This document shows positions 1-64,000 of a stretch of 64,000 bases of DNA, piece after piece. The notes below the pieces were generated by a model. That model was not told the DNA's origin, did not search any database, and saw nothing but the letters and a program-made list of their open reading frames with translations. The position numbers were made by a program, and so were the translations under genes. Location of the stretch: the NCBI RefSeq assembly GCF_000620065.1, contig NZ_JHVI01000013.1, positions 1 through 64,000 on the forward strand, written 5' to 3'. This DNA is from Meiothermus cerbereus DSM 11376 (lineage in GTDB: Bacteria; Deinococcota; Deinococci; Deinococcales; Thermaceae). The first letter of the stretch is position 1, and each line of letters begins with the position of its first letter.

Positions 1-311
1 CGGAGGGCTTGTTGCTCCTCCTGGTTCAGCAAGGCCCGCTTATCCCCTCCTGGGTTGTAGCGGTGCTTATCGATGAGCCCCTGGGGTCCCTCGGCGTTGT
101 AGCGCCGGATGAGCTTGTAGACCCAGTTCTGGCTAAACCCGGTGGCCTGGCTCACTGCCCGGGTGCTGGGGCGGTTCTCCCGGGTCTGCTGGGCGTACAA
201 CCAGATCACCTGCCAGCGGGTCTTCTCCTTGGCATCCTTGCAGCTACGGTAGCGCTGTTCGAGTTCTTCCAGGCTCAGGTGGGCGTGTAGGGCTATGGCT
301 TTGCTTGGCAT
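1..311 (-). CDS. IS630-like transposase, N-terminal helix-turn-helix part (cut by window edge)
   Basis: The minus strand is open from an ATG at 311 to the window edge (about 103 residues). The product begins MPSKAIALHAHLSLEELEQR and contains a helix-turn-helix stretch around residues 50-75 (TRAVSQATGFSQNWVYKLIR) followed by an NAEGPQGLIDKHR segment. That layout is typical of the DNA-binding N-terminus of IS630/Tc1-mariner transposases and of stand-alone winged-helix relatives. The catalytic DDE part would lie outside the window, so I cannot say whether the element is intact. The transposase family matters because the MITEs in this window have TA-flanked ends. Confidence 0.7.
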   Translation of the reverse strand, partial: MPSKAIALHAHLSLEELEQRYRSCKDAKEKTRWQVIWLYAQQTRENRPSTRAVSQATGFSQNWVYKLIRRYNAEGPQGLIDKHRYNPGGDKRALLNQEEQQAL

Positions 312-407
312 GAGTTATTATCTACATAGATTTGGTATTACTGGCGTCCATCCCTGGGTTCACCATAGCACCCAAATGCGGGAGAGCAGGGTCATTTTGG
401 CGTAGCG

Positions 408-420
408 TACAATAACCCCG
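408..420 (+). promoter_or_regulatory. -10 box for a leaderless transcript
   Basis: TACAAT at 408-413 is followed by only 7 nt before the ATG at 421, with no ribosome binding site between. A start of transcription at or next to the A of the ATG is expected. No good -35 box is visible. Confidence 0.45.
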
Positions 421-1404
421 ATGGTACGTTTTTCTGCCAGTGGGGTGCGCCTCGACCAGGCCCTGGCATTCGAGGCCAATACCTCGCGGGCCAAGGCCCA
501 GGAGTGGATCGAAGCAGGCCTGGTAACGGTAGGGGGCAAGGTCGTTACCAAAGCCTCCTACAAGCTCAAGGGCGAAACCGTGGAGGTAGAGCCGCCACCG
601 CCCCTTCCGGCCAGCGTGGCCGCCGAGGACATCCCGCTGCGGGTTTTGTACGAAGACCCCGACCTGATCGTGATCAACAAACCCGCCGGCATGATCACCC
701 ACCCCGCCCCCGGGGTCTACTCTGGAACACTGGTGAATGCCCTTCTGGGACGGTATGGGCTGGATGTCTCGCTGGGCGAGTCGGAAGAAGAAGGTGAGCT
801 GCGCCTCAAAGCCCCCCGGCCCGAGCTGGTGCGCCCGGGGATCGTGCACCGCCTAGACAAGGACACCAGCGGGGTTATTGTGGTGGCCCGGCACGAAGCC
901 GCCCACCGCCGGCTTTCCGAGGCTTTCGCCGGGCGCAGCATCTACAAGCGCTATATTGCCCTCACGGTGGGCATCCCGCGGGAGGGTATTCTGTCGGCTC
1001 CCATTGGCCGTCATCCGGTAGACCGCACCCGCATGCATGTGGGGGGTGTAGCGGCCCGGCACGCCCAGACCGAGTTTGAGGTGCTGGCGGTGGCCGAACC
1101 CCACGCCCTGGTCTCGGCCATCCTGCACACCGGACGCACCCACCAGATCCGGGTACACCTCAAGCACCTGCACGCCCCCATTCTGGGCGACGAGGTATAC
1201 GGCAAGCCCTCTGACCTGATCGCGCGTCAGGCCCTACACGCCTACGAACTGCGCTTGCAACACCCTCGTACCGGCAAGTACCTGCACTTTGTGGCCCCTA
1301 TCCCCCCCGATATGGTGCGGGCCTGGGAGCGGTTGGGCGGGGTCTGGCCGGCGGATTTGCACACCGAGGGGCTCGAGGCCGACGCAGTGGGGCCGTTTCG
1401 CTGA
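421..1404 (+). CDS. RluA/RluD family ribosomal pseudouridine synthase
   Basis: The 327-residue product has an S4 RNA-binding domain at about residues 8-55 and a pseudouridine synthase domain at about 75-300. The catalytic motif HRLDKDTSG is present, with the nucleophilic Asp at residue 146, as is the family motif NKPAGM (86-91) and a HTGRTHQIRVH segment. Enzymes of this type isomerise uridines in 23S rRNA; the RluD-like MITHPAPG stretch fits the branch that modifies helix 69, although the exact target is not decided by sequence alone. Length and domain order are normal. The ATG lies directly below a -10 box, which suggests a leaderless mRNA. Confidence 0.9.
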   Translation: MVRFSASGVRLDQALAFEANTSRAKAQEWIEAGLVTVGGKVVTKASYKLKGETVEVEPPPPLPASVAAEDIPLRVLYEDPDLIVINKPAGMITHPAPGVYSGTLVNALLGRYGLDVSLGESEEEGELRLKAPRPELVRPGIVHRLDKDTSGVIVVARHEAAHRRLSEAFAGRSIYKRYIALTVGIPREGILSAPIGRHPVDRTRMHVGGVAARHAQTEFEVLAVAEPHALVSAILHTGRTHQIRVHLKHLHAPILGDEVYGKPSDLIARQALHAYELRLQHPRTGKYLHFVAPIPPDMVRAWERLGGVWPADLHTEGLEADAVGPFR

Positions 1405-1624
1405 GGTTGGACGGCAGAGGCCTTGAAGCCAGAATAGCTGGCGCGGTGAGCTTCGGTCTTCCAAAGGACAGCCGCTCGAGGTTTTTTAGCGGAGCACTCG
1501 GTCTGGTAAACAGACCCTCTATTTCCCGTGCAGGCTATGCCAATTGGGCTTCCACGCCTGGTTGCTTGATTTGTGGGCTCGGGTTGGGAATACTGGGGTC
1601 AAGCAAAAGCCCAGGAGGCATGGT

Positions 1625-2785
1625 ATGAATGTAGTGTTTCTCTCCCCCCATTTCCCCCCCAACTTCTGGCCGTTTTGTGTGCGTTTGCGTGAAGCGGGAC
1701 ACAACGTGCTGGGCCTGGCCGATGCCGAATACGACGCGCTGCGCCCCGAGCTAAGGCAGGCCCTCACGGAGTATTACAGGGTTTCCGATATGCACAACTA
1801 CGACGAGCTGGTGCGGGCGCTGGGCTACTTTACACACCGCTACGGCAAGCTCGACCGGCTCGACTCCATGAGCGAGTACTGGCTCGAGACCGAGGCCAGG
1901 CTGCGCGAAGACTTTAATATCTTCGGCCTGCGGCCCCAGGATATGGACCGCGTGAAGCGCAAGTCGGTCATGAAGCAGTATTTTCAGCAGGCCGGGCTGC
2001 GGGTGGCGCGGGGCCGGGTCTGCCGCACGGCGGTAGAAGCCCAGGATTTTGTAGAAGAGGTGGGCTATCCGGTGGTAGCCAAGCCCGATATTGGGGTGGG
2101 CGCGGCCAAGACCTACAAGATCACCAACGACGCCGAACTTATGGACTATATCGCCACCAAACCCCCGGTGGACTACATTATGGAAGAGTTCATCCCCGGC
2201 AGAATCATCACCTACGATGGTCTGACCGATATCGAGGGTAACGTGGTATTCGATAGTTCGCTCGAGTACTCCAAGGGCGTGATGGAGGTGGTCAACCAGG
2301 ACACCGACATCTACTACTACATGGTGCGGGAAATACCGGAAGACCTGCGCGAGGCCGGCCGCAAGGTGGTGGAGGCCTTCCATGTGCGCGAGCGCTTTTT
2401 CCACTTCGAGTTCTTCCGCCTGGAAGATGGCTCCCTGATGGCGCTGGAGGTGAACATGCGCCCCCCAGGCGGCCTGACCATCGACATGTTCAACTACGCC
2501 AACGACATGGACATATTCAAGGAATGGGTCAACGTGCTCACCTACGGTCGCGTGAGCCAGCAGGCCCAGCACCCCTACTTCTGCACCTATGTGGGCCGCA
2601 AAGACCACATCCACTACAAGCGTTCGCACGAACAGGTACTGGCCGAGTTTGGCCCCCTGATCGCCCACCATGAGCGCATCAGCGGCATCTTTGCCGGGGC
2701 CATTGGCAACTACGGCTACATCCTGCGCCACCCCGACCTGACCATCCTGCTGCAAGCCGCCCAGGCCATCCAGGAACGGGCCTAG
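1625..2785 (+). CDS. ATP-grasp domain ligase of unknown substrate
   Basis: The 386-residue product has an ATP-grasp fold. Visible elements are the nucleotide-binding stretch VVAKPDIGVGAAKTY (150-164), the EEF hinge (188-190) and the metal-binding EVNMRPPGG motif (275-283). Such enzymes activate a carboxylate as acyl phosphate and join it to an amine or thiol. The substrate cannot be told. I start at 1625 because AGGAGG at 1613-1618 is correctly spaced; an in-frame start at 1544 has no such site. The esterase gene follows 14 bp after the stop, so the two are probably co-transcribed and act in one pathway. Confidence 0.85.
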   Translation: MNVVFLSPHFPPNFWPFCVRLREAGHNVLGLADAEYDALRPELRQALTEYYRVSDMHNYDELVRALGYFTHRYGKLDRLDSMSEYWLETEARLREDFNIFGLRPQDMDRVKRKSVMKQYFQQAGLRVARGRVCRTAVEAQDFVEEVGYPVVAKPDIGVGAAKTYKITNDAELMDYIATKPPVDYIMEEFIPGRIITYDGLTDIEGNVVFDSSLEYSKGVMEVVNQDTDIYYYMVREIPEDLREAGRKVVEAFHVRERFFHFEFFRLEDGSLMALEVNMRPPGGLTIDMFNYANDMDIFKEWVNVLTYGRVSQQAQHPYFCTYVGRKDHIHYKRSHEQVLAEFGPLIAHHERISGIFAGAIGNYGYILRHPDLTILLQAAQAIQERA

Positions 2786-2799
2786 CCAAGGAGTTTCGC

Positions 2800-3537
2800 A
2801 TGTACACCGAGTATCACAAATGGTATAGCCCGGCCCTGGGGCACGAGATGGAGCTCAAACTGTACGGCCACTACGGCCAGCCGGTGCTGGTCTTTCCGGC
2901 CCAGAACGGGCGCTGGTACGACTGGGAAGGCCACGCCGGGATGGCCCAGGCCCTGGCCCCCATGATTGAGGCGGGGCGGGTCAAGTTTTTTTGCGTGGAC
3001 GGCATTGACTGGCAGAGCTGGACCAACCAGAGCATCCCCCCGGCTGAGCGGGCCCGCCGCCACAACGACTACGACGCCTACATCATGCAGGAGGTGGTTC
3101 CCTTTGTGCAGAAGAACACCGGCCTGCCCACCCTGTGGGTCACGGGGTGCAGCATGGGGGCCCTGCATGCGGCCAACTTCTTCTTCAAATACCCCGAGGT
3201 ATTCGACGGCCTGATTGCCATATCTGGGTTGTATCAGGTGGGTGGCTTTGTGGGCGATGCGGGCAGCATGGACGCCTACTTCAACTCGCCCTTGTGGTAT
3301 TTGCGTAACCTGACCGACGAAGCCAAGCTCGAGGCCTACCGGCGCAACAAGATTGTGTTTGCGGTGGGCCAGGGACGCTGGGAGGAAGAGTGCCTGCGCG
3401 ACACCCGCCAGATGCAAGAGCTGCTGCAACAAAAGGGCATCTATGCCACCTTCGACTACTGGGGCCACGACGTGGACCACGACTGGCCCTGGTGGCAGAA
3501 GATGCTGCCCTATGAGCTACAGCGCCTAGGGGTATGA
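2800..3537 (+). CDS. Esterase family alpha/beta hydrolase paired with the ATP-grasp gene
   Basis: The 245-residue protein belongs to the esterase-D/PHB-depolymerase-like alpha/beta hydrolases. The nucleophile elbow GCSMG places the catalytic Ser at residue 118, and WGHDVDHDW near the C-terminus (221-229) supplies the likely catalytic His. There is no signal peptide, so it acts in the cytoplasm. A start ATG at 2800 follows AAGGAG. It sits 14 bp behind an ATP-grasp ligase, and this pairing suggests the hydrolase acts on the product or precursor of the ligase. The substrate is unknown. Confidence 0.85.
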   Translation: MYTEYHKWYSPALGHEMELKLYGHYGQPVLVFPAQNGRWYDWEGHAGMAQALAPMIEAGRVKFFCVDGIDWQSWTNQSIPPAERARRHNDYDAYIMQEVVPFVQKNTGLPTLWVTGCSMGALHAANFFFKYPEVFDGLIAISGLYQVGGFVGDAGSMDAYFNSPLWYLRNLTDEAKLEAYRRNKIVFAVGQGRWEEECLRDTRQMQELLQQKGIYATFDYWGHDVDHDWPWWQKMLPYELQRLGV

Positions 3538-3656
3538 TATGAACCCCGCCCGAATCGTTTCGTTATGGACAGGTCAGAGCACCCTGGTTGTTCGAGCTAA
3601 TGCTGCCCGTGCTTCAGGCGGGGGCCCCAGAAAAAAGAACAAATCAAAGACATCTC

Positions 3657-4028
3657 TTATGACTCGGGGGTTTTTTTCTCCACCGACTCGAGCCGGTGGT
3701 TGGCCCGGTAGTGCCCGGCCAGCTCGTCTATGTAGGTCTCCTCGCAGGGCTTAACCCCCGCCAGGTAGGCCGCGCGGCCCAGGGCGTGGGCGGCTACCGG
3801 CGCGGTCAGGATAATGAAGGCCAGGGCCGAGAGGGCCCGGGCCGCCACCGAGAGCTCCTGGTAGAACACCGCCACCGCCACCAGAATCAGGCCCACCCCC
3901 AGGGTACCGGCCTTGGAGGTGGCGTGCATGCGGTTGTACAGGTCGGGCATCCGCACCACTCCAATGGCCGCAATAAACAGGAAGAACACCCCACCCAGTA
4001 CCAGGACATACACCAGCCACATTTGCAT
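3657..4028 (-). CDS. mrpG: Mrp antiporter subunit G
   Basis: The last gene of the mrp operon encodes a 123-residue membrane protein with three hydrophobic segments. It carries the family core GVVRMPDLYNRMHATSKAGTLG. MrpG is a small accessory subunit of the cation/proton antiporter complex in the inner membrane. I start at the ATG at 4028, 1 bp below the end of mrpF; the longer reading frame upstream overlaps mrpF and looks non-coding. A charged tail of about 30 residues follows the last helix. Homologues usually run 95-125 residues. Confidence 0.92.
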   Translation of the reverse strand: MQMWLVYVLVLGGVFFLFIAAIGVVRMPDLYNRMHATSKAGTLGVGLILVAVAVFYQELSVAARALSALAFIILTAPVAAHALGRAAYLAGVKPCEETYIDELAGHYRANHRLESVEKKTPES

Positions 4029-4029
4029 C

Positions 4030-4296
4030 TCAGTCCCCCTTCTGGCCCCGGTACTCGATGTAGCGGGCCAGCCCCAGCGTGGCCAGGAAGGCAAACAGAG
4101 CCAGCGCAATGGCGACATCTAAAAAGGCCGTCTGGCCACTGACCAGGGCATACAGGGCGGCCAGGGCCACCGAGACCGAGGTAATCAGGTCGAGGCCCAC
4201 CACCCGGTCGGGCAGGGTAGGCCCCTTAACCAAGCGATATAGGGCAAAGGGCAGGGTCAGCATCAAGGCCAGCAGCATGGCCTCCAGAAAACTCAT
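4030..4296 (-). CDS. mrpF: Mrp antiporter subunit F
   Basis: The 88-residue protein has three predicted transmembrane segments and the MrpF signature LPDRVVGLDLITSVSVALAA with the conserved Asp residues. It is a small membrane subunit needed for assembly of the multi-subunit Na+/H+ antiporter. The start overlaps the end of mrpE by 4 bp and mrpG follows directly, so translation is coupled. Confidence 0.93.
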   Translation of the reverse strand: MSFLEAMLLALMLTLPFALYRLVKGPTLPDRVVGLDLITSVSVALAALYALVSGQTAFLDVAIALALFAFLATLGLARYIEYRGQKGD

Positions 4297-4772
4297 CGGG
4301 TTACCTCCAGAACGGCTTTTTCCAGGCTTTCGTGGGTAGATTCGATCACCTTTTGTGGGTCGTCCACAAACATCCCGTGCACATACAGCACCTTGCGGTC
4401 AGAAGAGACGTCCAGGCTCAGGGTGCCCGGTGTGAGGGTAATCAGGTTGGCCAGGAGGGTGATCTCGAGGTCGGTTTTAACCTCCAGTGGATAGGCGATA
4501 ATGCCCGGCCGGATGGGCAGGCGGGGGGAGAGCACCGCCCGGGCCACCCGCAGGCTCGAGAGCACAATCTCCCACAGCATCAAGAGCACAAAACGGGGCA
4601 GCTTCCAGGCCAGGGTGAAGTAGCGCTGGGCCTGCGGGTCGAAGAGGGGGCGGGCCAGCAGCAGAATCAGGAAGCAGATGGCAAAGCCCACCAGAAAGTT
4701 TGCAAGGGTAAAAGCCTCGGTCACGGCCATCCAGAAGATGGTCAAAACCACGTTGTAGACAAAGGCCCTCAT
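4293..4772 (-). CDS. mrpE: Mrp antiporter subunit E
   Basis: The 159-residue product has two N-terminal hydrophobic segments and a C-terminal domain with the family signature LLANLITLTPGTLSLDVS at about residues 104-121. MrpE is a subunit of the Mrp cation/proton antiporter. Both ends overlap the neighbouring mrp genes by 4 bp. The length is normal for the family. Confidence 0.93.
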   Translation of the reverse strand: MRAFVYNVVLTIFWMAVTEAFTLANFLVGFAICFLILLLARPLFDPQAQRYFTLAWKLPRFVLLMLWEIVLSSLRVARAVLSPRLPIRPGIIAYPLEVKTDLEITLLANLITLTPGTLSLDVSSDRKVLYVHGMFVDDPQKVIESTHESLEKAVLEVTR

Positions 4773-6247
4773 CGGCTCACCCCCAGCACCGCCTCAATGT
4801 AGCCGGCGGGCTCGAGCAGCTCCCGCGCTGCCGCCAGCGAGAGTCCCAGAAGCGGCTCGGCCCACAGCCCGATGCCCAGCGTCAGTAGGGCCAGCAGGGC
4901 TACCGGCAGCACCAGCCCCCCCCAGCCAGACGATGCGTCCGTGGCCTGGGGGGCATTCTTCCAAAAAACCTCGGCGAAGACCAAACCCATCGAGAGCAGG
5001 GTCAACAGGCCCACCAGCAGGGCTACCCCCACAATCCCATACTGCCCGGCCTGCAACCCCGCCGCCACCAGGGTAAACTTGGCCCAGAAACCCGAAAAAG
5101 GCGGCAGCCCCGCCAGCGAGAAGGCCGGCAGCAAAAACAGCACCGCCAGCCAGGGAAAGGGCCGGTACAGCCCGCCCATCCGCACCAGCACGGTGGTGCC
5201 CTGGAGGCGCTGCAGCAGACCCGCCAGCAAAAACAGGGCTGCGATGACAACCATGTGGTTGAGGGCGTAAAAGACCGAGCCAGCCAGGGCCAGCGGGGTC
5301 AGGATGCCCAGCCCCATCAGCATATAGCCGATGTGGCTCACCAGCTGGAACGACAAAAGCCGCCTGAGTTCCCCCTGGGCCAGCGCCATCAACACCCCCA
5401 GCAAGAGCGTAAAACCGGCAATCCAGAGAATCAGGTTATGGGTAAACCCGGTGTCCTGGGTGAAAAGCAGGGTAAAGACCCGGATCAGGGCATATACCCC
5501 CACCTTGGTCAGGAGCCCGGCAAAGAGGGCCGAGATCATCACCGGTGGGGCCGGGTAGGAGGCCGGCAGCCAGAAGAAAAAGGGAAAGACTGCGGCCTTG
5601 AGGCCAAAAGCTGCCAGAAAGAGCATGGCCAGCGCGCTCAAGAGCCCAGGGTGGACGGCCCCGACCCGGGTGGCCAGGTCGGCCAGGTTTAAGGCCCCGG
5701 TGGCCCCGTACAGGAGGCCCACCGCCACCAAAAACAGGATGGAGGACAGGAGCGAGACCGCGAAGTATTTGACCCCTCCGGCCAGCTGGGCCTGGCTGCC
5801 CCCCAGGATCATCAGCACGAAGGAGGCCAGCAGGAGCACCTCGAACCAGACGTATAGGTTGAACAGGTCGCCAGTCAGGAAGGCCCCATTCACCCCGAAG
5901 AGCAGCAAGTGGGCCAGGGCGTAGTAGCCCTGCGCCTCGCGGGCCGGGTCGCCTTCATTCAGGGCATACAGGGCCACCGCCACCGCCACCACCCCGGTGG
6001 CGAGCACCATCAGGGCCGAGAGGTGGTCGGCCACGAAGGTGATGCCGAAGGGGGCCGGCCAGTTGCCAATCTGGACGGCCTGGATGCCCCGCTGGTGGAT
6101 CTGGATGAGCAGGGCCACGGCTGCGGCCAGCAAGCCCAGAGCGCCCGCCAGACCCAGCAGGCGCTGGGCGGAGCGGTGGGCCACCACCAGGCACAAAATG
6201 CCGGTGGTGAGCGGAACCAGCAAGGGAAGCACCAAGAGCCAGCTCAT
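4769..6247 (-). CDS. mrpD: Mrp antiporter subunit D (NuoM/NuoN-like)
   Basis: The 492-residue polytopic protein has about 14 hydrophobic helices and belongs to the proton-translocating subunit family shared with complex I NuoL/M/N. The conserved membrane Glu lies in LYVWFEVLLLASFVLM (about residue 137), and the Lys region reads LPASYPAPPVMISALFAGL and LLTKVGVYALI. With MrpA it forms the ion-conducting core of the antiporter. Start and stop overlap mrpC and mrpE by 4 bp each. Length is normal. Confidence 0.94.
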   Translation of the reverse strand: MSWLLVLPLLVPLTTGILCLVVAHRSAQRLLGLAGALGLLAAAVALLIQIHQRGIQAVQIGNWPAPFGITFVADHLSALMVLATGVVAVAVALYALNEGDPAREAQGYYALAHLLLFGVNGAFLTGDLFNLYVWFEVLLLASFVLMILGGSQAQLAGGVKYFAVSLLSSILFLVAVGLLYGATGALNLADLATRVGAVHPGLLSALAMLFLAAFGLKAAVFPFFFWLPASYPAPPVMISALFAGLLTKVGVYALIRVFTLLFTQDTGFTHNLILWIAGFTLLLGVLMALAQGELRRLLSFQLVSHIGYMLMGLGILTPLALAGSVFYALNHMVVIAALFLLAGLLQRLQGTTVLVRMGGLYRPFPWLAVLFLLPAFSLAGLPPFSGFWAKFTLVAAGLQAGQYGIVGVALLVGLLTLLSMGLVFAEVFWKNAPQATDASSGWGGLVLPVALLALLTLGIGLWAEPLLGLSLAAARELLEPAGYIEAVLGVSR

Positions 6248-6642
6248 GGGCGCTCACCCTCCCATCGCACCTCGTCCACCGGCGAGGGGGCCGGGGCCGG
6301 CTCCAGGGTCTCGGGGATCGCCTCGGCGCTGAGGGTACCGAGTGCCTCCTGGGCCCGGAAGAACAGCACGATGCCGAAAGCCGCCAGGGCAAAGCCAATC
6401 ACGATGGCGGTGAGAATCAGAGCCTGGGGTAAAGGGTTGGCGTAGGGTTCCATCACCGCACCGCTGGGCTGCACCAGGGGCGGGAACTGGCTGCCCAGGC
6501 GGCCTGCGGTAAAGATGAGCAGGTTGGCGGCGTTGCCCAGCACCAGAAAGCCAATCAGAAACTGAATCAGGTGGGGCCTGAGCATCAGATAGACCCCCAC
6601 CGCCATCAAAGCGCCCACCAAAAACGAGAGCAAAACTTCCAT
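6244..6642 (-). CDS. mrpC: Mrp antiporter subunit C (NuoK-like)
   Basis: The 132-residue product starts at 6642, where the ATG shares one base with the TAA of mrpB. Three hydrophobic helices include LIQFLIGFLVLGNAANLLIF and PLPQALILTAIVIGFALAAF, both typical of MrpC/NuoK. A hydrophilic, Pro- and Glu-rich tail of about 30 residues follows. The longer upstream frame to 6849 lies over mrpB and is rejected as a shadow. Confidence 0.92.
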   Translation of the reverse strand: MEVLLSFLVGALMAVGVYLMLRPHLIQFLIGFLVLGNAANLLIFTAGRLGSQFPPLVQPSGAVMEPYANPLPQALILTAIVIGFALAAFGIVLFFRAQEALGTLSAEAIPETLEPAPAPSPVDEVRWEGERP

Positions 6643-7061
6643 TAGAGGCCCTCCGGACGGGCCGAAGACTCCTCGAGCCCAAAGATAGCCGAGAGGAGCG
6701 CCCCAAACACGGTCAGGTAGACCCCGATGTCGAAGATCACCGGCGTACCAATCTTCACGCCCAGCACCTTGAACCACTGCCCGGTCATGAAGGGCTCGGC
6801 CTGAAGCAGGGCCGGCAGGCCGCTCAACAGGGCCAGCAGCAGGCCCCACCCCACCAGCCTTAAAGGGGGCAGGGGCAACAGCTTGCGGGCCGCGGCCAGG
6901 CCGTGCGCCAGGGCAAACAGCGCATAGGCCCCCACCGCCACCAGGGCCCCGATAAAGCCCCCGCCCGGCTCGTTGTGGCCGCGCAGCAGTAAAAAGACCG
7001 AGAGCAAGAGCAAAAGGGTAAAGAGGAACCTCGAGGTGGTCTTCAGGATCAGGGTGTTCAC
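6642..7061 (-). CDS. mrpB: Mrp antiporter subunit B
   Basis: The 139-residue membrane protein carries the MrpB signature [17 protein letters not shown] (about residues 26-42) and four hydrophobic segments. It overlaps mrpA by 4 bp and mrpC by one base. As in other group 1 Mrp systems, it follows an mrpA that already contains an MbhE-like C-terminal domain. Confidence 0.93.
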
Positions 7062-9364
7062 GGCTTCTCCTCCCGCTTCCGTCGACTAGAAAGGGACGAT
7101 CCTCTATGGCGCTTCACCAAGAGGGCCCAGACCCCCAGCCCGGCCAGCCCCACCACGGTTATCTCGCCAAAGGTGTCCAGGCCGCGGAAGTCTACCAGAA
7201 TCACGTTTACGATATTGCGCCCAAAGCCTTCGGGCAGGCTCTTCTGGGCAAAAAACTGGCTCAGGTGCAGCTCGAGCGGCTGTGTCAGCATCCCCAGCAT
7301 CAAGAGGGTGACCATACCCCCAAAGCCCAGGGCTACGGCCTTGTCCAGCCAGCGCCCATGCGGCACCGGCCCAATGTTGCGGATTTGCAGCAGCACCAAA
7401 GCGATCAGGATGGCGGTTAGGGTCTCCACCAAAAACTGGGTGATGGAGAGGTCGGGCGCGTTTTGCAGCAGGAAGACCAGGGCCACCCCCGCCCCCACCA
7501 TGCCCAGCACCACCACCATCGCCAGGTGGGAGCGCAGCCGGAGGGCAAAAAGCGCCCCCAGGAGCATCAGCCCCAGCAGCAAGACCTGCGCGGGGGCGGG
7601 GCTCGAGGCCTCCTCCGGCCAGAAGACCTGGCCGCCGCGCAGGAGCGCCAGCCCCACCAGCGTCACCAGACCCGCAAATATCCAGACCAGGTAAGCCCTG
7701 AGCGAGCCGCTTTGCAGCAGGCGCTCTACCCCTACTGCCGCTCGCATGAGACCCCGCAGAAGGGCCACATAGGCGCTTTCCGGGCCAGGAAGGGGCTCCT
7801 GGGCCATCCAGGCCTGCAGGCGGGGGTAGAGGAAATAAAGCCCCATGCCCAGCAAAACCGTAAGCAGGCTTAGGAGCAAGGCCAGGTTGAAGCCAGGCCA
7901 GAGCTTCAGGTGATAGGCCACGGCCTGGCCCTTGACCGAACTGGCCACCGCCTCGGCCAGGGGGTTATAAAGCCCAGGAAACAGGCCCAGCAGGAGCCCC
8001 AGCCCCGCCAGCACCATAGGCCCCAGCCACAGGCTGGGCGGCCCCTCGTGCACCCCCTGGGGCGGCTGGCCGCGAAAGAAGGGCACCACCAGCAGCAGGG
8101 CCAGCATGGCCCCCACCGCAAAGCCCAGCACCGCCAGCCCCACCATCCAGGCTGGGGCGGCTTGCAGCGCGGCCACATACAGCACCTCCTTACCGATGAA
8201 GCCCAGCACCGGCGGCAAACCCGCCAACGAAAGGGCCGCCAGCACCACCGCCACCCCGGTGAGGGGCATCACCCGGAAGAGGCCCGCAAGCTGGGTAACA
8301 TCGCGCGAGCCGGCCTCGTGGTCTACTGCGCCCGCAGCCATAAAGAGCCCGCCCTTATACAGCGAGTGGGCCAGCAGGAAGGTGGCAAAGCCCATGGCTG
8401 CGTAGTAGTCGGTGAGGGGCACCATCCCGATGGCAAAGACCAGTGCCCCCAGCGCGGCTACGGTGGAGTAGGCCAGCAGGCGCTTGAGGTCGGTGTGGCG
8501 GAAGGTGAGGGTGGCCCCGGTCAGCAGGGTGGCCAGCCCAAAGGTCATGAGGGCCGCGCTCCAGACCTCGCTGCCGCCCAGGGCCGGCTGGAGCCGGGCC
8601 AGCAGGTAGACCCCTGCCTTGACCATGGTGGCCGAGTGCAGGTAGGCCGAGACCGGGGTGGGGGCCTCCATGGCGTTGGGCAGCCAGAAGTGGAAGGGAA
8701 ACTGCGCCGACTTGGTAAATGCCCCCAGGAGCACCAGGATTAAAGCAGGCATGTAGAGCACATGCCCGCGCAGCACCTCGCCCTTGCTCAAGAGCTCGGA
8801 GATTTCCCAACTACCGCCCATCCCAGCCAGCAGAATGAGCCCGGCCAGTAAAGCCAACCCTCCGCCCGCCGTGACCAAAAGGGCCTGGGTGGCAGCCCGG
8901 CGCGACTTGAACTCGCTGTGGTTGAAGCCAATCAGCAGGTAGGAGGTGAGACTGGTCAGCTCCCACATCACGAACAGGGTCACGATGTTGTCGGCCAGCA
9001 CCAGCCCCAGCATGGAGGCCATGAAGAGCAAAATGACCAGGTAGAACCGGCCCAGATCCGGGTGACCCTTCAGGTAGCCGCCGGAGTAAATCACAATAAA
9101 GGTGCCGATGCCGGTGATGAGCAGGGCGAACAAGAGCGAAAGCCCGTCCAGATAGAAGGAAAAGTTGACCCCCAGGCTGGGCACCCAGGCCACCCCCTGC
9201 CGCACGGTCTGGCCTGCCACCACTGTGGGCAGCAGGCTGGCGAAGTAGGCCGTAAGGCCCAGCGGCAGGAGGGCCAGCACCCAGCCCGCGGCCTGGCCCA
9301 GCCAGCGGTAAAACCACGGCGCAGTAAGAGCCCCCAAAAAAGCGATTGCTGTAGCGACAACCAT
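7058..9364 (-). CDS. mrpA: Mrp antiporter subunit A (NuoL-like, with C-terminal MbhD/E-type domains)
   Basis: The 768-residue polytopic protein is the largest subunit of the cation/proton antiporter. Residues about 90-400 form the NuoL-like core with the conserved Glu in [14 protein letters not shown] and the Lys/His stretch [15 protein letters not shown] followed by [15 protein letters not shown]. The C-terminal third holds the MbhD-like and MbhE-like parts, including [14 protein letters not shown] start at 9364 because GGAG lies 7 nt upstream; the in-frame start at 9472 lacks one. The seven-gene order A-G is that of a group 1 Mrp complex, used for Na+ export and pH homeostasis. Confidence 0.94.
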
Positions 9365-9470
9365 AGATTGCTCCGGTATAACCCCCCCCACAACATAACA
9401 AAGGGCAGAGACCTTTGACAGTCTCCACCTTGAAGTGCTGCACGCAGGCAGCTCGAGTTTTTCAGGGCGC

Positions 9471-9476
9471 ATTATA
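9471..9476 (-). promoter_or_regulatory. Candidate -10 box for the mrp operon
   Basis: A perfect TATAAT lies on the minus strand 106 bp ahead of mrpA and downstream of the aminotransferase stop. The -35 region (9494-9499) is poor. It may give mrp its own promoter. Confidence 0.35.
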
Positions 9477-9540
9477 CCTGGTCAGGCAGGGTTGGCGACC
9501 CCCGAGGTTGTCTGCCAGGCAAATCGAACCCACCTCTGCG

Positions 9541-10758
9541 CTACACTACCGGCGCCCGCCCCAGCATGCGGTGTACCGCCCGGCCCAGGCGTTGGATACC
9601 TTCTTCGATTTGCTCTTGAGAGGCGCTGGAGTACGAAAGCCGCAGGGTATTTTTGCCGCTGCCGTCGGCAAAGAAGGGCTGCCCCGGTACGAAGGCCATC
9701 TTCTCCTCTACGGCCTTTTTGAGCAGCTCGAGGCTATCCAGCCCGGCGGGCGCGGTGAGCCAGAAGAACATGCCCCCCTCCGGCACAATCCAGCCCATGT
9801 CCTCGGGCATGTATTTCTGCAGGGCCTGAAGCATCCAGTTACGGCGGGTCTGGTAGGTCTGGCGAATTTTGTCAATCTGGGCGCGATACCACTCGTTATC
9901 CTGGATGAGTTCATGAACCAGCATCTGGTTCAGGGTGGGCGAGTGCAGGTCGGCCCCCTGCTTGGCAAAGGTGATCTTCTGGATGACGGGCTTGGGCCCC
10001 ACCACCCAGGCCACCCGCAGGCCCGGCGCCAGGGTCTTGGAGGTGGTGGAAAGGTAGACCACGTTGCCCCCACCCTGTTCCTGGTCGAGGGCAAAGAGCG
10101 TGGGCAGGGGCCTGCCGTCGAAGTACAGCTCGGCGTAGGCGTCGTCTTCCAGGATGGGGGTGCGGTACTTGCGCGCCAGCTCGACCAGGGCCTTGCGGCG
10201 CTCCAGGCCCATCAGGCGACCCGAGGGGTTCTGGAAGGTGGGCAGCACATACATAAACTTGACTGTATGGGCTTTGAGGGCAGCCTCGAGCTGGTCGAGC
10301 TCGAGGCCCTCATCATCCATGGAAACCGAGACATACTCAGGTTCGTAGGGGTTGAAGGCGCTCAGGGCCCCCAGGTAGGTGGGAGCTTCCACCAGCACCC
10401 TCGAGCCGGGGTCAATCAGCACCTTGCCCACCAGATCAAGACCCTGCTGTGAACCCGAGACAATCTGCACCTGGTCGGGGGTGGTGCCAGGCAGCCGGCT
10501 GGCGATCCACTCCCTGAGGGGCAGGTAGCCCTCGGTGGTACTGTACTGGAGGGCCTGGGCTCCGTGTTTTTGCAGGATGCGCTGGGTGGCCTCGCCGATG
10601 CGCTGTATAGGGAACAGGTCGGCAGCCGGGAGCCCCCCGGCAAAACTGATAAAACCCGGCTGGGTGGTCAGCTTCAGAATTTCACGGATGGTCGAGGCCT
10701 GGATGCGCTGTGTTCGGGCCGCAAAGCGGTCATCAAAGTTGGCTTCTAGGTTTTCCAC
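9541..10758 (-). CDS. lysN: PLP-dependent aminotransferase, LysN-like (2-aminoadipate transaminase)
   Basis: The 405-residue fold type I aminotransferase closely resembles Thermus LysN, which transaminates 2-oxoadipate in the alpha-aminoadipate route to lysine. Shared stretches include IQASTIREILKL, FISFAGGLPA, ALQYSTTEGYLPLR and KQGADLHSPTLNQMLVHEL. The PLP lysine is K241 in STTSKTLAPGLRVAW. The start is GTG at 10758. No other lysine genes are adjacent, so a broader role as a kynurenine/branched-chain type aminotransferase cannot be excluded. The stop lies 176 bp ahead of mrpA. Confidence 0.8.
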   Translation of the reverse strand: MENLEANFDDRFAARTQRIQASTIREILKLTTQPGFISFAGGLPAADLFPIQRIGEATQRILQKHGAQALQYSTTEGYLPLREWIASRLPGTTPDQVQIVSGSQQGLDLVGKVLIDPGSRVLVEAPTYLGALSAFNPYEPEYVSVSMDDEGLELDQLEAALKAHTVKFMYVLPTFQNPSGRLMGLERRKALVELARKYRTPILEDDAYAELYFDGRPLPTLFALDQEQGGGNVVYLSTTSKTLAPGLRVAWVVGPKPVIQKITFAKQGADLHSPTLNQMLVHELIQDNEWYRAQIDKIRQTYQTRRNWMLQALQKYMPEDMGWIVPEGGMFFWLTAPAGLDSLELLKKAVEEKMAFVPGQPFFADGSGKNTLRLSYSSASQEQIEEGIQRLGRAVHRMLGRAPVV

Positions 10759-10856
10759 CCTTCCAGTCTACTCCTGGTATATGACGCTTTGTATAACTTC
10801 TGCCGCAAAGGCGTTAGGAAAAAACCTCCAAGGGTCTACATGTCCTTGCCGGGTGC

Positions 10857-11315
10857 CTAGCGCGACAGGCGGGGATCGAGGAAGAGCGGCTCGGGCTCAC
10901 CGATCCGTACCTCACTCATGGCGGGATGACGGGGGTTGAACAACAGGTTGAATTCCTTTGGAACCACCGCCGAAGGCACCCGCAGGGCCACTGAGCGCAG
11001 GCCCAGGGCCCATTCGCTGCCCAGCCTCTGGGTGGACTCGGGGTAGGGTTCGGGTAGCTGCTGCCAGTCGGGGGGCAGATCGGTCAGGGTCTCGAGGTGG
11101 GCCTCGGGGATCTCCACCTCGATAGCTACAAACGCGGCCAACTGGGCCCGGTCGTCCAGGTGCACCAGCACCTCCAGGATGCCGGCGGAGAGGTGCTCGG
11201 CCAGGTAGACCACCGGGACGCCCTGGCGGTTCCAGCGTCCGGGATTCCGGGCTGCCCCTTCCCCGCTGAAGGCGGCGTGGGCGTATTTACGGGAGGCGAT
11301 GCGCCAGGCCTTCAC
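10857..11315 (-). CDS. RES domain toxin (NAD+-consuming)
   Basis: The 152-residue protein has the RES fold pattern: an Arg-Trp pair in NPGRWNRQG (Arg27, Trp28), VVYLAEHLSAGILEVLVH with conserved Tyr37 and Glu48, and a C-terminal EFNLLFNPRHP segment. RES toxins of type II systems deplete NAD+ by phosphorolysis or hydrolysis. Its start overlaps the stop of the upstream Xre-like antitoxin by 4 bp, the standard order for RES-Xre modules. It is intact in length. Confidence 0.88.
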   Translation of the reverse strand: MKAWRIASRKYAHAAFSGEGAARNPGRWNRQGVPVVYLAEHLSAGILEVLVHLDDRAQLAAFVAIEVEIPEAHLETLTDLPPDWQQLPEPYPESTQRLGSEWALGLRSVALRVPSAVVPKEFNLLFNPRHPAMSEVRIGEPEPLFLDPRLSR

Positions 11316-11710
11316 GTTACCAGGCCGTCCTCCAGGCGGCCCAGCAGGTGCTCCACGGCCTGGAAGCCGGGCTCGGTGTCAAGGTAGGCGAGGGGGCTCG
11401 AACCGTGCAGGAAGACCTTGGGGCCCTTCATCCAGGCGGCGGCCAGGTGGGGCGAGCCGAAAAGCGTCTCGGCGCGGCGCAGCAGGTAGATCACCTTGTA
11501 CAGCCGGTTGGACTGCTCGCGCGAGAGGCGGCCCAGGGCCTTGTAGCGGTGGAGGCTGCTCCGGGGGATACCGGCGGCTTCCAGCACCTCCACCTGGCCC
11601 AGGCCGTAGTGTCGGGCCACCTCGGCAACGAGTTCGACCGGCAAGCCCTCCCGAACGCTTGCTACGTCATCCGGCGAGCCGTCAAAGCGAAGGACGGGCA
11701 TGGTTTTCAT
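11312..11710 (-). CDS. Xre/MbcA/ParS-type antitoxin of the RES system
   Basis: The 132-residue protein has an N-terminal helix-turn-helix region (VEVLEAAGIPRSSLHRYKALGRLSREQSNRLY) and a C-terminal toxin-binding domain (AETLFGSPHLAAAWMKGPKVFLHGSSPLAYLDTEPG), the arrangement of DUF2384 antitoxins. I choose the ATG at 11710 (MKTMPVLRF). It lies 7 nt below a -10 box, and the region further upstream is occupied by the promoter and a palindrome. Antitoxins of this class bind DNA and repress their own operon. Confidence 0.85.
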   Translation of the reverse strand: MKTMPVLRFDGSPDDVASVREGLPVELVAEVARHYGLGQVEVLEAAGIPRSSLHRYKALGRLSREQSNRLYKVIYLLRRAETLFGSPHLAAAWMKGPKVFLHGSSPLAYLDTEPGFQAVEHLLGRLEDGLVT

Positions 11711-11711
11711 A

Positions 11712-11746
11712 TGGAACATTATGATGTTCCAAATTGCACCAGTCAA
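11712..11746 (-). promoter_or_regulatory. RES-Xre promoter with autoregulatory operator
   Basis: On the minus strand TTGACT (11741-11746), a 17-bp spacer and CATAAT (11718-11723) form a near-consensus promoter. A perfect inverted repeat, 8-bp arms TGGAACAT and ATGTTCCA around 4 bp (11712-11731), covers the -10 box. Transcription should begin at the antitoxin ATG (11710), giving a leaderless mRNA. The palindrome is the likely binding site of the antitoxin or toxin-antitoxin complex. Confidence 0.75.
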
Positions 11747-11805
11747 CAGACCACCTACGGGTCGGCCCTGGAGGCCGCTAGCCTGTCCTCGAACTCACCC
11801 GCCCG

Positions 11806-12957
11806 CTATCGGTGAAACTCCGGCTCAAAGAGCCGGGCGTACTCGTCCAGAGCAAAGCGGTCGGTCATGCCGGCGATGTAGTCGCAGGCCGCGCGGTGGA
11901 TGCCCTCGGCCTCGGCGGCTTGTTGCACCTGGGGGGGCAGGATGCGGGGGTCTTGGGTATAGGCCTCAAAGAGTTTTTCCAGCACAAAGCGCGACTTGCC
12001 CACCTGCCGCACCACGTAGTAGTGGTGGTAGAGGTTGGCATAAAGGAAGTCGCGCAGTTCGTGGAGCCGCTGGGTCAGGGTCTCGGAGTAAACCGCCAGG
12101 GGTGCGGGGTGGTGGCGCACAGCCTCGAGGCTGCCAATCCCGTGCTGCTCTAAGAGCGCATGGGTGGCGCCGATGGTGTCGCTGATGATCAGGCCCAGGA
12201 GTTCGCGGATAAAGATCCGGCGGCTCATCTCGTCGAAGCGGTCGGGGTGCAGGCCCAGCTCACCCAACAAATCCCGCAGTAGTTCAACCTCCCAGAGCTG
12301 GCCGGCTGTCAGCAGGCCTGAGCGCAGGCCATCGTCGAGGTCGTGGGCGTTGTAGGCAATCTCGTCGGCCAGGTTCACGATCTGGGCCTCGAGGCTGGGG
12401 CGCAGGTGGGGCTCGTAGCCCTGGGCATCGGGCAGGTCGTAGCGGGTCTCGTGTTTGACGATGCCCTCGCGGGTCTCCCAACACAGGTTGAGACCGCGAA
12501 AGCCGGGGTAGCGCTGCTCGAGGTGGGTCACGATGCGCATGGACTGTTTGTTGTGGTCGAAGCCGCCGTGTCCCTGCATCAGACCGTCCAGCACCGCCTC
12601 GCCCGAGTGCCCAAAGGGCGGGTGGCCGAGGTCGTGGGCAAAGGCGATGGTCTCGGTAAGCTCCTGGTTGAGCCCCAGGGCCCGGGCGATGGAACGGGCC
12701 ACTTGGGCCACCTCGAGGGTGTGGGTCAGGCGGGTGCGGTAGTAGTCGCCCTCGAAGTTCACAAAGACCTGGGTTTTGTACTGCAAGCGGCGAAAGGCCG
12801 TGGTGTGATTCACCCGGTCACGGTCTTTCTGGAAGGGGGTGCGGTAACGCGACTCGGGCTCGGGGTGCTCGCGTCCGCGGCTTTGGCCGGACTTTACCGC
12901 ATAGGGGGCCAGGGTCTGGGCCTCGAGGGCCTCGAGGCGCGCACGCTCGAACAACAT
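11806..12957 (-). CDS. dgt: Deoxyguanosinetriphosphate triphosphohydrolase-like protein (HD domain dNTPase)
   Basis: The 383-residue protein carries the HD metal site typical of dNTP triphosphohydrolases: His79 in RLTHTLEVAQ and the His108-Asp109 pair in AFAHDLGHPPFGHSGE. The N-terminal FQKDRDRVNHTTAFRRLQYKT segment is a signature of the family. These enzymes cut dNTPs into deoxynucleoside and triphosphate and so control dNTP pools; a Thermus homologue is known to be activated by several dNTPs. Length is normal and the gene stands alone. Confidence 0.9.
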   Translation of the reverse strand: MLFERARLEALEAQTLAPYAVKSGQSRGREHPEPESRYRTPFQKDRDRVNHTTAFRRLQYKTQVFVNFEGDYYRTRLTHTLEVAQVARSIARALGLNQELTETIAFAHDLGHPPFGHSGEAVLDGLMQGHGGFDHNKQSMRIVTHLEQRYPGFRGLNLCWETREGIVKHETRYDLPDAQGYEPHLRPSLEAQIVNLADEIAYNAHDLDDGLRSGLLTAGQLWEVELLRDLLGELGLHPDRFDEMSRRIFIRELLGLIISDTIGATHALLEQHGIGSLEAVRHHPAPLAVYSETLTQRLHELRDFLYANLYHHYYVVRQVGKSRFVLEKLFEAYTQDPRILPPQVQQAAEAEGIHRAACDYIAGMTDRFALDEYARLFEPEFHR

Positions 12958-13289
12958 GCCCTCAGTCTACGCTTGCCCCTTTAGCGCTGACAAACTGCGC
13001 TCGGGAAAACATGGCCATGTGAACGACTACCCACTTGCAAAAAAAGCTCGAGCCATCTAACATTCCGGAAAAAGCTCGAGGAACCTATATGTCGGTTATT
13101 TGCACGGAGGGTATTGTGAACCTTGTTGGGAAAGGGGGACGTTTTGGGTGATAAAGCTTATAGTTTTTTTAGCGAATGCATTGTGGGGAGTTATGAGACA
13201 AAATGTTGCTAAATCACTAGTTAGCCGCTGCGAGGCTCTTTACGACAAGTGACAGTCTAGCGGTACGCCCAACTCGGAGTATAGTCGCC
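12958..13289 (+). other. 332-bp intergenic stretch with lower GC
   Basis: This stretch separates dgt from the cassette-like reductase and is poorer in GC than its neighbours. Two AAAAAGCTCGAG-like repeats lie at about 13040 and 13070. One short reading frame from GTG 13148 to TGA 13250-13252 (34 residues) follows a GGGGGA, but I see no family resemblance and do not call it a gene. TATAGT at 13280-13285 lies 4 bp above the next ATG. Confidence 0.4.
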
Positions 13290-13850
13290 ATGGGACTCTT
13301 GACCTTCAGCATCAACGTCACCCTCGACGGTTGCGTCGACCACCGAGAAGGAACTGCCAACGAAGAGACCCACGCTTTCTTCACCCGCCTCATGGACGAG
13401 GTAGGGGCGATGCTTTGGGGCCGCGTCACCTACGAGATGATGGAGAGCTACTGGCCGGCGGTCGCTCGCGGCGACCTGGAGGCACCGCCGGCAATGCGCG
13501 AGTGGGCGGTTAAACTGGAGGCCAAGCCGAAGTACGTGGTGTCGTCGACGCGAACGGACTTCCCGTGGACCAACAGCCACCACATCGCCGGCGACTTGCG
13601 CACGGCCGTGCAGAAGCTCAAGGACGCGACCCCGGCCGGCGTGCTCCTCTGTAGCGGCAAGCTTGCGGCGGAGCTGGATCGGCTGGATCTGATCGACGAG
13701 TACAAGTTCCTCGTCCACCCCAGAATCGCCGGTCACGGCCCGACGCTGTACCAGAGTGGACTGCCCAGCACGCGATGCCTCGAGCTGGTCTCGGCGATGC
13801 CGCTCCGCAACGGTGCGGTCGCTCTGCACTACCGGCGCGTGCTGGGCTAA
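13290..13850 (+). CDS. Dihydrofolate reductase family protein (RibD C-terminal domain)
   Basis: The 186-residue protein belongs to the DHFR-like/RibD C-terminal domain group: LTFSINVTLDGCVDHREG at the N-terminus, MLWGRVTYEMMESYWP in the middle, and LLCSGKLAAELDRLDLIDEYKFLVHPRIAGHGPTLY near the end. Such proteins bind NADPH and reduce pterin- or flavin-precursor-like substrates, but many have no known role. Small genes of this family are frequent passengers of integron cassettes. Here the stop codon runs into an attC-like hairpin (13844-13886) and codon use is richer in CGCGACG-type triplets than in the neighbours, which supports transfer. Confidence 0.8.
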   Translation: MGLLTFSINVTLDGCVDHREGTANEETHAFFTRLMDEVGAMLWGRVTYEMMESYWPAVARGDLEAPPAMREWAVKLEAKPKYVVSSTRTDFPWTNSHHIAGDLRTAVQKLKDATPAGVLLCSGKLAAELDRLDLIDEYKFLVHPRIAGHGPTLYQSGLPSTRCLELVSAMPLRNGAVALHYRRVLG

Positions 13851-13886
13851 CAAGGGGTTGCAGCGGACGGCCCGCCGCTGAACCCG
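13844..13886 (+). repeat. attC-like site remnant
   Basis: Immediately at the stop of the reductase gene, GGCTAACAAG is followed by the arms GGGTTGCAGCGG and CCGCTGAACCC, which pair except for one extra G. This is the layout of the left half and stem of integron attC sites. The closing GTTRRRY box is not seen, so the site is probably decayed. Confidence 0.45.
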
Positions 13887-14030
13887 AGGGTTGACCGGTT
13901 CAACGTCGCTTGTCTTCCTCGAGCACCCTTTTTTCTATGGCGAAAGGTTTAGTTCTCGGCGCTTATGCAGGGGCCGTGTAGGCAAGCCCTCATGTAATTT
14001 GTGGTGGCTCGAGGTATCACGGTCTGGATG

Positions 14031-14333
14031 ATGCGCGTTCTATTCAGTCTGATGGCCCTGCTGGCTTTGTCGGCCTGTGCGCCCACCGTAGCAGAGGTGC
14101 GACGCTTCGATTTGATTGTGCAGAACCAGTGCACCGGCCCCAACCAGACGGTATTCTTTTACATCAATGGCGAGTTTATCGGAACCGTGCGGGGCTCGAG
14201 GCTCTTTCCCAGCCTGCGCGAAGGCCGCTACGAGCTGCGGGCCGAGGGCACCCAGCCCGGCCAGCCGGGGCATCTGCGCTTTAGCCGCTCGCTGGTGCTC
14301 AACAAGGACACCGTCTGGACGCTGTGTCCGTAG
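14031..14333 (+). CDS. Small lipoprotein, PEGA-like
   Basis: The 100-residue product begins with a lipoprotein signal (MRVLFSLMALLALSAC, lipobox LSAC) so it should be anchored to a membrane by a lipidated Cys. The mature part, with VFFYINGEFIGTVRGSRLF and REGRYELRAEG, resembles a PEGA-type beta domain found in surface proteins. No function can be given. ATG 14031 is taken because the signal peptide begins there; another ATG lies 3 bp before it. Two hairpin-bearing repeats follow the stop. Confidence 0.7.
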   Translation: MRVLFSLMALLALSACAPTVAEVRRFDLIVQNQCTGPNQTVFFYINGEFIGTVRGSRLFPSLREGRYELRAEGTQPGQPGHLRFSRSLVLNKDTVWTLCP

Positions 14334-14420
14334 CACCAGGGACGATCCCCTTCGGGACGGAGTTCACTCCGTACACCAGGGGGACGATCCCCTTCGGGAC
14401 GGAGCCTGCTCCGTGCACCA
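14334..14420. repeat. Two tandem ~42-bp hairpin repeats
   Basis: Units at 14334-14373 and 14374-14416 both read CACCAGG, then GACGATCCCCTTCGGGACGG, then a palindrome ACGGAG-N4-CTCCGT. The four loop bases differ (TTCA and CCTG) while the arms are kept, which points to selection for the hairpin. They lie between convergent genes and may act as a bidirectional terminator. Confidence 0.6.
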
Positions 14421-14426
14421 AAAGGT

Positions 14427-15614
14427 TCAGTCCTGGCCCTGCAGGCCGGCTATTAGCTTGTCCAGGTCGGCCTGGGTGGTGTAGTGGGCGATGGAGGCCC
14501 GGAGGGCCCCGTCGGGCCACAGGCCCAGGGCCTGCATGGGCATGGTGGCGTAGTAGTGTCCGGCGGCCACCCCCACCCCCAGTTTTGCCAGCCGTTCGGC
14601 CACAGTCATGGGGGGCTGACCCGGCAGATTGAAACAGAAGGTTCCTACCCGCCCTTGGGGGGTGGGCATCCCGTACAGTTGGAGGCCGGGAACACTCTGG
14701 AGCCGCTTTAGGGCCTGGTCTACCAGGGGTTGTTCGATGGCCTCAATCTGCCGGTAGGCTGCCTGCAAGCCCTCGCGCCCTGGTTTTCCGTCCCCCAGCA
14801 CACTTCTCAAGTAGTCCAGGGTTCCCAGCCAGCCGGCCATACACTCGTGATTGTTGGTGCCCGGCTCAAACTTGAGCAAGCTGTCGTCGGGGATGAACCA
14901 GAGCTTGTCGGTGGGGAGCTGCCCAATCAGCTCCTCGCGTACATAGAGGAAAGCCAGGTGGGGGCCAAACACCTTGTAAGCCGAGAAAAAGGCCATGTCC
15001 ACCGCGGTGGCCTGCACGTCGGGCAGGTGGTGGGGGCTGTAATGCACCATGTCGGTGATGCACCAGGCCCCTACCGAGTGGGCAATTTCGGCGGCGGCGG
15101 CCACATCCGGGGTGGTGCCCAACGAGTTGGCCGCCGAGGTGACCGCTACCAGCCGGGTTCGGGGCGAGACCAGCGCCCTGAGGTCGGCAGGTTCCAGCCG
15201 CCCGCCTTCCGCCCAGCGGGCCTTCCAGACCTTGAGCTGCACGCCTTTTTCGGCCAGGTTGCGCCAGGGCGAGGCGTTGGCCTCGTGCTCGAGCTCGGAA
15301 ATCACCACCTCGTCGCCTTCGCCCCACAGCCGGGCAAAAGCCCGCGCAAGGATAAAGGTAAGGGCGGTAGCGCTTGGCCCAATCGCCACTTCGCTGGGCT
15401 TGCAGTTGAAAAAGGCCGCGGTTTCTTCCCGCGTCCGTTCACGCACCGCGGTGGCGGCCTGTGAGCCGGGGTAAGGCATGCCTACGTTGCAGCTCGAGGT
15501 CGCCAGAAACTGCGCCATGCCTTCGATGCACTGCTGGGGAACCTGGGCCCCAGCAGCGTTGTCCAGAAAACTAAAGCCTCCGGCCAGGGCGGGGAAATGG
15601 GATTGTATGGGCAT
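14427..15614 (-). CDS. Cysteine desulfurase-like class V aminotransferase lacking the catalytic Cys
   Basis: The 395-residue PLP enzyme has the SufS/NifS-like layout: N-terminal FLDNAAGAQVPQQCIEGM, the His/Glu region VISELEHEANASPWRNL, and the PLP lysine in FFSAYKVFGPH. At the place where SufS enzymes have the catalytic loop with GHHCAQP, this protein reads GHYYATMP, so the persulfide Cys is absent. It fits the VC1184-type branch of cysteine desulfurase-like proteins. It may act as a lyase or aminotransferase on an unknown substrate. No suf or isc genes are near. Confidence 0.82.
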   Translation of the reverse strand: MPIQSHFPALAGGFSFLDNAAGAQVPQQCIEGMAQFLATSSCNVGMPYPGSQAATAVRERTREETAAFFNCKPSEVAIGPSATALTFILARAFARLWGEGDEVVISELEHEANASPWRNLAEKGVQLKVWKARWAEGGRLEPADLRALVSPRTRLVAVTSAANSLGTTPDVAAAAEIAHSVGAWCITDMVHYSPHHLPDVQATAVDMAFFSAYKVFGPHLAFLYVREELIGQLPTDKLWFIPDDSLLKFEPGTNNHECMAGWLGTLDYLRSVLGDGKPGREGLQAAYRQIEAIEQPLVDQALKRLQSVPGLQLYGMPTPQGRVGTFCFNLPGQPPMTVAERLAKLGVGVAAGHYYATMPMQALGLWPDGALRASIAHYTTQADLDKLIAGLQGQD

Positions 15615-15796
15615 GCCTGATTCTATAGCGGTTTTCGCGTCCCAGCACCTGCTTTGCAGACTACCAGGGGTCAGAAAGGCCAGGGCCAGCCGGGATAATG
15701 CCTACCCCAGTAGCAGACTTTGCGGTAAGCCCGTGGTGACGGCCTTTACGCAGGCTTAACCTGGATGAGGTAGCCTTGGTCTAGGAGGTGAGAGTT

Positions 15797-16072
15797 ATGT
15801 GGGGATGCGGCTGGGGATACATGGGCTGGTGAGGACCCCTTCCAGCTACACCGGGGAGCTGAGGAAGGAAACCTTCAGCGTACAGGTGCTGGAGGGAAAC
15901 AAAGAGGTGTTGCGAGCGGAGGTGCGCACCGGCGAGGACGGGTTCTTTGAACTCTGGCTTCCCCGGAACAAGGTGTATGTCCTCGAGGTCCGGCAAGGAA
16001 GCTGGACAGCCCGGGGGGAGGTCGCTACCCATGCCCAAAACCCCACCTGCCTGACCACCTTCCGCCTGGTAA
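15797..16072 (+). pseudogene. Decayed metal-protein locus: 11-residue ORF start fused to a CueP-like C-terminal fragment
   Basis: A strong AGGAGG (15783-15788) precedes ATG 15797, but that frame ends after 11 residues (MWGCGWGYMGW), which looks like the start of a small Trp/Gly-rich membrane protein. In another frame the sequence encodes TPSSYTGELRKETFSVQV, GFFELWLPRNKVYVLEV and NPTCLTTFRL, which resemble the C-terminal domain of CueP-type copper-binding proteins. That frame reads on through a MITE until 16191. The N-terminal part of a CueP protein is missing. I infer a deletion joining two genes and then a MITE insertion. The CueP match is from memory and moderate. Confidence 0.5.
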
Positions 16073-16228
16073 TACCAGATTCGGTTAGTTCGTCACCGAA
16101 CGGTGACGAACTAACCCGACCGAAGGGATACGCTTTCTTCGCCGAGCGCAGCGAGGGGTGTGCTCTAGGATTCAAAAAGATAGCCTCTTAGCGCTTTTTG
16201 TTTGAAGATTATCTTTTTGAATCCGGTA
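16073..16228 (+). mobile_element. MITE family 1, copy A (about 155 bp)
   Basis: The element starts TACCAGATTC and ends GAATCCGGTA, i.e. imperfect terminal repeats flanked by TA. It contains a perfect hairpin with 15-bp arms (GGTTAGTTCGTCACC) around GAAC and a second 15-bp inverted repeat (GGATTCAAAAAGATA) near the right end. Near-identical copies lie at 28394-28548 and 53218-53373. It has no transposase, so it must be moved in trans, most likely by an IS630/Tc1-type enzyme given the TA flanks. Confidence 0.85.
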
Positions 16229-16268
16229 CAAGGGAGTAAATCCTGGGAGCGAGTGGGCATCCACAAGG

Positions 16269-16358
16269 GCGCTCTTCACAAATATTGAGCTGTTCACAAC
16301 TTGATTGCTTTGTCCTGAACAGCACAGTTGCCTCCCGAATGGGAGGCAACGCCTGTGA
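16269..16358 (+). mobile_element. MITE family 2, copy A
   Basis: The stretch GGGCGCTCTTCACAAATATT, followed by TTTGTCCTG and the hairpin TTGCCTCCC-GAAT-GGGAGGCAA, matches the reverse complement of 23992-24095 over most of its length with scattered differences. Together they define a second short repeat family of about 100 bp with an internal hairpin. This copy is more diverged at its ends. Confidence 0.65.
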
Positions 16359-16418
16359 AAAATGCGAAAGGGGGCTGGCAACGCCCAGCCCTGGGTTCCT
16401 TTCTTTCTAACCAACCCT

Positions 16419-18809
16419 CTACCCCACCACCTCCAGCCGGGCATAGCGCAGGGCCAGTCTGCGAATGCCATCGCCAAAGGCAACCGTGGCTACCCCGTCG
16501 TCCAAACCAACCACCAGCCCTATGCCAAGCTGGGTGTGTCGCACTTTTTGCCCCACCCGGAGCGTGGGCTGGGCAGAAGAAAGCGGCCTGAGGAGGAAGC
16601 GCTCGAGGTCGGCGAACTCTCCTTCCTGCCCCTCCCCCATTGCCACATCGAAGGCCTCCCACACCTTCCTGGCCTCGTCTGTGAGGCCCAGTGCTTCCGT
16701 CCAATTTTTGGCTTCAGCATAGGCAAACAGGCGCAGCACCTTAGCGGCAACGCCCCTGGCCTGCTGGGCGTTCCACCACTGGTACAAGTAGCGCTCTAGG
16801 CCCAGCTTGTGGGCCCCCAGGGCCAGGGCCAGGGTCTGGGCGGTGGAGAGTTCTTCTGGGGCACAGGCCAGGGCCGCCCCCACCCGCTCCACCGCCTGTA
16901 GTGTCTGCTGGTACTCGGCCTCCTGCAAAAAAGGCGAGATGGGCAGACTGGACAGGGCATAGAGATAGGTGTGCTGCGAACTTCGGGTCAGGGCCACGTA
17001 AAACAGACGGCGCTCCTCCTCGAGGTTCTCCGCGCCGCTATAGGGCAGGGTGCCCTCGTTGCAGTCGGGGATGAAGACCAGGGGCCACTCCAGGCCCTTG
17101 GCCCGGAAGATGGTCATTAGGCTGACCCGCTCGCGGGGGTCCAGGGCGGGGTCGTCGCCCAGGTGTTCCTGGGCCAGCCGCTCAAGGTGCAGAAGCAGCT
17201 CTCGCACGCTCCCTTTGTCGCGGGCGTACTCCAGAAAAGCCCGCAACCCCTCAGCCTTGCCTGCCCCTACCTCGTAGAAACCGGAGGAGGAAAGCAGGTG
17301 GCGGCAGTAGTCCAGACGGGCCTCGAGGGCCTCCAGCACCGCGTGGGCCGAAGCCCGCTCCACAGCCCCCGCCAGCCACTCGAACACATCGGCCAGCTCG
17401 CGCAAGCGCCGTGCTACCCGCTCCTCTGCCCCGGCCATCGCGGCCCTGAGCGCCTCCACCAGCGGGGCCCCCCGCTCCACCTGCCGCCAGATGGCATCGG
17501 CCAGGGCGCGGGTCAGGTAGCGTTTGGGGGTGTTGTAGACCTGCAGCCACAGGCGCTTCGCGTTATCGGTGCCGGGGTTCAGGGCCAGCTGCAGGTAGGC
17601 CAGCAAAACCTGAATCTCCGGACGCTGGTAGAAGGGCGTGCTGCCCACCACCCGGTAGGGAATTTGCCGCTCTATCAGGCATTGCTCGAGGTAGGGGGTC
17701 TGGGCGTACAGCCGCAACAGTACCACCATCTCGGAGGGCTTATACCCCTCGGCCAGCAGCCCCGCCATATCACTTACCAGGCTCTGGGCCTGGGCGGGCA
17801 TATGGGGTTCCAGGCGAATATGCACCCTGCCTTCAAAGCCTTTGGTCAGGCTCAGGCGCTTAGACTCGCGCTGCTGGTTCTGCGCAATCACCCGCCCGGC
17901 CAGCACCACCTGCGGCGCAGGGCAGCGGAAGGTGTCGCGGATCAGGTATTTTTGCGCCCCATAGCGCTGGGCGAACTCGAGGATGAAGCGCGGGCTGGCC
18001 CCCCGCCACTCGTAGATGGTCTGGTCGTCGTCGCCCACCGCCATGTAGTTGCGGTGGGGCCGGGTGATCAGGTCGAGCATCTCCGACTGGGCCAGGTTCA
18101 CATCCTGAAACTCGTCCACCAGCACCGCCTGGAAGGCTTTCTGCACGGTGTGCAGGATCTCGGGATGGCGCACCAGCACCTCCCAGCCCGTCATCAGCAT
18201 GTCGTCGAAGCTGAGCAGCCCTTCTTCCTGCCGTACCTGCTCCAGCAGGCGGTACAAATCCAGGTACCACTCAAGCCCTTTGGGTGCGCTGGCCTGCGAG
18301 GCCACCTGCAGGGCCTCGAGCGGCAGCCCGGCCCCCTTCAGGTCGGCGTACTGCAGGTTGCCCTTGCAGGCCCCCACATAGCTCAAGAAGTCTTCGGGCT
18401 CGAGGTTCTCTAGCTCCTGCACCCAGGGCAGTTTGAGCTCCCGTGCCCGCCTCAAGGCGCGCTGCAAAAGGGCCTGCTCGGAGTTCTCTTCCTTGCCCTC
18501 AGCCAGCTTTAAAAGTCCTTCCGAGGCGGCCTTCCGCACGATGCGGTAACCCAGCGCATGCAGGGTCGAGACCCGCACCCCCTGGGTGTGCGGCCAGCGC
18601 GATAGGGCCCGCTTGAGGTCGTCCACCGCCATCCGGCTAAAGGAGGTGGCCAGAATCTTGCGCGGCTCGAAGACCCGCTCCCGCACCAGGCGCTCGATGC
18701 GGTGTACCAGCGCGGTGGTCTTGCCCGCCCCCGCCACCGCGAACACCAAAGCAGGCCCCTCGTTGTGGGCCACGATGGCTTGCTGCTCGTCGGTCAGGTG
18801 TAGGGACAC
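16419..18809 (-). CDS. UvrD/Rep-like superfamily 1A DNA helicase
   Basis: The 796-residue protein has the SF1A motifs in order: Q motif LTDEQQAIVAH, Walker A AVAGAGKTT (Lys30), Walker B VLVDEFQDVN (about residues 231-240), motif III GDDDQTIYEWRGA, motif V/VI SLMTIFRAKGLEWPLVF and EEERRLFYVALTRS. Such helicases unwind DNA 3' to 5' in repair and replication restart. The C-terminal 70 residues (LRVGQKVRHTQLGIGLVVGL) form a Tudor-like domain like that of PcrA/UvrD, which binds RNA polymerase. Whether it is the housekeeping UvrD or an additional paralogue cannot be told. Confidence 0.9.
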   Translation of the reverse strand: MSLHLTDEQQAIVAHNEGPALVFAVAGAGKTTALVHRIERLVRERVFEPRKILATSFSRMAVDDLKRALSRWPHTQGVRVSTLHALGYRIVRKAASEGLLKLAEGKEENSEQALLQRALRRARELKLPWVQELENLEPEDFLSYVGACKGNLQYADLKGAGLPLEALQVASQASAPKGLEWYLDLYRLLEQVRQEEGLLSFDDMLMTGWEVLVRHPEILHTVQKAFQAVLVDEFQDVNLAQSEMLDLITRPHRNYMAVGDDDQTIYEWRGASPRFILEFAQRYGAQKYLIRDTFRCPAPQVVLAGRVIAQNQQRESKRLSLTKGFEGRVHIRLEPHMPAQAQSLVSDMAGLLAEGYKPSEMVVLLRLYAQTPYLEQCLIERQIPYRVVGSTPFYQRPEIQVLLAYLQLALNPGTDNAKRLWLQVYNTPKRYLTRALADAIWRQVERGAPLVEALRAAMAGAEERVARRLRELADVFEWLAGAVERASAHAVLEALEARLDYCRHLLSSSGFYEVGAGKAEGLRAFLEYARDKGSVRELLLHLERLAQEHLGDDPALDPRERVSLMTIFRAKGLEWPLVFIPDCNEGTLPYSGAENLEEERRLFYVALTRSSQHTYLYALSSLPISPFLQEAEYQQTLQAVERVGAALACAPEELSTAQTLALALGAHKLGLERYLYQWWNAQQARGVAAKVLRLFAYAEAKNWTEALGLTDEARKVWEAFDVAMGEGQEGEFADLERFLLRPLSSAQPTLRVGQKVRHTQLGIGLVVGLDDGVATVAFGDGIRRLALRYARLEVVG

Positions 18810-18920
18810 AGCTCGAACAGTCTACCCAAGGATGGGTGTCTCCCCAGGTTTACAGAGGGGCATAAAAGCTAGAATACGTACGTCGAGCAAGGGTTCACAC
18901 ACCCGATCAGGCCAGGATAC

Positions 18921-19130
18921 TCAGGCAAACTGCAAGCGGCGCCCTTTGGGCTGGGGGATGGGATCGCCAAACTCTTTGGCCGTCTCAATCCAAAGCTCAA
19001 TGGCCTGCTGGGCGCTGGCAAGCGCATCCTCTGGCGTATCACCATGCGCCGTGCAGCCGGGCAATTCTGGCACCTCGGCCACAAAAACATCGTCCTCCTG
19101 GCTCCAGTAAATTTCGTATTTGTACATCAT
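18921..19130 (-). CDS. hicB: HicB family antitoxin
   Basis: The 69-residue protein has the HicB partial RNase H fold sequence: YKYEIYWSQEDDVFVAEVPELPGCTAHGDTPEDALASAQQAIELWIETAKEFG-type pattern with PELPGC and the helix after it. It lacks a separate DNA-binding domain, as in short HicB proteins. It begins 2 bp after the stop of the hicA reading frame. The partner toxin is broken by a stop codon, so the antitoxin may be a relic or serve other toxins. Confidence 0.85.
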   Translation of the reverse strand: MMYKYEIYWSQEDDVFVAEVPELPGCTAHGDTPEDALASAQQAIELWIETAKEFGDPIPQPKGRRLQFA

Positions 19131-19132
19131 CC

Positions 19133-19381
19133 CTAACCCCCAAGTTTATATCGAACAATCATCGCCCGGACTTGCTTCACCTGATACGGCTTAGCCTTGC
19201 TTCCATCCTGCTGTAAGTTGATTCGATCCTCAATACCCTCCTTGCGAAAAATGTGGTGGCTTCCCTTCACCCGTTCTTCAAAACCCAAATGGAGGAGCAG
19301 TTATCGGAGGTCATCGAAGTTTATGTTAGCGTCCGCTGTGCCACGCAGTATTTTCAAGAGCAGCTTTTCATAACGACTCAT
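19133..19381 (-). pseudogene. hicA: hicA toxin interrupted by an in-frame stop
   Basis: From ATG 19381 the minus strand reads MSRYEKLLLKILRGTADANI and NFDDLR, then TAA at 19301-19303 (codon 27), then continues in the same frame as LLLHLGFEERVKGSHHIFRK, with INLQQDGSKAKPYQVKQVR and VRYKLGG, to TAG at 19133-19135. The second part is the HicA double-stranded-RNA-binding-like fold with the catalytic His in KGSHHIF. A single base change would explain the break. Total length (82 codons) is right for HicA. Read-through or a sequencing error are alternatives. Confidence 0.82.
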
Positions 19382-19398
19382 GTTGATCCACCACGGCA

Positions 19399-21243
19399 TC
19401 ATGCAAACCGATACAGCTTCCCCGCCAACGTCGCCACAAAAAGCGCCCCCCGGTAGGGCAACGGCGGCACCTGGATGGGGCCTAAGCCGGTGGCCTCGAA
19501 TAAGAGCCGTCCGCTCCCTGTATCCACCCCCAACACCCGGCCTTCCTCGGTACCCAGGTACAGCACCCCGTGGGCTATCGAGGGGGCCGCGGTGACCTTG
19601 CCCACCTCGAGCGTCCATACCTCCTCGCCGGTTTTCTGCTCCAGGGCATAAAGTCTTCCGGCCCAACTGGCCGCGTAAAGATACCGCTCATCTAAAGCCG
19701 GTGCGCCCCAGAGTTCGCCCTCGAGGTCGAAGCTCCACTGCACCTCACGGGTGAGGGGGTCGAAGGCGTGGATTTCGCCTGCCCAGGTGGGGATAAAAAG
19801 CAGGCCCCCACGGGCTGGCATGGCGGTGTGGACGGCCCCGGCCTCCACCTTGTAGCGCAGGTGCCCGCTCTGGGGGTCGAGGGCAAACAGCCAGCCGCCC
19901 TCGCTGGCCACAAACAAGAGCCCCCGGTAGAGCGTGGGCGAGGCCGAAAGCTCGCTGCCGGCCTGGAAGCCCCAGCGCAGGGTGCCGCTGGCATCCAGGG
20001 CATACAGAAAGCCGTCGCGTCCAGCCAGGTAGATCAGCTCGGCAACCAAGGGGGCGGCGGTAATCTCGGCGCGGGTGGGAAAGCTCAGGATGGGCCGCCC
20101 GGAGAGCGACATCCCGGTCAGGCGGCCATCCCAGGCCGCCACGTACACCCGCCCATCGGTCACCACCGGGGGGGCCGAGACCTCGTCGCCCAGGCGCTGG
20201 CGGTACACCGAGCCGTCGGTCAGATCCAGGCGGGCGATGCCCTGCCCCGCCCCCACCCACAGGCTGCCCTCGCGGGCCACCAGCTCTCCGGGCCAGGCCA
20301 CCTCGCCCGAGAGGTCGTGGATACCCTGTAGTTCTAGCTTTTCGGGCCTTGCAGGGCCGGTGGGGTAGTGCCCGCTGCGGCTGGCCCCCGCCCGCGGGGT
20401 GGCCGAAAGGCTCTCGCGGTAACGGCGCAGGGTCTCTTCCAACACCGCATGGGCAGTAGCAGCGTTGGCCGGGCGCTCGCCAGGGGATTTTTGCAGCAGC
20501 GACTCAATCAGGCTTGAAACCTCGGCAGGAATGGCCGGATTAAGGCTCTGGGGCGGCTTGGGGGGCTCGTAGACGTGCTGGTAAAGCACCGACTGGTCGT
20601 TTTCGCCCTCGAACAGGGGTTTGCCGGTGAAGGTGCGGTAGAGCACCGCCCCAAAGCTGTAGAGGTCGGCCTGAGGGGTCAGGGCCAGGCCTTTGGCCTG
20701 CTCGGGGGCCATGTACTCTGGCGTGCCCACGGTGATGCCGGTGCGGGTAAAGTGGCGGCTTTCCTGCATCAGGTAGGCCAGGCCAAAGTCCATCACCTTG
20801 GGCTGGCCTTCGGACGAAACCAGGATGTTGCGGGGGGTCAGGTCGCGGTGGATCACGCCCCGCTGGTGCAGGTGTTGCAGGGCCTCGAGCACCCGCGCCG
20901 AGGCAGTAAGCAGGCGCAGGCCCTCCATGCCGTCCTCAAAAGGACCCATGCGGTCGTAGCTGCCGCCCTCCACCAGCTCCATCACAAAATAGGTGCGACC
21001 ATCTTCTTCGCCCAAGTCGAAGACCTGTACCACGCCGGGGTGGGAGAGCTTAGACAGCGCCTTCACCTCACGAAAAAAGCGGTTGCGCTCGCTGGGGTGC
21101 AGGTAGGTGTGCAGAATTTTGACCGCCACCGGGCGATCCATGCGAAGGTCGGTGGCCCGCCAGACCTCGGCCATCCCCCCCTCGCCCAGGGGGGCCTCGA
21201 GCCTGTAGCGTCCGGCCAGTTTCACCTTATCCGTGGTGCTCAT
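19399..21243 (-). CDS. Serine/threonine protein kinase with C-terminal PQQ-like beta-propeller
   Basis: The 614-residue protein starts with a Hanks-type kinase domain (about 11-275): GEGGMAEV loop (20-27), ATP-binding Lys42, HRDLTPRN (132-139; catalytic Asp134) and DFG (152-154). Residues about 320-614 contain repeats of the type GLLFVASEGGWLFALDPQSG and YLYAASWAGRLYALEQKTGE, which form a PQQ-like seven-bladed propeller. No transmembrane helix separates the two, so unlike PknD-type receptors the sensor should be cytoplasmic. The propeller may bind a ligand or a partner protein. The usual HRDLKP Lys is a Thr here, as sometimes seen in bacterial kinases. Confidence 0.88.
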   Translation of the reverse strand: MSTTDKVKLAGRYRLEAPLGEGGMAEVWRATDLRMDRPVAVKILHTYLHPSERNRFFREVKALSKLSHPGVVQVFDLGEEDGRTYFVMELVEGGSYDRMGPFEDGMEGLRLLTASARVLEALQHLHQRGVIHRDLTPRNILVSSEGQPKVMDFGLAYLMQESRHFTRTGITVGTPEYMAPEQAKGLALTPQADLYSFGAVLYRTFTGKPLFEGENDQSVLYQHVYEPPKPPQSLNPAIPAEVSSLIESLLQKSPGERPANAATAHAVLEETLRRYRESLSATPRAGASRSGHYPTGPARPEKLELQGIHDLSGEVAWPGELVAREGSLWVGAGQGIARLDLTDGSVYRQRLGDEVSAPPVVTDGRVYVAAWDGRLTGMSLSGRPILSFPTRAEITAAPLVAELIYLAGRDGFLYALDASGTLRWGFQAGSELSASPTLYRGLLFVASEGGWLFALDPQSGHLRYKVEAGAVHTAMPARGGLLFIPTWAGEIHAFDPLTREVQWSFDLEGELWGAPALDERYLYAASWAGRLYALEQKTGEEVWTLEVGKVTAAPSIAHGVLYLGTEEGRVLGVDTGSGRLLFEATGLGPIQVPPLPYRGALFVATLAGKLYRFA

Positions 21244-21304
21244 GGGCTAGGCCCCATTATGAAATATCGAGCGGCTTTCATACAGGCTGCCGCCAAAAGC
21301 CGGG

Positions 21305-22267
21305 TCAGCCCAGACGATCGCCCTCCCGCAGGCGCGCACCCCGGGCCCAGTCGGCGGCAGGCATGGGTTTTTTGCCCTCGGGCTGAAGCTCCAGGAGGCT
21401 CACCTGCCCCTCTGCGGTAGCGACCAGCAGATCGTCGGCGATACACACCACCGTTCCCGGGGGATGCAAAGGGCGGGTGGCAGGCTCCGCCAAGCGCATA
21501 CGCAAGACCTTCACCCGCTTGCCCTGATGAACGAACCAGCTTCCCGGCCAGGGCTGTACCCCTCGGTGGCGGTTATAGATAGCCACCGCGGTACGCTCCC
21601 AAACCACCTTGCCATCGTCTTTTTGCAGCATGGGGGCGTGCGTCCCCTGGGCAGGCTGGGGGATGGGCTGGAGGCGCTCGAGGTCGGCCAGGGCCTGCAA
21701 AAGTAGCTCGATACCTTTATCGCGCAGGCGGTTGGAAAGCTCCAGCGCGGTCTCGTCGGGCTCGATGGTGGTGCGCCACCTCGCCACCACCGGGCCGGTG
21801 TCCATGCCTGCGTCGGTCTGCATGATGCAGACGGCGGTCTCGAGCTCGCCCTGGATAAGCGTCCACTGCACCGGCGCGGGGCCGCGGTACTTAGGCAGGT
21901 CGGAAGGGTGCAGGTTAAGAAAGCCAAACCGGGGGATTTCCAGCAGTTCGGCAGGCAGAATTTTGCCGTAGGCCGCCGTAACCGCCACGTCCAGCTTCAG
22001 TTCCCGCAAAAGCTCCATAAACAAGGGGTTCTTTCGCAGTTTGGCGGGCTTTTCCACCCGCAGGCCCTGGGACGCTGCCCACTGCGCCACCGGGCAGGGG
22101 GTCAGGTGCAAACCCCGTCCGGCGGGCTTATCGGGCTGGGTAACCACCAGCACCACCTCGTGCTTCTGGTGCAGGGCCTGCAAAACCGGCACCGCCCAGG
22201 CCGGAGAGCCAAAAAAGGCCACCCTGCGACGCGGGGGTTGAGGGCTTTTAGGCTCTGTCTCGGTCAT
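21305..22267 (-). CDS. fmt: Methionyl-tRNA formyltransferase
   Basis: The 320-residue enzyme transfers a formyl group from 10-formyl-THF to Met-tRNAfMet. Diagnostic stretches are VAFFGSPAWAVPVL, LPAELLEIPRFGFLNLHPSDLPKYRGPAPVQW (formyl transfer site, including the Asn and His) and IMQTDAGMDTGPV. A C-terminal OB-like domain follows from about residue 210. ATG 22267 is preferred over 22285 because AAGGGTG lies just upstream. It follows def by 42 bp in the conserved def-fmt order. Confidence 0.93.
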   Translation of the reverse strand: MTETEPKSPQPPRRRVAFFGSPAWAVPVLQALHQKHEVVLVVTQPDKPAGRGLHLTPCPVAQWAASQGLRVEKPAKLRKNPLFMELLRELKLDVAVTAAYGKILPAELLEIPRFGFLNLHPSDLPKYRGPAPVQWTLIQGELETAVCIMQTDAGMDTGPVVARWRTTIEPDETALELSNRLRDKGIELLLQALADLERLQPIPQPAQGTHAPMLQKDDGKVVWERTAVAIYNRHRGVQPWPGSWFVHQGKRVKVLRMRLAEPATRPLHPPGTVVCIADDLLVATAEGQVSLLELQPEGKKPMPAADWARGARLREGDRLG

Positions 22268-22309
22268 CCGACACCCTTTACACAAAAAACAGCCTTCACG
22301 CTACCCCCG

Positions 22310-22915
22310 CTATTTGTGCTTCCCTGACTGGCGCAGGGCTTCTTCGCGCAAAAAGGCCTTGGCCTGGCGCTGAAACTCGGCCAGGTCTTCCCGGTGCTCT
22401 TCAAGGAATTTTTGCCGGTCGGCAAAGGGCATGCGCTGGAAGAAGAGGATGCCATCGAGGTGATCGATCTCGTGCTGCAAGACCACCGCCAGATAACCCT
22501 CGGCCTCGAGCGCCTTTTTTTGGCCTTTCTCGTCCTGGTACTCGACCCGCACCTGCAGGTCGCGCTGGGCCCCTTCGGCGTACAGGCCCGGCAGCGAGAG
22601 GCAGCCCTCGAGGATGGACTGTCTTCCTGCACGGTAGGTAATGACGGGGTTCACCATCACGTAAAGCTCTTTGACGCGGGTCTTGAGGTCGGCCTCGGAG
22701 CCTTCTTCTTGGTCGTCTTCCAGGTACTCCGCAGCCACAAACAGCCGCTGGCTGAGGCCCACCTGCGGGGCGGCCAGCCCTACCCCGCGGGCTTCGAACA
22801 TGGTCTCGAGCATGTTCTCGGCCAGGGCTGGGATGCCGCTAAAGTCCTGCACCGGCTGGGCTTTTTTCTTCAGGACGGGGTCGCCATACAGGCGGATGGG
22901 AAGAATCTCGGGCAT
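22310..22915 (-). CDS. def: Peptide deformylase
   Basis: The 201-residue metalloenzyme removes the formyl group from nascent proteins. The three family motifs are complete: GVGLAAPQVG (44-53), EGCLSLPG (103-110, metal ligand Cys105) and QHEIDHLDG (147-155, ligands His148 and His152, catalytic Glu149). I start at 22915 (MPEILPIRLYG), since the upstream extension to 23020 has no family match. It precedes fmt in the same operon. Confidence 0.93.
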   Translation of the reverse strand: MPEILPIRLYGDPVLKKKAQPVQDFSGIPALAENMLETMFEARGVGLAAPQVGLSQRLFVAAEYLEDDQEEGSEADLKTRVKELYVMVNPVITYRAGRQSILEGCLSLPGLYAEGAQRDLQVRVEYQDEKGQKKALEAEGYLAVVLQHEIDHLDGILFFQRMPFADRQKFLEEHREDLAEFQRQAKAFLREEALRQSGKHK

Positions 22916-23062
22916 ATATCCAGATGATTGTACCTGCAAGGGCAGATGGGGTAGGAAACTGGGGCGGTTCGGGTGTCTGGAGAAAAGCCTGGTCATGCCG
23001 CCCTGGGGCACGCCGAGCATCCGTTGGGCTTGCCGGACTGGAGCAGCTCGGCGCAGGGTCGC

Positions 23063-23977
23063 CTAGCTGCTGCTGACCTGCGCCACCTTCCCCAGGGTGT
23101 TCACGATGATGACCCCCACCAGGGCCATACCCCCGCCCACCAAGGCCAGCACACCCGGCACCTCCCCCAGCCAGAGATAGGCAATCAGGGTGGCGAGCAC
23201 CGGGGAGATGTAGAGAAAACTGGTCACCTGGGAGGCCGGAGCGCGGCTCAGGGCGTAGTTCCAGGTCAGGTACGAGAGGCCGCCGGGCAGCACCCCCAGG
23301 TAAACCACGCTCCAGGTGGCCGCAGCCGAGGCCGATTGTATCTCGGGCCAGAGCCCCGGCAAAAACACCAGCAGGGGCAGCGTCCCGGCCCAGATGGTGT
23401 AGGCCGTGAAGTTGAGGGGGTTGTACTTTCTGACCAAGCGGCGCTGAAACACAAAGTACACCGAGGTCACAAAGGCCGACAGCACTATCAACAGCGCACC
23501 GGGCTCGAGCTGAAAACTGCCGGGGTGATTCCCCACCGCAATTAAGGCCACCCCCGCGAAGGCCACTGCAATGCCCAGCCAGCCCCAGGCCGAAAGCCGC
23601 TCACGCAGAAAAAAGTACGACATCAGGGCCACGAACACCGGCCCCACCGCAATCAGGAGGGCCGCCGGGCCAGCTTTCACTGTGACCTGGCCAAAATTGA
23701 GGGCGGTGTGGTAGACCGTGATGCCCAGGAACCCAAGCCCAAAAATGCTGGGCCAGTCTTTGCGCTCGGGCAGGGGCATCCGCACCAGCAGGGCATACAC
23801 CACCATTACTGCCGAGGCCACCAGAAAGCGCAGCAGGGTGAGGTGGCCTGGGCTGTAGTCCTGAAGCCCGGCCCGAATCCCGGCAAAAGCCGAGGCCCAG
23901 GGCAGGATGGTTAGAGCAATGGCGAGGAGGACTCGAGCTTCCACTAAAACAATCCCCTTTCGGGGCTTGCGCCCCAT
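23063..23977 (-). CDS. EamA/DMT family permease
   Basis: The 304-residue protein has ten hydrophobic helices in two repeats, the drug/metabolite transporter layout; LLRFLVASAVMVVYALLV and FLYISPVLATLIAYLWLGE are typical. It is probably an exporter of a small metabolite, substrate unknown. ATG 23977 lies in a GC-rich stem-like stretch; GTG 23944 is an alternative start that removes 11 mostly polar residues. The promoter region abuts a MITE family 2 copy. Confidence 0.85.
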   Translation of the reverse strand: MGRKPRKGIVLVEARVLLAIALTILPWASAFAGIRAGLQDYSPGHLTLLRFLVASAVMVVYALLVRMPLPERKDWPSIFGLGFLGITVYHTALNFGQVTVKAGPAALLIAVGPVFVALMSYFFLRERLSAWGWLGIAVAFAGVALIAVGNHPGSFQLEPGALLIVLSAFVTSVYFVFQRRLVRKYNPLNFTAYTIWAGTLPLLVFLPGLWPEIQSASAAATWSVVYLGVLPGGLSYLTWNYALSRAPASQVTSFLYISPVLATLIAYLWLGEVPGVLALVGGGMALVGVIIVNTLGKVAQVSSS

Positions 23978-23991
23978 TAGGGGATGCTAGC

Positions 23992-24095
23992 ATAGAGCGC
24001 TCTTCACAGATGTTGCCTCCCATCCGGGAGGCAGCTGTACTGCGCAGGACAAAGTAACCGAGTTATGGACAGCGCAATATTTTTGAGCGCTCTAT
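23992..24095 (-). mobile_element. MITE family 2, copy B (104 bp, perfect terminal repeats)
   Basis: Perfect 11-bp terminal inverted repeats (ATAGAGCGCTC at 23992-24002 and GAGCGCTCTAT at 24085-24095) bound a 104-bp unit with an internal hairpin of GCCTCCC and GGGAGGC. The right terminal repeat supplies the last codon and TAG stop of the DUF1501 gene. The other copy is near 16269-16358. Confidence 0.7.
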
Positions 24096-25264
24096 ATCAG
24101 CCCCAGAGCCTGGAAATCGCCCCCCAGCACCTGTCGCGGGTTGGCGGCAATCCACTGCAGGGCCGTGGCATAGACGTTGCGGAAGTCAGTCTGGTATTTA
24201 AGGGCGTTGAGCTCGAGGTTCTCCAGGTCTGGCTCGCTGCCGTAAAGCCCGCCCCTGATGCCACCACCCATCACCAGCATCAGGCCGCCTTCGCCGTGGT
24301 CGGTGCCAAAAGAGGCGTTTTCGGCGACCTGGCGACCAAATTCGCTGAAGACCATCACCATCACGTCCCTGTCCCGGCCAATGGCCCTCAGGTCGGCCCG
24401 AAAGGCCGCCATGGCCTGGGCCACATACCCCAGCAGCTCGGCCTGGCGCGGGGGCTGCCCGGCGTGGGTGTCCCAGCCCCCCAGGGTGGTGTAGTAGACG
24501 CTGCTGCCCAGCCCACCGGCAATCATGCGGGCGATGTCGGCCATGCTGCGGCCAAAGGCATTTTCGGGGTACTGGGCCTGGTTCTTGACCTGGCGTAGCT
24601 GGCCCACCTTGTCCAGGGCGCTGCGCAGCGAGAGCATGGCCTGGCGAACCTCTTCGGCGGTGCCGCTGCGAAGGCGCAGGGCTTCTTTGTTGAAGGCTTC
24701 CTCGAAGGGCCGGGGCAGCCGGATGCTGAAGGTGTCGATGCTGCTGATGGCCGGCGCACTGCGGCGTTCGCCCATCTGGGCCTGGGGGGTGGCCCCGCCC
24801 AGAAAGGTGTCGCAGAAGGGGTCGTCCTGCAGGTCGCCCCAGCGGCCCAGCCAGCCGGTTTCCTGGCGTTGGCTGGGGTCGGCGGTGTGCCAGATGGAGG
24901 TGGAGATAAAGTGGCTGCGGTTGGGGTTGGGGTAGCCCACCTGGGGAACGAGGGCCAGCTCCCCGTTGTTCCACATCTGCATCAGGGGCCTCAGTTCGGG
25001 GTGCAGGCCCAGGCGTTGCCCGTTCGCGCCGAGCTCGAGCACCTCTTCGCGCTTGATGGCGATGTTGGGGCGCAGGCGGTAGTACAGTTCGTTGCGGTAG
25101 GGCACCAGGGTGTTGAGCTGATCGTTGCCGCCGAACAGGTTGACCACCACCAGAATTTTGTCTTTGGACTGGGCCGCCAGGGCGGTTTTGGAGAGCAGCG
25201 AGGGTGCGCCCTGGCCCAGGGCCAGCGTCAGCAACGATTTCTGGATAAACTCGCGTCGGTTCAT
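24092..25264 (-). CDS. DUF1501 domain secreted protein
   Basis: The 390-residue protein belongs to the DUF1501 (sulfatase-like) family found next to DUF1800 proteins in many bacteria. The N-terminus MNRREFIQKSLLTLALGQG has a twin-arginine-like signal and suggests export in folded form. Conserved parts are VVVNLFGGNDQLNTLVPY, WDTHAGQP and VMVFSEFGRQVAENASFGTDHGEGG, which in the alkaline-phosphatase superfamily bind metals. No enzymatic activity is established. ATG 25264 is chosen because TGAGG lies 6 nt upstream. The final codons come from a MITE end. Confidence 0.85.
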   Translation of the reverse strand: MNRREFIQKSLLTLALGQGAPSLLSKTALAAQSKDKILVVVNLFGGNDQLNTLVPYRNELYYRLRPNIAIKREEVLELGANGQRLGLHPELRPLMQMWNNGELALVPQVGYPNPNRSHFISTSIWHTADPSQRQETGWLGRWGDLQDDPFCDTFLGGATPQAQMGERRSAPAISSIDTFSIRLPRPFEEAFNKEALRLRSGTAEEVRQAMLSLRSALDKVGQLRQVKNQAQYPENAFGRSMADIARMIAGGLGSSVYYTTLGGWDTHAGQPPRQAELLGYVAQAMAAFRADLRAIGRDRDVMVMVFSEFGRQVAENASFGTDHGEGGLMLVMGGGIRGGLYGSEPDLENLELNALKYQTDFRNVYATALQWIAANPRQVLGGDFQALGLI

Positions 25265-25289
25265 ATAAACCTCACTCATGCCGCTATGC

Positions 25290-26489
25290 CTAAAGCAGTT
25301 GTGCCTCGGGCTTAACCAGGGCCAGCGCGCCGTCGGCGTGGTCCATAAACACCTCGAGGTCGAGCCGGGGCTCTCGGCCCGCGAAGCTCGCCAGCAGGTT
25401 GATGCGGGTCAGGAAGGGCGACTCGGCCAGCCAGGCCATACCGCCGTCCCATCCGGCCACGCTGGGCGGGTCGAAGGGAACCTGCCCCATGGCCGCCAAC
25501 GACAGGTAGAGGGCCCTGCCCGAGCGTTCCTCAAAGCTCACTTTTTCCACCCCGGCGGCATACCACAGCCCCACCAGGTACTCCAGCGGGCTTTTGACCA
25601 GAGCGTTGCGGTACTCGGGGCTATAAAAGACCTCGCTGGTGAAGAGCCAGCGCAAAAAGCCACGGGTGCCCTCGGCGCGGAAGACCCGCGCCCCTTGCTG
25701 CACCAGGGCTTCGGGGGGCTCGGGGCACAGGTAAAAGCGCAGCAGCTTGCGGGCCACAAACTCGTAGGTTTTGGGGTGGGCAATCAGGATTTCCAGCACC
25801 TCGTCGCCGCTTTTGACGCGCTTGCCCAGGAAGGTTTTTTCGCCGGGGTCGTGCCAGTTGCGGTTGAAGACGTACTCGAAAGCCAGGTTGGCGCTGGCTT
25901 CACGGGGCCGCTGGTTGCCGGGCAGCCGCACGGTCCAGCCGGTAAAGGCCCGGGCGGCCTCCAGGATGTCCTGCTCGGTGTAATGGCCGGGGCCTACGGT
26001 ATAGAGCTCTAAGAGCTCTCGTGCCCAGTTCTGGTTGGGGTGCTCCTTGCGGCTCTGGGCGTTGTTGAGGTACAAGAGCATTACCGGGTTTTTGGCGATG
26101 GCCTTAAGAAGTTCGCCATAGGGGCCATAACCCAGCTGCCGAAAGGTGGCAAACTGCTGCCAGAAGTCAATGCCCTGGGCCCCCATGGTCTCGCGAAACT
26201 CCGAGGTCAGGTGGCCGTGCCAGAACAACACCAGGCGCTCGGCGGCGGGGGTGGGGGTGGTGAGCCAGTGGTTGAGCCAGAGCTGGCTAATCTCGCGGTG
26301 CTGCTGGCCGCGTTCGTTGCGAGTAGCGGCGGTGCGGTAGCTGGGGGCTGGGGCAGGGTCGCGCAGCAGGAACTCTACGGCGGCCTCGAGGCCCATTTCG
26401 GCAAGCTGCTGGGCCTCTTCCTTGCGTCCTCGAGCAGCCGCGCGGCGCAGCAGGTGGATTGCGTTGGAAAAACTGAGGGGACGGGCCAT
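25290..26489 (-). CDS. DUF1800 domain protein
   Basis: The 399-residue protein is a complete DUF1800 member: SNAIHLLRRAAAR at the N-terminus, VLFWHGHLTSEFRE, NPVMLLYLNNAQSRKEHPNQNWARELLELYTVG and FTGWTVRLPG in the middle, and FDPPSVAGWDGG near the C-terminus. Its function is unknown. It precedes the DUF1501 gene with a 25-bp gap, and this tandem is widely conserved, so the two products probably work together at or outside the membrane. No signal peptide is obvious here. Confidence 0.87.
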   Translation of the reverse strand: MARPLSFSNAIHLLRRAAARGRKEEAQQLAEMGLEAAVEFLLRDPAPAPSYRTAATRNERGQQHREISQLWLNHWLTTPTPAAERLVLFWHGHLTSEFRETMGAQGIDFWQQFATFRQLGYGPYGELLKAIAKNPVMLLYLNNAQSRKEHPNQNWARELLELYTVGPGHYTEQDILEAARAFTGWTVRLPGNQRPREASANLAFEYVFNRNWHDPGEKTFLGKRVKSGDEVLEILIAHPKTYEFVARKLLRFYLCPEPPEALVQQGARVFRAEGTRGFLRWLFTSEVFYSPEYRNALVKSPLEYLVGLWYAAGVEKVSFEERSGRALYLSLAAMGQVPFDPPSVAGWDGGMAWLAESPFLTRINLLASFAGREPRLDLEVFMDHADGALALVKPEAQLL

Positions 26490-26657
26490 ATTGGACTCCT
26501 GGGTCTTGCCCCTCCAAGATAGCCGCCCAAGCTGAAGCCAGCCTTAAGCCAGGCTGAGGCAACCCACCCCGGATTCGACCGGCCTGAGGGCGGGGGCGTT
26601 GCTTTCGCTGGCTTTTTTGGCACAGGCCGGTGGTGGGGATGGTGAAACCTGCGGGCC

Positions 26658-26694
26658 TTGCACTTGTCAACCTGTAAAGGGTATTTTGGTTGAC
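26658..26694 (+). promoter_or_regulatory. birA promoter, leaderless
   Basis: TTGCAC (26658-26663), an 18-bp spacer and TATTTT (26682-26687) are followed by 7 nt and the GTG at 26695. This spacing argues for the GTG as start codon with no leader. Confidence 0.5.
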
Positions 26695-27618
26695 GTGTCC
26701 GCTTTGCTAGGCCACCTCCACGACCACTACCAGAGTGGCGAAGCGCTGGCTAAAGCCCTGGGGGTTAGCCGCACAGCGGTCTGGAAGCAGATTGCCGAGC
26801 TGCGCAAGGCCGGCTACCCGGTAGAAACCCAGCGGGGCCAGGGCTACCGTCTGGCCCCGGGCAGCCCCACGCCAGCGGCCCTCGAGGCCCTGCGAAGCGG
26901 TAGGTTCGGCGCATTTTATGCCTACCTGGGCACGGTGGACAGCACCCAGGAGGTGCTCAAAAACTGGGCCCTGGATGGCGCCGAAGAAGGCGCGGTGGTG
27001 CTGGCCGAGCGGCAGCTCAAAGGCCGTGGCCGCCGCGGGCGGGCCTGGGCCAGCGTGCCGGGCAAAAGCCTTACCTTCTCGCTTTTGCTGCGCCCTGCGC
27101 TGCCGCTGTCTGCGCTGCCCCTGCTGCCCCTGGCCGCGGGCCTGGCTTTGCGTGATGCCTGCGGGGTGGGGGGACTCAAATGGCCCAACGACCTGCTAAG
27201 CCCGGACGGACGTAAGCTGGCGGGGGTGCTTTTGGAGGCCCAGGTGAGCGGCGAGGAGGTGGCCTGGGTGCTCCTGGGCATCGGCCTCAATGTGCACCGG
27301 GGGGCCGCACCGCCTGGCGGCGCAGACCTGGAGGAGTTCGGCCCGGTTAGCCGCGTGCAGGTGCTGGCGCGGCTGCTGGCAAGCCTGGAGGCCCGCTACG
27401 CCCAGTTACGCAACCCCCAGGCGCTTCTGCAGGACTACCGGGCCAATAGCTACACCCTGGGGCAGCGGGTGCGGGTGGCCACGGCGCAGGGCGTGATAGA
27501 GGGCCAGGCCAGCGATATCGCCCCCGATGGTGCGCTGGTGGTGCAAAGCGAGGGCACAACCCACCACGTCGGGGCTGGCGATGTGGAGCTCGTTGGTTTT
27601 TTAGGAGGAAGCAGATGA
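26695..27618 (+). CDS. birA: Biotin--[acetyl-CoA carboxylase] ligase / repressor BirA
   Basis: The 307-residue protein has an N-terminal winged helix (about 5-60; SGEALAKALGVSRTAVWKQIAELRKAGY) and a biotin protein ligase domain with ERQLKGRGRRGRAW (biotinyl-AMP loop), LKWPNDLL and GRKLAGVLLEA, followed by a C-terminal SH3-like domain. It attaches biotin to carboxylases and can repress biotin genes. The start is GTG 26695 (or TTG 26686); upstream residues in the open frame are not family-like. It overlaps bioY by 4 bp, linking uptake with use of biotin. Confidence 0.9.
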   Translation: MSALLGHLHDHYQSGEALAKALGVSRTAVWKQIAELRKAGYPVETQRGQGYRLAPGSPTPAALEALRSGRFGAFYAYLGTVDSTQEVLKNWALDGAEEGAVVLAERQLKGRGRRGRAWASVPGKSLTFSLLLRPALPLSALPLLPLAAGLALRDACGVGGLKWPNDLLSPDGRKLAGVLLEAQVSGEEVAWVLLGIGLNVHRGAAPPGGADLEEFGPVSRVQVLARLLASLEARYAQLRNPQALLQDYRANSYTLGQRVRVATAQGVIEGQASDIAPDGALVVQSEGTTHHVGAGDVELVGFLGGSR

Positions 27619-28211
27619 ACCCAACCCAAAGCCTACCGTACCTACCCCTTTCCAAGTCCCTTTTCCCGGCCCGAAGCTGGCAGCGCGACCTGCTGCTGGT
27701 GCTGGGGGGCAGCTTTTTGCTGGCGCTTTTGTCGCAGGCGGTCATTCCTTTGCAGCCGGTGCCCATCACCTTGCAGACCCTGGGGGTGCTCCTGGTGGGG
27801 GCTGCGCTGGGCAGCCGGCTGGGCTTTTTGGCGGTGGTGGCGTATCTCTTGGAGGGCCTGGTGCTGCCGGTGTTTGCCGGGGGGGCCACCTGGTTCCACC
27901 CGCGCATTCCCTTTACCGCGGGCTACCTGCTGGCCTTCCCCCTGGCGGCCTACCTGGTGGGCTACCTGGTCGAGCGCTACGGCACCGACCGCAGCGTGCT
28001 CAAGACCTTTGGGGCCATGTTGCTGGCCAGCCTGGTCATCTATGCCGTGGGCGTAACCTGGCTGGGCTTTGCGCTTTCGGGTGCGGGGCGCTATACCGGG
28101 GTCTGGGGGGTGTTGCAGGCCGGGATGGTGCCCTTCTTGCTGGGCGACTTTATCAAGGCCGCCATTGCCGCAGCTTTGCTGCCTGCCGCCTGGCGCCTGG
28201 TTCGCCGTTAG
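27615..28211 (+). CDS. bioY: Biotin transporter substrate-binding subunit BioY
   Basis: The 198-residue integral membrane protein has six helices and the BioY signatures QAVIPLQPVPITLQTLGVLL and a GYLLAFPLAAYLVGYL segment. BioY is the S-component of the ECF-type biotin transporter and can work alone or with EcfAT. AGGAGG lies just before its ATG within birA. A strong terminator follows at 28226-28251. Confidence 0.93.
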   Translation: MNPTQSLPYLPLSKSLFPARSWQRDLLLVLGGSFLLALLSQAVIPLQPVPITLQTLGVLLVGAALGSRLGFLAVVAYLLEGLVLPVFAGGATWFHPRIPFTAGYLLAFPLAAYLVGYLVERYGTDRSVLKTFGAMLLASLVIYAVGVTWLGFALSGAGRYTGVWGVLQAGMVPFLLGDFIKAAIAAALLPAAWRLVRR

Positions 28212-28225
28212 GCTCGAGGTTCTGT

Positions 28226-28251
28226 CCCTCCCCCCGCAGGGGGAGGGTTTT
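28226..28251 (+). terminator. Rho-independent terminator of birA-bioY
   Basis: A perfect 9-bp stem CCCTCCCCC/GGGGGAGGG with loop CGCA is followed by TTTT, 15 bp after the bioY stop. The rest of the 337-bp gap to recG holds about 140 bp without recognised features and then MITE copy B. Confidence 0.85.
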
Positions 28252-28393
28252 GCATGTGTTGCGTCTGATAAGAAATGTCTTTGATTTGTTCTTTTTGCTG
28301 GGGCCCCCACCTGAAGCTGTGCCAGGAGCTGCCCATGCATCTGGCGGGCTTTAACCTGCCCTAAACAGAAAGCATCAGGTGGGGTTCATATCA

Positions 28394-28548
28394 TACCAGA
28401 TTCGGTTAGTTCGTCACCGAACGGTGACGAACTAACCCGACCGAAGGGATACGCTTTCTTCGCCGAGCGCAGCGAGGGGTGTGCTCTAGGATTCAAAAAG
28501 ATAGCCCCTTAATGTTTTTGTTTGAAGATTATCTTTTTGCATCCGGTA
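28394..28548 (+). mobile_element. MITE family 1, copy B
   Basis: This copy is nearly identical to copy A (16073), differing mainly by a few bases around AGCCCCTTAATG and one base in the right terminal repeat. Its right-hand TA directly abuts the TGA stop of recG (28549-28551), so it lies exactly at the 3' end of that gene. Confidence 0.85.
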
Positions 28549-30888
28549 TCAGATCACCTCGCGGAAACCAATGGCCTCGGCCCTGGCCTGTAGTTCGCGT
28601 TTCAGGAGGGCATGTTCGGGCTGGTCGAGGTAGGGGTCGGCCTCCAGAATGGCCTTGGCCAGAGCCCGGCTTTGCTCAATGATCTCCTGGTCGGAGGCCA
28701 GGTCGCCCAGCCGCAGGTCGGGCATGCCCGACTGGCGCAGCCCCCGCAACTCGCCGGGGCCGCGCAGCCGCAGGTCTTGCTCGGCGATGTAGAAGCCGTC
28801 GGTGGACTCCTCGATGACCCGCAGGCGCTCCATGGTGCGCTTGGAGGTCTCACCCGCAATCAGAATGCAGTAGGATTCCAGCCCGCCGCGCCCGACCCGC
28901 CCGCGCAACTGGTGGAGCTGGGCCAACCCGAAGCGCTCGGCGTTTTCGATAATCATGAGGGTGGCCTGGGGAATGTCTACCCCCACCTCGATCACCGTGG
29001 TGGAGACCAGCAGATCGAAGGCCCCCTGCTTAAAGCGCTCCATTACCGCGTCTTTTTCCTCGACCTTCATTTTTCCGTGCAGCAGGTCTATACGCACCTC
29101 GGGTAAGAGCACTTCCAGCTCCTCGCGCAGCCGGGTGGCAGCGGCCAGTTCGGCGGTGGCCTCCGACTCACCCTCTTCAATCATGGGCGTAACCACAAAT
29201 ACCTGGTGGCCCTTTTTGATCTCTTGCCGGGCAAAGGCATAGGCCTGGGTGCGGGTTTTCTGGGTGAGGATTTTGGTCTTGATGGGGGTGCGACCGGGGG
29301 GAAGCTCGTCGATCTGGGAGACCTCGAGGTCGCCGTACATGGTAAGGGCCAGTGAGCGGGGAATGGGCGTGGCCGACATCACCAGCACATCGGGCCGCTG
29401 GCCCAGCAGTCGGCGGCGCTGCAAGACGCCAAAGCGATGTTCCTCGTCAATCACCGCCAGGCCCAGGTCGCAAAACTCCACCCCATCCTGGATGAGGGCA
29501 TGGGTGCCCACCACCACCTGGGTCTGGCCGCTTTTGAGCCGCTCCTGCACGCTTCGTTTTTCACTTGCGCTCATCGAGCCAACCAGCAGATCCAGCGAGA
29601 CCCCCAGCGGGTAGAGGTAGCGGGTCAGGTTCTCGAAGTGCTGCTTGGCCAGAATCTCGGTGGGGGCCATCAGGGCCCCCTGGGCGCCGTTCTGGGCCGC
29701 CACATACAGCGCAGCGGCGGCCACGGCGGTCTTGCCCGAGCCCACATCGCCCTGCACCAGGCGGGCCATCTGGCGCTCGGACTGCATGTCGGCCAGGATT
29801 TCCGAGAGCACCCGTTCCTGGGCCCCGGTGAGCTTGAAGGGCAGGATCGAGCGGAAGCGCTCGACCATCTCAGGGCTGACCCGGAACATCCGCCCCAACA
29901 GCGCCGAACCCCCCGACTGCAGCATGACCTTAAGTTCCAGGAGCAAAAATTCGTCGAACTTAAGCCGGTAGAGGGCCTGCTCGAGCTTCTCCTCCGAGTC
30001 GGGAAAATGAACCTGGCGCAGGGCCTTATCCAGGGGCAGCAGGCTTTGTGGTAAATGCGCCAGGGGGTCGGGTATGGCCTGGAAAGCCTCCAGGGCCCGC
30101 CAGGCCGCCCGCCGCAAAAAAGCCTGTCCAATGCCCTCCCGCGAGGGGTAGACCGGTACGATGCGCCCGGTAGAGAGGGATTCCCCCCCTTCATCCTCAA
30201 AGTACTCAACCATCAGCGAGACGTTGCCCCCGCGCTTTTGCACCCGCCCCGAGAGCACCATACTGGCACCCTCGGGCATCTGCTTGAGCACCCAGGGCTG
30301 GTTGAACCAGATGCCCGTAAACTTCCAGCCCCACCCGTCCATAAAACGCACCTGCACAAGCTGGATTCCTTTTTTGGGGGTCTTGACCAGCTCGCGGCTC
30401 AGCACCTTGCCCACCAGGGTGGCCTTGGCGCCGTCCTCTACCTCGCGCACCCCTTGCAAGGTGCGGCGGTCTTCGTAGCGGCGGGGGTAGTAGTGCAGCA
30501 GGTCGCGCACCACCCGGATGCCCAGCTCGGCCAGCTTTTTTTTGCCGCCCGGCCCCAGGTTCAAAGCTTCGATGGGGGTGTCGAAGGAGAGGGCCTCCGG
30601 CACCGGACTTCGGCTACCGGGCGTGGCTTGCCGGGGCTCGGTGGGCTGAGATGGGTTCTGCACAACCCGATCGCCCAGCAGCTCGAGGGCCTTTTTCAGC
30701 TGTGCTTTACGCGCTTCGACATCCATCTGGCGATACCCTGCCAGTACCCGCCCCACCTCGGGGAAGGGCTGGCCCAGGTTCTGAATCAGCTTTTCCAGGC
30801 CCCCAGCCACCACCCGATCCTGGGCACCGTCGGCCAGTTCGCGCGCTATGGGGCGGATGAGGCGGGCTTTGAGTTCTTCGCGGGTCAC
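28549..30888 (-). CDS. recG: ATP-dependent DNA helicase RecG
   Basis: The 779-residue protein has an extended N-terminal region of about 120 residues, the wedge/OB domain (LVGKVLSRELVKTPKKG, MVLSGRVQKRGG) and the SF2 helicase core with Walker A GDVGSGKTAVA, DEEH box VIDEEHRFG, MSATPIPRSL and QLRGRVGRG. RecG remodels stalled replication forks and Holliday junctions. GTG 30888 is chosen because GAGGAG sits 4 nt upstream; ATG 30930 is in frame but has no ribosome site. The N-terminal extension is typical of Thermus-group RecG. Confidence 0.92.
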   Translation of the reverse strand: MTREELKARLIRPIARELADGAQDRVVAGGLEKLIQNLGQPFPEVGRVLAGYRQMDVEARKAQLKKALELLGDRVVQNPSQPTEPRQATPGSRSPVPEALSFDTPIEALNLGPGGKKKLAELGIRVVRDLLHYYPRRYEDRRTLQGVREVEDGAKATLVGKVLSRELVKTPKKGIQLVQVRFMDGWGWKFTGIWFNQPWVLKQMPEGASMVLSGRVQKRGGNVSLMVEYFEDEGGESLSTGRIVPVYPSREGIGQAFLRRAAWRALEAFQAIPDPLAHLPQSLLPLDKALRQVHFPDSEEKLEQALYRLKFDEFLLLELKVMLQSGGSALLGRMFRVSPEMVERFRSILPFKLTGAQERVLSEILADMQSERQMARLVQGDVGSGKTAVAAAALYVAAQNGAQGALMAPTEILAKQHFENLTRYLYPLGVSLDLLVGSMSASEKRSVQERLKSGQTQVVVGTHALIQDGVEFCDLGLAVIDEEHRFGVLQRRRLLGQRPDVLVMSATPIPRSLALTMYGDLEVSQIDELPPGRTPIKTKILTQKTRTQAYAFARQEIKKGHQVFVVTPMIEEGESEATAELAAATRLREELEVLLPEVRIDLLHGKMKVEEKDAVMERFKQGAFDLLVSTTVIEVGVDIPQATLMIIENAERFGLAQLHQLRGRVGRGGLESYCILIAGETSKRTMERLRVIEESTDGFYIAEQDLRLRGPGELRGLRQSGMPDLRLGDLASDQEIIEQSRALAKAILEADPYLDQPEHALLKRELQARAEAIGFREVI

Positions 30889-31007
30889 GTGCTCCTCTTC
30901 TGTTGCTGGGTTTATTTTACCGAAGCCCATGGAGGGTTTTGTGGCTTTGGGCAGGCTACCGAATGGGGCAATGTCTAAAAGGTCATGGTTCGCAGCGGTC
31001 TAGCTCG

Positions 31008-31021
31008 TATACTTGGTGGGT
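31008..31021 (+). promoter_or_regulatory. -10 box for leaderless M16 gene
   Basis: TATACT (31008-31013) is followed by 8 nt and ATG 31022, with no ribosome binding site. The -35 region is poor. Confidence 0.4.
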
Positions 31022-32254
31022 ATGGCCTTATCCCAAGTTGAAGTGTTGCCCAACGGCCTGACGTTGGCGGTGGAAGAACGTCCCTGGACACCTGGCGTCG
31101 CTTTGCAGTTGCTGCTTCCAGTGGGCGCGGTGAACGACCCCGAAGGCATGGAGGGCGCGGCCAACCTGCTGGAGGGCTGGCTATGGAAAGGGGCCGGTAG
31201 CCGGGATGCGCGGGCCCTGGCCGATGCTTTTGACGAGCTGGGGGTGCGCCGTGGCAGCAGCAGTGCCCTCGAGCACACCACCTTTGCGGCGCAATTTCTG
31301 GCCGACAAGCTGGAGGCGGTGCTCTCGCTCTTTGCCGACGTGCTGGTGCGGCCTCACCTACCCAGCGAGGCCCTCGAGGCGGTGCGGCAAATTGCCTTGC
31401 AGGAACTGGCCTCGCTGGAAGACCAGCCCCCCAAGAAGATGTTTGCCGCTCTGCGTCGGGCGGTATTTGCCAGCAACCACGGGCGTAACCCCAGCGGCAA
31501 CAAAGCCCACCTGGAAACCATGTCTGCCGAGGCCCTGCGGGAAGATTTTGCCCGGCGCTATGCGCCCCAGGGTGCCATTGTGGCCCTGGTGGGCGGGATC
31601 AGTTTCGAGCAGGCCAAAGAAGCTATCCAGAACGCCTTTGGCGACTGGAGCGGGCCTGGGGTGGGTTATCCACCCATCGAGCTTACAACCCCAAGTGCCA
31701 TTCACCTCGAGCAGGACACTGCCCAGGTGCAGATTGGCCTGATCTACCCCGACGTTACCATCGACCACCCCGAGTTTTATAGCGCCCGGCTGGCCTCGCA
31801 GGTGCTCTCCGGGGGTAGCAGCAGCCGCCTGTTTACCGAGGTGCGGGAAAAGCGCGGCCTGGTCTACTCGGTGTACGCCGCTCCCAACGGGGTTAAGGGC
31901 TACAGCTACCTGACCGCCTACGCCGGCACCACCCCCGAGCGGGCCAACGAGACCCTGCGGGTCATGCAGGCCGAGATCGCCCGGCTTTCGGAAGGCGTGC
32001 GGGAGGACGAGCTGGCCCGTACCAAGATAGGCCTGCGGGCCGCCCTGGTGATGCAGGATGAATCGTCGCGCTCGAGGGCCGCTAGCATCGCCCGCGACCT
32101 CTACATGCTGGGCCGGGTTCGCACCCTGGACGAGATCGAGGCCCAGATTGCAGCGGTAGATGTGGAGCGCATCAACCGCTACCTGGCTTCACACCCTTAC
32201 CAGAACCCCTGGATCGCCACCCTGGGGCCGCGCAAGCTGGCAGGTGTGGAGTAA
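31022..32254 (+). CDS. M16 family zinc peptidase homologue, inactive subunit
   Basis: The 410-residue protein has the two-domain M16B fold with the C-terminal substrate-binding signature SGGSSSRLFTEVREKRGLVYSVYA. Where active members have HxxEH, it reads NLLEG (around residue 46), so the zinc site is lost. It is followed 175 bp later by a second M16 gene with an intact site. M16B enzymes of this kind form heterodimers of one active and one inactive chain, as known for a Thermus thermophilus pair, so this is probably the non-catalytic partner. Confidence 0.87.
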   Translation: MALSQVEVLPNGLTLAVEERPWTPGVALQLLLPVGAVNDPEGMEGAANLLEGWLWKGAGSRDARALADAFDELGVRRGSSSALEHTTFAAQFLADKLEAVLSLFADVLVRPHLPSEALEAVRQIALQELASLEDQPPKKMFAALRRAVFASNHGRNPSGNKAHLETMSAEALREDFARRYAPQGAIVALVGGISFEQAKEAIQNAFGDWSGPGVGYPPIELTTPSAIHLEQDTAQVQIGLIYPDVTIDHPEFYSARLASQVLSGGSSSRLFTEVREKRGLVYSVYAAPNGVKGYSYLTAYAGTTPERANETLRVMQAEIARLSEGVREDELARTKIGLRAALVMQDESSRSRAASIARDLYMLGRVRTLDEIEAQIAAVDVERINRYLASHPYQNPWIATLGPRKLAGVE

Positions 32255-32429
32255 AGCCGGGGCGCTGCAAGGCAAAAAAGCCCTGTCTGTGCTTCCGTGT
32301 CACCTGGTTTGCGTGATGCCTGGCCCATCGAGCCTGATAAAAGCACACCTGAGGCGTTTAATTTCAGCATGTGATCCAGCAGTTTTGCTAGCCAGACGCC
32401 AATCGAGAAGACTTCACTGTGGAGCAGCC

Positions 32430-33662
32430 ATGACCCTAACCCGACCGACCTTCAAACAAACCACCCTCGAGAACGGGCTCACCGTCATCGCCGAGATTAA
32501 CCCCGAGGCCAAGAGCGTGGCCCTGGGCTACTTCTGCAAGACCGGCAGCCGCGACGAAACCCCCGAGATCTCGGGTGTTTCGCACTTTCTGGAACACATG
32601 CTGTTCAAAGGCACGGATAAGCGCGATAGCCTGGAGGTCAACCTCGAGTTCGACCAGATGGGGGCCCAGTACAACGCCTTTACTTCGGAGGAGAACACCG
32701 TCTACTACGGGGCCGTGCTCCCCGAGTTTGCCCCCAGGCTTTTGGAGTTGTGGACCGACCTGATGCGTCCGGCCCTGCGCCAGCAGGACTTCGACACCGA
32801 GAAAAAGGTGATTCTGGAGGAAATTGCCCTCTATGAGGACCGGCCCAACGTGATGCTTTTTGACTGGGGACGGGCGCGCTATTTTGCTGGGCACCCGCTG
32901 GGCAACAGCGTGCTGGGCACAACCCAATCGATATCGGCCCTGACCCGCGACCAGATGGCGGCCTACCAGGCCCAGCGGTATGCGTCCGGCAATCTGGTGC
33001 TGGTCCTGGCGGGCAAGGTGGACTGGGAACGCACCCTGGCGCAGGTTGCCGAGCTGACCGCATCCTGGGCCAGAGGCCAGGCCAATCGCGCCTACCCTGC
33101 GCTTAACCCTGCGGTGGGCGAACTGCGCGAACCCTACCCCAAGGCCACCCAGACCTACCTGGCGGTTTTTGCGCCGGGGGTCTCGGCCCAGGATCCACGC
33201 CGCTATGCGGCCCACATTCTGGCCAACATCCTGGGTGAGGAGGGCAACAGCCGCCTGCACTGGGCCCTTAGCGATAAAGGGCTGGTGGAGTCGGTGGGGG
33301 CCGGAATCGACGAGGCCGACCAGGCTGGGGTGTATTACATTTTTGCCCAGACCGACCCGGCCCACGAGGAAACGGTCAAGGCCGTGCTGCGCGAAGAACT
33401 CGAGCGCCTCGAGCGGGAGGGGGTGCGCCAGGAGGAGCTCGAGCGAGCCAAAAACAAGCTGGCCACTGCGCTGGTGTTTGCGGGCGAGACCCCCATGCAA
33501 CGCCTGATGAGCGTGGGCATAAACTACATCTACAACCAGAGCTACGAACCCCTGAGCGAGGTGGCCCGCAAGGTCGAGGCTGTCACTTTAGCCGATGTAA
33601 ACGGTCTTCTAGAGTCGCGGCCCTTCAGCCAGAGCTTTTTCTACAGCCTGGTGCCTGCCTGA
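32430..33662 (+). CDS. M16 family zinc peptidase, catalytic subunit
   Basis: The 410-residue protein has the zinc motif HFLEHMLFKGT (about residues 52-62; His, Glu and His of HxxEH) and the distal Glu in ENTVYYGAVL followed by EKKVILEEIALYEDRP. These peptidases cut oligopeptides inside a clam-shell chamber. ATG 32430 is preceded by GGAG at a good distance, whereas the longer open frame begins inside the preceding gene. It probably pairs with the inactive M16 protein upstream. Confidence 0.9.
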   Translation: MTLTRPTFKQTTLENGLTVIAEINPEAKSVALGYFCKTGSRDETPEISGVSHFLEHMLFKGTDKRDSLEVNLEFDQMGAQYNAFTSEENTVYYGAVLPEFAPRLLELWTDLMRPALRQQDFDTEKKVILEEIALYEDRPNVMLFDWGRARYFAGHPLGNSVLGTTQSISALTRDQMAAYQAQRYASGNLVLVLAGKVDWERTLAQVAELTASWARGQANRAYPALNPAVGELREPYPKATQTYLAVFAPGVSAQDPRRYAAHILANILGEEGNSRLHWALSDKGLVESVGAGIDEADQAGVYYIFAQTDPAHEETVKAVLREELERLEREGVRQEELERAKNKLATALVFAGETPMQRLMSVGINYIYNQSYEPLSEVARKVEAVTLADVNGLLESRPFSQSFFYSLVPA

Positions 33663-33672
33663 GGGCGCTTGC

Positions 33673-33716
33673 TGCCCCGGGAGGCCAAGCGGAACCCAAG
33701 GCTGCCGGGGCATTTC
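33673..33716 (+). terminator. Possible terminator hairpin after the M16 pair
   Basis: TGCCCCGG (33673-33680) and CCGGGGCA (33705-33712) are perfect inverted arms around 24 nt, followed by TTTCTT. The loop is long, so this is only a candidate. Confidence 0.35.
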
Positions 33717-33766
33717 TTGAGGAAATATAAACGCACTTCTTAAGACCCCGGCCCTATCATGCGGGG

Positions 33767-34672
33767 GTGAAGGTGTGGTTTTTGCTGATTGGTCTGGTGT
33801 GGGGTGGGGCCCTGGCCCAGAGCGCACTGGAGCTCGAGGTACTTCAGCGCACCAACCAGGTGCGCCTCGAGCGCGGCCTGCAATCCCTGCGGTGGGACGC
33901 GCTGGCTTACAAAGCTGCGCGGGAGCATGCCCAGGACATGTTGCGGCGCAACTTTTTCGCCCACCAGAACCCCGACGGCCTGGGGGCCGCCGAGCGGATG
34001 CGGGCCGCCGGGGTGCTCGAGGTGATGGTGGGCGAGAACCTGGCCAGCTTCGAGGGTTACCCGGATGCCCTAATCCCTCAGCGGGCGCTTTCTGGCTGGA
34101 TGAACAGTCCCGGCCACCGGGCCAACCTGCTCAAGCCCGGGTTCACCCACCTGGGGGTGGCCCTGGTGCGCCAGGGGCCTCGGGTGGTGGTGGTACAGAA
34201 CTTTATCGGGCGGCCCTTCGACCCTCAGGTGCGCCTGACCCCAGCCCCGACCGAGCGCACTGTGCTGGTGCTTTCGGGCACTGCTTCCGGCACGCTGGGG
34301 GTGTTTGTGGGCAACAACCTCTATGCCCGGCTCAATCCGCCCATCCAGGCCCGCCTCGAGCTGCCCCCCAAGGCCGAGGTGAGCTTTGCGCTTTTTGATG
34401 GCCAGACCTGGTGGGCTACCCGGAGCGGCCAGCGGGGTTTGCAGCTCGAGCAGACCCTCGAGCACAGCACCGTACCCGGCCAGCGGGTCAGCCTCAGCCT
34501 TCCAGCAGGCAACTTCACCCTGGCGGTGGGTTCGCAGCCGCGCTTCTGGCAAAACGTCTCAGGGCCGGTGCGCCTCGAGCTAACCCTCCCCAGCACGCTG
34601 GAGGTGCTGTGGCTGGGACTGCGCCAGGACAACAGCATCAGCTACAGCCACCGGATTCCCCTTCAACCTTAG
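33767..34672 (+). CDS. Secreted CAP-domain (SCP-like) protein
   Basis: The 301-residue protein starts with a signal peptide (MKVWFLLIGLVWGGALAQ) and a CAP domain at about residues 20-148: NQVRLERGLQSLRWDALAYKAAREHAQDM, FFAHQNPDGLGAAERMRAAG, GENLA and SPGHRANLLKPGFTHLGVAL. CAP proteins occur widely outside the cell; the role is usually unknown. Residues 150-301 form a beta-rich region with no family I recognise. The start is GTG 33767, 6 nt below TATCAT, suggesting a leaderless mRNA. Confidence 0.85.
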   Translation: MKVWFLLIGLVWGGALAQSALELEVLQRTNQVRLERGLQSLRWDALAYKAAREHAQDMLRRNFFAHQNPDGLGAAERMRAAGVLEVMVGENLASFEGYPDALIPQRALSGWMNSPGHRANLLKPGFTHLGVALVRQGPRVVVVQNFIGRPFDPQVRLTPAPTERTVLVLSGTASGTLGVFVGNNLYARLNPPIQARLELPPKAEVSFALFDGQTWWATRSGQRGLQLEQTLEHSTVPGQRVSLSLPAGNFTLAVGSQPRFWQNVSGPVRLELTLPSTLEVLWLGLRQDNSISYSHRIPLQP

Positions 34673-34696
34673 GTGGGGGCCTGCTATCAAATGGCA

Positions 34697-34714
34697 GATT
34701 TTAGATTTATAATC
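34697..34714 (+). promoter_or_regulatory. GntR-type operator over the promoter of the Gfo/Idh gene
   Basis: GATTTTAGATTTATAATC is an inverted repeat (GATTTTA and TATAATC, one mismatch) whose right half contains the -10 box TATAAT (34708-34713), 9 nt above ATG 34723. It matches the minus-strand operator at 52365-52382 at 16 of 18 positions. Confidence 0.7.
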
Positions 34715-34722
34715 CAAAAAGC

Positions 34723-35940
34723 ATGAAACGCAACAAGGAGTTTGCCAACCGCCTCCATGCGCTATCACCCAAGTTTGCCTATGTGCCGCAGGAAGACCGC
34801 TTCCTGATGAACCCCGGCCCCCTCAAGTACCGCTTCAACGTGATTGGGGCGGGGGTGAATGGGCAGGAGCACATCAAAGTGACGCTGCTCGAGGGCAGTT
34901 GCACCATCCACGGCGTCTTTGACCCCAACCCCACCAGCGTGGAGGCCGCCCGGCGCATCAAGGCCCAGTTCAGCCAGGAGCCGCTGGTGGTCTACGAGAG
35001 CCTCGAGGCCGCCTGCCACGACCCCGCGGTGGACGGGCTGATCATCTGCACCCCCAACCACACCCACCTCGAGGTGCTCAAGGTGGCGGTGCAGTCGGGC
35101 AAGCACATCCTGCTGGAAAAGCCCATGGCCACCAACCTGCAAGATGCCTACGAAATCTGGCAGATGGCCCAGAACTACCCCAAGGTACTGCAAATTGGCC
35201 TGCAGTACCGCTTCAAGCCCATCTACGTGGAGGCCATTCACGAGGCCAAGGTGCGCCAGAGCCTGGGCGAGATCAAGACCCTGACCATCCTCGAGCACCG
35301 CGAGCCCTTCCTGGACAAAGTGAAGCAGTGGAACAAGTTTTCCCAGTACTCCGGCGGCACCCTGGTGGAGAAGTGCTGCCACTACTTCGACCTGTTCAAC
35401 CTCTTCGCCGAGTCGCGCCCGGTGAGCGTATACGCCTCGGGCAGCCAGGCGGTGAACTTCCGCGACTTCGAGTACGGCGGCCTAAAGTCAGACATTCTGG
35501 ACAACGCCTTTGTGATTGTGGAGTACCAAAACGGCATCCGGGCCAACTTCAACCTGTGCATGTTCGCACCCATGGTCTACGAGGAAATCGTCATCTGTGG
35601 CGACGAGGGCCGCCTCAAGGCCAGCGAGGGCGTCAACGGCCAGGCCTACTCCAAGTGGGAGAACTACCTCGAGGTCATCTGCCTGCCCGACCGCACCTCC
35701 CGCACCATGACCCCCAGCTACCCCGCCCTCATCGAGGAAAGCGGCCACAGCGGGGCCACCTACTACGAGCACCTGCGCTGGATCGAGGCCATGGACGGCT
35801 TACCCAGCAAGGCGGCCACCGCCGAAGAGGGCTTCTGGAGCGTGGTGGTGGGGGTAGCCGCCGAGGAGTCGGTGAAGCGGGGGGAAAAGGTGTGGGTGAA
35901 GGAGTTGCTCGAGGGGAGTGGGTTGGGGCATCTGAGTTGA
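34723..35940 (+). CDS. Gfo/Idh/MocA family oxidoreductase; candidate NAD-dependent sulfoquinovosidase
   Basis: The 405-residue protein has the NAD-binding fold with GAGVNGQEH (42-50), ICTPNHTHLEVL (109-120) and the EKP motif with Lys133, then the alpha/beta C-terminal domain. An N-terminal extension of about 35 residues is present. Family members oxidise sugars or, in some glycoside hydrolase families (for example GH109 and GH188), cleave glycosides through transient oxidation by bound NAD+. The promoter operator matches that of the sulfoquinovose/sulfolactate operon at 52.4 kb, so I infer membership of that regulon. Cleavage of sulfoquinovosides is one fitting role; oxidation of the free sugar is another. 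Confidence 0.85.
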   Translation: MKRNKEFANRLHALSPKFAYVPQEDRFLMNPGPLKYRFNVIGAGVNGQEHIKVTLLEGSCTIHGVFDPNPTSVEAARRIKAQFSQEPLVVYESLEAACHDPAVDGLIICTPNHTHLEVLKVAVQSGKHILLEKPMATNLQDAYEIWQMAQNYPKVLQIGLQYRFKPIYVEAIHEAKVRQSLGEIKTLTILEHREPFLDKVKQWNKFSQYSGGTLVEKCCHYFDLFNLFAESRPVSVYASGSQAVNFRDFEYGGLKSDILDNAFVIVEYQNGIRANFNLCMFAPMVYEEIVICGDEGRLKASEGVNGQAYSKWENYLEVICLPDRTSRTMTPSYPALIEESGHSGATYYEHLRWIEAMDGLPSKAATAEEGFWSVVVGVAAEESVKRGEKVWVKELLEGSGLGHLS

Positions 35941-35964
35941 CGCTTTGGTTGATACCCAGCGCCA

Positions 35965-38541
<2,577 letters not shown>

Positions 38542-38570
38542 AACGCTGCGTGTCCAAAACACACGGGTGC

Positions 38571-38717
38571 TCAGGCCGCACCCATCCAAGGATTGAACAA
38601 ATCGAGCCCCACGATTTGTTCAAAGTCGGCGGGTTGCTTGTCCAACCAGGCCACCACCTGCAATGCAGGTGGTGGCCGCATGAACTCGGAGAGCACGTTG
38701 GTATCGAGCAGAATCAC
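38571..38717 (-). pseudogene. Truncated VapC/FitB PIN-domain toxin
   Basis: GTG 38717 overlaps the antitoxin stop (GTGA). The 48-residue product starts MILLDTNVLSEFMRP and continues to AWLDKQPAD, the first quarter of a PIN-domain ribonuclease with the first catalytic Asp. It then runs into unrelated residues (FEQIVGLDLFNPWMGAA) and stops. The other acidic residues needed for catalysis are missing. A perfect 12-bp inverted repeat (38593-38623) lies at the break. Confidence 0.8.
38593..38623. repeat. 12-bp inverted repeat at the vapC break point
   Basis: TTGAACAAATCG and CGATTTGTTCAA are perfect inverted arms around AGCCCCA. The repeat forms the non-homologous tail of the broken vapC and may be a rearrangement scar or a terminator-like hairpin. 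Confidence 0.6.
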
Positions 38718-38965
38718 GCGGACTCATCCCAGCGAGGCGTCTTGCGCGGCGTTTGGCGTTCGGGCAGTTCGAAGGCTGAATCCGCGACAGCCCGAAACCG
38801 CTCGCGCAGATGGCTACCCAGCCGCATAGAAAGCTGCGTCCCCTCCAGCGCCGACTTGAGAATACGTCGCGCCTCCTCCTCCATCGAGACCCCGTGCCGC
38901 GCCGTCCGAAGCCGCAAGGCTTGCTTGGTGGTTTCATCGAGGTTGCGAATAGTCAAGCTGGCCAT
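38714..38965 (-). CDS. FitA-type ribbon-helix-helix antitoxin
   Basis: The 83-residue protein has the FitA/Arc-like N-terminus MASLTIRNLDETTKQALRLR and MEEEARRILKSALEG, a ribbon-helix-helix DNA-binding fold that dimerises and represses its own promoter. The C-terminal part would wrap the PIN toxin. The ATG at 38965 follows AGGAGGTGAGC, better than GTG 38971. The toxin downstream is truncated, so only the antitoxin half is intact. Confidence 0.85.
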   Translation of the reverse strand: MASLTIRNLDETTKQALRLRTARHGVSMEEEARRILKSALEGTQLSMRLGSHLRERFRAVADSAFELPERQTPRKTPRWDESA

Positions 38966-38987
38966 GCTCACCTCCTTGTCGTGATAT

Positions 38988-39027
38988 CAATGCTAGCATT
39001 GTAGGCAAAGCAATCAAGCCGATCCAA
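38988..39027 (-). promoter_or_regulatory. FitA promoter and palindromic operator
   Basis: On the minus strand TTGGAT (39022-39027), an 18-bp spacer and TACAAT (38998-39003) form a promoter. A perfect 14-bp palindrome CAATGCTAGCATTG (38988-39001) overlaps the -10 box and is the likely antitoxin site. Confidence 0.65.
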
Positions 39028-39032
39028 GGGGT

Positions 39033-39282
39033 TTACTCATCGTCGGCTTCGTCGGGGGCAGGTTCCTCGGTCAGGGTGTCGTCGTGCTCGGAAACCTGCG
39101 ACTCGATAAAAGCGATTTCGTCAGCGGTCAGGCCATAGCGCTGGTATAGCTTGGCGTCGGTCCATGCATGGTCGAGCGGGAGATCGGGGACGAAGGCGTA
39201 AACATGTCTGGGCGCGTCTGGCAATGCAGGTCAGCACATCCGGGTTACGCCCGCGCAGGCTGAAGGGGGCTTGGGTGGTCAT
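39033..39282 (-). pseudogene. Remnant of an Eco57I-like DNA methylase (ends joined by a large deletion)
   Basis: From ATG 39282 (preceded by AGGAGG) the frame reads MTTQAPFSLRGRNPDVLTCI, the N-terminus of a known class of adenine methylases paired with GIY-YIG/helicase proteins. After about 20 residues it loses similarity. In another frame the sequence then gives AFVPDLPLDHAWTDAKLYQR and YGLTADEIAFIESQV, typical of the C-terminus of the same class, ending at 39033. The hundreds of residues between, including the catalytic NPPY-type motif, are missing. The attribution of both ends rests on remembered homologues. Confidence 0.7.
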
Positions 39283-39836
39283 AGCGTGACCTCCTGGGCA
39301 GCCGGGTTCTCACGGTCGTGATACCAGCGCAACGGGTTGTTGGCGATATAGGCGCGGATGCGCTGCAAGGATGGGTCGCTGCGGATGATGTGTTCGTAAT
39401 AATTGCGTTGCCATACGGGTACACCGGGCGTGCCGCGGCGTTCGTTGATATGTTTGGTGGATACCGTTTTGAACGCCCCGACCAACCGGCCAATCGGTTT
39501 GCGTTGCGTTGGTGGGGTAGGGGCGGTTCGGGTAGGGGCGGTTCGCGAACCGCCCCTACAATTATCGTCGGTGATCACGATGATGCCGTGTAGATGGTTG
39601 GGCATGACCACCCATTCATCCAATTCCACATAATCGTATTGAATCCCTAACCATTCCCATACATCGGCAACAATCCTGCCCGCGTCATTCAACCGCATCT
39701 CCCCACCTACCACCTCGCCTAGCAAACACGCTCGGTTCTGCGTACAGATGGTGACGAAATACGCCCCTGCCTGGGCGTAGTCGTATCCCTTCAGTCGGAT
39801 GGACCGGCGGTGATGGTTGTGGAGATCGTGCGTCAT
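39279..39836 (-). mobile_element. RAYT (REP-associated tyrosine transposase, IS200-like HUH fold)
   Basis: The 185-residue protein has the Y1-transposase layout: RRSIRLKGYDYAQAGAYFVTICTQNR at the N-terminus, the HUH motif in VVMPNHLHGIIVI and the catalytic Tyr in WQRNYYEHIIRSD. RAYTs are single-copy domesticated relatives of IS200/IS605 transposases that mobilise REP palindromes. The start overlaps the upstream methylase stop (ATGA) and the stop overlaps the ATG of the methylase remnant. A REP palindrome lies inside the gene and encodes an Arg/Thr/Pro insert. Confidence 0.87.
39517..39559. repeat. REP-like palindrome inside the RAYT gene
   Basis: A perfect 28-bp palindrome (39532-39559; each arm GTAGGGGCGGTTCG or its complement) is preceded by a direct copy of one arm (39517-39530). 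Palindromes of this sequence type are known as REPs that spread with RAYTs. It encodes the low-complexity insert GGSRTAPTRTAPTPP. Confidence 0.8.
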
Positions 39837-40507
39837 GGCAGATCACCGCAGATCGGCCCCGGCGCCAGCGCGGCTAGTTCACGCACCGTCATGGGCGGAT
39901 AGGCCTTGGCCGGCGTGAAAATCTCGTGCTTGCCCAAATGCGCAAAAAGCGACCCTTCTGCGCTGAAGGTTGAGGAGAGGGTGAGGGCATCTAGGCGGAA
40001 GTCGCGACGCTGGTACTTGCCCTTACCCAGGTAGCCCCACTCGGCGAAGGTAATCGGCTGGCCATCGTGGGTACTCATTTTCAGCGCATCGCCATGAATC
40101 AGGTTCTGCGAGAGCACATACGATGCGGCTCGGAAAAGGGGGTTGGTCTCTTCGAGTTCTAGATACTCGGCAAAAATCTCCAGCAGGTTCATCCGGCACT
40201 CGGCAATGTTGTCTTCAAGGAGCTCGATGCCATAAAGACACATCAGCGCGAGCAGGGCGTAGTGCTGCCGCTCAAACTTGGATTTACCGTATTTGATTTC
40301 TACAGCGGCAAGCTTGCGGCGCAAAATAGCTACCAGGAAGTTGCCGCTACCACAAGCAGGCTCCAGAAACCGCGAATCGATTCGCTCAGTTTCTTCTTTT
40401 ACCAAGTCTAGCATCGCCTCAACAAGCCAGGGCGGGGTAAACACCTCACCGTGTTCAGCGACGCGTTTTTTAGATTTTATGTAGCTTACTGGCGTCAAAG
40501 ACTCCAT
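39833..40507 (-). CDS. Eco57I-like SAM-dependent methylase subunit (short form)
   Basis: The 224-residue protein has HGEVFTPPWLVEAMLDLV and the SAM-binding motif I LEPACGSGNFLVAIL, then LCLYGIELLEDNIAECRMNLLEIFAEYL. It ends shortly after FAHLGKHEIFTPAKAYPPMT and has no NPPY-type catalytic motif. Short proteins like this occur as stand-alone partners in front of a larger methylase and a GIY-YIG/helicase gene, so it is probably complete. Start ATG 40507 gives the family-like N-terminus MESLTPVSYIKSKKRVAEHGE in part; the open frame reaches 40576. Confidence 0.78.
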   Translation of the reverse strand: MESLTPVSYIKSKKRVAEHGEVFTPPWLVEAMLDLVKEETERIDSRFLEPACGSGNFLVAILRRKLAAVEIKYGKSKFERQHYALLALMCLYGIELLEDNIAECRMNLLEIFAEYLELEETNPLFRAASYVLSQNLIHGDALKMSTHDGQPITFAEWGYLGKGKYQRRDFRLDALTLSSTFSAEGSLFAHLGKHEIFTPAKAYPPMTVRELAALAPGPICGDLP

Positions 40508-40535
40508 TACGGGTATTTTATGCCAGATTGAAGTC

Positions 40536-40958
40536 TCAAAGGTGATGCCCCTTTTCGGAGATATCTCCAGTAGCAACGGGCTCGGGTTGAGTGTGGAAAT
40601 AAACCTCGGAACGTTCCTTGATTCTGCCCAGGCGAACCAGGCGAGCCGCTATTGCACCCTGGGTTCGCCCGTGACGCTGAGCGATTTCGTTGACGGGTAT
40701 GCCTGAGTCAAAGGCAGCAAGGAGCTCTTTATCTTCATCCACAGACCATGGACTACCAGCCTTTGCGTGAATAGAACTTTTGCGATGGGTTGCTCTATGG
40801 CGCCTAGCCTCTTTATCTAGTGCCTTTGAAGCAACAAAGAGTGCGCGGATGACCTGTGGACTATTTAGCGTGTTTTGTGCTGGCAAGATCTCTCCTGTCT
40901 CGGGGTCGATACCGTTGGCTAGTGCTTCTATGATTTTCCTCGCTTCAAGCGGCGACAT
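40536..40958 (-). CDS. Small helix-turn-helix (Myb/SANT-like) protein of the restriction island
   Basis: The 140-residue protein starts MSPLEARKIIEALANGIDPE and has a C-terminal homeodomain-like segment: PWSVDEDKELLAAFDSGIPV, then NEIAQRHGRTQGAIAARLVRLGRI. This is a probable DNA-binding helix-turn-helix. I recall similar small proteins next to DNA methylases and helicases, but no function is known. It is the first gene of the restriction island, ending 28 bp before the methylase subunit, and may regulate it. Confidence 0.65.
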   Translation of the reverse strand: MSPLEARKIIEALANGIDPETGEILPAQNTLNSPQVIRALFVASKALDKEARRHRATHRKSSIHAKAGSPWSVDEDKELLAAFDSGIPVNEIAQRHGRTQGAIAARLVRLGRIKERSEVYFHTQPEPVATGDISEKGHHL

Positions 40959-41211
40959 TAAAGAAGCCTCCTATACGCTCATTCGCACATTAGCGATTAA
41001 TCCCTTAGACCTTTCCTGAACCAGCGCAGTTTCCTATACCTCGAAGTGACCGCATAGAGGTCTCCAATATTCGCCGCATACTAACCCACCCCTGCCCATT
41101 TCAGACGGCAATTTGCACTTGACGCGCCCGCTGCCAAGCCAGCCACCCCTCAGTCATGCTCGAGTCATCCTGCAGTGCGTACCCTGATAGAGAACCTGAG
41201 GAGGTACGGGC

Positions 41212-42555
41212 ATGAAAAAGCTGTTTGGGCTTATGGCGGCGGTGCTGTGGCTGGGGTGGGGGGTAGCCCTGGCCGATAGCTTCGACATTTTCGAGTACAC
41301 CCCACCCCAGGGGTGGAAGAAAACCAACCTGCAGGGCGGGGTGATGCTCTCGCTGCAAACCAAAGAATCGTTTGGCGGCATTGTGCTGTATGCCAGCGTG
41401 CCCGCCGGCAACAACCCCGAGCAAAACTTTAAGGGCGAGTGGAAGCGGCTGGTGGAAGAGGGGCTGGGGCTGTCCGGTGAGCCCACCACCGAGATGGGGC
41501 CACCCAACGGCGAGTACCAGAACCTGGCGGGGGGCCTTGCGGCCACGCAGGACGGGCTCAACTACGTGGTGTTGCTCTCCACCTTTACCGGCAACGGGCG
41601 CGCGGCCAGCGTGCTCTACATCACCACCGACGAAAAGCTCTTCGACCTGTTCGACCGCTTCAACAGCACCCTCAGGCTCAACAAACCCAAAGCAGCACAG
41701 GCCCCGCCGGTCAATGTGGCCCGTCCACCCGCCAACGCACCGGCCAGCAACCGCAGCATCGCCACCCCCACCACCCGCTTCAACGACGGCTGGGTGGCCA
41801 CCATCGAGCAGGGCTTCGTGCGGGTGGCCAAGGGCGAGGTGGTGGTGCTATTGCACTATGGCCTGCCGCTGCCGGACAACATGTGGGTGATGGGCAACGA
41901 GCAGGAGCGGGTGGGCTACTACTGGAACCGTCTGGTGGCCCCTCGCTACAGGGTGGACGAGCTCAAGGTCTTCAAAAACGACATCTGTTATTTTTGCCTT
42001 TATTTTGGCGAGGGCAGCGCAACCGAGATTGCCACCGGCGCGCGCAAACACGTGGCCCTCTACATCTCGTTTGGCAATGGCCTGGGCTATGCCGTCCAGG
42101 TGGTGGCCCCCAGCTTTGCCGCCTTTCAAAAAGAGTTTCCCAACATCGAGGCGGTGGGCAAGATGTACGGCTACAACAAGTTTATGGTCAAGGCCGCCGA
42201 CCTGGTCGGCACGTGGAAAGAGAGCAGTTTCGCCGCAGGCCAGTACTACAACTCCGTCACCGGTGCCTATGCCGGCATGAACGCGGTGAGCAGCGCGCAT
42301 AGCTTCACCTTTAATCGCGACGGTACCTATAGCTCTGCCCACAGCGGGGCCAGCGGCTTTGTGGGTTCACAGCAGTTCTACTCGCAAAAATACCAGGGCC
42401 GCATGACCCTAAACAACTGGCAGATGAGCCTAACCAACCGCTTCAACAACAAGACCGAGGTGTTCGAGGCCTACTTCGAGATGACCGGAAGCGGGCCGGT
42501 GCTGAACCTGGTTCAGGTAGATGGGGGCATGCGCTACCGGCTGGTGCGGGAGTAG
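41212..42555 (+). CDS. Secreted protein of unknown function
   Basis: The 447-residue protein starts with a signal peptide (MKKLFGLMAAVLWLGWGVALA). I do not recognise the family. The N-terminal part (about 25-165) is a compact alpha/beta region (FEYTPPQGWKKTN, VVLLSTFTGNGRAASVLYITT); a Pro/Ala-rich linker follows, and a second beta-rich part begins near residue 185. The C-terminal 110 residues (LVGTWKESS, SFTFNRDGTYSS, GRMTLNNWQMSLTNR) resemble a lipocalin-like domain. GAGGAGG lies 9 nt above the ATG. It is transcribed convergently with the sulfo-sugar operon. Confidence 0.8.
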   Translation: MKKLFGLMAAVLWLGWGVALADSFDIFEYTPPQGWKKTNLQGGVMLSLQTKESFGGIVLYASVPAGNNPEQNFKGEWKRLVEEGLGLSGEPTTEMGPPNGEYQNLAGGLAATQDGLNYVVLLSTFTGNGRAASVLYITTDEKLFDLFDRFNSTLRLNKPKAAQAPPVNVARPPANAPASNRSIATPTTRFNDGWVATIEQGFVRVAKGEVVVLLHYGLPLPDNMWVMGNEQERVGYYWNRLVAPRYRVDELKVFKNDICYFCLYFGEGSATEIATGARKHVALYISFGNGLGYAVQVVAPSFAAFQKEFPNIEAVGKMYGYNKFMVKAADLVGTWKESSFAAGQYYNSVTGAYAGMNAVSSAHSFTFNRDGTYSSAHSGASGFVGSQQFYSQKYQGRMTLNNWQMSLTNRFNNKTEVFEAYFEMTGSGPVLNLVQVDGGMRYRLVRE

Positions 42556-42562
42556 CCGGGCT

Positions 42563-43552
42563 CTACCCGGCCACCCCCTCGAGCTTCCAGTCCACCTGGG
42601 GATGCATGGGCTTTAGGGCGTGCAGGAGTTCGTTCAGGCGGCTGATGGTCTCGAGGCCCTCTTCGCGCAAGGCCTCGCGCACGCGGGCCTGGTCGGGGTA
42701 GAAGCGCAAAGGGTGCTGCCACACCGCGCGGCCCGCCAGATAACCCCGCGCGCCGGCGTTCAGGGCAGCTTCCAGCATCTGCACAAACTGGTCGGCATTC
42801 AGGCCGCCCGAAAGCAGCAGCCAGGGGGCCGGGAGCTTGCTGTATTCGCGCATGTCGGCCTCGAGGTCCTCCAGGCTGTAGCCCGAGCCGCCCCACTCCT
42901 TCACTAAGCGGGCCGCACCGGGGAAGGCCAGTTTGTAGAGGTCGATGTGGAAGCTGGGGTCGGCAAAAGCCGCGGCGATTTCCAGCGACATCTCGCGCAG
43001 TTTGGCGTTGTAGGCGGCCTCGTCCTCGCCGGGCAGGGGGTAGGGCAGCACCTCGAAGATAAAGAGGCGGTCGGCCCGCTTGCACGCCTCCCCCACCCTT
43101 CGCACGAACTCGAGCTGGTGCTCGACAATTTCCTGTGGGGCGTCGGGGCGGTGCCAGGCCAGCAACTTCAGGCCATCGGCCCCCATCTGTACGGCCCGCT
43201 CCACGCTCCAGCCGGGGATGAGCTGGCTTTTGCGCCAACCGCCCTCGAGGGTCTCGAAGCGGTGGTGCTCGAGGGTCAGCATCAGGCCGGTTTCGCGGGG
43301 CAGGGCAGGCATGGCCGCCGGAAAGGCATAGTGCGGGTCGATCAGGATGCCGGTCACGGCGCGGCCCAGGGTCTCGGCCAGCAGGCCCTTGAGTTCGGCT
43401 ACTTCGGCCCCCACATCCTCGGGGTTGCGGCCCAGGGCTTGGGCCACCAGGTTCATCAAAGGTGGGCGCTGGTCGATGGCCAGGGTGCCAAAGCGCAGGG
43501 CCCCATCACCGATACGGGCATAAGCACGGGCTTTTGCTGGAGTGGTTTGCAT
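42563..43552 (-). CDS. LacD/YihT-type class I aldolase; candidate 6-deoxy-6-sulfofructose-1-phosphate aldolase
   Basis: The 329-residue TIM-barrel protein resembles tagatose-1,6-bisphosphate aldolase LacD and the sulfofructose-phosphate aldolase YihT. Shared parts are LAIDQRPPL at the N-terminus, GADGLKLLAWHRPDAPQE, and the Schiff-base Lys in FHIDLYKLAFPG. In a sulfo-EMP route it would split sulfofructose-1-phosphate into DHAP and 3-sulfolactaldehyde. It is the last gene of the operon, 36 bp after the kinase. The family is clear; substrate is inferred from the suyAB-slcC-comC genes in the same operon. Confidence 0.8.
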   Translation of the reverse strand: MQTTPAKARAYARIGDGALRFGTLAIDQRPPLMNLVAQALGRNPEDVGAEVAELKGLLAETLGRAVTGILIDPHYAFPAAMPALPRETGLMLTLEHHRFETLEGGWRKSQLIPGWSVERAVQMGADGLKLLAWHRPDAPQEIVEHQLEFVRRVGEACKRADRLFIFEVLPYPLPGEDEAAYNAKLREMSLEIAAAFADPSFHIDLYKLAFPGAARLVKEWGGSGYSLEDLEADMREYSKLPAPWLLLSGGLNADQFVQMLEAALNAGARGYLAGRAVWQHPLRFYPDQARVREALREEGLETISRLNELLHALKPMHPQVDWKLEGVAG

Positions 43553-43588
43553 ATCTTTCCCTCTGAGGTTTTTGGTGAAAAGCTGAAT

Positions 43589-44440
43589 CTAGGCGCGGCC
43601 CTGGGATGCCAGGAAGGCCTCTAGCTCGTTGCGGTGTGGCGGCGCAGCGTTGGCACAGTGCAGGGCGGCTACCGCCGAGGCGAACTCGAGCGCCTCGAGC
43701 TCTGTTTGCCCCTCGGCCACCGCCAGGGTAAACGCACCGTGGAACACGTCGCCGGCCCCGGTGGTATCGCGCACGTGCACCTTGTGGGCCGCTACCCGTC
43801 CCCCCGCATACGCGACCCCCTCGGCCCCCAGGGTAACGGCAGCGAATACCTCCAACGCCTGTAGTTGGGCCAAAAGCGCATCCACGCCGCCTTTTTTCAG
43901 CGCCAGCTCTTCCGAGGCCACCACGTGCGTGGCCACCTGAATAAGCCTCCAGTCTTCCTCCCGGTCGCGATCCAGATCGAGCACCACCGGAAGGCCCCGC
44001 GCCCGGGCGGCCTGGCCCAGCCTATACCCGGCGGTGGCCCAGCGCCCGTCCAAAAGCAGCGCCCTCGCCTCCCCAAGCAGGTCTTCCTGGCTCAGCAGCA
44101 GTTCCTCGGGCAGGGCAGGCCGGTAGGGAAAAATAAAGCGCTCCCCCTCCGGCGTCACCAGCACCGCCGAGACCGGGGTGGCCGCGCCCAGCTGGAAATG
44201 GGTTTTGACCCCTTCGGCCTCGAGCAGCTCCTGCAGCCGCTCGCCCGCCGCATCATCGCCCCGGCGGCTTAGCAGGTGGGCCGCCCCCCCCAGCCGGGCC
44301 ACCGCCAGCGCGGCCACTGCGGCCGGGCCGCCGATGGTCTCGCGGTAGGCCCGCACCCCGGTTCGGCTGGCGCGGGGTGGGAACTCCTCGACGTAGTAGC
44401 GCTGATCCAGGTTGGCCCAGCCCACGGTCAGTACCTTCAT
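43589..44440 (-). CDS. PfkB family sugar kinase; candidate sulfofructose kinase
   Basis: The 283-residue ribokinase-fold protein has the N-terminal GGPAAVAALAVARLGG glycine motif and the C-terminal VRDTTGAGDVFHGAFTLAV motif with the catalytic Asp. It phosphorylates a sugar or sugar acid. In sulfo-EMP pathways a PfkB kinase phosphorylates sulfofructose at C1, which fits its place between the isomerase-like and aldolase genes. ATG 44440 overlaps the upstream stop (ATGA), so the longer frame to 44497 is rejected. Specificity is inferred. Confidence 0.82.
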   Translation of the reverse strand: MKVLTVGWANLDQRYYVEEFPPRASRTGVRAYRETIGGPAAVAALAVARLGGAAHLLSRRGDDAAGERLQELLEAEGVKTHFQLGAATPVSAVLVTPEGERFIFPYRPALPEELLLSQEDLLGEARALLLDGRWATAGYRLGQAARARGLPVVLDLDRDREEDWRLIQVATHVVASEELALKKGGVDALLAQLQALEVFAAVTLGAEGVAYAGGRVAAHKVHVRDTTGAGDVFHGAFTLAVAEGQTELEALEFASAVAALHCANAAPPHRNELEAFLASQGRA

Positions 44441-45756
44441 ACCAGCCTGCGCTCCTCCGAACGTGGGGGCAGTACCTCCAGGCCCAGCCAGACACACATC
44501 TCCAGCAGGGCCTCCTCGTGCGCGCCCATCCCCACCGCCAGGTGGTGCGGGATGCGGTGGTTGAGCCAGCTCGCCAGGAACTGCCGGGGGGTGAGGGGTT
44601 CACCAGCCCAGGTAGGGCGGGTAAGGTGCCCTGAGTCGCCGTCGTAGCCCTTATCGCCGTTCAGCACCCCCCCGTGTACCACGGCTTTGCGGCCCGGCAG
44701 CAGGCGCAGGCCGCTGATGGGCCCTGCGCGCAGGGGCATGTCGCGCACGGCGGGCAGGTTGCGGTTGAAGTGCGGCACCAGCCGGGTGGGGCCACCGGCC
44801 CAGACCTGGGGGGCTTCGCCCCCGTGCCAGAGCATCACCCCTTTGGACGAGAAGTGCGAGATGTCCAGCAGGATGGCGGGCCGCCCCGAGATGGCCTTCA
44901 GGGCCAGCATACCGGCCAAGCCCATCACGTCGCCCTCGGGCGCCAGGGTGTAGCCCATATCGGCCAGACGGGCCATGGCCGCATAGGCCATCACCCCGGT
45001 TTGGTCGGGGATTTCCGGCCACTCCCGCAGGGCCACCCCGTCGTAGGGCCGGGCCAGTTTTTCCAGGGCCAGCTCGAGGCGGAAGCTTTCGCGCAAAGCT
45101 TCCAGCGGGTACTCCGAAAGCTCACGAAACGCTGACGCCCGCTCCTCTACCTCGGCCTCTGAGACCGCCGCCAGGGCCGCCCATAGCTCGCTCAGGTCGG
45201 CCTTCTCGACGGTAAGGCCGGTCTCGGGCAGGGCCCCAAAGGCAAAAAAACCCGGCGCATGGCCGCCCAGCCATAGCACGCGGCCTTCGCGCAGCACCCT
45301 GGCCCCGCGTAGGGCCTGTAGGGTGAGCTGCAGGCGGGCCTGGAACCAGGCATCCTCCACCACTCCGTAGAACCACTTGGTGGGCTTTTGCGCCAGCGAA
45401 ACCCCCAGGTTGAGGCCGCAGATTGCGTTCTGCGGCAGGGGGCCGCTCTCCCACACCTCCGGCAAGGCCCACAGCCCCACCGGGATGGGAAGCTCCAGGA
45501 GCGGCATAAAGGCATCGCCGGTGGCAAAGGTCACATGCTGCACCAGCAGTAAATCCAGCTTTGCGTTTTGGGCCGCACGGGCCGCCGCCTCAGCCTGGGC
45601 AGCGTCGACCACCGGCTCGGCCACAAAGGCCAGCTCGAAGCCCAGCTTGGGGCCCAGGGCTTCCAGGGCTTGGCGGCTGCTGTGCTCGAGGCCCAACCTC
45701 GAGCCCCTGAACAAAGGCCGCACGATGGGAACTAGACCAACTCTTAGGTTTGACAT
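44437..45756 (-). CDS. L-fucose/L-arabinose isomerase-like protein; candidate sulfoquinovose isomerase
   Basis: The 439-residue protein has the layout of the L-fucose isomerase superfamily (COG2407 type): an N-terminal Rossmann-like part (RVGLVPIVRPLFRG, LDLLLVQHVTFATGD, GLWALPEVWESGPLPQNAICGLN) and a C-terminal part with a probable metal site (EGDVMGLAGMLALKAISGRPA with a conserved Glu, and His in VPHFNRNLPAV). It would convert an aldose to a ketose. Its neighbours suggest sulfoquinovose to sulfofructose. YihS of Escherichia coli, which does that reaction, belongs to another fold. Confidence 0.72.
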   Translation of the reverse strand: MSNLRVGLVPIVRPLFRGSRLGLEHSSRQALEALGPKLGFELAFVAEPVVDAAQAEAAARAAQNAKLDLLLVQHVTFATGDAFMPLLELPIPVGLWALPEVWESGPLPQNAICGLNLGVSLAQKPTKWFYGVVEDAWFQARLQLTLQALRGARVLREGRVLWLGGHAPGFFAFGALPETGLTVEKADLSELWAALAAVSEAEVEERASAFRELSEYPLEALRESFRLELALEKLARPYDGVALREWPEIPDQTGVMAYAAMARLADMGYTLAPEGDVMGLAGMLALKAISGRPAILLDISHFSSKGVMLWHGGEAPQVWAGGPTRLVPHFNRNLPAVRDMPLRAGPISGLRLLPGRKAVVHGGVLNGDKGYDGDSGHLTRPTWAGEPLTPRQFLASWLNHRIPHHLAVGMGAHEEALLEMCVWLGLEVLPPRSEERRLV

Positions 45757-45792
45757 ATCACTTTTCGTTCACTTTAGTACACCCAAGCCGCA

Positions 45793-46620
45793 CTAACCCT
45801 TGACTCCACCCTGGGTCAAACCGCCCACTACCCGCTCCTGGAACAGCGCAATCACCAGCGCCACCGGCACCAGGGCCACCACCAGCGCTGCCGAGATGAG
45901 CGGCCAGGGAAAGACGTACTCCCCCTGATAAAGCTGGATGCCCACCGGCAGGGTTCGCATGGCCTTGGCCGGTAACAGCGTGGAGGCCAGCAGGAACTCA
46001 TCCCAACTGTTCACAAACGCCAGGATGGCCGCAGTAAAAACCCCTGGCGCAGCCAGCGGAACCACCACGTGCCACAAGGCCCCCAGCCGGGTGCTGCCGT
46101 CAACCATGGCGGCGGACTCGAGGTCGCGCGGGATGCCCGCAAAAAAGCTCACCAGCGTAAGGGTAGCCACCGGCAACGAAAGCGCAGCGTGAGGCAAAAT
46201 CAGGGCCAAGTAGTTGTTACGCAGACCCAGCTCGTTGAAGGTCTGGTACAGCGGCACCATCAACGAGGCCACAGGAAACATGGAAACCCCCACCAGCAAC
46301 GACAAAATCAGGTTGCGCCGCGGCACATGCAGTCGGGCCAGCGCATACGCCGCCAGGCTGGCCACGCTCACACACAGCAGCGTAGAAAAACCTGCCACGA
46401 TCAGGCTATTCAAAAAGTAGCGGGCCAGGGGCTGCTCCCGAAAAGCTTGCACGTAGTTTTGCAGGGTAGGGTTGTCGGGCCAGTAGGTAATGGGAATGCG
46501 GGTCAGCTCGGCCTCTCCCTTGATGGAGGTCAGGAAAATCCACAAAGCCGGGAAAAAGCCATTTAACACAACGATAGCCGCAGCTATCCATAACCAGATG
46601 CGCGGGTTATTGATTTTCAT
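45793..46620 (-). CDS. ABC transporter permease, MalG-like
   Basis: The 275-residue protein has six transmembrane helices and the EAA-type loop LESAAMVDGSTRLGALWHVVVPLAAPG (about 170-196) that contacts the ATPase. It is the second permease of a carbohydrate-type (CUT1) importer. The terminal LTQGGVKG tail is typical of MalG/SmoH-like subunits. It lies 60 bp after the first permease. No ATPase gene lies in the operon; a shared MsmK/UgpC-like ATPase elsewhere probably serves it. Confidence 0.9.
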   Translation of the reverse strand: MKINNPRIWLWIAAAIVVLNGFFPALWIFLTSIKGEAELTRIPITYWPDNPTLQNYVQAFREQPLARYFLNSLIVAGFSTLLCVSVASLAAYALARLHVPRRNLILSLLVGVSMFPVASLMVPLYQTFNELGLRNNYLALILPHAALSLPVATLTLVSFFAGIPRDLESAAMVDGSTRLGALWHVVVPLAAPGVFTAAILAFVNSWDEFLLASTLLPAKAMRTLPVGIQLYQGEYVFPWPLISAALVVALVPVALVIALFQERVVGGLTQGGVKG

Positions 46621-46680
46621 ATGTCCCCAAAAAGGCCTTTGCGGCCCTGATTTGCTTTATAGTGCTGCACTCGCCTATCC

Positions 46681-47586
46681 CTAGTCATCGGCACCTCGAA
46701 TGTAGCGCAGGTAGATCACCGTAATCGCCATGCTGACTAAAAACAGCAGCACGGCCAGGGCTGATCCATAACCGAAGTTGAGGTTCTCGATACTGGTCAC
46801 CCGCACGTACATCGCCAGCGTCTCGGTGGCGTTGCCCGGCCCACCTTTGGTCATGGCATAGGGGATGTCGAAGGTTTGAAAAGCGGTGATGGTGCGAAAA
46901 ATCATGGCCACCAGAATGGCCGGCGTGAGCAACGGCAGGGTAATGCGCCAAAAAACCTGCCAGCGGCTTGCGCCATCTACCTCGGCGGCTTCGTAGAGTT
47001 CCTTGGGAATGGTCTGCAAGCCCGCCAGCAAAATAAGGGCTACGAACGAGCTGGTCTTCCAGATGATGGTAAAGCAAATAGCCCAAAAGGCCAGGTCGGG
47101 CCTGAACAGCCAGAATTGGCGCTCGCCCCCCAGGCGCACAATCCAGTCGTTGACCACCCCATACTGGCTATCAAAAAACCACTGAAAAATCAGACCCACG
47201 AACACCAGCGGCAAGGCCCAGGGCAGCAGCAACCCCAGGCGAACCGGCCACTTTACCCGAAAGGGCAGGTTGGCCAGCAAGGCCAGGCCCAGCCCCACCA
47301 CCAGAGCACCCGGAACCGTAACCAGCACAATCAGGGCAGTGTTTCTAAACGCGTTCCAGAAGCGGGCATCCTCGAGGGCGGCTGCATAGTTGGCCAAGCC
47401 GATAAAGCTGGCCTCAGGGCCTTGCGTAAGCTGGTACTGAAAAAAGCTGGTGTAGATGAGCCGTACCACCGGATACAGCGCTACAAAGCCCAGCAGCAGG
47501 CCCGCCGGGAGCAGCAGCCAGACGGCCAGCGCTCGCTCGGACATATCGCCAAAACTTCGTCGGTATGGTTGGGTGGGCACAGACAC
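46681..47586 (-). CDS. ABC transporter permease, MalF-like
   Basis: The 301-residue CUT1 permease has six helices and the EAA loop ELYEAAEVDGASRWQVFWRITLPLL (about residues 196-220). Together with the second permease it forms the channel for the solute delivered by the binding protein. The start is GTG 47586 with AGGAG 7 nt upstream. A 13-bp hairpin separates it from the binding-protein gene, which should lower its expression relative to that gene. Confidence 0.9.
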   Translation of the reverse strand: MSVPTQPYRRSFGDMSERALAVWLLLPAGLLLGFVALYPVVRLIYTSFFQYQLTQGPEASFIGLANYAAALEDARFWNAFRNTALIVLVTVPGALVVGLGLALLANLPFRVKWPVRLGLLLPWALPLVFVGLIFQWFFDSQYGVVNDWIVRLGGERQFWLFRPDLAFWAICFTIIWKTSSFVALILLAGLQTIPKELYEAAEVDGASRWQVFWRITLPLLTPAILVAMIFRTITAFQTFDIPYAMTKGGPGNATETLAMYVRVTSIENLNFGYGSALAVLLFLVSMAITVIYLRYIRGADD

Positions 47587-47607
47587 AACTATTCTCCTGT
47601 CGAAGTG

Positions 47608-47648
47608 GCCTCGAGCCGCAGTAAGGGTGCAAAATTGCGGCTCGAGGC
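47608..47648 (-). promoter_or_regulatory. Intercistronic hairpin between binding protein and permease genes
   Basis: GCCTCGAGCCGCA (47608-47620) and TGCGGCTCGAGGC (47636-47648) are perfect 13-bp arms around 15 nt. In transporter operons such stems stabilise the upstream mRNA segment and lower downstream expression, giving excess binding protein. Confidence 0.65.
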
Positions 47649-47661
47649 TCGAGGTAAACAG

Positions 47662-48915
47662 CTAGCGGTATATCGCGCGAAGTCCTTCGATAACTTCTTT
47701 AGCGGCCACTTCTGGGGTCTTGGTGCGGGCCAGCACCGCGTTGAGCGCCTTACGCATCACATCGGCCACCTCGGGATAGCGCGGATGCACCGGGCGGGCC
47801 CGGGCCGATTGCACCACCGGCAGGGCATCGGCAAACCAGGGGTTGGCCTTCAGCACATCGGGATCACGGTAAAGTGACGGGAAAACCGGTAGGTTGGAGG
47901 CCTCGATGGCCAGGATTTTGGAAACTTCCGGGCTCGAGAGGTAGCGCACCAGCTTGTAGGCCTGGGCTTTGTTTTTTGAGAAGTCGGAGATGGTCCACTG
48001 CCAGCCACCAAGGCAGGAGGCCGAGCGCCCGCCTTCGAACTTGGGCAACGGGACTACCCCAATCTTGCCTTTGACCTGGCTGTCAGCGTCGTTTTGAAAT
48101 CTATTCCAGGCGTAAGCAAACAGGGTACCAAAAATCCAGCGGCCTGCCTGCATTTCCTGGCGGATGGTGTCCTGGGCTTTCTCGGCCATGTTGGGCGGAG
48201 AAACCTTGTGTTTGTCCATCAGGTCGAGCCAGAACTGCAAGGAAGCACGCGCCTGGGCCTCGGTCAGGATAAGCTTGCCCCCTTCGTCCACGTCGCCCCC
48301 AGCAGCCCAGATGGGCAGCAGGAAGCTACACACCGTACCCTCGGAGATGTTGCCCATGAAGCCGATCCCGTTGAGGTTGGCGTTGCGCTCACCGGCCAGG
48401 ATGGTCTGAGCCTGCTTAATGGCTTCATCCCAGGTTACGGGGGGCTTGAAACCGTACTTCTCCAAGAGGTCTTTGCGGTAGTACAGGAACTGAGCATCAG
48501 CAAAGCTGGGCAGTGCCACCAGTTGACCATTGATGACGTTGGCTTTGGCATAGGCCGGAAGATACTGCTTGAGCAGGGCTTGCCGGGTAGCCGCTGGCAA
48601 GTACTTATCCAGGGTATCGGCCCACTTGGCCGCGGCATATTGGGCGGGCCGAACCACGTCAATCAAGATGGCGTCGATGCTGGGGTCGCGCGAGGCCAGC
48701 ACAGTAGTGAGGTATTGCTGTTGCTGGTCGGAAGTAGCCCCACCGACTTCAATCTCCACACGCACTCCAGGGTTGCGCTGCTGGTAGGTATCCAAAATTT
48801 TGCGCAGTACATCGGGGCGCTGCTGCCCCCCAACGAACACCCGCAAGCGGGCTTGCTGTGCCAGCGCACCAGACATCACCAAGATAGCAACCAACAACCA
48901 AAAAAACTTCTTCAT
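47662..48915 (-). CDS. Extracellular sugar-binding protein (family 1), candidate sulfoquinovose/sulfoquinovoside binder
   Basis: The 417-residue protein starts with a signal peptide (MKKFFWLLVAILVMSGALAQ) and has the family 1 solute-binding fold (RLRVFVGGQQRPDVLRKILDTYQQRNPGV, LDLMDKHKVSPP, GGWQWTISDFSKNKAQAYKLVRYL). It captures a sugar outside the cell for the two permeases. The ligand is inferred from the operon. GGAGGAGG precedes its ATG, which overlaps the comC stop. A signal II-type Cys is absent, so it may be free in the periplasm. Confidence 0.88.
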   Translation of the reverse strand: MKKFFWLLVAILVMSGALAQQARLRVFVGGQQRPDVLRKILDTYQQRNPGVRVEIEVGGATSDQQQQYLTTVLASRDPSIDAILIDVVRPAQYAAAKWADTLDKYLPAATRQALLKQYLPAYAKANVINGQLVALPSFADAQFLYYRKDLLEKYGFKPPVTWDEAIKQAQTILAGERNANLNGIGFMGNISEGTVCSFLLPIWAAGGDVDEGGKLILTEAQARASLQFWLDLMDKHKVSPPNMAEKAQDTIRQEMQAGRWIFGTLFAYAWNRFQNDADSQVKGKIGVVPLPKFEGGRSASCLGGWQWTISDFSKNKAQAYKLVRYLSSPEVSKILAIEASNLPVFPSLYRDPDVLKANPWFADALPVVQSARARPVHPRYPEVADVMRKALNAVLARTKTPEVAAKEVIEGLRAIYR

Positions 48916-49910
48916 GGGTTTCCTCCTCCTTGTAGATGCAAACCTAGTTTACCGAGTTCGGCTTGTAGTGTCTCGCTAACCTCCACACCTTCTGTCATGG
49001 CTTTTTCTCGTAAAGCGGCCCGGCGCGAACCGGGAATCCGGCCTCCGACCGCTTCAAGAGCCTGGATGAGTTGGGCCACTCGACTGGCATAGCCCAAGCC
49101 AAATGCACCGGGATCGAAGGCTTGGAGCATCAACCCCGGCTTGGCAGCCTGCTCGGGGGGCATCCAGGGTAGGGGCAGCTCGGGCGAGAGCACCTCACCC
49201 GCCAGGACACCCGCCAGAATCTCAACCAGCACCGCCAGGGCAAAGCCCTTGCCTTCCCCAATGGGAATCAAGGAACCTTCCAGGGCTGCCCGAGCATCGG
49301 TGGTTGGGCGGCCCTCCTTGTCAAGCGCCCAGCCCTCCGGGATGGGCGCGCCTTTCTTCGAAGCAGCAATAATTTTGCCCCGGGCCACCACCGAGATGGA
49401 GGTGTCGATGATGATCGGCTGGGGCTGGGCCGGCGCACCCAGGGCGATGGGGTTGGTGCCCAACACCGGCCCAGGGGCAATAGCGGGCGGGGTGTTGGCA
49501 AAAGCTAAGGCCACCAGGCCCTGCTGGGCCAGCCGACCCACATAGGCCGACAACACCCCAGAGTGCCCCGCGCCGCGCACAGCCAGCGTTGCACTGCCCT
49601 GCTCCTGGGCCATCTGAGCCAGCACCCGCACCGCAAAGAGCCCGGCCACCGGCCCTGGTGCGCCGTCGGCATGGAGAATGGCGACACTGGGTTTGGTTCG
49701 TTCCAAACGCATCTGCGGTTTGGCATTCAAGCCACCCGCTTGGAGTTGGCTGGTGTACTGGGCCACACGGGTCAGGCCGTGGCCTACGTTGCCCTCGATT
49801 TCGGCCTCGAGGATCACCTCAGCGAACTCGTTGGCGTGGCCCGGGGCCAGCCCCAGGCTTTGGAAGTGGCTCGAGACCACCCGCAATAGCTCGGAATAGG
49901 GAACCTTCAT
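48912..49910 (-). CDS. comC: Ldh2-type NAD(P)-dependent dehydrogenase; ComC-like (R)-sulfolactate dehydrogenase
   Basis: The 332-residue protein belongs to the malate/L-lactate/ureidoglycolate dehydrogenase family (not the Rossmann type): NVGHGLTRVAQYTSQL, AVRGAGHSGVLSAYV and GKGFALAVLVEILAGVLAGE are typical. ComC members reduce 3-sulfopyruvate to (R)-sulfolactate. The neighbouring slcC and suyAB form exactly the set known from sulfolactate-degrading bacteria. ATG 49910 overlaps the slcC stop (ATGA); the ORF upstream to 50006 is a shadow. Confidence 0.85.
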   Translation of the reverse strand: MKVPYSELLRVVSSHFQSLGLAPGHANEFAEVILEAEIEGNVGHGLTRVAQYTSQLQAGGLNAKPQMRLERTKPSVAILHADGAPGPVAGLFAVRVLAQMAQEQGSATLAVRGAGHSGVLSAYVGRLAQQGLVALAFANTPPAIAPGPVLGTNPIALGAPAQPQPIIIDTSISVVARGKIIAASKKGAPIPEGWALDKEGRPTTDARAALEGSLIPIGEGKGFALAVLVEILAGVLAGEVLSPELPLPWMPPEQAAKPGLMLQAFDPGAFGLGYASRVAQLIQALEAVGGRIPGSRRAALREKAMTEGVEVSETLQAELGKLGLHLQGGGNP

Positions 49911-50833
49911 GCCACCCCCAGGATGCTCAAAACCCCCTCGGCCACCCGCAGCCCCACCGCTTCCTGGGCCTCGGCGGTCAGGCCCGCCACATGGGGGGTT
50001 ATCCACAGGTTGTCCACACCCCGCAGCGGGTGCTGCTCGGGCAGAGGCTCGGGGTCTACCACGTCCAACACGGCTCCAGCCAGATGACCCGAACGTAGGG
50101 CGGCCACCAGATCGGCCTGGTTGACCAGCTCGCCCCGGGCGGTGTTGATCAGGTAGCTGCCCCTGGGCATGGTAGCGATGGTCTCGGCCCGGATCAGTTC
50201 TTTGGTTTCGGGGGTTAGGGGGGCGTGCAGCGAGAGAAACTGGGCCCTTCGCAGCACCTCGGGGGTAGCAACCAGCTCGATCTCGAGGTCTTCTACCGCG
50301 CTCTCCCAGGGCAGGCGCATGGGGTCGGAGGCCACTACCTTCATGCCAAAGGCCCGGGCCCGCTTGGCCACCCGCAAGCCCACCTCGCCCAGCCCCACCA
50401 GGCCCAGGGTTTTGTTCGCCAGCTCAAAACCGCCAAAAGCGCTGCGGTTCCAGCCGCCCCCGGCCACGTGGGCCGCGGCCCTCGCAATGTTGCGGGCCAG
50501 GTGCAGCATGGCGGCCAGCACGTACTCGGCCACCGCAACCGCGTTGATGCCGCGGGCAAAGTAAAGCTGTACGCCGCGGGCTTTGAGGTCGGGCTGCACG
50601 ATGTTGTCCAGGCCCACCCCCAGCCGCCCGACCACCTTGAGTTTAGGCGCAGCAGCCAGCAAGTCGGCATTCACTTGGGTCTGGTTGCGTACCACGAGCG
50701 CGGTGGCCTCGGCCAGCCGGGCCTTGAGGGCTGCGCGGTCTTTCCAGAGGTTGGGGTCGTAATGAACCTCGAGGCCACTTTGCTTTAGGCGCTCGAGCCC
50801 GCTGGGGGTGATGAACTCGCAAACCACAATCAT
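49907..50833 (-). CDS. slcC: D-2-hydroxyacid dehydrogenase family; SlcC-like (S)-sulfolactate dehydrogenase
   Basis: The 308-residue protein has the phosphoglycerate-dehydrogenase fold: VGRLGVGLDNI, NAD-binding GLVGLGEVG (about 145-153), and the catalytic Arg/Glu/His set in NTARGELV, DPEPLPEQHPL and TPHVAGLT. SlcC oxidises (S)-sulfolactate to 3-sulfopyruvate. Together with ComC it inverts the stereochemistry so that SuyAB can act. Its ATG lies 3 bp after the suyB stop. A phosphoglycerate dehydrogenase role is unlikely given the operon and the lack of an ACT domain. Confidence 0.85.
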   Translation of the reverse strand: MIVVCEFITPSGLERLKQSGLEVHYDPNLWKDRAALKARLAEATALVVRNQTQVNADLLAAAPKLKVVGRLGVGLDNIVQPDLKARGVQLYFARGINAVAVAEYVLAAMLHLARNIARAAAHVAGGGWNRSAFGGFELANKTLGLVGLGEVGLRVAKRARAFGMKVVASDPMRLPWESAVEDLEIELVATPEVLRRAQFLSLHAPLTPETKELIRAETIATMPRGSYLINTARGELVNQADLVAALRSGHLAGAVLDVVDPEPLPEQHPLRGVDNLWITPHVAGLTAEAQEAVGLRVAEGVLSILGVA

Positions 50834-50836
50834 GGT

Positions 50837-52018
50837 TCAGGCACTGGGGAACAGCTTGGTGATCACGAACTCGTTGTGCCGCAGAAGTTCAGCAGCGGTC
50901 AGGCGACCATTGACGGTGCGAACAAAAACCTCCAGGATGCGGTCGGCGGCCTGATCAAGATTGATATCTCCCACCAGCAGATCCGGCAGCTTCACGTCAA
51001 TGTGCTCGCTCATGGTGGTGCAGGTGATGGGGTTGGGCGAGATCTTGATGACCGGGATGAGGGGGTGGCCCACGATGTTGCCCTGGCCGGTAGTGAAGAA
51101 GTGCAGCACGCTGCCCCCCGCCGCGCAGAGCGTAACCTGCTCGGCCCCGGCGGAGGAGCTGTTCATGAAAACCAGACCCTGACCCGGCTTGACCGGCTCG
51201 GCGTAGTCCAGCACCGCGTTTACCTTGCGCGAACCAGTTTTCTGGATGTTGCCCAGGGCTTTTTCTTCGATGGTGGAAAGCCCCCCGCGGATGTTGCCCT
51301 CGGTGGGCTGGGAGCCCAGCAGATCTACCCCCTGGGCCTCGATCATGCGGATGTAGTCGTTATAAATCTGCATGAACTTGCGCTTGAGGGCAGGGCTGGC
51401 GCAGCGGTTGGCGATCAGGTGCTCGCCACCGGTCAGCTCAGACGTTTCGCCGAAGATGACCGAGGCCCCCATGTCCACCAACCGATCCACCACCCGGCCC
51501 TGGGCTTTGTTGCCGGCCAGGCCCAAGGTGGGGTCGGACTCGCCACACTTTATGGAGAGCACCAGCTCGGATACCTGAACCGGCTCGCGCTTGAGCTCGG
51601 AGGCATCCTGCACCATGCGGTAGGCCGCCCGGCTGGCTGCGTTGATCACGTTGAGGTCGCCGTGGCGCTCGATGGAGAAGGTCTCGACGGGTTTGCCAGT
51701 TTTGGCGATGGCCGAGGCCACCCGGTCGGTCCATTTGGGCTCGATGCCGATCACCACCACCCCGTGTACGTTGGCATTGGCCCCGTGGCCCGAGAGGGTG
51801 CGGAAGGTGAGCTCGAGATCCGCACCAAACTGCAAGCGCCCATAGGGGTGTGGCAGGGCCGTGGTTCCGTTAATCAAGCGGGCCACGCCCTCAGCGGCGG
51901 CGTTGGACAGGTCGTCCACCGGCAGGATGAGCACGTGATTGCGCACCCCCACCGCCCCGTTGGGGCGACGGTAGCCGGTGAGCGCCAAGCCTTTAGAAGC
52001 TACTTTCCTGGGCATCAT
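50837..52018 (-). CDS. suyB: (R)-Sulfolactate sulfo-lyase, large subunit
   Basis: The 393-residue protein is the UxaA-C-terminal-like subunit of sulfo-lyase, which splits (R)-sulfolactate into pyruvate and sulfite. It matches the SuyB proteins I remember in long stretches: GYRRPNGAVGVRNHVLILPV with DDLSNAAAE, TALPHPYGRLQFGADL, KCGESDPTLGLAGN, FGETSELTGGEHL, QPTEGNIRGGLSTIEEKALG and NPITCTTMSEHIDV. Altronate dehydratases share the fold but are normally a single chain with both parts. The start overlaps the suyA stop by 4 bp, giving coupled subunits. Confidence 0.88.
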   Translation of the reverse strand: MMPRKVASKGLALTGYRRPNGAVGVRNHVLILPVDDLSNAAAEGVARLINGTTALPHPYGRLQFGADLELTFRTLSGHGANANVHGVVVIGIEPKWTDRVASAIAKTGKPVETFSIERHGDLNVINAASRAAYRMVQDASELKREPVQVSELVLSIKCGESDPTLGLAGNKAQGRVVDRLVDMGASVIFGETSELTGGEHLIANRCASPALKRKFMQIYNDYIRMIEAQGVDLLGSQPTEGNIRGGLSTIEEKALGNIQKTGSRKVNAVLDYAEPVKPGQGLVFMNSSSAGAEQVTLCAAGGSVLHFFTTGQGNIVGHPLIPVIKISPNPITCTTMSEHIDVKLPDLLVGDINLDQAADRILEVFVRTVNGRLTAAELLRHNEFVITKLFPSA

Positions 52019-52341
52019 CGGCCTCCTTTGGCTTTGGGATTACCCTTGCTTTTTCCATAATCCCAGCGCAGGGTGCGGATGTTGTGCACGTGCACATACC
52101 CGCCTTTTTTTACGGGCCGGGTCATACGGCCCACCTTTTCGCCATACTCGATGACCACGTGGCCTTCGGGCATGTCCTTGAGGGCGATTTTGTGCCCCAA
52201 GGGGATGTCCTCCAGCAGCTTAACCTTGTGGGCTTTTCCGCCCTCGAGGCTATGGATGGTCAGCTCCTCGCCAGCTTTTAAATCGGCCACCGCAACCGCT
52301 ACATCATCGGTGCTTTTATGCGCTAAGGCCCTATGTGCCAC
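52015..52341 (-). CDS. suyA: (R)-Sulfolactate sulfo-lyase, small subunit (SAF domain)
   Basis: The 108-residue protein is a SAF domain: HKSTDDVAVAVADLKAGEEL at the N-terminus, DIPLGHKIALKDMPEGHVVIEYG in the middle and the typical SuyA ending GGYVHVHNIRTLRW, followed by a basic tail. With SuyB it forms sulfo-lyase. The start is GTG 52341, 5 nt below GGAGG. It is the first gene of the ten-gene operon, whose promoter is at 52366-52394. Confidence 0.87.
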   Translation of the reverse strand: MAHRALAHKSTDDVAVAVADLKAGEELTIHSLEGGKAHKVKLLEDIPLGHKIALKDMPEGHVVIEYGEKVGRMTRPVKKGGYVHVHNIRTLRWDYGKSKGNPKAKGGR

Positions 52342-52364
52342 AAGTCCTCCTTTGGTTTCCTTGG

Positions 52365-52394
52365 GATTTTATATCTAAAATCTTTTATAGTCAA
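52365..52394 (-). promoter_or_regulatory. Promoter and operator of the sulfo-sugar operon
   Basis: On the minus strand TTGACT (52389-52394), a 17-bp spacer and TAAAAT (52366-52371) make a good promoter for suyA. The palindrome GATTTTATATCTAAAATC (52365-52382, plus strand) has perfect 7-bp arms around 4 bp and covers the -10 box. It lies between suyA and the divergent GntR gene, the standard place for the binding site of such a regulator. Confidence 0.75.
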
Positions 52395-52417
52395 TGTGCT
52401 AAACTGAAAGACCAAGG

Positions 52418-53083
52418 ATGACCCTCAACCGCACCACCCTGAACCGCGAAGCCTACAAGGCGCTCAGGCAGGCCATTCTGGGGCGCAAGATTCCCCCCGG
52501 CCAGAAACTGGTGGTGCGGGTGCTGGCCGAAGACCTGGGGCTCTCCCCCACCCCGGTCAAGGAAGCCCTAGCAGCGCTGGAGCGCGAGGGGCTGGTAGTG
52601 GCGGTGCCCCACCGGGGCTATTTTGTGTTGGAGCCAAGCCTCGAGGATGTGCGGGAGATCTACAGCCTGCGCGAGGTGCTGGAGGGGCTGGCAGTCCGAT
52701 TAGCCGTCGAGAATGACGGAAGGGCCCTTTTTAGGAAGCTCGAGCGCCTGTTTAGCAAGCAGCGCGAAGCCGCCGACCAGGGCGATATTGGCACCTATGG
52801 CGACCTAGACCTGGCCTTCCACCGCACCTTCTGGGAAGCCGCCGGCAGCAAACGCCTGCTCGCCACCGCCGAGACCATAGACGGACAAATTCGCATGCTC
52901 ATCAACAGCTCGGCGGCCATCCCAGGGCGCCTGCCCCAGTCCCGCGCCGAACACGAAGCCATCTTGCAAGCGGTACGTGACAAAGACCCCGAGGCTGCGG
53001 AAGCTGCCATGCGAACCCACGTCCGCAACGCAGGGCGGGCGCTGGAAAGCTTTTTACTGGCCAGAGAAGCCCCGGATCGCTAG
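52418..53083 (+). CDS. GntR/FCD family transcriptional regulator of the sulfo-sugar operon
   Basis: The 221-residue protein has a winged helix at about 10-70 (EAYKALRQAILGRKIPPGQK, VLAEDLGLSPTPVKEALAALEREGL) and an FCD ligand domain from about 85 with metal-binding residues in DLAFHRTFWEAAG, RAEHEAI and RTHVRNA. FCD regulators usually repress catabolic operons until a sugar acid or similar ligand binds. It is divergent from suyA with a shared 76-bp region that contains the palindromic operator. The likely inducer is sulfoquinovose, sulfolactate or an intermediate. Confidence 0.88.
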   Translation: MTLNRTTLNREAYKALRQAILGRKIPPGQKLVVRVLAEDLGLSPTPVKEALAALEREGLVVAVPHRGYFVLEPSLEDVREIYSLREVLEGLAVRLAVENDGRALFRKLERLFSKQREAADQGDIGTYGDLDLAFHRTFWEAAGSKRLLATAETIDGQIRMLINSSAAIPGRLPQSRAEHEAILQAVRDKDPEAAEAAMRTHVRNAGRALESFLLAREAPDR

Positions 53084-53217
53084 AACACTCTTCACAATCG
53101 CTAAGTCTCCTGCCAGCCTGATTGCCCTACCCTGGCCTTCCAGGGGCGAGAAAGGTGCAAAATCCTTTTGGCAAGGCCACCGGCGGGCTTTGGGCTAGCA
53201 AAGCGCTCCAGGTATCA
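53084..53217. other. Intergenic stretch without recognised features
   Basis: Between the GntR gene and MITE copy C. A short run (AACACTCTTCACAA) resembles the start of MITE family 2, but too little matches to call a copy. No terminator is obvious. Confidence 0.3.
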
Positions 53218-53373
53218 TACCGGATTCAAAAAGATAATCTTCAAACAAAAAGCGCTAAGAGGCTATCTTTTTGAATCCTAGAGCACACCCCTCGCTGCGC
53301 TCGGCGAAGAAAGCGTATCCCTTCGGTCGGGTTAGTTCGTCACCGTTCGGCGACGAACTAACCGAATCTGGTA
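53218..53373 (-). mobile_element. MITE family 1, copy C (inverted)
   Basis: This 156-bp copy is the reverse complement of copies A and B with few changes; the loop of the 15-bp hairpin is GTTC and one arm has a C for T. Its end abuts the TGA stop of the amidohydrolase (53374-53376), as copy B abuts the recG stop. Confidence 0.85.
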
Positions 53374-54801
53374 TCAGACCAGCTCGAGCACCCCGGCAAA
53401 GACCCGCCCCACAGGGCGGCCCTGCGCCCACAAGGTCAGGTCGGCGGGGGCCCCCGGGTGAATCTGGCCGTGCTGGGGCCAGCCCGCCGCCAGCGCTGCG
53501 CCCCGGGTGTGGGCCCACAAAACCTCGGCGGGGGTCAGGCGCTGGGCCGGATTCAGGGGGTGCTGGGTAGCAGCCTCCAGGTTCAGCTCGAAAAGCGGCT
53601 TCATCACCGGGGCATCCGAGCCAAAAGCCAGGGGCAGGCCGGTGTTCCACAGGTCGCGCAGGCGGAAGGCCTGGTGCTCGTGGCCCGGCAGGTGGTAGCG
53701 CACCAGCTCGGCGTCCCCTAGAAGGTGCATGGGCTGCATGGAAATCGCCAGGTTCAGCCCAGCAAACCGTGGCAACTCCTGATCGCGCACATGCTGGGCG
53801 TGCTCGAGCCGAAAGATACGCCCGGACTCGGGTTGTAGTTGGTGAAACACCTCCAACACCCCCTGCACCGCCCGGGTTCCGATGGCATGTACGGTCAGGC
53901 CGAAGCCCGCTGCCAGTGCTGCCTGGCCCTCACTTTCGATCAGCTCGAGGGGGTCGAGCGCCAGACCATGTGAACCGTCGGGGTAGGGCTCCACCATCCA
54001 GGCGGTGCGGCTGCCCAGGGCCCCATCGGCGAAAAACTTGACCGCGGCAATCTCCAGCCGGTCGCCCCGCCAGCCTGGCTGGGTTTCGCGCCAGTGGTCG
54101 CGGTCCAGGGCCCACCAAAGCCGCAGCGGCAGCCGGTCGGAAGCCGCGAGTTGTTCCGCCAGGCTATAGTGGCACCAGCCCATGTGATGAACGGCAGTGT
54201 AGCCCCGACGGGCCAGGTCTTGCAGGCCCCGCTCGAGCTCGGCCAGGCCGGGCGGGGGCAAGACCCGGTTTATTAGCTCCTGGGCAGCTTCCAGTAAATA
54301 CCCGGTGGGCTCACCCTGGGCATCCCGCACCACCACCCCACCGGGCATATCGGGGGTTTGGGCGGTAATACCGGCCTCTCTCAGGGCCTGGCTGTTGGCC
54401 CAGGCCGAGTGCCGGTCGCGGCTTTGTAAAAACACCGGGTGGTGGGGTGCTACAGCATCCAGCAGTTCGCGGGTGGGGTAGTCCCGAAACAGATAACCCC
54501 CGCCGCGTATCCAGGTACCGGGGGGCAGGGTGCGGGCCTTCTCGGCCACCTGCTGGGCCACCGCCTGGGGGTCGCCAAGCCCCTCCAGGTCCAGGCTGCT
54601 GAGCTGCAACCCCCACATCTGCGGGTGAGCATGGGCTTCGTGCAGGCCAGGGGTAATCTGCTCAAAAAAATGCTTTTTGGCTCCCGGGTAGCGCGCACTC
54701 AGGTCTTGCAGGCTACCCACATCGGCGATGCGGTCACCTTCCAGATACACTGCCTCGGCCCCAGCCTCGGTCATGGTCTCTATTCGCCCATAAAGTAGCA
54801 T
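53374..54801 (-). CDS. YtcJ-like amidohydrolase
   Basis: The 475-residue protein belongs to the metal-dependent amidohydrolases of the YtcJ/COG1574 type. The N-terminal metal motif reads GLHEAHAHP, a second His region is TVHAIGTRAV, and EHAQHV and LAFGSDAPV (metal-binding Asp) follow. The substrate is unknown; relatives act on N-substituted amides or exoenzyme-type substrates. Length is on the short side (YtcJ is about 530). A MITE lies directly after the stop. It is not obviously linked to the sulfo-sugar operon. Confidence 0.85.
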   Translation of the reverse strand: MLLYGRIETMTEAGAEAVYLEGDRIADVGSLQDLSARYPGAKKHFFEQITPGLHEAHAHPQMWGLQLSSLDLEGLGDPQAVAQQVAEKARTLPPGTWIRGGGYLFRDYPTRELLDAVAPHHPVFLQSRDRHSAWANSQALREAGITAQTPDMPGGVVVRDAQGEPTGYLLEAAQELINRVLPPPGLAELERGLQDLARRGYTAVHHMGWCHYSLAEQLAASDRLPLRLWWALDRDHWRETQPGWRGDRLEIAAVKFFADGALGSRTAWMVEPYPDGSHGLALDPLELIESEGQAALAAGFGLTVHAIGTRAVQGVLEVFHQLQPESGRIFRLEHAQHVRDQELPRFAGLNLAISMQPMHLLGDAELVRYHLPGHEHQAFRLRDLWNTGLPLAFGSDAPVMKPLFELNLEAATQHPLNPAQRLTPAEVLWAHTRGAALAAGWPQHGQIHPGAPADLTLWAQGRPVGRVFAGVLELV

Positions 54802-54959
54802 GGGGGCATCCTATCCCGCCCGCAGCCCAGGCTCAAGCAGGGCCGGGCATGGGCTGGCAAGCCTCTTTGAGCAGGGCTGAGGTGATGAGAGATTGTAAAA
54901 CCCGATTGGGTGTTTGCCTTCACACCTTGCCCACATCGGGCCGCTATACTCGAAAGCCG

Positions 54960-56690
54960 ATGAGACGGGGCTTGCTGATTGGTCTGGGCATATTCGCGGG
55001 TTCGGTGCTGGGCTGGGCTGGAATCGAGCGCCACCACCACAACCGGGTCTTTGCGGGCGTGCAGGCCGCTGGGGTACTAGTAGGAGGCCTGACGCTGGAG
55101 GAGGCCACCGCGAAAATTGCGGCTGCCACGCAAAACATCACCCCACCCCTGCTCACCCTCAAGGCTGGCGACCAAACCCTGGAGGTCTCCGCCGCCGAGC
55201 TGGGCTGGCAGCCCGACCCCAGGGCCACCGCCGAGCGTGCTTTTGCGGTGGGACGAACACGCTGGAGCGAGCGCCTGGCAGCCCTGCGGGGGCAGGTCAG
55301 GGTTCCCCTGGTGCCCAGGGTGGATGCCAGAGCCCTGGAAAATCGCCTGCGGGTCATTGCCGACAAGCTCGAGTACCCCCCCACCGATGCCAGGGTGGTG
55401 TTTAAGAACGGCCAGTACGTGGTTATTCCCGAAAAGGCGGGCTTGCAACTCGACATCGAGCGCGCCATCGAGACCTATATCCAGCACCCCACGCAGAGCG
55501 TGCTCGAGTTTTTTCCCAGAAGCATCACCCCCCGCCTGACGGCGGCCATGCTCGAGCCAGTGGCCCAGAGGGCCAATGAACTCCTGCGGCCCGTTACCCT
55601 GGTGTATGCCGAACCCCGCCCCCTTGGTAGTGGAAAGATCCACCGGCGCACCCTGAGCATTGCCGAGGTAGCCTCACTCTTGATCGTCCAGGACGAGATT
55701 AAGGTCAACACCACAGCCCTGAACAAAATCCTGACCCAGTTTGCCCGTCACGACCGATTGCCCCAGGATGCCCGCTACACCCTGAGCCCGGAGGGCCAAA
55801 TGGTGGTGCGCCCCGAGGTAGATGGCTGGAAGCTGAACCAGCCCGAGGCCCGCAAACGCCTCGAGCTGGCCCTTCTGCGCCCCGATTTGAGCGAGTTTAG
55901 CCTGACTGTAGTGCCCAAAACAGCCCAGGTGCGGGCTGCTGACCTGCCCAAAGCCGAAAACCTGCGGCTTCTGGCCGAGGCCACCACCAACTATGGCGGC
56001 TCAAGCAGCGAGCGTATTGCCAATGTCCACGCCGCCGCCCGCAACCTGGATGGCTATGTGGTGCCAGCGGGTGGGGTCTTTAACTTCAACCAGGCTATCG
56101 GCGACATCAGTCTGGAGAACGGCTTCAAGGAGGCCTTGGTTATCTCGGAAGGACGCACGGTTAAGGGCGTGGGCGGTGGGGTCTGCCAGGTCTCGACCAC
56201 CACCTTCCGGGCTTTGTACCAGGCCGGGCTGCCCATCCTCGAGCGCAACCAGCACGCCTACCGGGTGCGCTGGTACGACCCCATCGTGGGCTACGACGCA
56301 GCCGTGTATCAGCCTTACCTCAACCTGCGGGCCACCAACAACACCCCCGGCCCCATTGTCGTGCGCACAGCATTTACCCAGTCTAGCCTTACCGTGCAGC
56401 TATACGGCATCCCCGACGGGCGCAAGGTGGTGGTCTCCCAGCCCGTCATCCTCTCCCGCACCCCCCACCCGCCGCCGCAGTACATCGTGGACACCAGCCT
56501 GCGCCCCGGCCAGATCAAGCAGGTGGACTGGGCCGTGGATGGCTTCCGTACCCGCATCACCCGCACCATCACCCACCCCGACGGCACGGTAAGCACCGAC
56601 CAGCTCAACTCCAACTACCGCCCCTGGCAGGCGGTGTACCAGGTAGGACCCCAGACACCCGCTCCAGGGGATGAGGTGGCCTCGAGGTAG
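54960..56690 (+). CDS. VanW/YoaR family cell-wall-associated protein
   Basis: The 576-residue protein has an N-terminal membrane anchor (MRRGLLIGLGIFAGSVLGWA) followed by a short His-rich stretch, two peptidoglycan-binding-4-like regions (about 80-330) and a VanW domain at about 360-490: GGSSSERIANVHAAARNLDG, VVPAGGVFNFNQAIG, GVGGGVCQVSTTTFRAL and ERNQHAYRVRWYD. A G5-like tail closes it. VanW-family proteins occur in glycopeptide resistance clusters and as envelope proteins of unknown activity; no van genes are near. ATG 54960 is 9 nt below TATACT. Confidence 0.87.
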   Translation: MRRGLLIGLGIFAGSVLGWAGIERHHHNRVFAGVQAAGVLVGGLTLEEATAKIAAATQNITPPLLTLKAGDQTLEVSAAELGWQPDPRATAERAFAVGRTRWSERLAALRGQVRVPLVPRVDARALENRLRVIADKLEYPPTDARVVFKNGQYVVIPEKAGLQLDIERAIETYIQHPTQSVLEFFPRSITPRLTAAMLEPVAQRANELLRPVTLVYAEPRPLGSGKIHRRTLSIAEVASLLIVQDEIKVNTTALNKILTQFARHDRLPQDARYTLSPEGQMVVRPEVDGWKLNQPEARKRLELALLRPDLSEFSLTVVPKTAQVRAADLPKAENLRLLAEATTNYGGSSSERIANVHAAARNLDGYVVPAGGVFNFNQAIGDISLENGFKEALVISEGRTVKGVGGGVCQVSTTTFRALYQAGLPILERNQHAYRVRWYDPIVGYDAAVYQPYLNLRATNNTPGPIVVRTAFTQSSLTVQLYGIPDGRKVVVSQPVILSRTPHPPPQYIVDTSLRPGQIKQVDWAVDGFRTRITRTITHPDGTVSTDQLNSNYRPWQAVYQVGPQTPAPGDEVASR

Positions 56691-56692
56691 GT

Positions 56693-57748
56693 CTAGGCCG
56701 GGCTGATTTCAACCCGGTTGCGCCCCAGGCTTTTGGCCTGGTACAGAACCTTGTCGGCCCGCTCAACCAGGTTGTGGATGCTGTCGCCTATATGCCCCTG
56801 GGCCACGCCAAAGCTGGCCGAAACCGCCCCTACTTTCTCGAAGGGCCAGAAGGCAATATCTTCGCGCAAGCGTTCCACTGCCGCCAGCACTTCGTGCTGG
56901 TTGTCGCCGCGCATGATAATCATGAACTCCTCCCCACCCCAGCGCCCAAGCATATCGCTCTTACGCAAAGAGGTACGCAAGCGGCGCCCCACTTCTTTGA
57001 GCACATCGTCGCCCGCGGCATGCCCGAAGCGGTCGTTGATCTGCTTGAAGCGGTCTATGTCGAGCAACACCACATACACGCCATGGATGCGGTGTGAGGC
57101 TTCTTCCAGCAACTCACTCAAGGCCAGGCGGTTGGGCAGGCTGGTCAGGGGGTCGGTGCGGGCCAAGGTATGCATCTGCTCCACCTGCTGGTGGGCATGA
57201 GCAAGCTGGTCTTTAACAATTGCCAGCGCGTACAGTAAACCCGCCATAGCAAACAGCCGCATCTGGTTGCGCACAAATGACAAAAACTCGGCCTGGTACT
57301 GCCCCAGTGCCACCTCGCCCCCCAGCCGCAGCAAGCCCAAAGCCAGGGTAACCGCCGCCAGAACCAGGCTATAGACCAGCCCCATCCGGGCATCCAGCAC
57401 GATGTAAGCCAGAACCATAACAAAAGCCATAACCCAGTAGGTGCTCTCGATCTCGACCCAGTTGTGCTCGAGGCTGCCCCAAAACAGGTAGTAGACAAAC
57501 TTGAGGGTGAAAAACACTGTCGTTGCGGCTATGGTCTCGCGCTCTATACGCGCCAGGTTGGTCTGGTGAAGTAGCCGCCAGGCCCAGCTAGCACACAACA
57601 GAATAAACAGTGGGTACAACCATCGAATAAAGCCTTCCTCTGGGCGCATGAGCCAGATCAAAAGCAAAACCGGTATGGCCAGCAGAACGCCCCAAAAGTA
57701 GGCCGTTCGTTTTCTATCCCGAAGGACATTTGTCGGCAACCCCTGCAC
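56693..57748 (-). CDS. Membrane-bound diguanylate cyclase (GGDEF)
   Basis: The 351-residue protein has about six transmembrane helices (residues 15-185), a short coiled stretch and a C-terminal GGDEF domain with the active-site GGEEF and the inhibitory site RKSD five residues before it. It should synthesise cyclic di-GMP and be subject to product inhibition. The membrane part has no recognisable sensor domain. It ends convergently with the VanW gene. Confidence 0.9.
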   Translation of the reverse strand: MQGLPTNVLRDRKRTAYFWGVLLAIPVLLLIWLMRPEEGFIRWLYPLFILLCASWAWRLLHQTNLARIERETIAATTVFFTLKFVYYLFWGSLEHNWVEIESTYWVMAFVMVLAYIVLDARMGLVYSLVLAAVTLALGLLRLGGEVALGQYQAEFLSFVRNQMRLFAMAGLLYALAIVKDQLAHAHQQVEQMHTLARTDPLTSLPNRLALSELLEEASHRIHGVYVVLLDIDRFKQINDRFGHAAGDDVLKEVGRRLRTSLRKSDMLGRWGGEEFMIIMRGDNQHEVLAAVERLREDIAFWPFEKVGAVSASFGVAQGHIGDSIHNLVERADKVLYQAKSLGRNRVEISPA

Positions 57749-57806
57749 CCCTCCAGTCTAGAGGAGACTCGAGCGCCTTGGTGCCAATTTGGCACTCAGA
57801 ATTCAG

Positions 57807-58439
57807 CTAACGTGTAACGGAGTCGGTCTGGGGGGCCTCCGCGACCCCGGTTTTATCTCCCAGGCGACGCTCGTTGCCCGCCTGCAAGCGCTTGATGTTC
57901 TCGCGGTGCGTCCAGAAAATCAGGCCTGCCAGGAGCAACACGGTTAGAATTTCCCAGAAAGGCCGCCCCAGCGCGATGGTAATGACCACCGCGGCAAGAC
58001 CCCCAACCATGCTCCCAGCCGATACAAACCGCGTCAGCCACATGGTCAGAATGCCCACCGGAAAGGCCAGCAAGGCCACCAGTGGATCCAGAAACAGCAG
58101 TGTTCCAAAACTGGTCGCTACCCCTTTCCCCCCCGTAAAGCGCAGGAATACCGAGTAATTGTGGCCCAGCACCGCAGCCAGGGCCACCCCGCCCAAGAGG
58201 GGCCCCTCGATGTTAAATAAGCGGGCCAGCAAAACGGCAATGCCCCCCTTGAATACGTCAAACACAGCCACCACCACCGCCGGGCCAGCCCCCAGGGTAC
58301 GCAGGATGTTGGTGGCCCCGGTATTCCCAGAACCCACTTTCTGAATATCCACACCATAGTAACGGGCGACCCAGGCCCCCGCAGGAATCGCGCCGAACAA
58401 GTAAGCCAGCAACAAAACAAACCAGACGTTCCAGTCCAC
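57807..58439 (-). CDS. plsY: Glycerol-3-phosphate acyltransferase PlsY
   Basis: The 210-residue membrane protein carries the PlsY loops: [15 protein letters not shown] (about 37-51), [21 protein letters not shown] (phosphate- and acyl-phosphate-binding) and the later HRENIKRL motif. It transfers an acyl group from acyl phosphate to glycerol-3-phosphate, the first step of phospholipid synthesis. Length is normal; a polar tail of about 20 residues follows. Confidence 0.94.
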
Positions 58440-58606
58440 ACGGGCATTTTATCGCAGTCTTCGCTAATTTTGCCGCTGCTCCGGAAAGCAAACTGTCCTG
58501 CTCGCCCCGACCCAGTGTCATCTCTGCGGGTGTGGGGCGCGTCCGAGGCCTTCCTCAGCGCCGTTGGGTGGGTTATGGCCAGCTCTGGCACAGGCCTGGC
58601 CAAAGC

Positions 58607-59200
58607 TCAATCGCTAAAGCGCTCTTCTTTCCAGGGGTCGCCCCGGCGGTGGTAACCGTTAACTTCCCAAAAACCCAGCTCTTCCCTGTCCAAAAACTCA
58701 AACCCCCGCACCCACTTGGCGCTCTTCCAGGCGTAAAGGTGCGGCACCACCAGGCGCAATGGGCCGCCGTGGTCGCGGGGCAGAGGCTGGCCAAACAGGG
58801 TGTGGGCCAGCAGGTTCTGCTCGAGCAAAAAGTCATCCAGGCTCAGGTTGGTGGTATAGCCCCCGTAGCAGTGAACCAGCACCGCCCGGGCCTGGGGCCT
58901 GAGCCGAACCTGCTGCATCAGGTCGGGCACCCGGATACCGCGCCACTTTACGTCCAGCTTGCTCCAGCGGGTTACGCAGTGGAAGTCGGCGGTGAGGTCG
59001 GATTGCGGCAGGGCCAGCAGGTCTTCCCAACCCAAGGTTTTGGGTTCTTCCACCTGTCCTTTGATTTCAAACTTAACTTCTTCAGGGCGCACGTTGGGGG
59101 TGGGGCCATAGGTCAGCACGGGGAACTTCTCGGTGAGCACCTGGCCGGGGGGCACCCGCTCGCTGTCCACATTTTTGGGCTTGAAGAAATTGCCAAACAT
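58607..59200 (-). CDS. Sulfite-oxidase-like molybdopterin oxidoreductase
   Basis: The 197-residue protein belongs to the oxidoreductase molybdopterin-binding (SUOX/YedY-like) family. The Moco-ligating Cys is in DFHCVTRWSKLDVKWRGI, and GGYTTNLSL, LPRDHGGPLRLVVPHLYAWKSAKWV and GFWEVNGYHRRGDPW are typical. There is no signal peptide, so it is cytoplasmic. ATG 59200 (MFGNFFKPKN) is preferred over 59248. Its substrate is unknown; sulfite oxidation is possible and would fit the sulfite released by SuyAB, but similar genes occur widely without that pathway. Confidence 0.85.
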   Translation of the reverse strand: MFGNFFKPKNVDSERVPPGQVLTEKFPVLTYGPTPNVRPEEVKFEIKGQVEEPKTLGWEDLLALPQSDLTADFHCVTRWSKLDVKWRGIRVPDLMQQVRLRPQARAVLVHCYGGYTTNLSLDDFLLEQNLLAHTLFGQPLPRDHGGPLRLVVPHLYAWKSAKWVRGFEFLDREELGFWEVNGYHRRGDPWKEERFSD

Positions 59201-59254
59201 AAATGCAGGATAGACGCAGGGCCAGAAGGCCCGGGTAAGCGGGGGCACAAAACC

Positions 59255-59587
59255 TTAGCGCGAGCGGTAGCGAATCACCTCGACCTTCTCCATGGTAATC
59301 AGGCCTTCCTGCACCATCTGGTCGAGGATGGGCAGGAAGGCCTGTATTTTCTCCTCGCTGTCTACAATCTCGATGCAGATAGGCAGGTCTTCGGAAAGCT
59401 GGAGTATTTTGGCGGTGTGGATGCGAGAGTGGGCGCCAAAACCCATGAACCCCCTGTAGACGGTGGCTCCAGCCAGGCCTGCTTTTTTGGCCTCGAGCAC
59501 AATAGCTTCGTAGAGGGGCCGTCCCTGCCACTTGTCCGACTCACCCAAGAATATACGTACCAGCTTGGCTTCCCCTTGCAGCTTCAT
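59255..59587 (-). CDS. DUF190 protein
   Basis: The 110-residue protein is a DUF190 member (KLVRIFLGESDKWQGRPLYEAIVLEAKKAGLAGATVYRG-type N-terminus, GFGAHSRIHTAKILQLSEDLP). The fold resembles PII signalling proteins. It overlaps crcB by 4 bp, a common pairing that suggests a role in fluoride channel function or its control. The biochemical activity is unknown. ATG 59587 follows AGGTGGGT; a start at 59605 lies inside crcB. Confidence 0.88.
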   Translation of the reverse strand: MKLQGEAKLVRIFLGESDKWQGRPLYEAIVLEAKKAGLAGATVYRGFMGFGAHSRIHTAKILQLSEDLPICIEIVDSEEKIQAFLPILDQMVQEGLITMEKVEVIRYRSR

Positions 59588-59958
59588 ACCCACCTCCCGG
59601 CCCAACGGTAGGCCAGCAAGACCAGGGTAAACCCCAGCACCACACTACCGGCCACATACAAAAAAGCCTTCAGCCACTCCCCTTGTTGCACCAGCGTGAG
59701 GGTTTCCCAGCTAAAAGTGGAGAAGGTGGTGTAGCCGCCCAGTAGCCCCACTGCCAAAAACAGCCGCCACTCCGGGCTCATGGCTCCCTCGAGGCTCAGT
59801 CGCAGCACCAACCCAATTAGAAAGCTGCCGGTGATGTTAATCAAAAAAGTGCTCCAGGGAAACCCCGGCCCCCAGAGGCCCTGCACCCAGGCCCCCAACC
59901 CATAGCGCAAGGCGGCCCCGAGGGCTCCGCCCAGCATGACCAGTAGATAGCGCTCCAC
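59584..59958 (-). CDS. crcB: Fluoride channel CrcB/FluC
   Basis: The 124-residue protein has four helices and the FluC signature GGALGAALRYGLGAWV, FPWSTFLINITGSFLIG (with the pore Asn) and GGYTTFSTFSWE (Phe box and central Na+ site). It exports fluoride as a dual-topology dimer. I looked for a fluoride riboswitch in the 80 bp upstream and saw none. Confidence 0.94.
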   Translation of the reverse strand: MERYLLVMLGGALGAALRYGLGAWVQGLWGPGFPWSTFLINITGSFLIGLVLRLSLEGAMSPEWRLFLAVGLLGGYTTFSTFSWETLTLVQQGEWLKAFLYVAGSVVLGFTLVLLAYRWAGRWV

Positions 59959-60038
59959 GTTGCACAGTATCTTCCCTAAAGCCCCTCTTAATCCAGTCCA
60001 AGGTAAAGCTCTCAGCTTAGCTGGGGTAGACTCTAAGG

Positions 60039-60545
60039 ATGAAATTTTGGAGTCCCCTTCTTGTACTTCTTCTGCTGGCCGGCTGTACGCCCCAGCCTGG
60101 CATTAGCGATAGCCAGCGCCGGGAATGGGGTTTGCAACCCATTATTGCTGACTTTGCCCCGGATCGAGGCGAGGGCGGCAAGTACAAGCTGCGCGAACGG
60201 GTCTTTTTTAGCTTTACCCTGAGCCAGCCGGGCTACGTAACCCTGGTTACCATGGACTCCGACAGCACCACGGTGGTGCTCGAGCGCAACGTGCAGCTAC
60301 CCGCAGGCCGCCATACCTTCCCACTGGCCACCGACCGCAACGCCCAGGGCCAGGCCACCTACCTGGTCGTACCGCCTTTGGGGCCCTCGCGCTTCCGGCT
60401 TTTGTACACCAATGTGCCCGCCACCAACCGGGAGCTGTTTAGGGGCAAACTGAGCAACGAGGAGTTCAACCGCCACACCCAGGCTTACCTGAGCGGGGCC
60501 CAGGTACGCGATGTGGCCGAGACTTGGATGGAGGCGGTGGAATGA
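60039..60545 (+). CDS. Lipoprotein with DUF4384-like domain
   Basis: The 168-residue product has a lipoprotein signal (MKFWSPLLVLLLLAGC, lipobox LAGC). The mature region, with YKLRERVFFSFTLSQPGYV and LERNVQLPAGRHTFPLA, resembles DUF4384, a beta-sandwich common in secreted and kinase-linked proteins. The function is unknown. The ATG lies 6 nt below TAGACT (60027-60032), so the mRNA may be leaderless. The next lipoprotein gene overlaps its stop. Confidence 0.75.
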   Translation: MKFWSPLLVLLLLAGCTPQPGISDSQRREWGLQPIIADFAPDRGEGGKYKLRERVFFSFTLSQPGYVTLVTMDSDSTTVVLERNVQLPAGRHTFPLATDRNAQGQATYLVVPPLGPSRFRLLYTNVPATNRELFRGKLSNEEFNRHTQAYLSGAQVRDVAETWMEAVE

Positions 60546-61756
60546 GGGTTTTTATACTGTTCCCCCTGGCAATGTTACTGCTGGCAGGCTGTACACCTCC
60601 TGGCCCTTCGACGCAGGTATGTACCCCTGTTACTGAGCTGGGTAGCGTAACCGGTAGCCTCACACCTGTGAGCGCCCTAAAGGTGCTCGATCCCGACAAA
60701 ACCGAGGTGGCCCCCAGTCAGGTGGTGGTTACCGACAGCGCGTTTAACGCTAGCGCGGGCGATGTGCTGGTTAGTAACTGCAACGATGGCCTGTTGCGCA
60801 AAGTTAAGAGTGTCTCTAGTCAGTCTGTCGCAAGCGGTGGGGTTTCCAGCCAGGCGGTGCGGAAAGTGTATATCCAGACTGAGGAAGCCACCCTCGAGGA
60901 CGCCATTGCTTCAGGCGATGTGAGCCTCGAGACCGACCTGACCATCGGCGAGGCCAACATGGTGCAGGCTTTGGATGGGGTGAGCGTGCAAGATTTCACC
61001 GGGCGCATCAACCTAACCAACGTCAAGTTCGACATCCCGGGTGTTCCCGGCGGGAGCATCACCCTCAATGGCTTTATCGAGCAGACCCTCAAACCCAGCT
61101 TCAACCTGAAGATTAGCAGCGGCAGCGTGGAGGTGTTCAGGGCCAGTATGAGCGGCACGCTCAAGTCCTCCATTACCGCCACCATCCAGGCCAACGCCAG
61201 CTACAGCCCTTTTAGCCTGAACAAAGAGCTGGCCTCCTGGAACATCAAGCGGGCCTTCCTGGTGGGCAGTGTGCCTGTGGTGGTGGTCTTGCAGCCCAAG
61301 CTGATTGCCGGGGTGAGCAGCAACGCCAGCGGCAAAGTAACGGTGCAGGTGGGCATTGCCCCTACCTTTACCACCAACCTCCAGCTCGACTACGACCGCA
61401 GCCGCACCACCAACGGCGGGTGGAACAACACCTTTAGCGCCAATTTTGCCCTTAATCCCACCTTCAACTACTCGGTTCCGGTGCAGGGTGCGGGCAATGC
61501 CTTCGCGGGGCTGGCCATGGACATCAAGTTTTATGGCGTGGCGGGGCCCAGCCTCGAGGCCAAGCCTTTCATCAACCTGACCCTAAACGGCAATAACGGC
61601 TCGGCGGCCCTCAAAACCGGCATCAACGGTAAAAGCAAGGTCGAGGCCGGATTCAAGGTGCTGGGCAAGGGCCTCGAGACCAGCTACGACGGGCCCAGCA
61701 TCGAGCAGGCCCGCACTTTTAGCTGTCAGGCCCCCAACAAATGTACCGCCAACTGA
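60542..61756 (+). CDS. Lipoprotein of unknown function
   Basis: The 404-residue product begins with a lipoprotein signal (MRVFILFPLAMLLLAGC) and is otherwise Ser/Asn/Val-rich with alternating beta patterns (NLTNVKFDIPGVPGGSITLN, LKSSITATIQANASYS, KVTVQVGIAPTFTTNLQLDY). I do not recognise a family. Two Cys pairs (early VCTPV and VSNCND; late FSCQAPNKC) may form disulfides. Its ATG overlaps the previous stop (ATGA), so the two lipoproteins are one operon and probably interact at the cell surface. Confidence 0.78.
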   Translation: MRVFILFPLAMLLLAGCTPPGPSTQVCTPVTELGSVTGSLTPVSALKVLDPDKTEVAPSQVVVTDSAFNASAGDVLVSNCNDGLLRKVKSVSSQSVASGGVSSQAVRKVYIQTEEATLEDAIASGDVSLETDLTIGEANMVQALDGVSVQDFTGRINLTNVKFDIPGVPGGSITLNGFIEQTLKPSFNLKISSGSVEVFRASMSGTLKSSITATIQANASYSPFSLNKELASWNIKRAFLVGSVPVVVVLQPKLIAGVSSNASGKVTVQVGIAPTFTTNLQLDYDRSRTTNGGWNNTFSANFALNPTFNYSVPVQGAGNAFAGLAMDIKFYGVAGPSLEAKPFINLTLNGNNGSAALKTGINGKSKVEAGFKVLGKGLETSYDGPSIEQARTFSCQAPNKCTAN

Positions 61757-61789
61757 AGATAAAACCCTCTGGGGTGGGGGCCAGGGCGG

Positions 61790-61824
61790 TTGCACTTTGC
61801 GCCTCTAGGCCGCAAAATACCCAG
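61790..61824 (+). promoter_or_regulatory. tgt promoter, leaderless
   Basis: TTGCAC (61790-61795), a 17-bp spacer and CAAAAT (61813-61818) are followed by 6 nt and GTG 61825. The spacing fits transcription starting at the GTG itself. Confidence 0.55.
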
Positions 61825-62976
61825 GTGTTCGAATTTGCCATCACCGCCCAGTCTGGTCGGGCCCGCACTGGGCTTTTTCACACCCCCCACGGCGTGGTGC
61901 AAACCCCAGTCTTTATGCCGGTGGGCACCCAGGGCAGCGTGAAGGGAATCTCGCCCCAGGAACTCAAGGCGATCGGCTCGCAGATTATCCTGGGCAACAC
62001 CTACCACCTGCTCCTCAGGCCCGGCCCCGAACGGGTGCGGGCCCTGGGCGGGCTGCACAGGTTCGCCGCTTACGACGGCCCCTGGCTCACCGACTCGGGC
62101 GGTTTCCAGGTGATGAGCCTGGGCGACCTGCGTAAAATCAGCGAGCAGGGCGTAACCTTCCGCAGCCACCTGAACGGCGACCTGATCGAGCTCACCCCCG
62201 AGTACAGCATCCAGGTGCAAGAAGCCCTGGGGGCCGACATCATCATGGCCTTCGACGAGTGTCCGCCCTACCCGGCCAGCCCGGAGTACCTGAAGGCTTC
62301 CATCGAGCGCACCCTGCGCTGGCTCGAGCGCAGCCTGAAAGCCAAAACCCGCCCCGACCAGGCCCTCTTTGCCATCGCCCAGGGCGGAGTTGATCTGGCG
62401 CTCCGTAAAGCCAGCGCAGAAGCAACGGTGGCCTTCGGCACCCCCGGTTTTGCCATTGGCGGCTTAGCGGTGGGGGAGCCCAAAGAGGGCATGTATCCGG
62501 CGGTGGAGCTTTCCACCCGGCTGCTGCCCGAAAATAAGCCCCGCTATCTGATGGGCGTGGGCCACCCCGAAGACCTGGTGGCCGCGGTGGCGCTGGGGGT
62601 GGATATGTTCGACTGCGTCTACCCCACCCGCACCGGGCGCTTCGGCTACGCCCTGGTGCCCGAAGGCCGGCTCAACCTCAAGCTCACCCGCTACCTCGAC
62701 GATCCCCAGCCCATCGACCTCGAGTGCGACTGCTACGCCTGCACCCACTACAGCCGGGCCTATCTGTGCCACCTGGTGCGGGCCGAGGAGATGCTGGCCC
62801 CCCGCATGATCTCGCTGCACAACCTGCGCTACCTGCACCGCCTGATGGAAAGCGCCCGGGAGGCCATTCGGGCAGGCAGTTACGGCGATTTCGCCCGGGA
62901 TTTTGCCCGAAGGCGCTTTGGGCTCGAGATCCCAGCGTGGTTCAGTAAGGCACTGGAAGCAGGCGGGCACTGGTAA
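61825..62976 (+). CDS. tgt: Queuine/preQ1 tRNA-ribosyltransferase
   Basis: The 383-residue enzyme exchanges guanine 34 for preQ1 in tRNAs with GUN anticodons. Conserved parts are GTQGSVKGISPQEL, GNTYHLLLRPG, WLTDSGGFQVMSLGDL (with the catalytic Asp), FDECPPYPA, the second Asp in GVDMFDCVYPTRTGRFGYAL (nucleophile region), and the zinc site CDCYAC with the later His. GTG 61825 is chosen from the promoter spacing and family N-terminus (FEFAITAQSG); the open frame to 61741 overlaps the lipoprotein gene. Confidence 0.93.
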   Translation: MFEFAITAQSGRARTGLFHTPHGVVQTPVFMPVGTQGSVKGISPQELKAIGSQIILGNTYHLLLRPGPERVRALGGLHRFAAYDGPWLTDSGGFQVMSLGDLRKISEQGVTFRSHLNGDLIELTPEYSIQVQEALGADIIMAFDECPPYPASPEYLKASIERTLRWLERSLKAKTRPDQALFAIAQGGVDLALRKASAEATVAFGTPGFAIGGLAVGEPKEGMYPAVELSTRLLPENKPRYLMGVGHPEDLVAAVALGVDMFDCVYPTRTGRFGYALVPEGRLNLKLTRYLDDPQPIDLECDCYACTHYSRAYLCHLVRAEEMLAPRMISLHNLRYLHRLMESAREAIRAGSYGDFARDFARRRFGLEIPAWFSKALEAGGHW

Positions 62977-62991
62977 GGTTATTCTGAAAAC

Positions 62992-64000
62992 GTGCATGAC
63001 GCGCTGGTGATCTACAAAGGCAAGCCCGCCCTGGCCCGCGGGGCCGGGGACAAGCTACTGCTCGAGCTGCCCTCGGGCGAGCGCCTCAGGGTGCGCCCTA
63101 AGGACGTTCTCCTGCTGCACCCCGGGCCTGCCCTTCTGCAGCTCAGCCCACCCCAGGGTGAGGTGGAGACAGCCTGGGCCCTGCTAGAAGGCCAGACCGT
63201 AAGCCTGCGGGAGCTGGCCGAACTGGTCTATGGCCAGTACACCCCCGAGGCAGCGTATGCTGCGTATCAACTGACCCAGAACGACCCGCGCTTTGTGCTG
63301 GAAGGAAGTGGGGCTCGAGCCCGTACCCAGGCTGAGCTAGAGGCCATCTTGAGGGATAAAAGGCACAAAGAAGAGCGTGAACAGGCCTTTTTGCAGGGTG
63401 TACAGCGGCTTAGGCAAAAAGCCCCGGCCCCGGAGGATGCCCCTCTCTTGGCCGAACTCCAGGCCCTGGCTTTGGGCAAGCGCAAGGAAAGCCCCGTGTT
63501 GCGGGCCCTGGGACATCCCGAAACACCGGAGAGCGCCCACCGCCTTCTGCTCGACCTGGGGGTCTTTCGCTACGAGAACCCGCACCCCCAGCGGCTAGGC
63601 CTCCGTCTCTTTCCACCCGAGTTAGCTATACCCCCTTTGCCGCCGGAGCAACGAACCGACCTCACCGCGCAGCTTGCTTACGCGATTGATGACCCCGGAA
63701 GCCAGGACCCAGACGACGCCATTTTCGTTGAGCCGGTTGCCTCAGGCTACCGTCTTTTGGTTCATGTGGCCGACGTGGCCGCCCTGGTAACCCCAGGTAG
63801 CCCGCTGGACCAGGAGGCCATGCGCCGAGGGGCCAACCTTTACCTGCCCGAAGGAACCATCCCCATGCTGCCTTTCGCCCTCACAGAGGCTTTAGGGCTG
63901 GGGCTAAAGGAGGTCTCCCCCGCCCTAACCTTCGAGTTGTGGCTCTCGAAGGAAGGCGAACTTTTGCAGCAAAGCGTCTACCCAAGCCTGGTGCGGGTGC
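62992..64000 (+). CDS. RNase II/R family exoribonuclease (cut by window edge)
   Basis: From GTG 62992 the frame is open to the window edge (336 codons). Residues about 225-335 contain the start of the RNB catalytic domain, AYAIDDPGSQDPDDAIFVEP (Asp cluster that binds Mg2+) and LLVHVADVAALVTPGSPLDQEA. The first 200 residues lack the usual cold-shock domains of RNase R and have an N-terminal region of unknown type, as in short RNB proteins. It lies 15 bp behind tgt; TATTCT at 62980-62985, 6 nt above the GTG, suggests its own leaderless start as well. Confidence 0.88.
   Translation, partial: MHDALVIYKGKPALARGAGDKLLLELPSGERLRVRPKDVLLLHPGPALLQLSPPQGEVETAWALLEGQTVSLRELAELVYGQYTPEAAYAAYQLTQNDPRFVLEGSGARARTQAELEAILRDKRHKEEREQAFLQGVQRLRQKAPAPEDAPLLAELQALALGKRKESPVLRALGHPETPESAHRLLLDLGVFRYENPHPQRLGLRLFPPELAIPPLPPEQRTDLTAQLAYAIDDPGSQDPDDAIFVEPVASGYRLLVHVADVAALVTPGSPLDQEAMRRGANLYLPEGTIPMLPFALTEALGLGLKEVSPALTFELWLSKEGELLQQSVYPSLVRV

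Follow-up and report, generated by a model that had tools for sequence, protein, structure and literature searches.

A proposed palindromic operator shared by a predicted sulfoquinovosidase gene, a sulfosugar operon and a candidate sulfite exporter gene in Meiothermus cerbereus

In the 64,000-nucleotide stretch of Meiothermus cerbereus DSM 11376 DNA analysed here (the window; Table 1), an AT-rich sequence over the promoter of a gene for a Gfo/Idh/MocA protein (gfo, or sqgA) reappears between a sulfosugar operon (the suy operon) and its divergent neighbour gntR. This raises the question of whether the genes are controlled together and, if so, by which protein and for what purpose. In our estimate, at a probability of roughly 84%, the sequence is an operator belonging to a small sulfosugar regulon that comprises gfo, the suy operon with gntR and an unlinked tauE gene, and that works by the mechanism proposed below.

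Table 1. Features of the window, with positions counted from its first nucleotide
Feature	Position	Strand	Remarks
Operator 1 (gfo/sqgA)	34697-34714	+	GATTTTAGATTTATAATC; overlaps -10 box
Operator 1, possible extended palindrome	34699-34719	+	TTTTAGATT-TAT-AATCcAAAA
gfo promoter, -10 box TATAAT	34708-34713	+	9 nt 5' of ATG; short-leader or leaderless, Deinococcus-Thermus type; from sequence
Gfo/Idh/MocA protein, predicted GH188 NAD+-dependent sulfoquinovosidase (SqgA-like)	34723-35940	+	405 aa; from sequence, residues and fold
DeoC/LacD-family aldolase, probable sulfofructose-1-phosphate aldolase	42563-43552	-	
PfkB-family kinase, probable sulfofructose kinase	43589-44497	-	
Isomerase, distant kin of sulfoquinovose isomerase SftI	44437-45756	-	57.5 bits, under the 700-bit cut-off
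ABC permease 2	45793-46620	-	
ABC permease 1	46681-47586	-	
ABC sugar-binding protein	47662-48915	-	
Ldh_2 family, ComC-like sulfolactate dehydrogenase	48912-49910	-	
2-hydroxyacid dehydrogenase, SlcC-like	49907-50833	-	
SuyB-like subunit, GD_AH family	50837-52018	-	
SuyA-like SAF-domain subunit, (R)-sulfolactate sulfo-lyase	52015-52341	-	GTG start
Operator 2, between divergent suy operon and gntR	52365-52382	-	GATTTTAGATATAAAATC on minus strand
suy operon promoter, TTGACT-17-TAAAAT	52366-52394	-	-10 within operator 2
gntR, likely extended -10	52397-52405	+	TGCTAAACT; from sequence; kept in relatives
GntR-family regulator with FCD domain, probable repressor, putative operator binder	52418-53083	+	

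The two sites in the window are identical at 16 of 18 bases. With up to three mismatches allowed, only 0.01 matches are expected per shuffled window, and none of 100 window shuffles held three matches. A first-pass annotation of this DNA had pointed to just this likeness and had placed a -10 box within both sites, and both statements hold (TATAAT at 34708-34713; TAAAAT at 52371-52366, with TTGACT 17 nt upstream). A loose palindrome pattern already revealed a third close site in the genome. When the whole 3.03-Mb assembly was scanned with the refined pattern GATTTTAGATNNANAATC at no more than one mismatch, exactly three places were found: upstream of gfo, between suyA and gntR, and on another contig (C52:68188-68205), directly upstream of a TauE/SafE gene (PF01925, E 2e-50). 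The reversed control pattern found none. TauE/SafE is a sulfite exporter family, and tauE fits as a third member because the SuyAB lyase of the operon would release sulfite. No further members were found in the assembly with AGATTTTAGATNNNNAATC at up to two mismatches, and a looser pattern added only scattered places without the GATTTTAGAT core. Rather than many unrelated matches, the genome-wide scan proposed by the first-pass annotation thus gave three places, all at functionally linked genes. A chance match between AT-rich sequences, which the same annotation had thought improbable, is ruled out by these counts, and the shuffles agree.

The operator is well conserved among relatives. Across 18 genomes of the genus, the pattern at up to two mismatches occurs at 60 distinct places, 52 of them at the same three genes (gfo 18, gntR/suy 18, tauE 16) and eight elsewhere; the reversed control gave none at up to one mismatch and no more than two per genome at up to two. 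Between species, the mean pairwise identity of the gfo operator is 0.95, against 0.33 for the flanking DNA upstream, and in the relatives compared the operator always stops a few bases 5' of the start codon. In most of them the palindrome at gfo spans 21 bp, TTTTAGATT-TAT-AATCTAAAA, and the window copy departs from it by one mismatch; in Calidithermus (g2) and in g4 genomes the gfo site is rearranged, to TTTTGAATCTAAGATTTATAATC. Of 24 genomes whose GntR orthologue is at least 57% identical, 23 have the site at up to one mismatch, compared with one of the 17 that have no such orthologue; wherever a close orthologue occurs (25 genomes), the site adjoins gntR. Judged from these genomes, the presence of the operator follows that of the regulator. 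Three more distant genomes (G019, G029 and G037) keep gntR and the site, with no gfo orthologue found, and in G019 and G037 suyA and suyB adjoin them. Elsewhere, in genome G017, a perfect operator-like palindrome, GATTTTAAATCTAAAATC, lies within a CRISPR spacer (L078:1501-1518, equivalent to C217:2603-2620; array repeat GTTCCACTCGGGGTTTTCCTCGAGTGAGGATTGAAAC). It was rejected as an additional regulon place, and may reflect chance or a spacer against operator-carrying DNA.

How the sites lie relative to the promoters suggests what the operator does. At the gfo promoter, where no -35 box was found, the -10 box stands close to the start codon, an arrangement (short-leader type) common in Deinococcus-Thermus (PMC12340547). 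Operator 2 covers the suy -10 box and lies just upstream of the extended -10 of gntR, whilst the tauE site is 13 nt upstream of a separate TATAAC. A -10 box is therefore covered by two of the three sites (gfo and suy), which suits a repressor, and a repressor that occludes RNA polymerase would be the simplest reading of this geometry. The candidate is the product of gntR, which combines a GntR winged helix (PF00392, E 2e-15) with an FCD domain (PF07729, E 3e-32). A palindromic operator stands at its own promoter and is conserved together with the gene, and the protein probably binds the GATTTTAGATNNANAATC palindrome. In domain composition and in having a palindromic operator it resembles other FCD-type GntR regulators (TIGR03338 phnR_burk, PDB 7xp0), but its similarity to members that have been characterised or solved is no more than distant, and its operator sequence and regulon are unmatched in the papers found.

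What, then, does the gfo product do? Its closest named homologues, at 93-95% identity, come from Meiothermus hypogaeus, M. taiwanensis and a Meiothermus sp., and we know of no assayed member in its own clade. The best PDB sequence matches are 8qc2, 8zn9 and 8qc3 (E 7.5e-66 to 1.2e-61; next match 6e-18), all solved sulfoquinovosidases that score far above other Gfo/Idh/MocA structures. The AlphaFold model (mean pLDDT 84.4) likewise has sulfoquinovosidases as its first 12 fold matches. For the GH188 family, the key residues and the mechanism have been described (PMC10755693, PMC11465081). Identity to FlSqgA is 39%, with nine active-site residues retained: the catalytic K107, Y136, E189, H193 and H321 (PMC10755693) correspond to K133, Y162, E216, H220 and H342 here, and the sulfonate-site R166, L170 and K172 to R193, L197 and K199. 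Eight of the nine are invariant in a 21-sequence alignment, among them the catalytic five, R193 and K199, and L197 is nearly so. Homologues at 55-70% identity from Chloroflexi, SAR324, Trueperaceae and Bacillaceae have SuyAB, sulfo-SMO or sulfo-EMP genes as neighbours. SuyAB was found at 11 loci, the sulfoquinovose monooxygenase type at eight with the monooxygenase, and sulfo-EMP genes at 11 (one also with SuyAB), many other loci being too short for judgement; Marinomonas loci had no close match to any of these markers within 10 kb. A search of the genome for GH31 proteins found none, and a few Bacillaceae relatives possess one besides their GH188-like protein. Close homologues (58%) also occur on archaeal contigs of Heimdall- and Lokiarchaeota MAGs (L183, L195), with a GH31 gene near the L195 copy.

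GH188 membership is thus well supported by the sequence and fold matches, the kept residues, the homologue neighbourhoods and the lack of a detected GH31, and gfo very likely encodes an NAD+-dependent sulfoquinovosidase of that family. The first-pass annotation had offered either glycoside cleavage or sugar oxidation as its step. Of these, the evidence points strongly to cleavage rather than to net oxidation of a sugar, and the enzyme groups with sulfoquinovosidases rather than being clearly assigned to another sugar.

The operon supplies a sulfo-EMP set with a SuyAB ending (isomerase, kinase, aldolase, SuyAB and sulfolactate dehydrogenases), the substrates being assigned by homology. Read from 52341 to 42563, it appears to take sulfoquinovose, a sulfosugar of plants, to pyruvate and sulfite inside one cell. 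No sulfolactaldehyde dehydrogenase gene was found in the operon or under the same operator; the genome has 11 distant aldehyde dehydrogenase matches, the best 36% identical to a Bacillus-cluster enzyme (C10:29823-31220). Two single loci elsewhere, from SAR324 and an unclassified bacterium (L172, L176), hold gfo, SuyAB, SlcC, ComC, isomerase, kinase and aldolase together at ~30-60% identity, which points to a cassette that is old or has been transferred.

The gfo gene had been described as distant from the operon whose operator it shares. The shared site stands, but the distance applies to this genome only. In the 14 genomes with gfo and gntR on one contig, the distance between them ranges from 10.6 to 25.0 kb and is 17.7 kb in the window; the operon itself takes up ~10 kb of this interval, gfo is convergent to its 3' end and in several relatives adjoins it. 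Between gfo and the operon in the window (35965-40576, minus strand) lie a methyltransferase-like ORF and a protein that resembles type IIG restriction enzymes, with T5orf172/ResIII regions, in what looks like an inserted defence island.

Could the site be something other than the operator of the GntR/FCD protein? Both sites in the window contain a -10 box and start-adjacent -10 boxes are common in the phylum (PMC12340547), so they might resemble each other merely as two AT-rich leaderless promoters (TATAAT with flanking A/T). Across the 18 genomes, though, the 10 bases 5' of the -10 (ATTTTAGATT) are ~90% identical against 33% for the flank, the pattern occurs genome-wide at three genes of one pathway only and the tauE motif is upstream of its TATAAC rather than over it. 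On the contrast between operator and flank we reject promoter similarity alone, which retains a very slim chance indeed. A somewhat more serious proposal, although still an unlikely one, is that the motif serves another regulator, or an activator, and that the divergent GntR is merely a neighbour. Proximity and co-occurrence are no proof of binding, and the position of the tauE site, upstream of the -10, would be open to an activator too. Against this stand the constant adjacency of site and gntR, the near absence of the site from genomes without an orthologue and the two sites over -10 boxes, which suit a repressor.

The remaining doubts concern the enzyme and its sugar. Most Gfo/Idh/MocA proteins are dehydrogenases and the NCBIfam matches of this one are inositol-type dehydrogenases (all far under cut-off), so that a genuine shared site might precede an ordinary sugar dehydrogenase, for sulfoquinovose or inositol for example. 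We regard this as improbable: sulfoquinovosidases rank first by sequence and by fold with a wide gap, a ranking that disfavours any other dehydrogenase identity, every GH188 catalytic and sulfonate-binding residue is retained, and homologues lie within isomerase-based sulfo-EMP clusters, which need no sugar dehydrogenase. It also seems distinctly unlikely that the regulon serves a different sulfosugar such as sulfofucose. The isomerase and aldolase are only distant from known ones and sulfofucose breakdown also ends with SlcC, ComC and SuyAB (PMC12421959), but the GH188 enzymes assayed to date cleave sulfoquinovosides and homologues of the window protein lie within typical sulfoquinovose clusters.

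On the preferred reading, a sulfoquinovose regulon under the GntR/FCD protein, gfo, the suy operon and tauE are very likely switched on together. The regulator, bound at the suyA/gntR site, would silence the suy operon and its own promoter, whilst a second bound site would block the gfo -10 box and a third would lie upstream of the -10 of the unlinked tauE. A pathway intermediate (sulfosugar or sulfolactate) would presumably bind the FCD domain and release the regulator. The gfo product, once made, would cleave sulfoquinovosyl glycerol with catalytic NAD+ by the GH188 mechanism; the operon would import the sugar and convert it through isomerase, kinase and aldolase to sulfolactaldehyde, which a dehydrogenase would oxidise to sulfolactate. 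SlcC and ComC would invert the sulfolactate and SuyAB would split it into pyruvate and sulfite, a toxic product that the putative exporter TauE probably removes from the cell. The shared regulon of the first-pass annotation is thus largely upheld, with three corrections: gfo is hardly distant, cleavage is favoured and a sulfite exporter is added.

The enzyme belongs to a family already on record, and gene sets resembling this one have been described from Actinobacteria (PMC11465081) and from Paracoccus (PMC12421959). With FlSqgA and ArSqgA (PMC10755693) the window protein shares its fold, the published catalytic and sulfonate residues, association with a sulfoquinovose cluster and the lack of a detected GH31; it differs in being only ~35-39% identical to these characterised GH188 enzymes, in an N-terminal extension of ~34 residues common to its clade and in a gene that stands alone, apart from the operon. 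The actinobacterial GH188 clusters of the Y160 group likewise carry SuyAB, a D-3-phosphoglycerate-dehydrogenase-like enzyme, a fucose-type isomerase, a kinase, an aldolase and an ABC transporter (PMC11465081), whereas here the protein has the usual Leu (L197, equivalent to L170) rather than Tyr, the operon is without a sulfolactaldehyde dehydrogenase gene and the host belongs to the Thermaceae. The Paracoccus sulfofucose pathway has the same C3 end, with sulfolactate inversion, SuyAB lyase and TauE export, but an Entner-Doudoroff-like upper pathway and sulfofucose as its sugar (PMC12421959). A search of the open-access literature found no paper on this pathway in Thermaceae, nor any on this regulator and operator, which is in itself weak evidence.

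It is reasonably likely that individual cells of Thermaceae mineralise sulfoquinovose with one FCD-type GntR regulator, not described before, in sole control; its operator overlaps promoters of the short-leader type and would couple glycoside cleavage to all the steps that lead to pyruvate and sulfite and to the export of sulfite. If true, no regulon for sulfoquinovose would have been described from a thermophile before this one. The regulon leads one to expect the entire pathway from sugar to sulfite in a single thermophile, would offer a heat-stable GH188 enzyme, names a candidate sulfite exporter and gives an exact, testable operator.
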